Below, piece by piece: positions 1 to 11,115 of a DNA stretch of 11,115 nucleotides. Origin of the DNA: Methylobacterium sp. Lineage in GTDB: Bacteria > Pseudomonadota > Alphaproteobacteria > Rhizobiales > Beijerinckiaceae. Numbering within the stretch: the first letter of the stretch is position 1; the number at the start of each line of letters is the position of its first letter. The stretch is taken from positions 1 to 11,115 of the forward strand of contig JADCCH010000130.1 of NCBI GenBank assembly GCA_020252865.1. Direction: 5' to 3'. The position numbers and the translations under genes are program-made. The notes beneath the pieces are model-generated. The model worked only from the letters and a program-made list of their open reading frames with translations, searched no databases and was not told where the DNA came from.

Positions 1-701
1 CGCCCCGGAGTCAGTGCCACGCGCTCGCCCGGGCGGTATCCCTGGGCCTCGCCGGGCCGCTGATTGCGCAGCGCGCGGACCGCATCATCCAGCGCGAGGC
101 CTGCCCCCTGCAGAAGGTTGGCTCCCCGTGTCTCGATCGTCGCATCCAGCACTTCAGGATTGCTCCAGGGGAAGTTGGACGGCGAGAGCGTGTCCAGAAA
201 CTGCCTTCCGACGAAATTGAGCAGCGTCAAGTGATGCGACGTGACGCCGTGGATCCCGCGCGTCGCTTCATCCCACCAGCGCTCCCACGCCAGGAGACTG
301 GACGCATGGAAGGCGAATGGCCATCGGCTCCAGCGCTCATCCCTGAAACGCCCATCATGGGGCAATGCGCGGCGGCAGGGCTCGCAAACGCCGTTGTTGC
401 TCACGGCCGAGGCTAGAATGGCTCCGAGGTGAGCGGCCTCCTTCATCCCGCTGGCGACGAGCGATGTCATCCGCCCCGGAGAAACCGCCAGATGAACCGC
501 CCAATCCGTCCAAGCCTCGAACAGGCCCATGGGCGAGAAGCCGCCGGCCATCCTGCCGATGGCCGCATGCATCTTGCGATCGAGCGCGCTTTCACTCGGG
601 CCAGCTTCCTGCGCAACCGGGACCAGCGGTTTCGCCGCTTCCGGGGGCAGACGCGGGATGACGGGCCGACGGGATCGAATCCCGGGATTTCGCTTGGCCA
701 T
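1..701 (-). CDS. phaC: Poly-hydroxyalkanoate (PHB) polymerase, N-terminal part; runs off the left edge
   Basis: The gene encodes the first 233 residues of a PHA synthase, the enzyme that polymerises hydroxyacyl-CoA into storage polyester at the granule surface. The ATG at 699-701 is preceded by GAGGA (711-715) nine bases upstream. Residues 58-80 (PMGLFEAWTDWAVHLAVSPG) resemble the start of alphaproteobacterial PHB polymerases. Residues 114-200 match the PhaC N-terminal domain: HDGRFRDERW, then SNFPWSNPEVLDATIETRG and NLLQG. The catalytic alpha/beta-hydrolase half, with its Cys-Asp-His triad, would lie outside the window, so activity cannot be judged and the synthase class is uncertain. Residues 106-109 read CEPC, just before the conserved block. 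The gene starts 33 bases after the host-attachment-family gene and follows a phasin gene in the same direction, which supports a PHA role. The family call is secure; the symbol is by family resemblance. Confidence 0.9.
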   Translation of the reverse strand, partial: MAKRNPGIRSRRPVIPRLPPEAAKPLVPVAQEAGPSESALDRKMHAAIGRMAGGFSPMGLFEAWTDWAVHLAVSPGRMTSLVASGMKEAAHLGAILASAVSNNGVCEPCRRALPHDGRFRDERWSRWPFAFHASSLLAWERWWDEATRGIHGVTSHHLTLLNFVGRQFLDTLSPSNFPWSNPEVLDATIETRGANLLQGAGLALDDAVRALRNQRPGEAQGYRPGERVALTPG

Positions 702-734
702 GGGTGCATTTCCTCGGGCGATCGCTCCATGCCA

Positions 735-1184
735 TCAGGTGGCGAGCATGGCCTCGATCTCGGGGAGGGGGTGTTTGGTGAGGTCTTTCGGAATCTCGGC
801 CAGGATGTGATTTCCCGTTTGCCCCAGCTCATCCCTCAGGACAGCCAGGGCTTTCGGCGGTGCGATGATCACCAGCCCCTTGCCAGGTATTTCCCTTTCC
901 CCGCGCATGAACTCGCGCGCCACATGCCGCAGAAAGGCAGTCTCGGCCATCTGGTGACGGTCTGGCATTTCGCTGGCCGTACGGCGGTCGGAGCCTTTCT
1001 GAAAGCGACCCGGCCGTTCCCCGCCATGCTCCCGGTCGGGAGGGTTCGGATCGGCCTGGAGCGTCATGATCACGCCCAGCTTGGGGGTCCGGGAGCTGCC
1101 CTCATTCCGGGCAAGAATGGCCTTGGCCCCATCCGCGATGAGAACCAGGGCCCCTTTTGGCAAGACAAGATCCAGATGCTTCAC
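735..1184 (-). CDS. Host-attachment-family protein (Host_attach, PF10116-like)
   Basis: The 149-residue product resembles the family annotated as 'protein required for attachment to host cells', small soluble proteins distantly related to bacterial eRF1-like folds; their biochemical role is not settled. Visible family blocks are LPKGALVLIADGAKAILARN (8-27), the charged NPPDREHGGERPGR (47-60), RRTASEMPDRHQMAE (67-81), LVIIAPPKALAVLR (104-117) and the ending EIPKDLTKHPLPEIEAML (130-147). I chose the GTG at 1182-1184 because the family match begins eight residues later and the length is normal. The frame stays open to a GTG at 1272-1274, which overlaps the phasin stop as GTGA, but the extra 30 residues have no family character. 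Neither start has a strong Shine-Dalgarno sequence. It lies between phasin and phaC, probably in one transcript. There is no signal peptide or membrane segment. Confidence 0.83.
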   Translation of the reverse strand: MKHLDLVLPKGALVLIADGAKAILARNEGSSRTPKLGVIMTLQADPNPPDREHGGERPGRFQKGSDRRTASEMPDRHQMAETAFLRHVAREFMRGEREIPGKGLVIIAPPKALAVLRDELGQTGNHILAEIPKDLTKHPLPEIEAMLAT

Positions 1185-1270
1185 GATAAAAATCCGCGAT
1201 GGCCGCGGCCTCCCTGCTGCCCGAACCGCCGCGGCAACCGGAAGGCCGCGCGGACAGGCCGTTGATCCGC

Positions 1271-1690
1271 TCACGAGAACTGACGAGCCCCCGGTCCGAC
1301 GCCAGCGCTTCCTTGCGCCAACCGAACCAGGGTATTCAGGTTCCTGTTGACGATATCATTGATTTCCTTTGCCTCTTCGGTCCAGTCGCGAGAGATGTTC
1401 TCGACGAGGTTCCGCTGAAGCTGGGGGAGATTGGCGACGCTCGCAACCTGCCCCAGTTCACCGAGGAACGCGGCCTGTGCCTTCATCCGGCGGCTCATGA
1501 AATTCATGCCTTCCGTGAGGATTTCAATCTGTGCCTGCATCAGCCGCTGCGGCATGACCATCAAGCCGGCGAAATTCTGCTCCAACGCCGCTGTTACCTG
1601 ACGCGTCACCGTTTCGGGGGATGCTCCTTCCCGCTTCCGATTTCCGCCATGGCTTATGGTGACCTCCCTCGTTGATCCATCAAGCACCAT
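1271..1690 (-). CDS. Phasin-like PHA granule-associated protein
   Basis: The 139-residue product is helical, amphipathic and without membrane segments. Residues 28-125 look like a phasin: VTRQVTAALEQNFAGLMVMP, then MQAQIEILTEGMNFMSRRMK, then NLVENISRDWTEEAKEINDI. Phasins coat PHA granules and limit their size and coalescence; the phaC gene downstream supports this role. The start is uncertain. The only in-frame ATG (1688-1690) has a poor ribosome site. A strong GGGAGGT lies inside the frame (1662-1668) and points instead to an ATG at 1648-1650 in another frame. That second frame hits a stop after 14 codons, unless one more C stood in the CCCCC run at about 1619-1623, in which case it would join the phasin frame directly. 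The first roughly 25 residues are therefore doubtful; the rest is solid. The gene ends in a 4-base overlap with an open extension of the next gene. Confidence 0.78.
   Translation of the reverse strand: MVLDGSTREVTISHGGNRKREGASPETVTRQVTAALEQNFAGLMVMPQRLMQAQIEILTEGMNFMSRRMKAQAAFLGELGQVASVANLPQLQRNLVENISRDWTEEAKEINDIVNRNLNTLVRLAQGSAGVGPGARQFS
1662..1668 (-). promoter_or_regulatory. Strong Shine-Dalgarno GGGAGGT inside the phasin 5' region
   Basis: On the minus strand GGGAGGT is the best ribosome-binding sequence near the phasin gene. It lies downstream of the in-frame ATG at 1690. It is followed after 4 bases by ATA (in the phasin frame) and after 11 bases by ATG (1648-1650, frame displaced by one). 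It therefore questions the 1690 start. Confidence 0.5.
1672..1683. repeat. Short perfect inverted repeat TTGATCCATCAA at the phasin start
   Basis: The arms TTGAT and ATCAA are perfect complements separated by two bases. The half-sites look like FNR/FixK half-sites, but their spacing is two bases too short for that family (TTGAT-N4-ATCAA). It lies between the annotated phasin ATG and the strong Shine-Dalgarno. It could be an operator for another regulator or chance; no function is claimed. Confidence 0.3.
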
Positions 1691-1712
1691 GCCAGAACAG
1701 GCGGCCCAAACT

Positions 1713-1726
1713 CTGATTCATGTCAA
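1713..1726 (-). promoter_or_regulatory. Weak FNR/FixK-like box upstream of the phasin gene
   Basis: On the minus strand the sequence TTGACATGAATCAG matches TTGA-N6-TCAA at seven of eight fixed positions. It lies in the 97-base gap between the HlyD gene and the phasin gene. A regulator bound here about 41 bases upstream of a transcription start would place that start near 1678, downstream of the ATG at 1690 but upstream of the strong Shine-Dalgarno at 1662-1668. The possible -10, CATGGT (1686-1691), is poor. This is a candidate only, resting partly on the much better box at 6182-6199. Confidence 0.35.
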
Positions 1727-1787
1727 TTCAGGGCCGACACCGCATCGCGGCCGTCAGACGAGCGGCCCCGGAAGGACGATTCCGCCT

Positions 1788-2993
1788 TCATCGGCGCAAG
1801 GTGATGCGGGCGCCATCCGCGAGCCGATCACTGGGGTGGAGCACGATTTGCTGGCCTGCGCCGAGGCCAGAGAGAACCTGCGCCTCGCGCAGGTTCCTTT
1901 CGCCGATCTCGACGGGATGAAGCTTGGCGCGCCCTTGCTCCACCACATAGGTTGCCCAACGGTCCTTGTGCCGGAACAGGGCGCCAAGGGGGATGGAGAC
2001 GACATCTTCCCCATGCCAGACAGAAATGCGGACAATCACACGAAATCCATGCCCCAGGCGCCGGAAGCGATCCGGCGGCTCGAGCAGATCAAGAACGACC
2101 TTGACCCTCTGCTCCTCGATCCCCAGGGCGGAAACCTTCGTGAAGCCGGATGGTTCGATCCGGGCCACACGGGCTGTCAGCGCACCGTCTCCACCCCAGT
2201 TCTCGATGCGCGCATTCCCGCCTTCCGCGACCCGCAGCGCATCGCGGGAGACAAGGTCTACCGCGATCTCCAGATCGTCGGTATTGCCGATTTCGAGCAG
2301 CAACTGGCCGGGCTGGACGACCTGCGCGCTTTCGACCGCAAGACGCAGCACGCGACCGCTCTCGGGTGCCCGAACCTCGATGCAGCAGGGATTGCGGCCA
2401 GGGGCGTCTTCCCCGGGCTGAAGCCGCAGGGCCTGCGCCTGGTCGAATTCGTGGCGGCGCAAATCCAGCGTGGCCGAGGTGCTTGCGAGCGCGGCTTCCG
2501 CCGTGTCGACCGCGAGAAGGGCCTGCTGATGCGCCCGTTCGGTCACTGCCTGGCGGGCGAGAAGGGTATGCGAGCGCTGCAATTCCGCCCGCGCGAATTC
2601 CAGCTGCGACCTTGCCTGCCGCATCTGGGCATCCGCCAGTTCCACGGCGGCTCGCGCGGCTTCGACCGCGGCCTCCTGGACCTGAAGCGACCGGAAGTCG
2701 AGCAGCGAGGGATCGACCGGCTCGATGCGGGCGACAATGGTCTCGTCCCTGATCACCGCATCCCCGGTCCTGAGTTGCGAGCGGCGGACCTTGCCGAGCA
2801 GGGGCGCCGAGACGGTGTAGACATTCCGCACGCGCGAGATGCCCTCATCCTCGACCGTCACCTCCATCGGGCCGCGTGAGATGACATGCACATCCACCGG
2901 CACGGGCTGGGGCCAGAGCGCCCATATGCCCGCCGCTGCGAGAGCCAGTCCGATCGCGGCGACGGGCAGCGTGCGTGTCCAGTTCGGGGCCAT
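1788..2993 (-). CDS. HlyD/MacA-like periplasmic adaptor (membrane fusion protein) of an ABC exporter
   Basis: The 401-residue adaptor would link an inner-membrane ABC transporter to an outer-membrane channel. An N-terminal anchor spans about residues 9-27 (LPVAAIGLALAAAGIWALW). A first barrel/lipoyl half follows (about 58-92, with VSAPLLGKVRRSQLRTGDAV), then an alanine- and glutamine-rich coiled-coil hairpin (about 100-195). The second lipoyl half is at about 205-235 (VRAPESGRVLRLAVESAQVV) and the beta-barrel and membrane-proximal part runs to the end. There is no lipobox cysteine, so it is anchored by the helix rather than by lipid. The ATG at 2991-2993 follows the permease stop after three bases and has GGGAG (3000-3004) six bases upstream. 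The order ATPase, permease, adaptor resembles DevBCA and MacAB systems. No TolC-like partner is in the window and the substrate is unknown. Confidence 0.9.
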   Translation of the reverse strand: MAPNWTRTLPVAAIGLALAAAGIWALWPQPVPVDVHVISRGPMEVTVEDEGISRVRNVYTVSAPLLGKVRRSQLRTGDAVIRDETIVARIEPVDPSLLDFRSLQVQEAAVEAARAAVELADAQMRQARSQLEFARAELQRSHTLLARQAVTERAHQQALLAVDTAEAALASTSATLDLRRHEFDQAQALRLQPGEDAPGRNPCCIEVRAPESGRVLRLAVESAQVVQPGQLLLEIGNTDDLEIAVDLVSRDALRVAEGGNARIENWGGDGALTARVARIEPSGFTKVSALGIEEQRVKVVLDLLEPPDRFRRLGHGFRVIVRISVWHGEDVVSIPLGALFRHKDRWATYVVEQGRAKLHPVEIGERNLREAQVLSGLGAGQQIVLHPSDRLADGARITLRR

Positions 2994-2996
2994 GCC

Positions 2997-5357
2997 TCAC
3001 TCCCGCGTTTTCAGCACTGCGACAAGGTCCAGCCCGTCGATCCGCCGCCGCACCACCAGCGCCGAAAGAAGCGCCGCGGCGATCACCACAAGGCTCGCAA
3101 ACCCATAGGCTTCGCGCCCGACCACCAGCGGCACGCGATAAAGCTCGCTGGAAAACCCGAGCGCCATGCCGGCGGCAAAGCCGTAGCCGATCGCCCAGCC
3201 CAGAGGCTGCGCCACCAGGACGATGATCGCGATCTCGCCGATGAGCAGGCCGGAGACCTCCCCCCGCGTGAAGCCCAGCACACGCAGGCTCGCCATTTCA
3301 TGCCCCTGCTCGGAAAGGGTGATGCGCGCGACATTGTAGACAACGCCGAAGGCGATCGTCGCGGCCAGGCTCACATAGATCGTGACCATGGTCAGAAGGT
3401 TCTGCGCCAGGGTGTCCCGGAATTGCCGGAGGGAGACGCGCTGGAGCGCGATGAAGCTCGCCTTGGGCAATTGCTTGAGCCTTTCGAACAGTTCGGACTG
3501 CGCGGCGGCATCATAGCGCACATGAACGCCGCTGATGAGATCAGGCTCGCGCATGATCCGGTTCAGCGCATCGAGGTTCATGAAGGCCGTGAGGCCCAGA
3601 TAGCCCTGGATCACGGTCGTGACGGGCACGAGAACCACGCGACGATCCCTTTCGAGAAGCTCCACCTCGACCACATCGCCCGGCCTCGCGCGCAGGATGC
3701 CGGCCAGGGCATCGGAGAGAGCAATTCCGGGCCCATCGAGCGCGGCAACCCGGAACTCCCGATCCAGCACGCGGCTCAATCGTGCATCGGGCGGCTTGCC
3801 GGCAAGCGCGACGCGCCGATGCAGCGGACCATGGCGCAATTCGACGGGCACGATGCGATAGGGCTCCGCCGCGAGGATCGCGGGCAGCCGCGCGACATCC
3901 TGCAGGGACCGACTGGGCTGCTCCTGCGCGAAACTGATGGTCGCATCCTGGCGCTCGGAGCGGTGAAAGGTTGCGTCGATCATGAATTCGCTTGCCTCGA
4001 AAACCCACAGCGTCCCGGTCAGGATCGCCGTGGAAAGGGCGATCCCGATGATGGCGGAAGCGGTTCGCAACGGCCAGCGCAGCAGGTGCCGAAGCACCAT
4101 GCGAAGGCTGCCGGGGAGCCGGACCGCAAAGCGGAAACCGGAAAACATGCGGTGATAGGCTGGCGGCTCGGGTGGCGACATGGCCACTGCCGGGGGAAGG
4201 CGCATGGCCTCGAGCAACACCCGGATGGCACCGGCCAGACCGGAACCCAGCCCCGCCGCGGCGCCGATCAGGTAGGTCTCAGGATCCATCCGGAAGATCA
4301 GGAACGGGAAGTGGAAGAAATCCGCATAGAGGCGGGCCGCCCCACGCCCGAGCCATGTTCCGACAATCGCGCCGATGAGGATGCCGGATACCGCAATGAC
4401 CGCGACAAACTTCAGGTAATGCGAAAGAATGGCCGCGCCGGAATATCCAACCGCCTTCAACAGGCCGATCTGCTGGCGCTCGAGCGCGATCAGGCGGGCG
4501 AGGGTCATGTTCACCAGCAGGGCCGCGGCAATCAGGAAGATCGGCGGCGTGATGCGGCTCATCGCGCGCAGTTGCAGCAGCTCGGCATCGAGGAAGGCAT
4601 GCGAGGTCTGGTCCTTGCGTCCGTAGGCGCCTCGGCCGCCATAGCGGGCGAGCATGGCGTCGATCCGTTCGATGACACTCGCCTGCGAGGCGCCGAGTCC
4701 CAGTTTCAGGTGCAGGCTCGAAAAGGCGCCCTCGAGATCGTAAGCCGCCGCCAATGCGCGCTCGCGCATCCAGATGATGCCGAAGCGCCTGTCATCCGGC
4801 ATCAGGTCCCAGGGGCCGACGGCGTAGATGAATTCCGGCGAGAGGGCGACCCCCACCACGAGAAGCGACCGCTTCCGGCCGTTCAGGATCGCCTCGAAGC
4901 TGGAGCCGGGACCGAAGCCATGCGCCCGGGCGAAGGGCTCGCTGATGACCACTTCCCGATCCGCGCCGGGCTGGGGCTCCCGGCCCTGGCGGATTGTCAG
5001 CAGATTGAGCCGCTGTTCGGCGAGATCGGGCAGCGAGACAAAGAGCCCGGAAGCCGGGGCCTCCATTCCGGGTATGGAGAGCAGGGCGATCTTCTCGATG
5101 CGGGGTTCGACAGCCTGAAGGCCGGGAATGCCGGCGATTTCCTCCGCCAGCGCGCGCGGCGCGCGCGTCACCTGCGCGAAGACATCTGCAAAGCGGTTGC
5201 GCTCGTAATAGGCGTTCCGGGTTTCGTTCAGGGAGGCATAGGTCCCCACGCCAAGCACCAGGGTCGCGACCCCGGAAGCCATCACGAAGGCAATCGCCAG
5301 GACCTGCGGCCAGAGCCTCAGGATGTCGCGCAGGAGCTTGCGGTCGAGGACGGACAC
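2997..5357 (-). CDS. ABC transporter permease with two FtsX domains
   Basis: The 786-residue permease consists of two repeats, each a periplasmic MacB-type domain plus an FtsX-type membrane domain. The first helix is at about 18-41. The first periplasmic domain covers about 50-265, followed by three helices at about 271-292, 316-338 and 362-384. A fifth helix lies at about 432-453, the second periplasmic domain at about 460-650, and three helices at about 655-678, 704-735 and 751-770. FtsX-type turns are visible after the first helix of each trio: [20 protein letters not shown] (298-317) and [20 protein letters not shown] (689-708). The fused double layout gives a complete transmembrane unit in one chain. 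The start is GTG (5355-5357), three bases after the ATPase stop, with no strong ribosome site, so translational coupling is likely. Relatives move lipids, lipoproteins, glycolipids or drugs; the substrate here is not shown. Confidence 0.9.
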
Positions 5358-5360
5358 GCT

Positions 5361-6083
5361 TCACCAGCTGACTTCCGAGGCCGCTCGCCGGCGCTCGTTG
5401 CGGATGCTCGATGCGATCCGGCCATCGGCGAACCGAACCACGCGATCGGCAATGTCCTGGATCGCGGCATTATGGGTGATGACGATCGTCGTCGTGCCCA
5501 GTTCGGCATTCGAGGCCGTGAGCGCCTCGAGGACACGAATGCCGGTGCGGGAATCAAGCGCGCCGGTCGGCTCGTCGCAGAGCAGCACATCCGGCCGCTT
5601 GGCAATCGCACGCGCGATGGCGACACGCTGCTGCTCCCCGCCGGAGAGCTCGGCGGGGAAATGATCCAGACGATTGCCAAGGTCGACGAGGCCGAGCGCA
5701 TCCTCCGGGCGCATCGGGTTCCGCGCGATCTCCGTCACGAGCTGCACATTCTCCCGGGCGGTCAGGCTGGGCACAAGATTGTAGAACTGGAAGACGAAGC
5801 CGACATGGTCACGGCGATAGAGCGTGAGCTCGCGCTCGTTCATCCGCGTGAGGTCGTGATCCTTGAACCAGGCCTCGCCGGAGGTCGGCGTGTCAAGCCC
5901 GCCAATGATGTTGAGGAAGGTGGATTTGCCGGAGCCCGACGGCCCGAGGATCACCACGAACTCGCCCGCGCGCGCTTCGAAATCGACGCCGCGCAGGGCG
6001 TGAACCTCGACATCGCCGGACCGATAGACCTTCGCGAGGCCCGCAATCCGGAAAACCGGTTGTTGGTTTGCTTCTGCCGCCAT
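5361..6083 (-). CDS. ABC transporter ATP-binding protein (MacB/LolD/DevA type)
   Basis: The 240-residue ATPase would power the adjacent FtsX-type permease. All catalytic motifs are present: Walker [10 protein letters not shown] (47-55), Q-loop Gln99 in [10 protein letters not shown], signature [16 protein letters not shown] (146-161), Walker B VLLCDE ending in Glu171, and H-loop His204 in VITHN. The [16 protein letters not shown] stretch is typical of the MacB/LolD/FtsE group. I chose the ATG at 6081-6083 because the family fold begins eight residues later ([12 protein letters not shown]). ATGs at 6140 and 6134 and a TTG at 6197 are in frame. The TTG lies inside the FNR-like palindrome and the region 6084-6197 has no family similarity, so the longest form is unlikely; the 6140 start (259 residues) remains possible. 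It is the first gene of the leftward exporter operon. Confidence 0.9.
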
Positions 6084-6181
6084 CGGCTCCAACGCTTCTC
6101 TCTCGGATCGAGCCTCTCCGCAGGCTGCCGGCATGGCCATTCCGCCCGATGCGTCAGAAGGCCACCGGGGCCGCCCTTGCG

Positions 6182-6199
6182 CCTTGACAGGCGTCAAGG
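6182..6199. promoter_or_regulatory. FNR/FixK/ANR-type binding site (18-base palindrome) between divergent genes
   Basis: The sequence CCTTGACAGGCGTCAAGG has perfect 7-base arms around a 4-base spacer. Its core TTGAC-N4-GTCAA fits the TTGA-N6-TCAA pattern recognised by the CRP/FNR group (FNR, FnrL, FixK, ANR). The centre (6190.5) is about 42 bases upstream of a start site predicted from the CATGAT hexamer at 6221-6226, the usual class II activator position. It could also serve the leftward ABC operon, but no convincing -10 is visible on that side. It could in principle form an RNA hairpin, but no T run follows it. Confidence 0.7.
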
Positions 6200-6220
6200 A
6201 GCCTCGCGCCCTTGCGGGTG

Positions 6221-6226
6221 CATGAT
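6221..6226 (+). promoter_or_regulatory. Possible -10 element for the P-type ATPase transcript
   Basis: CATGAT matches TATAAT at four of six positions and lies in the most A/T-rich part of the divergent region. It begins about 30 bases downstream of the centre of the FNR-like palindrome, as expected for an activator-dependent promoter without a normal -35. Transcription would start near 6232-6233, leaving a leader of about 57 bases before the ATG at 6290. Confidence 0.45.
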
Positions 6227-6289
6227 AGACTGATATCGGGGGTTTGCGAACTCGCAGCCCGTTCCTCGGATCGGAGTGGAACTTTCGGG

Positions 6290-8842
6290 ATGGAAAGGCC
6301 GTCGGGTCTGAGTTCGGAGGATGCGCGCCGGCAGCTTGCCCTTGATGGCTTCAACGAATTGCCGAAGGCCGGCGCCCGGAGCTTCTGGCGTGTCTGCATC
6401 GAAGTCCTGCATGAGCCGATGCTGGGGCTGCTGCTCGCCGGAGGCCTCGTCTACCTGGCGCTCGGCGATCGCGCCGAGGCGTTGATCCTGCTCTGCTTCG
6501 CGATGCTCTCCCTTTCCATCACCGTCGTGCAGGAAATCCGGACGGAGCGCGTTCTGGAGGCGCTGCGGGATCTCACCAGCCCTCGGGCGCTGGTCATTCG
6601 GGACGGGCAGCGCCAGCGCATCCCGGGCCGGGAGGTTGTGCGCGGTGACCTCATCCTGCTGGCCGAGGGTGATCGTGTTCCCGCCGATGCCGATCTGGTC
6701 GAGGTGACCCATCTCGAACTGGACGAATCCCTGCTGACCGGAGAATCGGTCCCCGTCCGCAAGCGCGTGGCCGGCAGCGGAGCGGAGCCCCCGCCGCGAC
6801 CGCCCGGCGAAAGCGAGCATGCGAGGGTCTATTCCGGTTCTCTCGTGGTCCGCGGATCGGGGCTGGCGACGGTGTATGCCACAGGCCCGACGAGCGAGAT
6901 CGGCCGGATTGGCGCCTCGCTCGCGAAGCTCGAGGGCGAGGCCCCGCGCCTCCGGGCGGAAACGCGCCGCCTGGTGAGGGTCGCGGCCTTCCTGGGCATC
7001 ATGGTCAGCCTTGTTGTCGTTCTTCTGTATGGCATGACTCGCGGAGACTGGCTGGCCGCGCTCCTTTCCGGCATCGCGCTCGGAATGGCGATGCTGCCGG
7101 AGGAATTCCCGGTCGTGCTGACGGTTTTCCTCGCCATGGGAGCCTGGCGGATCTCGAAGGCGCGCGTGCTCACCCGTCGCAGCGCCGCGATCGAGACCCT
7201 GGGCGCCACGACCGTGCTGTGCACCGACAAGACCGGCACCCTGACCGAAAACCGGATGTCGATCGTCGAGTTGTGGAATGCGGGCGGAGCATCGCGTCGC
7301 CTGGGCCGGGAGGAGACCGTCGGGACGCTCGAGCCCGAAGATGCGGACATCATCCGGATCGGGCGCCTGGCAAGCGCTCCCGTGCCCTTCGATCCCATGG
7401 AACGGGCGTTCCTCGCCTGTGCCGGGCCTGCGGCCGAAGGCGAAAATCGCCTCGTGCACAGCTTCGGGCTGACGCCGCATTTGCTCGCGATGACCCAGAT
7501 ATGGGAGCGGGAAGATCGTCGCACGAAACTCGCGGCGGCCAAGGGCGCGCCCGAGGCGATCATGCAGCTTTGCGCGATCGACGAGGGTCGGAAAGCCGAG
7601 ATTTCGGCCGCGGTGGATGCAATGGCGGCGCGGGGCTTGCGTGTTCTCGGCGTCGCGGGGGGTGAATGGGAGGGGCCGGAACTCCCTCATGCCCAGACCG
7701 GGATTCCCTTCGCCTTCCTCGGCCTGGTCGGCCTTGCCGATCCCTTGCGTGCCAGCGTGCCGGATGCCATTCGGGATTGCCGGCGGGCGGGCATCCGCGT
7801 CGTCATGATCACGGGCGACTATCCCGTAACCGCGCGCGAGATCGCGCGCCAGGCGGGGCTGGAGCATGGCGTGGTCGTGACCGGCGCCGAGTTCGAGCGG
7901 CTCGACGATGCCGCCTTGCAGCGCATCATGCGCGAGACCGCGGTTTTCGCGCGCATCTCGCCCGAGCAGAAGCTCCGTATCGTCGAGGCCTTCAAGGCGC
8001 AGGGCGAAATCGTCGCCATGACCGGGGACGGGGTGAACGACGCGCCCTCGCTGAAGGCGGCCCATATCGGCGTCGCGATGGGTGGGCGAGGCACGGATGT
8101 CGCACGCGAAGCCTCGTCGATCGTTCTGCTGGACGATGATTTCGGTTCGATCGTCGAGGCAATCCGGCTTGGCCGGCGCATCTATGACAACCTTCGCAAG
8201 GCAATGGGGTTCATCATCGCCGTGCATGTTCCCATTGCCGGGATGGCGTTGCTCCCTCTCGTTCTGGGAATGCCGATCCTTTTCACGCCCATTCACATCG
8301 CATTCCTGGAAATGGTCATTGATCCGGTCAGTTCGCTGGCTTTCGAAGCCGAGGAGGAGGAGGCGGATATCATGGCTCGGCCGCCTCGCAAGCCGGAGGA
8401 ACGGCTTGTCTCGGTTTCCCTGATCGGCTGGACCGGTCTGTGCGGAACGGTCGCCTTCCTCCCCGTGGCCGCATTCGCCTGGCTTGGCGCCCGACATGGC
8501 ATGGCCCCGGATCAATTGCGTGCGCTGGTTTTCGTGACTCTCGTGCTGAATGTCATCAGCCTGATCTTCGTCTTTCGGGCGTTTGGGGCCTCGCTGCGCG
8601 GGGCATTCCTGCGTCCGAACCGCACGCTCTTCAGCGTGCTGGCGGCCATTGCCGGCCTGCTCGCGCTGACCCTGCTATGGCCGCAAGCCCGCGCGGTGTT
8701 TCGCTTCGCACCCCTGCAGGCCGAAGATCTGCTGCTCGTGGCATGGAGTGCGCTCGCTGTGCTCCTTGGCCTGGAATGGGTGAAAAAGCTGAAAAACCCG
8801 GTGATCGGGCGATCCCGCGCCGCCACGAAAGGACTGACATAG
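6290..8842 (+). CDS. P-type cation-transporting ATPase (type II-like)
   Basis: The 850-residue pump has the full P-type set: TGES (150-153) in the actuator domain, PEEFP (270-274) in helix M4, the phosphorylation motif DKTGT with Asp313, KGAPE from Lys418 in the nucleotide domain, TGDYP (508-512) and TGDGVNDAP (578-586) in the hinge. About ten helices are visible (two before TGES, M3-M4, then six after the hinge), the type II layout also seen in calcium pumps. There is no N-terminal CxxC heavy-metal domain and no CPC motif. M4 has PEEFP instead of the calcium-pump PEGLP. M5 carries His646-Val-Pro and M6 carries Glu674-x3-Asp678, so the ion cannot be assigned by analogy. An acidic run EAEEEEAD follows M6. 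The ATG at 6290 sits just before the family region and downstream of the predicted promoter; an in-frame TTG at 6212 is rejected. Confidence 0.92.
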
Positions 8843-8854
8843 CGCAATGCCCAA

Positions 8855-8868
8855 CCCGGCCGGCCGGG
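8855..8868 (+). other. GC-rich palindrome between the P-type ATPase and the dehydrogenase
   Basis: CCCGGCCGGCCGGG is a perfect palindrome in the 62-base gap between the two genes. As RNA it could form a five-pair stem with a four-base loop. No T run follows, so it is not a standard intrinsic terminator; it may slow polymerase or stabilise an mRNA end, or do nothing. Confidence 0.3.
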
Positions 8869-8904
8869 CTAGCAAGGTCCCATCCGTTGCAGGGAGCATC
8901 CCCC

Positions 8905-9978
8905 ATGAAGAAGATGAAAGCTGCGGTCTTTGTCGAGCCCGGTCGCATCGTTCTCGATGAAAAGCCCATTCCCGATATCGGGCCGACCGATGCCCTGATC
9001 CGCATCACGATGACGACGATCTGCGGGACCGACATCCATATCCTGAAGGGAGAGTATCCCGTGGAAAGCGGCCTCACGGTGGGGCATGAGCCCGTCGGGG
9101 TCATCGAGAGGCTCGGCGCGGAAGTGAAAGGCTTTCAGGAGGGCCAGCGCGTGATCTGCGGAGCGATTACGCCAGGCGGGCATTCCCATGCCTGCCTGTG
9201 CGGCTGCCATTCGCAGGACGGGGCCGGAACGCGTCACGGCTGGAAACCCATGGGCGGCTGGAGGCTCGGCAACACGATCGATGGCTGCCAGGCGGAATAT
9301 GTCCGCATTCCCGATGCAATGGCCAACCTCGCGGAAGTGCCGTCGCCCCTGACCGACGAGCAGGTGCTGATGTGCCCCGATATCATGTCGACCGGATTCA
9401 GCGGCGCGGAACGCGGGGATGTCCAGATCGGCGATGTCGTGGCGATCTTCGCACAGGGGCCGATCGGGCTCTGCGCGACAGCCGGCGCCCGGCTTCGGGG
9501 CGCGAGCCGCATCATCGTGGTCGACATGCTGCCGGTCAGGCTGGCCGTGGCGAAAGGGATGGGCGCGGATATCGTGATCAATGCCCGCGAAACCGACCCC
9601 GTCCAGGCCATCATGGCCGCAACCGATGGCCGGGGTGTGGATGTCGCGATCGAGGCACTGGGAACGCAGGCGACTTTCGAGGCCGCTTTGCGTGTGCTGA
9701 GGCCAGGAGGCACGCTTTCCAGCCTGGGCGTGTATTCCAGCGATCTGACCATACCGCTGGGTGCCTTTGCCGCGGGCCTCGGCGATCACCGGATCATCAC
9801 GACCCTCTGCCCGGGGGGCAAGGAGCGCATGCGGCGCCTCATGGCGATCGTCGCAGCCGAACGGCTTGATCTCACCCCGCTCGTCACGCATCGTTTCTCG
9901 CTGGACGAGATCGAGAAGGCCTATGAGCTCTTCTCCCATCAGCGCGACGGGGTCATCAAGATTGCCATCACACCCTGA
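8905..9978 (+). CDS. Zinc-type medium-chain alcohol dehydrogenase, NAD(P)-dependent
   Basis: The 357-residue enzyme would oxidise an alcohol or reduce an aldehyde or ketone in the cytoplasm. Catalytic-zinc features are Cys40 in TTICGTDIH and the GHE motif with His61-Glu62. The Rossmann fold has FAQGPIGLCA (AQGPIG at 183-188, Ala in place of the first Gly) and IIVVD ending in Asp207, suggesting NAD preference. The structural-zinc lobe is altered: where relatives have four spaced cysteines this protein reads GGHSHACLCGCHSQDG (about 92-107), so the usual structural zinc is probably absent. GNTIDGCQAEYVRIPDA and DEQVLMCPDIMSTGFSGAE are typical of a secondary-alcohol dehydrogenase-like subgroup. 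The ATG at 8905 follows AGGGAG (8891-8896) by eight bases. It lies 62 bases after the P-type ATPase and 34 before a PHA-like hydrolase, so it is probably co-transcribed. The substrate is not evident. Confidence 0.9.
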   Translation: MKKMKAAVFVEPGRIVLDEKPIPDIGPTDALIRITMTTICGTDIHILKGEYPVESGLTVGHEPVGVIERLGAEVKGFQEGQRVICGAITPGGHSHACLCGCHSQDGAGTRHGWKPMGGWRLGNTIDGCQAEYVRIPDAMANLAEVPSPLTDEQVLMCPDIMSTGFSGAERGDVQIGDVVAIFAQGPIGLCATAGARLRGASRIIVVDMLPVRLAVAKGMGADIVINARETDPVQAIMAATDGRGVDVAIEALGTQATFEAALRVLRPGGTLSSLGVYSSDLTIPLGAFAAGLGDHRIITTLCPGGKERMRRLMAIVAAERLDLTPLVTHRFSLDEIEKAYELFSHQRDGVIKIAITP

Positions 9979-10015
9979 TCCGACCTGAACCGCCATTCGC
10001 CGGCATGGAAGCATG

Positions 10016-11115
10016 ATGAACCCCTGGGAGATCTGGTTCTGGCCGTGGTTCGCGCATTCCGGCGGTGCGGCGAGCGAGGAGCGCGCGGAACCCGCGGATG
10101 CGGTGGATGGCGCGCGCTTCGTGCCGGAAGGCGAGTGGACGACACGCGGGCGCGTCGTGCTCGAACTGCATGAACTTCGCCTGCGAGATTTCTCACGATC
10201 CCGAACGGGGCAAGCCGCGGTTCTGGTCACGCCCTTCGCGCTGCACGATGCGATCCTTGCGGATCTCGCCCCCGGACACAGCCTGGTTCAGACCTTGCTT
10301 GACCATGGCTGCAAGCGCCTGTTCCTGGTCGAATGGGCATCAGCGACCAAGGAGAGCCGCTACCAGACGATCGATAGCCAGCTGGCCGCGCTCCATGTCG
10401 CGATCGAGGAGATCGGCGGTCCGGTGGATCTCATCGGGCTTTGCCAGGGCGGCTGGCTGTCGCTGATCTACGCGGCACGATTTCCGGGAAAGATCGGTCG
10501 CCTCGTGCTCGCCGGCGCACCCGTCGACTTCGCCGCTTCCGCCTTCGCGGCGGCCACGGGGGTCGCCGCGGCTTTTCTGCTCGATGCCGTGAAACGGGGC
10601 GGAGATGGTGTGATCCGGGGGGCCGACCTGCTCGCCCTCTGGGTGGGAGCTGCGGACCGCATGGCCATTGCGATGCAGGCCTTGCAGATCACCGGCCCGG
10701 ACCGGGAAACAGGGGGGCAACGGGCGCTGCGGAACTTCCTGCGCTGGCATGAGCGGACGCTGGACTTGCCGGAGGCCTATTTCACGGAGGTTCTCACCTT
10801 GCTCTACCAGGAAAACAGGCTGGCGCGAGGCCAGATGACCGCGCTGGGCAGGATAATCGCGCCCGATATGGTCGATTGTCCCGTCGCGCTCCTGGCCGGG
10901 GAAAGCGACAGGGTTGCCCCCCCTGACGAGGTCTTCGCAGCCGCCAGACTTGTGGGGGGAGAAGCCTCGAGGCTGCTGTTGCGCGAGGCCCGATCCACGC
11001 ATCTCGCTCTCTTCATGGGGAGAGACACCCTGGCCACGGAATGGCCCGCGATCGCGCGCTGGCTGCTGGCAGGCCGCAGCGAAGCACGGAAAGAGCGAGC
11101 GCCGGGGACACAGAC
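10016..11115 (+). CDS. Alpha/beta hydrolase with PHA-synthase-like Cys nucleophile; 3' end not in window
   Basis: The frame is open from 10016 to the right edge (about 366 residues) and the fold looks almost complete. The nucleophile elbow is GLCQGGW, with Cys143, the G-x-C-x-G-G form of PHA synthases rather than the serine of ordinary lipases. The acid is probably Asp298 in LLAGESDRVAPPDEV, and the base His329 in STHLALFMG. Upstream blocks VTPFALHDAILADLAPGHSL and TLLDHGCKRLFLVEW also resemble PHA polymerase-like proteins, but the PhaC N-terminal domain is missing: only about 70 residues precede this core. It may be a PHA synthase-like or depolymerase-like enzyme acting on polyester or acyl-thioesters. 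GGAAG (10007-10011) precedes the ATG at 10016 by four bases and another ATG at 10013 by one. It lies 37 bases after the dehydrogenase stop, in the same direction. The exact activity is uncertain. Confidence 0.8.
   Translation, partial: MNPWEIWFWPWFAHSGGAASEERAEPADAVDGARFVPEGEWTTRGRVVLELHELRLRDFSRSRTGQAAVLVTPFALHDAILADLAPGHSLVQTLLDHGCKRLFLVEWASATKESRYQTIDSQLAALHVAIEEIGGPVDLIGLCQGGWLSLIYAARFPGKIGRLVLAGAPVDFAASAFAAATGVAAAFLLDAVKRGGDGVIRGADLLALWVGAADRMAIAMQALQITGPDRETGGQRALRNFLRWHERTLDLPEAYFTEVLTLLYQENRLARGQMTALGRIIAPDMVDCPVALLAGESDRVAPPDEVFAAARLVGGEASRLLLREARSTHLALFMGRDTLATEWPAIARWLLAGRSEARKERAPGTQ

Follow-up and report, generated by a model that had tools for sequence, protein, structure and literature searches.

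A predicted FNR/FixK-type box before a P-type cation pump gene in a Methylobacterium contig, and its recurrence before some related pumps

The window analysed here, a stretch of 11,115 nucleotides from Methylobacterium sp., is one whole contig (C36) of a fragmented genome (G000; 2.37 Mb in 392 contigs, 78% complete), and it raises the question of which genes are controlled by a palindrome lying between two divergent groups of genes, and in answer to which signal. By Pfam, the minus strand carries six genes: one for the N-terminal part of PHA synthase (PhaC; 3-701, truncated at the contig end), a baeRF family 12 or host-attachment-like gene (735-1274), a phasin gene (Phasin_2; 1271-1690) and, together at 1788-6083, the genes of an exporter, that is, an HlyD-like adaptor (1788-2993), an FtsX/MacB-like permease (2997-5357) and an ABC ATPase (5361-6083). 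They are followed on the plus strand by a P-type cation ATPase of the P2 type (6290-8842), a zinc-binding alcohol dehydrogenase-like gene (8905-9978) and a PHA-synthase/hydrolase-like gene (10013-11113) which reaches the contig end; these three are proposed to form one operon, and the phasin, host-attachment-like and PhaC genes another. The best NCBIfam match of the ATPase is a PMR1-type calcium pump, at 425.6 bits and below the cut-off of 798.3. The initial annotation had described the 206-bp region between the two groups (6084-6289) as the only divergent gap, and the gene order agrees with this.

The palindrome, CCTTGACAGGCGTCAAGG, lies exactly at 6182-6199 as annotated, with perfect 7-base arms (CCTTGAC and GTCAAGG) and a 4-base centre (AGGC), and its core TTGACAGGCGTCAA (6184-6197, centred on 6190.5) fits TTGAY-N4-RTCAA exactly, the form expected of an FNR/FixK-type box. 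The 18-base pattern of the palindrome was found in none of 200 shuffles. The window has two copies of the looser TTGA-N6-TCAA, whereas its shuffles average 0.08 and none of 200 reached two; the other copy (217-230) lies within phaC, is not among the matches in the locus of the nearest genome (G008) and was treated as noise. In G000, TTGAY-N4-RTCAA occurs at 5 sites in 2.37 Mb and the reversed control at none, and from this rate about 0.0004 sites are expected by chance per 206 bp. The annotated claim of rarity is right for this gap, yet there are thousands of gaps in a genome. A score matrix was built from 25 of the 28 peak sequences in Table 2 of PMC2908626, three poor matches being omitted; the main box scores 16.2, lower than 24 of the 25 published Rhodobacter FnrL sites, and its form in G008 scores 18.1, lower than 19 of the 25.

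It is conceivable that the repeat acts as RNA, that is, as a hairpin or terminator, or that TTGACA (6184-6189), which is a perfect -35 hexamer, belongs to a constitutive sigma-70 promoter. The segment 6175-6206 does fold better than its shuffles (-14.8 kcal/mol, z -2.87), but the best fold is in a register other than that of the palindrome, and it weakens in G008 to -10.5 kcal/mol, with the FNR consensus intact there. Moreover, neither an intrinsic terminator (a stem-loop with a T run) nor a sigma-70 pair using this TTGACA with a -10 hexamer 16-18 bp downstream was found in 5900-6500. The hairpin, terminator and constitutive promoter readings were rejected on these grounds, and a role of this kind is scarcely credible.

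Class II FNR sites centre on -41.5, with about 32-33 bp between the box centre and that of the -10. Downstream of the palindrome on the plus strand, the -10-like hexamer CATGAT (6221-6226) is centred 33 bp from the box centre and reads AATGAT in G008, which upholds the class II activator spacing that had been ascribed to it; a second -10-like hexamer, TAGACT, lies 38 bp from the box centre. On the minus strand, in contrast, no hexamer with A at position 2, T at position 6 and at least 3/6 agreement with TATAAT occurs 20-107 bp from the box centre, and the suggestion that the same box activates the exporter was dropped for this reason. That suggestion was not absurd, since an HlyD protein and ABC parts stand in a predicted core FixK list (PMC2908626 Table 1). 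The sole promoter-like match towards the exporter is a sigma-70-like one, TTCGCA-N17-TATCAT (6222-6250, minus strand; 9/12), found once in 5900-6500 (0.1 on average in shuffles) and with both hexamers unchanged in G008. It puts the box just downstream of the start that it predicts, so that a bound regulator could repress the exporter, either in place of activation of the pump or together with it, and some FnrL targets are indeed repressed (PMC2908626 Table 2). This promoter, however, is a consensus match only, the -10 of which shares bases with the proposed -10 of the pump, and the class II spacing recurs before pumps of other genera; repression of the exporter is regarded as very improbable. 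As a separate observation, the match uses the complement of the bases proposed as the -10 of the pump, and with these bases common to both, the two promoters may exclude each other.

Comparison with other genomes supports a box of the FNR/FixK type, at class II spacing, before the pump operon. The pump of G008, the nearest genome, is 96% identical to that of the window. The 206-bp gap aligns to it without indels and with 14 changes, and the box is found at the same place as TTGACAGGCATCAA, with one change: A replaces G at 6193, breaking the palindrome while the R of RTCAA is retained. In the neighbouring genes 5.5-6.8% of third positions differ and the gap is no better conserved; as the gap is thus not unusually conserved, the pair of the window and G008 alone is weak evidence. 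The dehydrogenase gene (8905-9978), intact in the window, is reduced in G008 to its first and last stretches (L040:12746-12972), the interval between pump and hydrolase being 227 bp there and 1170 bp in the window, which may reflect a faulty assembly or a deletion within the G008 gene.

The wider set consisted of 39 pump homologues, 32 of them from the 80 loci of one search (proteobacterial by title or identity) and 7 from another. A box with at most one mismatch was found within 300 bp upstream of 8 of the 39, the G008 record included, the corresponding figures being 30/359 for the other genes of these loci and 354/7800 for stretches taken at random; without G008, the 7 boxed homologues among 38 are a borderline excess over the other genes (Fisher p 0.05). 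The pumps of G003 and G006, which belong to the same genus and are 60-64% identical to that of the window, are among those without a box, and there is no exact box near them. Three of 34 homologues, G008 among them, have the exact box within 400 bp upstream, and 3 of 39 have it within 300 bp; the loci L087 and L115 are outside the set of 39 and inside that of 34, and the rest of the 80 loci are uncounted. Conservation across all pump orthologues consequently failed as a proof, and what had been expected of orthologous loci came true in part, in G008 and in the 7 others with at most one mismatch.

The box might be a functionless consensus match that arose in this gap by chance, and the absence of the box from 31 of the 38 homologues, the third-codon-position rate at which the gap evolves and the low matrix score are what such a match would show. 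Against this stand the expectation given above for a gap of this size and the repetition of both position and -10 spacing before unrelated pumps, and a chance match is considered improbable.

Among the homologues, the position of the box carries more weight than the number of boxes. With the first aligned base of the pump as reference, the G008 box starts at -106, that of an Acetobacteraceae MAG at -109 and the exact box of a Bradyrhizobium MAG at -110; those of three further MAGs follow at -120, -121 and -123, and the remaining two at -151 and -256. Of the 8, 6 lie in the 18-bp band between -106 and -123. Besides G008, this band holds the boxes of five proteobacterial pumps, one exact and four with one mismatch, and three of these pumps have a matching -10. 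With the window counted and G008 left out, there are 8 boxed loci, 6 of them in one 20-bp band; with both left out, there are 7, with 5 in the band. In neither case did any of 400 Markov resamplings, which preserve base and neighbour composition and not promoter features, reach either figure.

The -10 spacing was judged by requiring A at position 2, T at position 6, at least 4/6 agreement with TATAAT and a centre 31-34 bp from the box centre. Such a hexamer is present in 6 of the 9 boxed promoters (8 pump homologues and the window), against a background of 3.1% (313/9945) when every position of these upstream regions is counted. It reads CATGAT in the window and Bradyrhizobium, AATGAT in G008, GATCAT in L073, GATGAT in L131 and TAGAAT in L076, while L070, L074 and L075 have none passing at 31-34 bp. 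When eleven 4-bp bands from 19 to 62 bp were tried, only 35-38 bp held any besides 31-34 bp, in the window and G008. Without these two, the spacing is found in 4 of 7 promoters (binomial p about 3e-5).

Which regulator might read the box was sought in 3 of 16 same-genus genomes (G008, G003 and G006; 99-100% complete), chosen for having the closest pumps. TTGAY-N4-RTCAA outnumbers its reversed control in each of them, by 10 to 1 in G008, 11 to 3 in G003 and 15 to 1 in G006. Together with G000 there are 41 such sites, of which 26 are intergenic, 23 according to a simple gene caller and three by hand (the window site, its twin in G008 and the cco site of G008, which the caller had placed inside a spurious antisense frame); this count is rough because the caller also misread some genes of the window. 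In all three congeners a CRP/FNR-family gene adjoins ccoN of the cbb3 oxidase with a box in between, and the three proteins have Cys-x2-Cys-x7-Cys near the N-terminus, one central cysteine and the helix LGLTIETVSR. In the G008 protein (L162) the cysteines are residues 2, 5, 13 and 101, the last aligning with a cysteine of a solved FNR, and the helix is an E-xx-SR recognition helix. Its best NCBIfam match is FnrL, with 139.7 bits against an equivalog cut-off of 300, so that it is called FnrL-like only. FixK2 of Bradyrhizobium diazoefficiens, by contrast, is not known to have an Fe-S cysteine set.

In G000, at 78% completeness, neither an FnrL-like gene nor a match to PF00325 was found; PF13545 had two matches above its cut-off, one each on C180 and C380. 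On contig C72 the ccoN fragment of this genome starts as early as base 2, so that an adjoining regulator gene would fall in unassembled sequence, a surmise drawn from its absence. Other boxes of the genus precede a MarR-like gene with cydA, in the same arrangement in G000 and G008, and a DUF2189 gene in G008, with what looks by eye like a parallel in G003. The former box (L213:2304-2317 and L186:3612-3625) lies between cydA with the MarR-like gene and a divergent large gene for an Mrp/complex-I-like antiporter. In G003 and G006, furthermore, two boxes about 115 bp apart (L191:3404-3533 and L203:1497-1624) separate a transporter gene from a CRP/FNR-family gene; the transporter is nitrate-transporter-like by eye, and this is perhaps a separate regulatory pair.

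Another member of the CRP/FNR family, of the FixK or DNR/NnrR type or the CRP-like protein on C380, might read a real box, in which case the signal would not be oxygen sensed by an Fe-S cluster. The targets of FNR, FixK and DNR are very similar, according to section 9 of PMC2908626, and further FNR-family genes are present in G003 and G006. The C380 protein, from the window's own genome, is the closest match in G000 to the FnrL-like protein (28% identity), and it has a helix with E-AV-SR and no N-terminal cysteines. G008, however, keeps the box, its FnrL-like protein is alone among its four cyclic-nucleotide-domain proteins in having an E-xx-SR helix (two of the others, L158 and L170, were judged by eye to be without a helix-turn-helix), and a search of these proteins found no counterpart of the C380 protein. 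A reader other than the FnrL-like one is held to be unlikely.

The segment 6182-6199 is thus likely, as judged from comparative sequence evidence, to be an FNR/FixK-type class II activator site serving the P-type ATPase gene and, with it, those of the dehydrogenase and the hydrolase; the initial annotation is supported for this operon and is not supported for activation of the exporter. A dimer of an FNR/FixK-type protein would bind the palindrome, the most likely candidate being an FnrL/FnrN-like regulator with the Fe-S-type cysteine set, as encoded beside ccoN in the congeners and presumably present in the species of the window. Bound at about -41.5 from the predicted start, it would activate in the class II manner a promoter with its -10 near 6221-6226, and low oxygen would raise the transcription of the pump, the zinc dehydrogenase and the hydrolase. 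The pump is probably turned on at low oxygen in this way, an arrangement which would be ordinary in this bacterial group.

The PHA genes had also been suspected of answering to the palindrome. The more probable element in their case is one absent from the initial annotation: a second, weaker FNR-type box with one mismatch, CTGATTCATGTCAA (TTGACATGAATCAG on the minus strand, on which it is placed), lies at 1713-1726 before the phasin gene, and the phasin, host-attachment-like and PHA synthase genes would probably be driven by it in parallel with the pump. It is identical in G008, inside 47 unchanged bases (1709-1755) next to 45 bases (1664-1708) with 11 changes, and its matrix score is 16.2, lower than 24 of 25 FnrL sites. 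The box covers only 14 of the 47 unchanged bases, and another element may be there. TATCAT lies 31 bp from its centre in G008, where the window has CATGGT. A phasin start at 1690 would put a class II transcription start inside the gene; since G008 lacks this ATG, the actual start of phasin may well lie further in. G008 has a third FNR-type box, ATGATCTGTATCAA (L040:2532-2545), preceding the gene for a universal stress protein that adjoins phaC; the contig of the window stops just short of this place. The 20-kb locus of G008 has three boxes with at most one mismatch, against a shuffle mean of 0.89 and with 14 of 200 shuffles reaching three, and this number by itself is not striking.

These boxes have known relatives. 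The FnrL regulon of Rhodobacter sphaeroides (PMC2908626) uses the same 14-bp target as the box of the window, and FnrL was bound in ChIP at, and activated, sites before ccoNOQP, uspA and phbC-fabI. The FnrL sites given there include CTGAT and ATGAT forms, like the phasin box and the stress-gene box of G008, as well as TTGAC-GTCAA forms, but the pump of the window is not among the listed targets, the listed P-type ATPase (RSP0690) being of the heavy-metal type (PMC2908626). In Bradyrhizobium diazoefficiens, phaC2 and genes for a host attachment protein and a universal stress protein depend on FixK2, as does bll4412, which has TTGACCTGCGTCAA, the C/G form as in the box of the window; a P2-type pump was not noticed among the FixK2 targets in the passages at hand (PMC9104804, PMC6515984). 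Control of PHA-synthase, universal stress and host-attachment genes by FnrL or FixK2 is accordingly already published in these sources (PMC2908626, PMC9104804, PMC6515984), and the gain for such genes is incremental. The core FixK regulon predicted for Alphaproteobacteria (PMC2908626 Table 1) also holds a zinc-binding alcohol dehydrogenase and Hsp20 beside the HlyD protein and ABC parts; this regulon is a prediction, matched to the dehydrogenase and exporter of the window by gene type. In Rhizobium leguminosarum bacteroids two cation-transporting ATPases are raised, their regulator being unnamed in the passages at hand (PMC6421345), and PhaR and FixK2 are linked in Bradyrhizobium, in passages silent on the pump of the window (PMC6201568).

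The less ordinary point is the cation pump with a recurrent predicted FNR-type promoter. CtpF of mycobacteria is linked to a hypoxia regulon. As a calcium P-type ATPase, it is a P2-type cation pump associated with low oxygen, as proposed here for the pump of the window, although it belongs to another phylum and another regulator. In the portions of the literature at hand, no paper was recognised as describing an FNR- or FixK-controlled P2-type pump, which does not prove that such a paper is absent. The locus would add an uncultured lineage and a cation pump to the alphaproteobacterial gene set for oxygen limitation, and it supplies a definite promoter for testing.

The exact box was counted 437 times in the roughly 85.3 Mb (rounded sizes) of 17 genomes from the same family or order, and the 20-kb neighbourhoods of their pumps hold 19 boxes against 1.7 expected, about 11 times the genome-wide density, with at least one box in 9 of the 17. 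Twenty neighbourhoods had been taken, namely the first 19 loci after that of the window by score and G021, and the 17 outside the genus were used. Identity to the pump of the window is only 36-39% for twelve of the 17, and the boxes often serve adjoining genes, some lying inside predicted frames. The neighbourhood of the G063 pump (54% identical) has three boxes, with cbb3-like genes (by eye) and genes for a universal stress protein, cytochrome c, a CRP/FNR protein, a PAS histidine kinase and a zinc dehydrogenase. It may tentatively be proposed, as a conjecture on the doubtful side, that FNR/FixK regulators responsive to oxygen repeatedly target one subfamily of alphaproteobacterial P2-type cation pumps, a link so far unremarked, with the box near-fixed before the gene and with ion flux tied to PHA storage at low oxygen.

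The G003 pump (64% identical), although its 20-kb neighbourhood has no exact box and one near-box, TTGAGTTGGATCAA, about 1.2 kb upstream, is found near genes for Hsp20, phasin, a universal stress protein, PhaC, a hydrolase resembling that of the window and an FNR-family protein. The FNR-family gene (L174:1369-2094; helix LGLSLETVCR by eye) adjoins the pump and could encode a local regulator.
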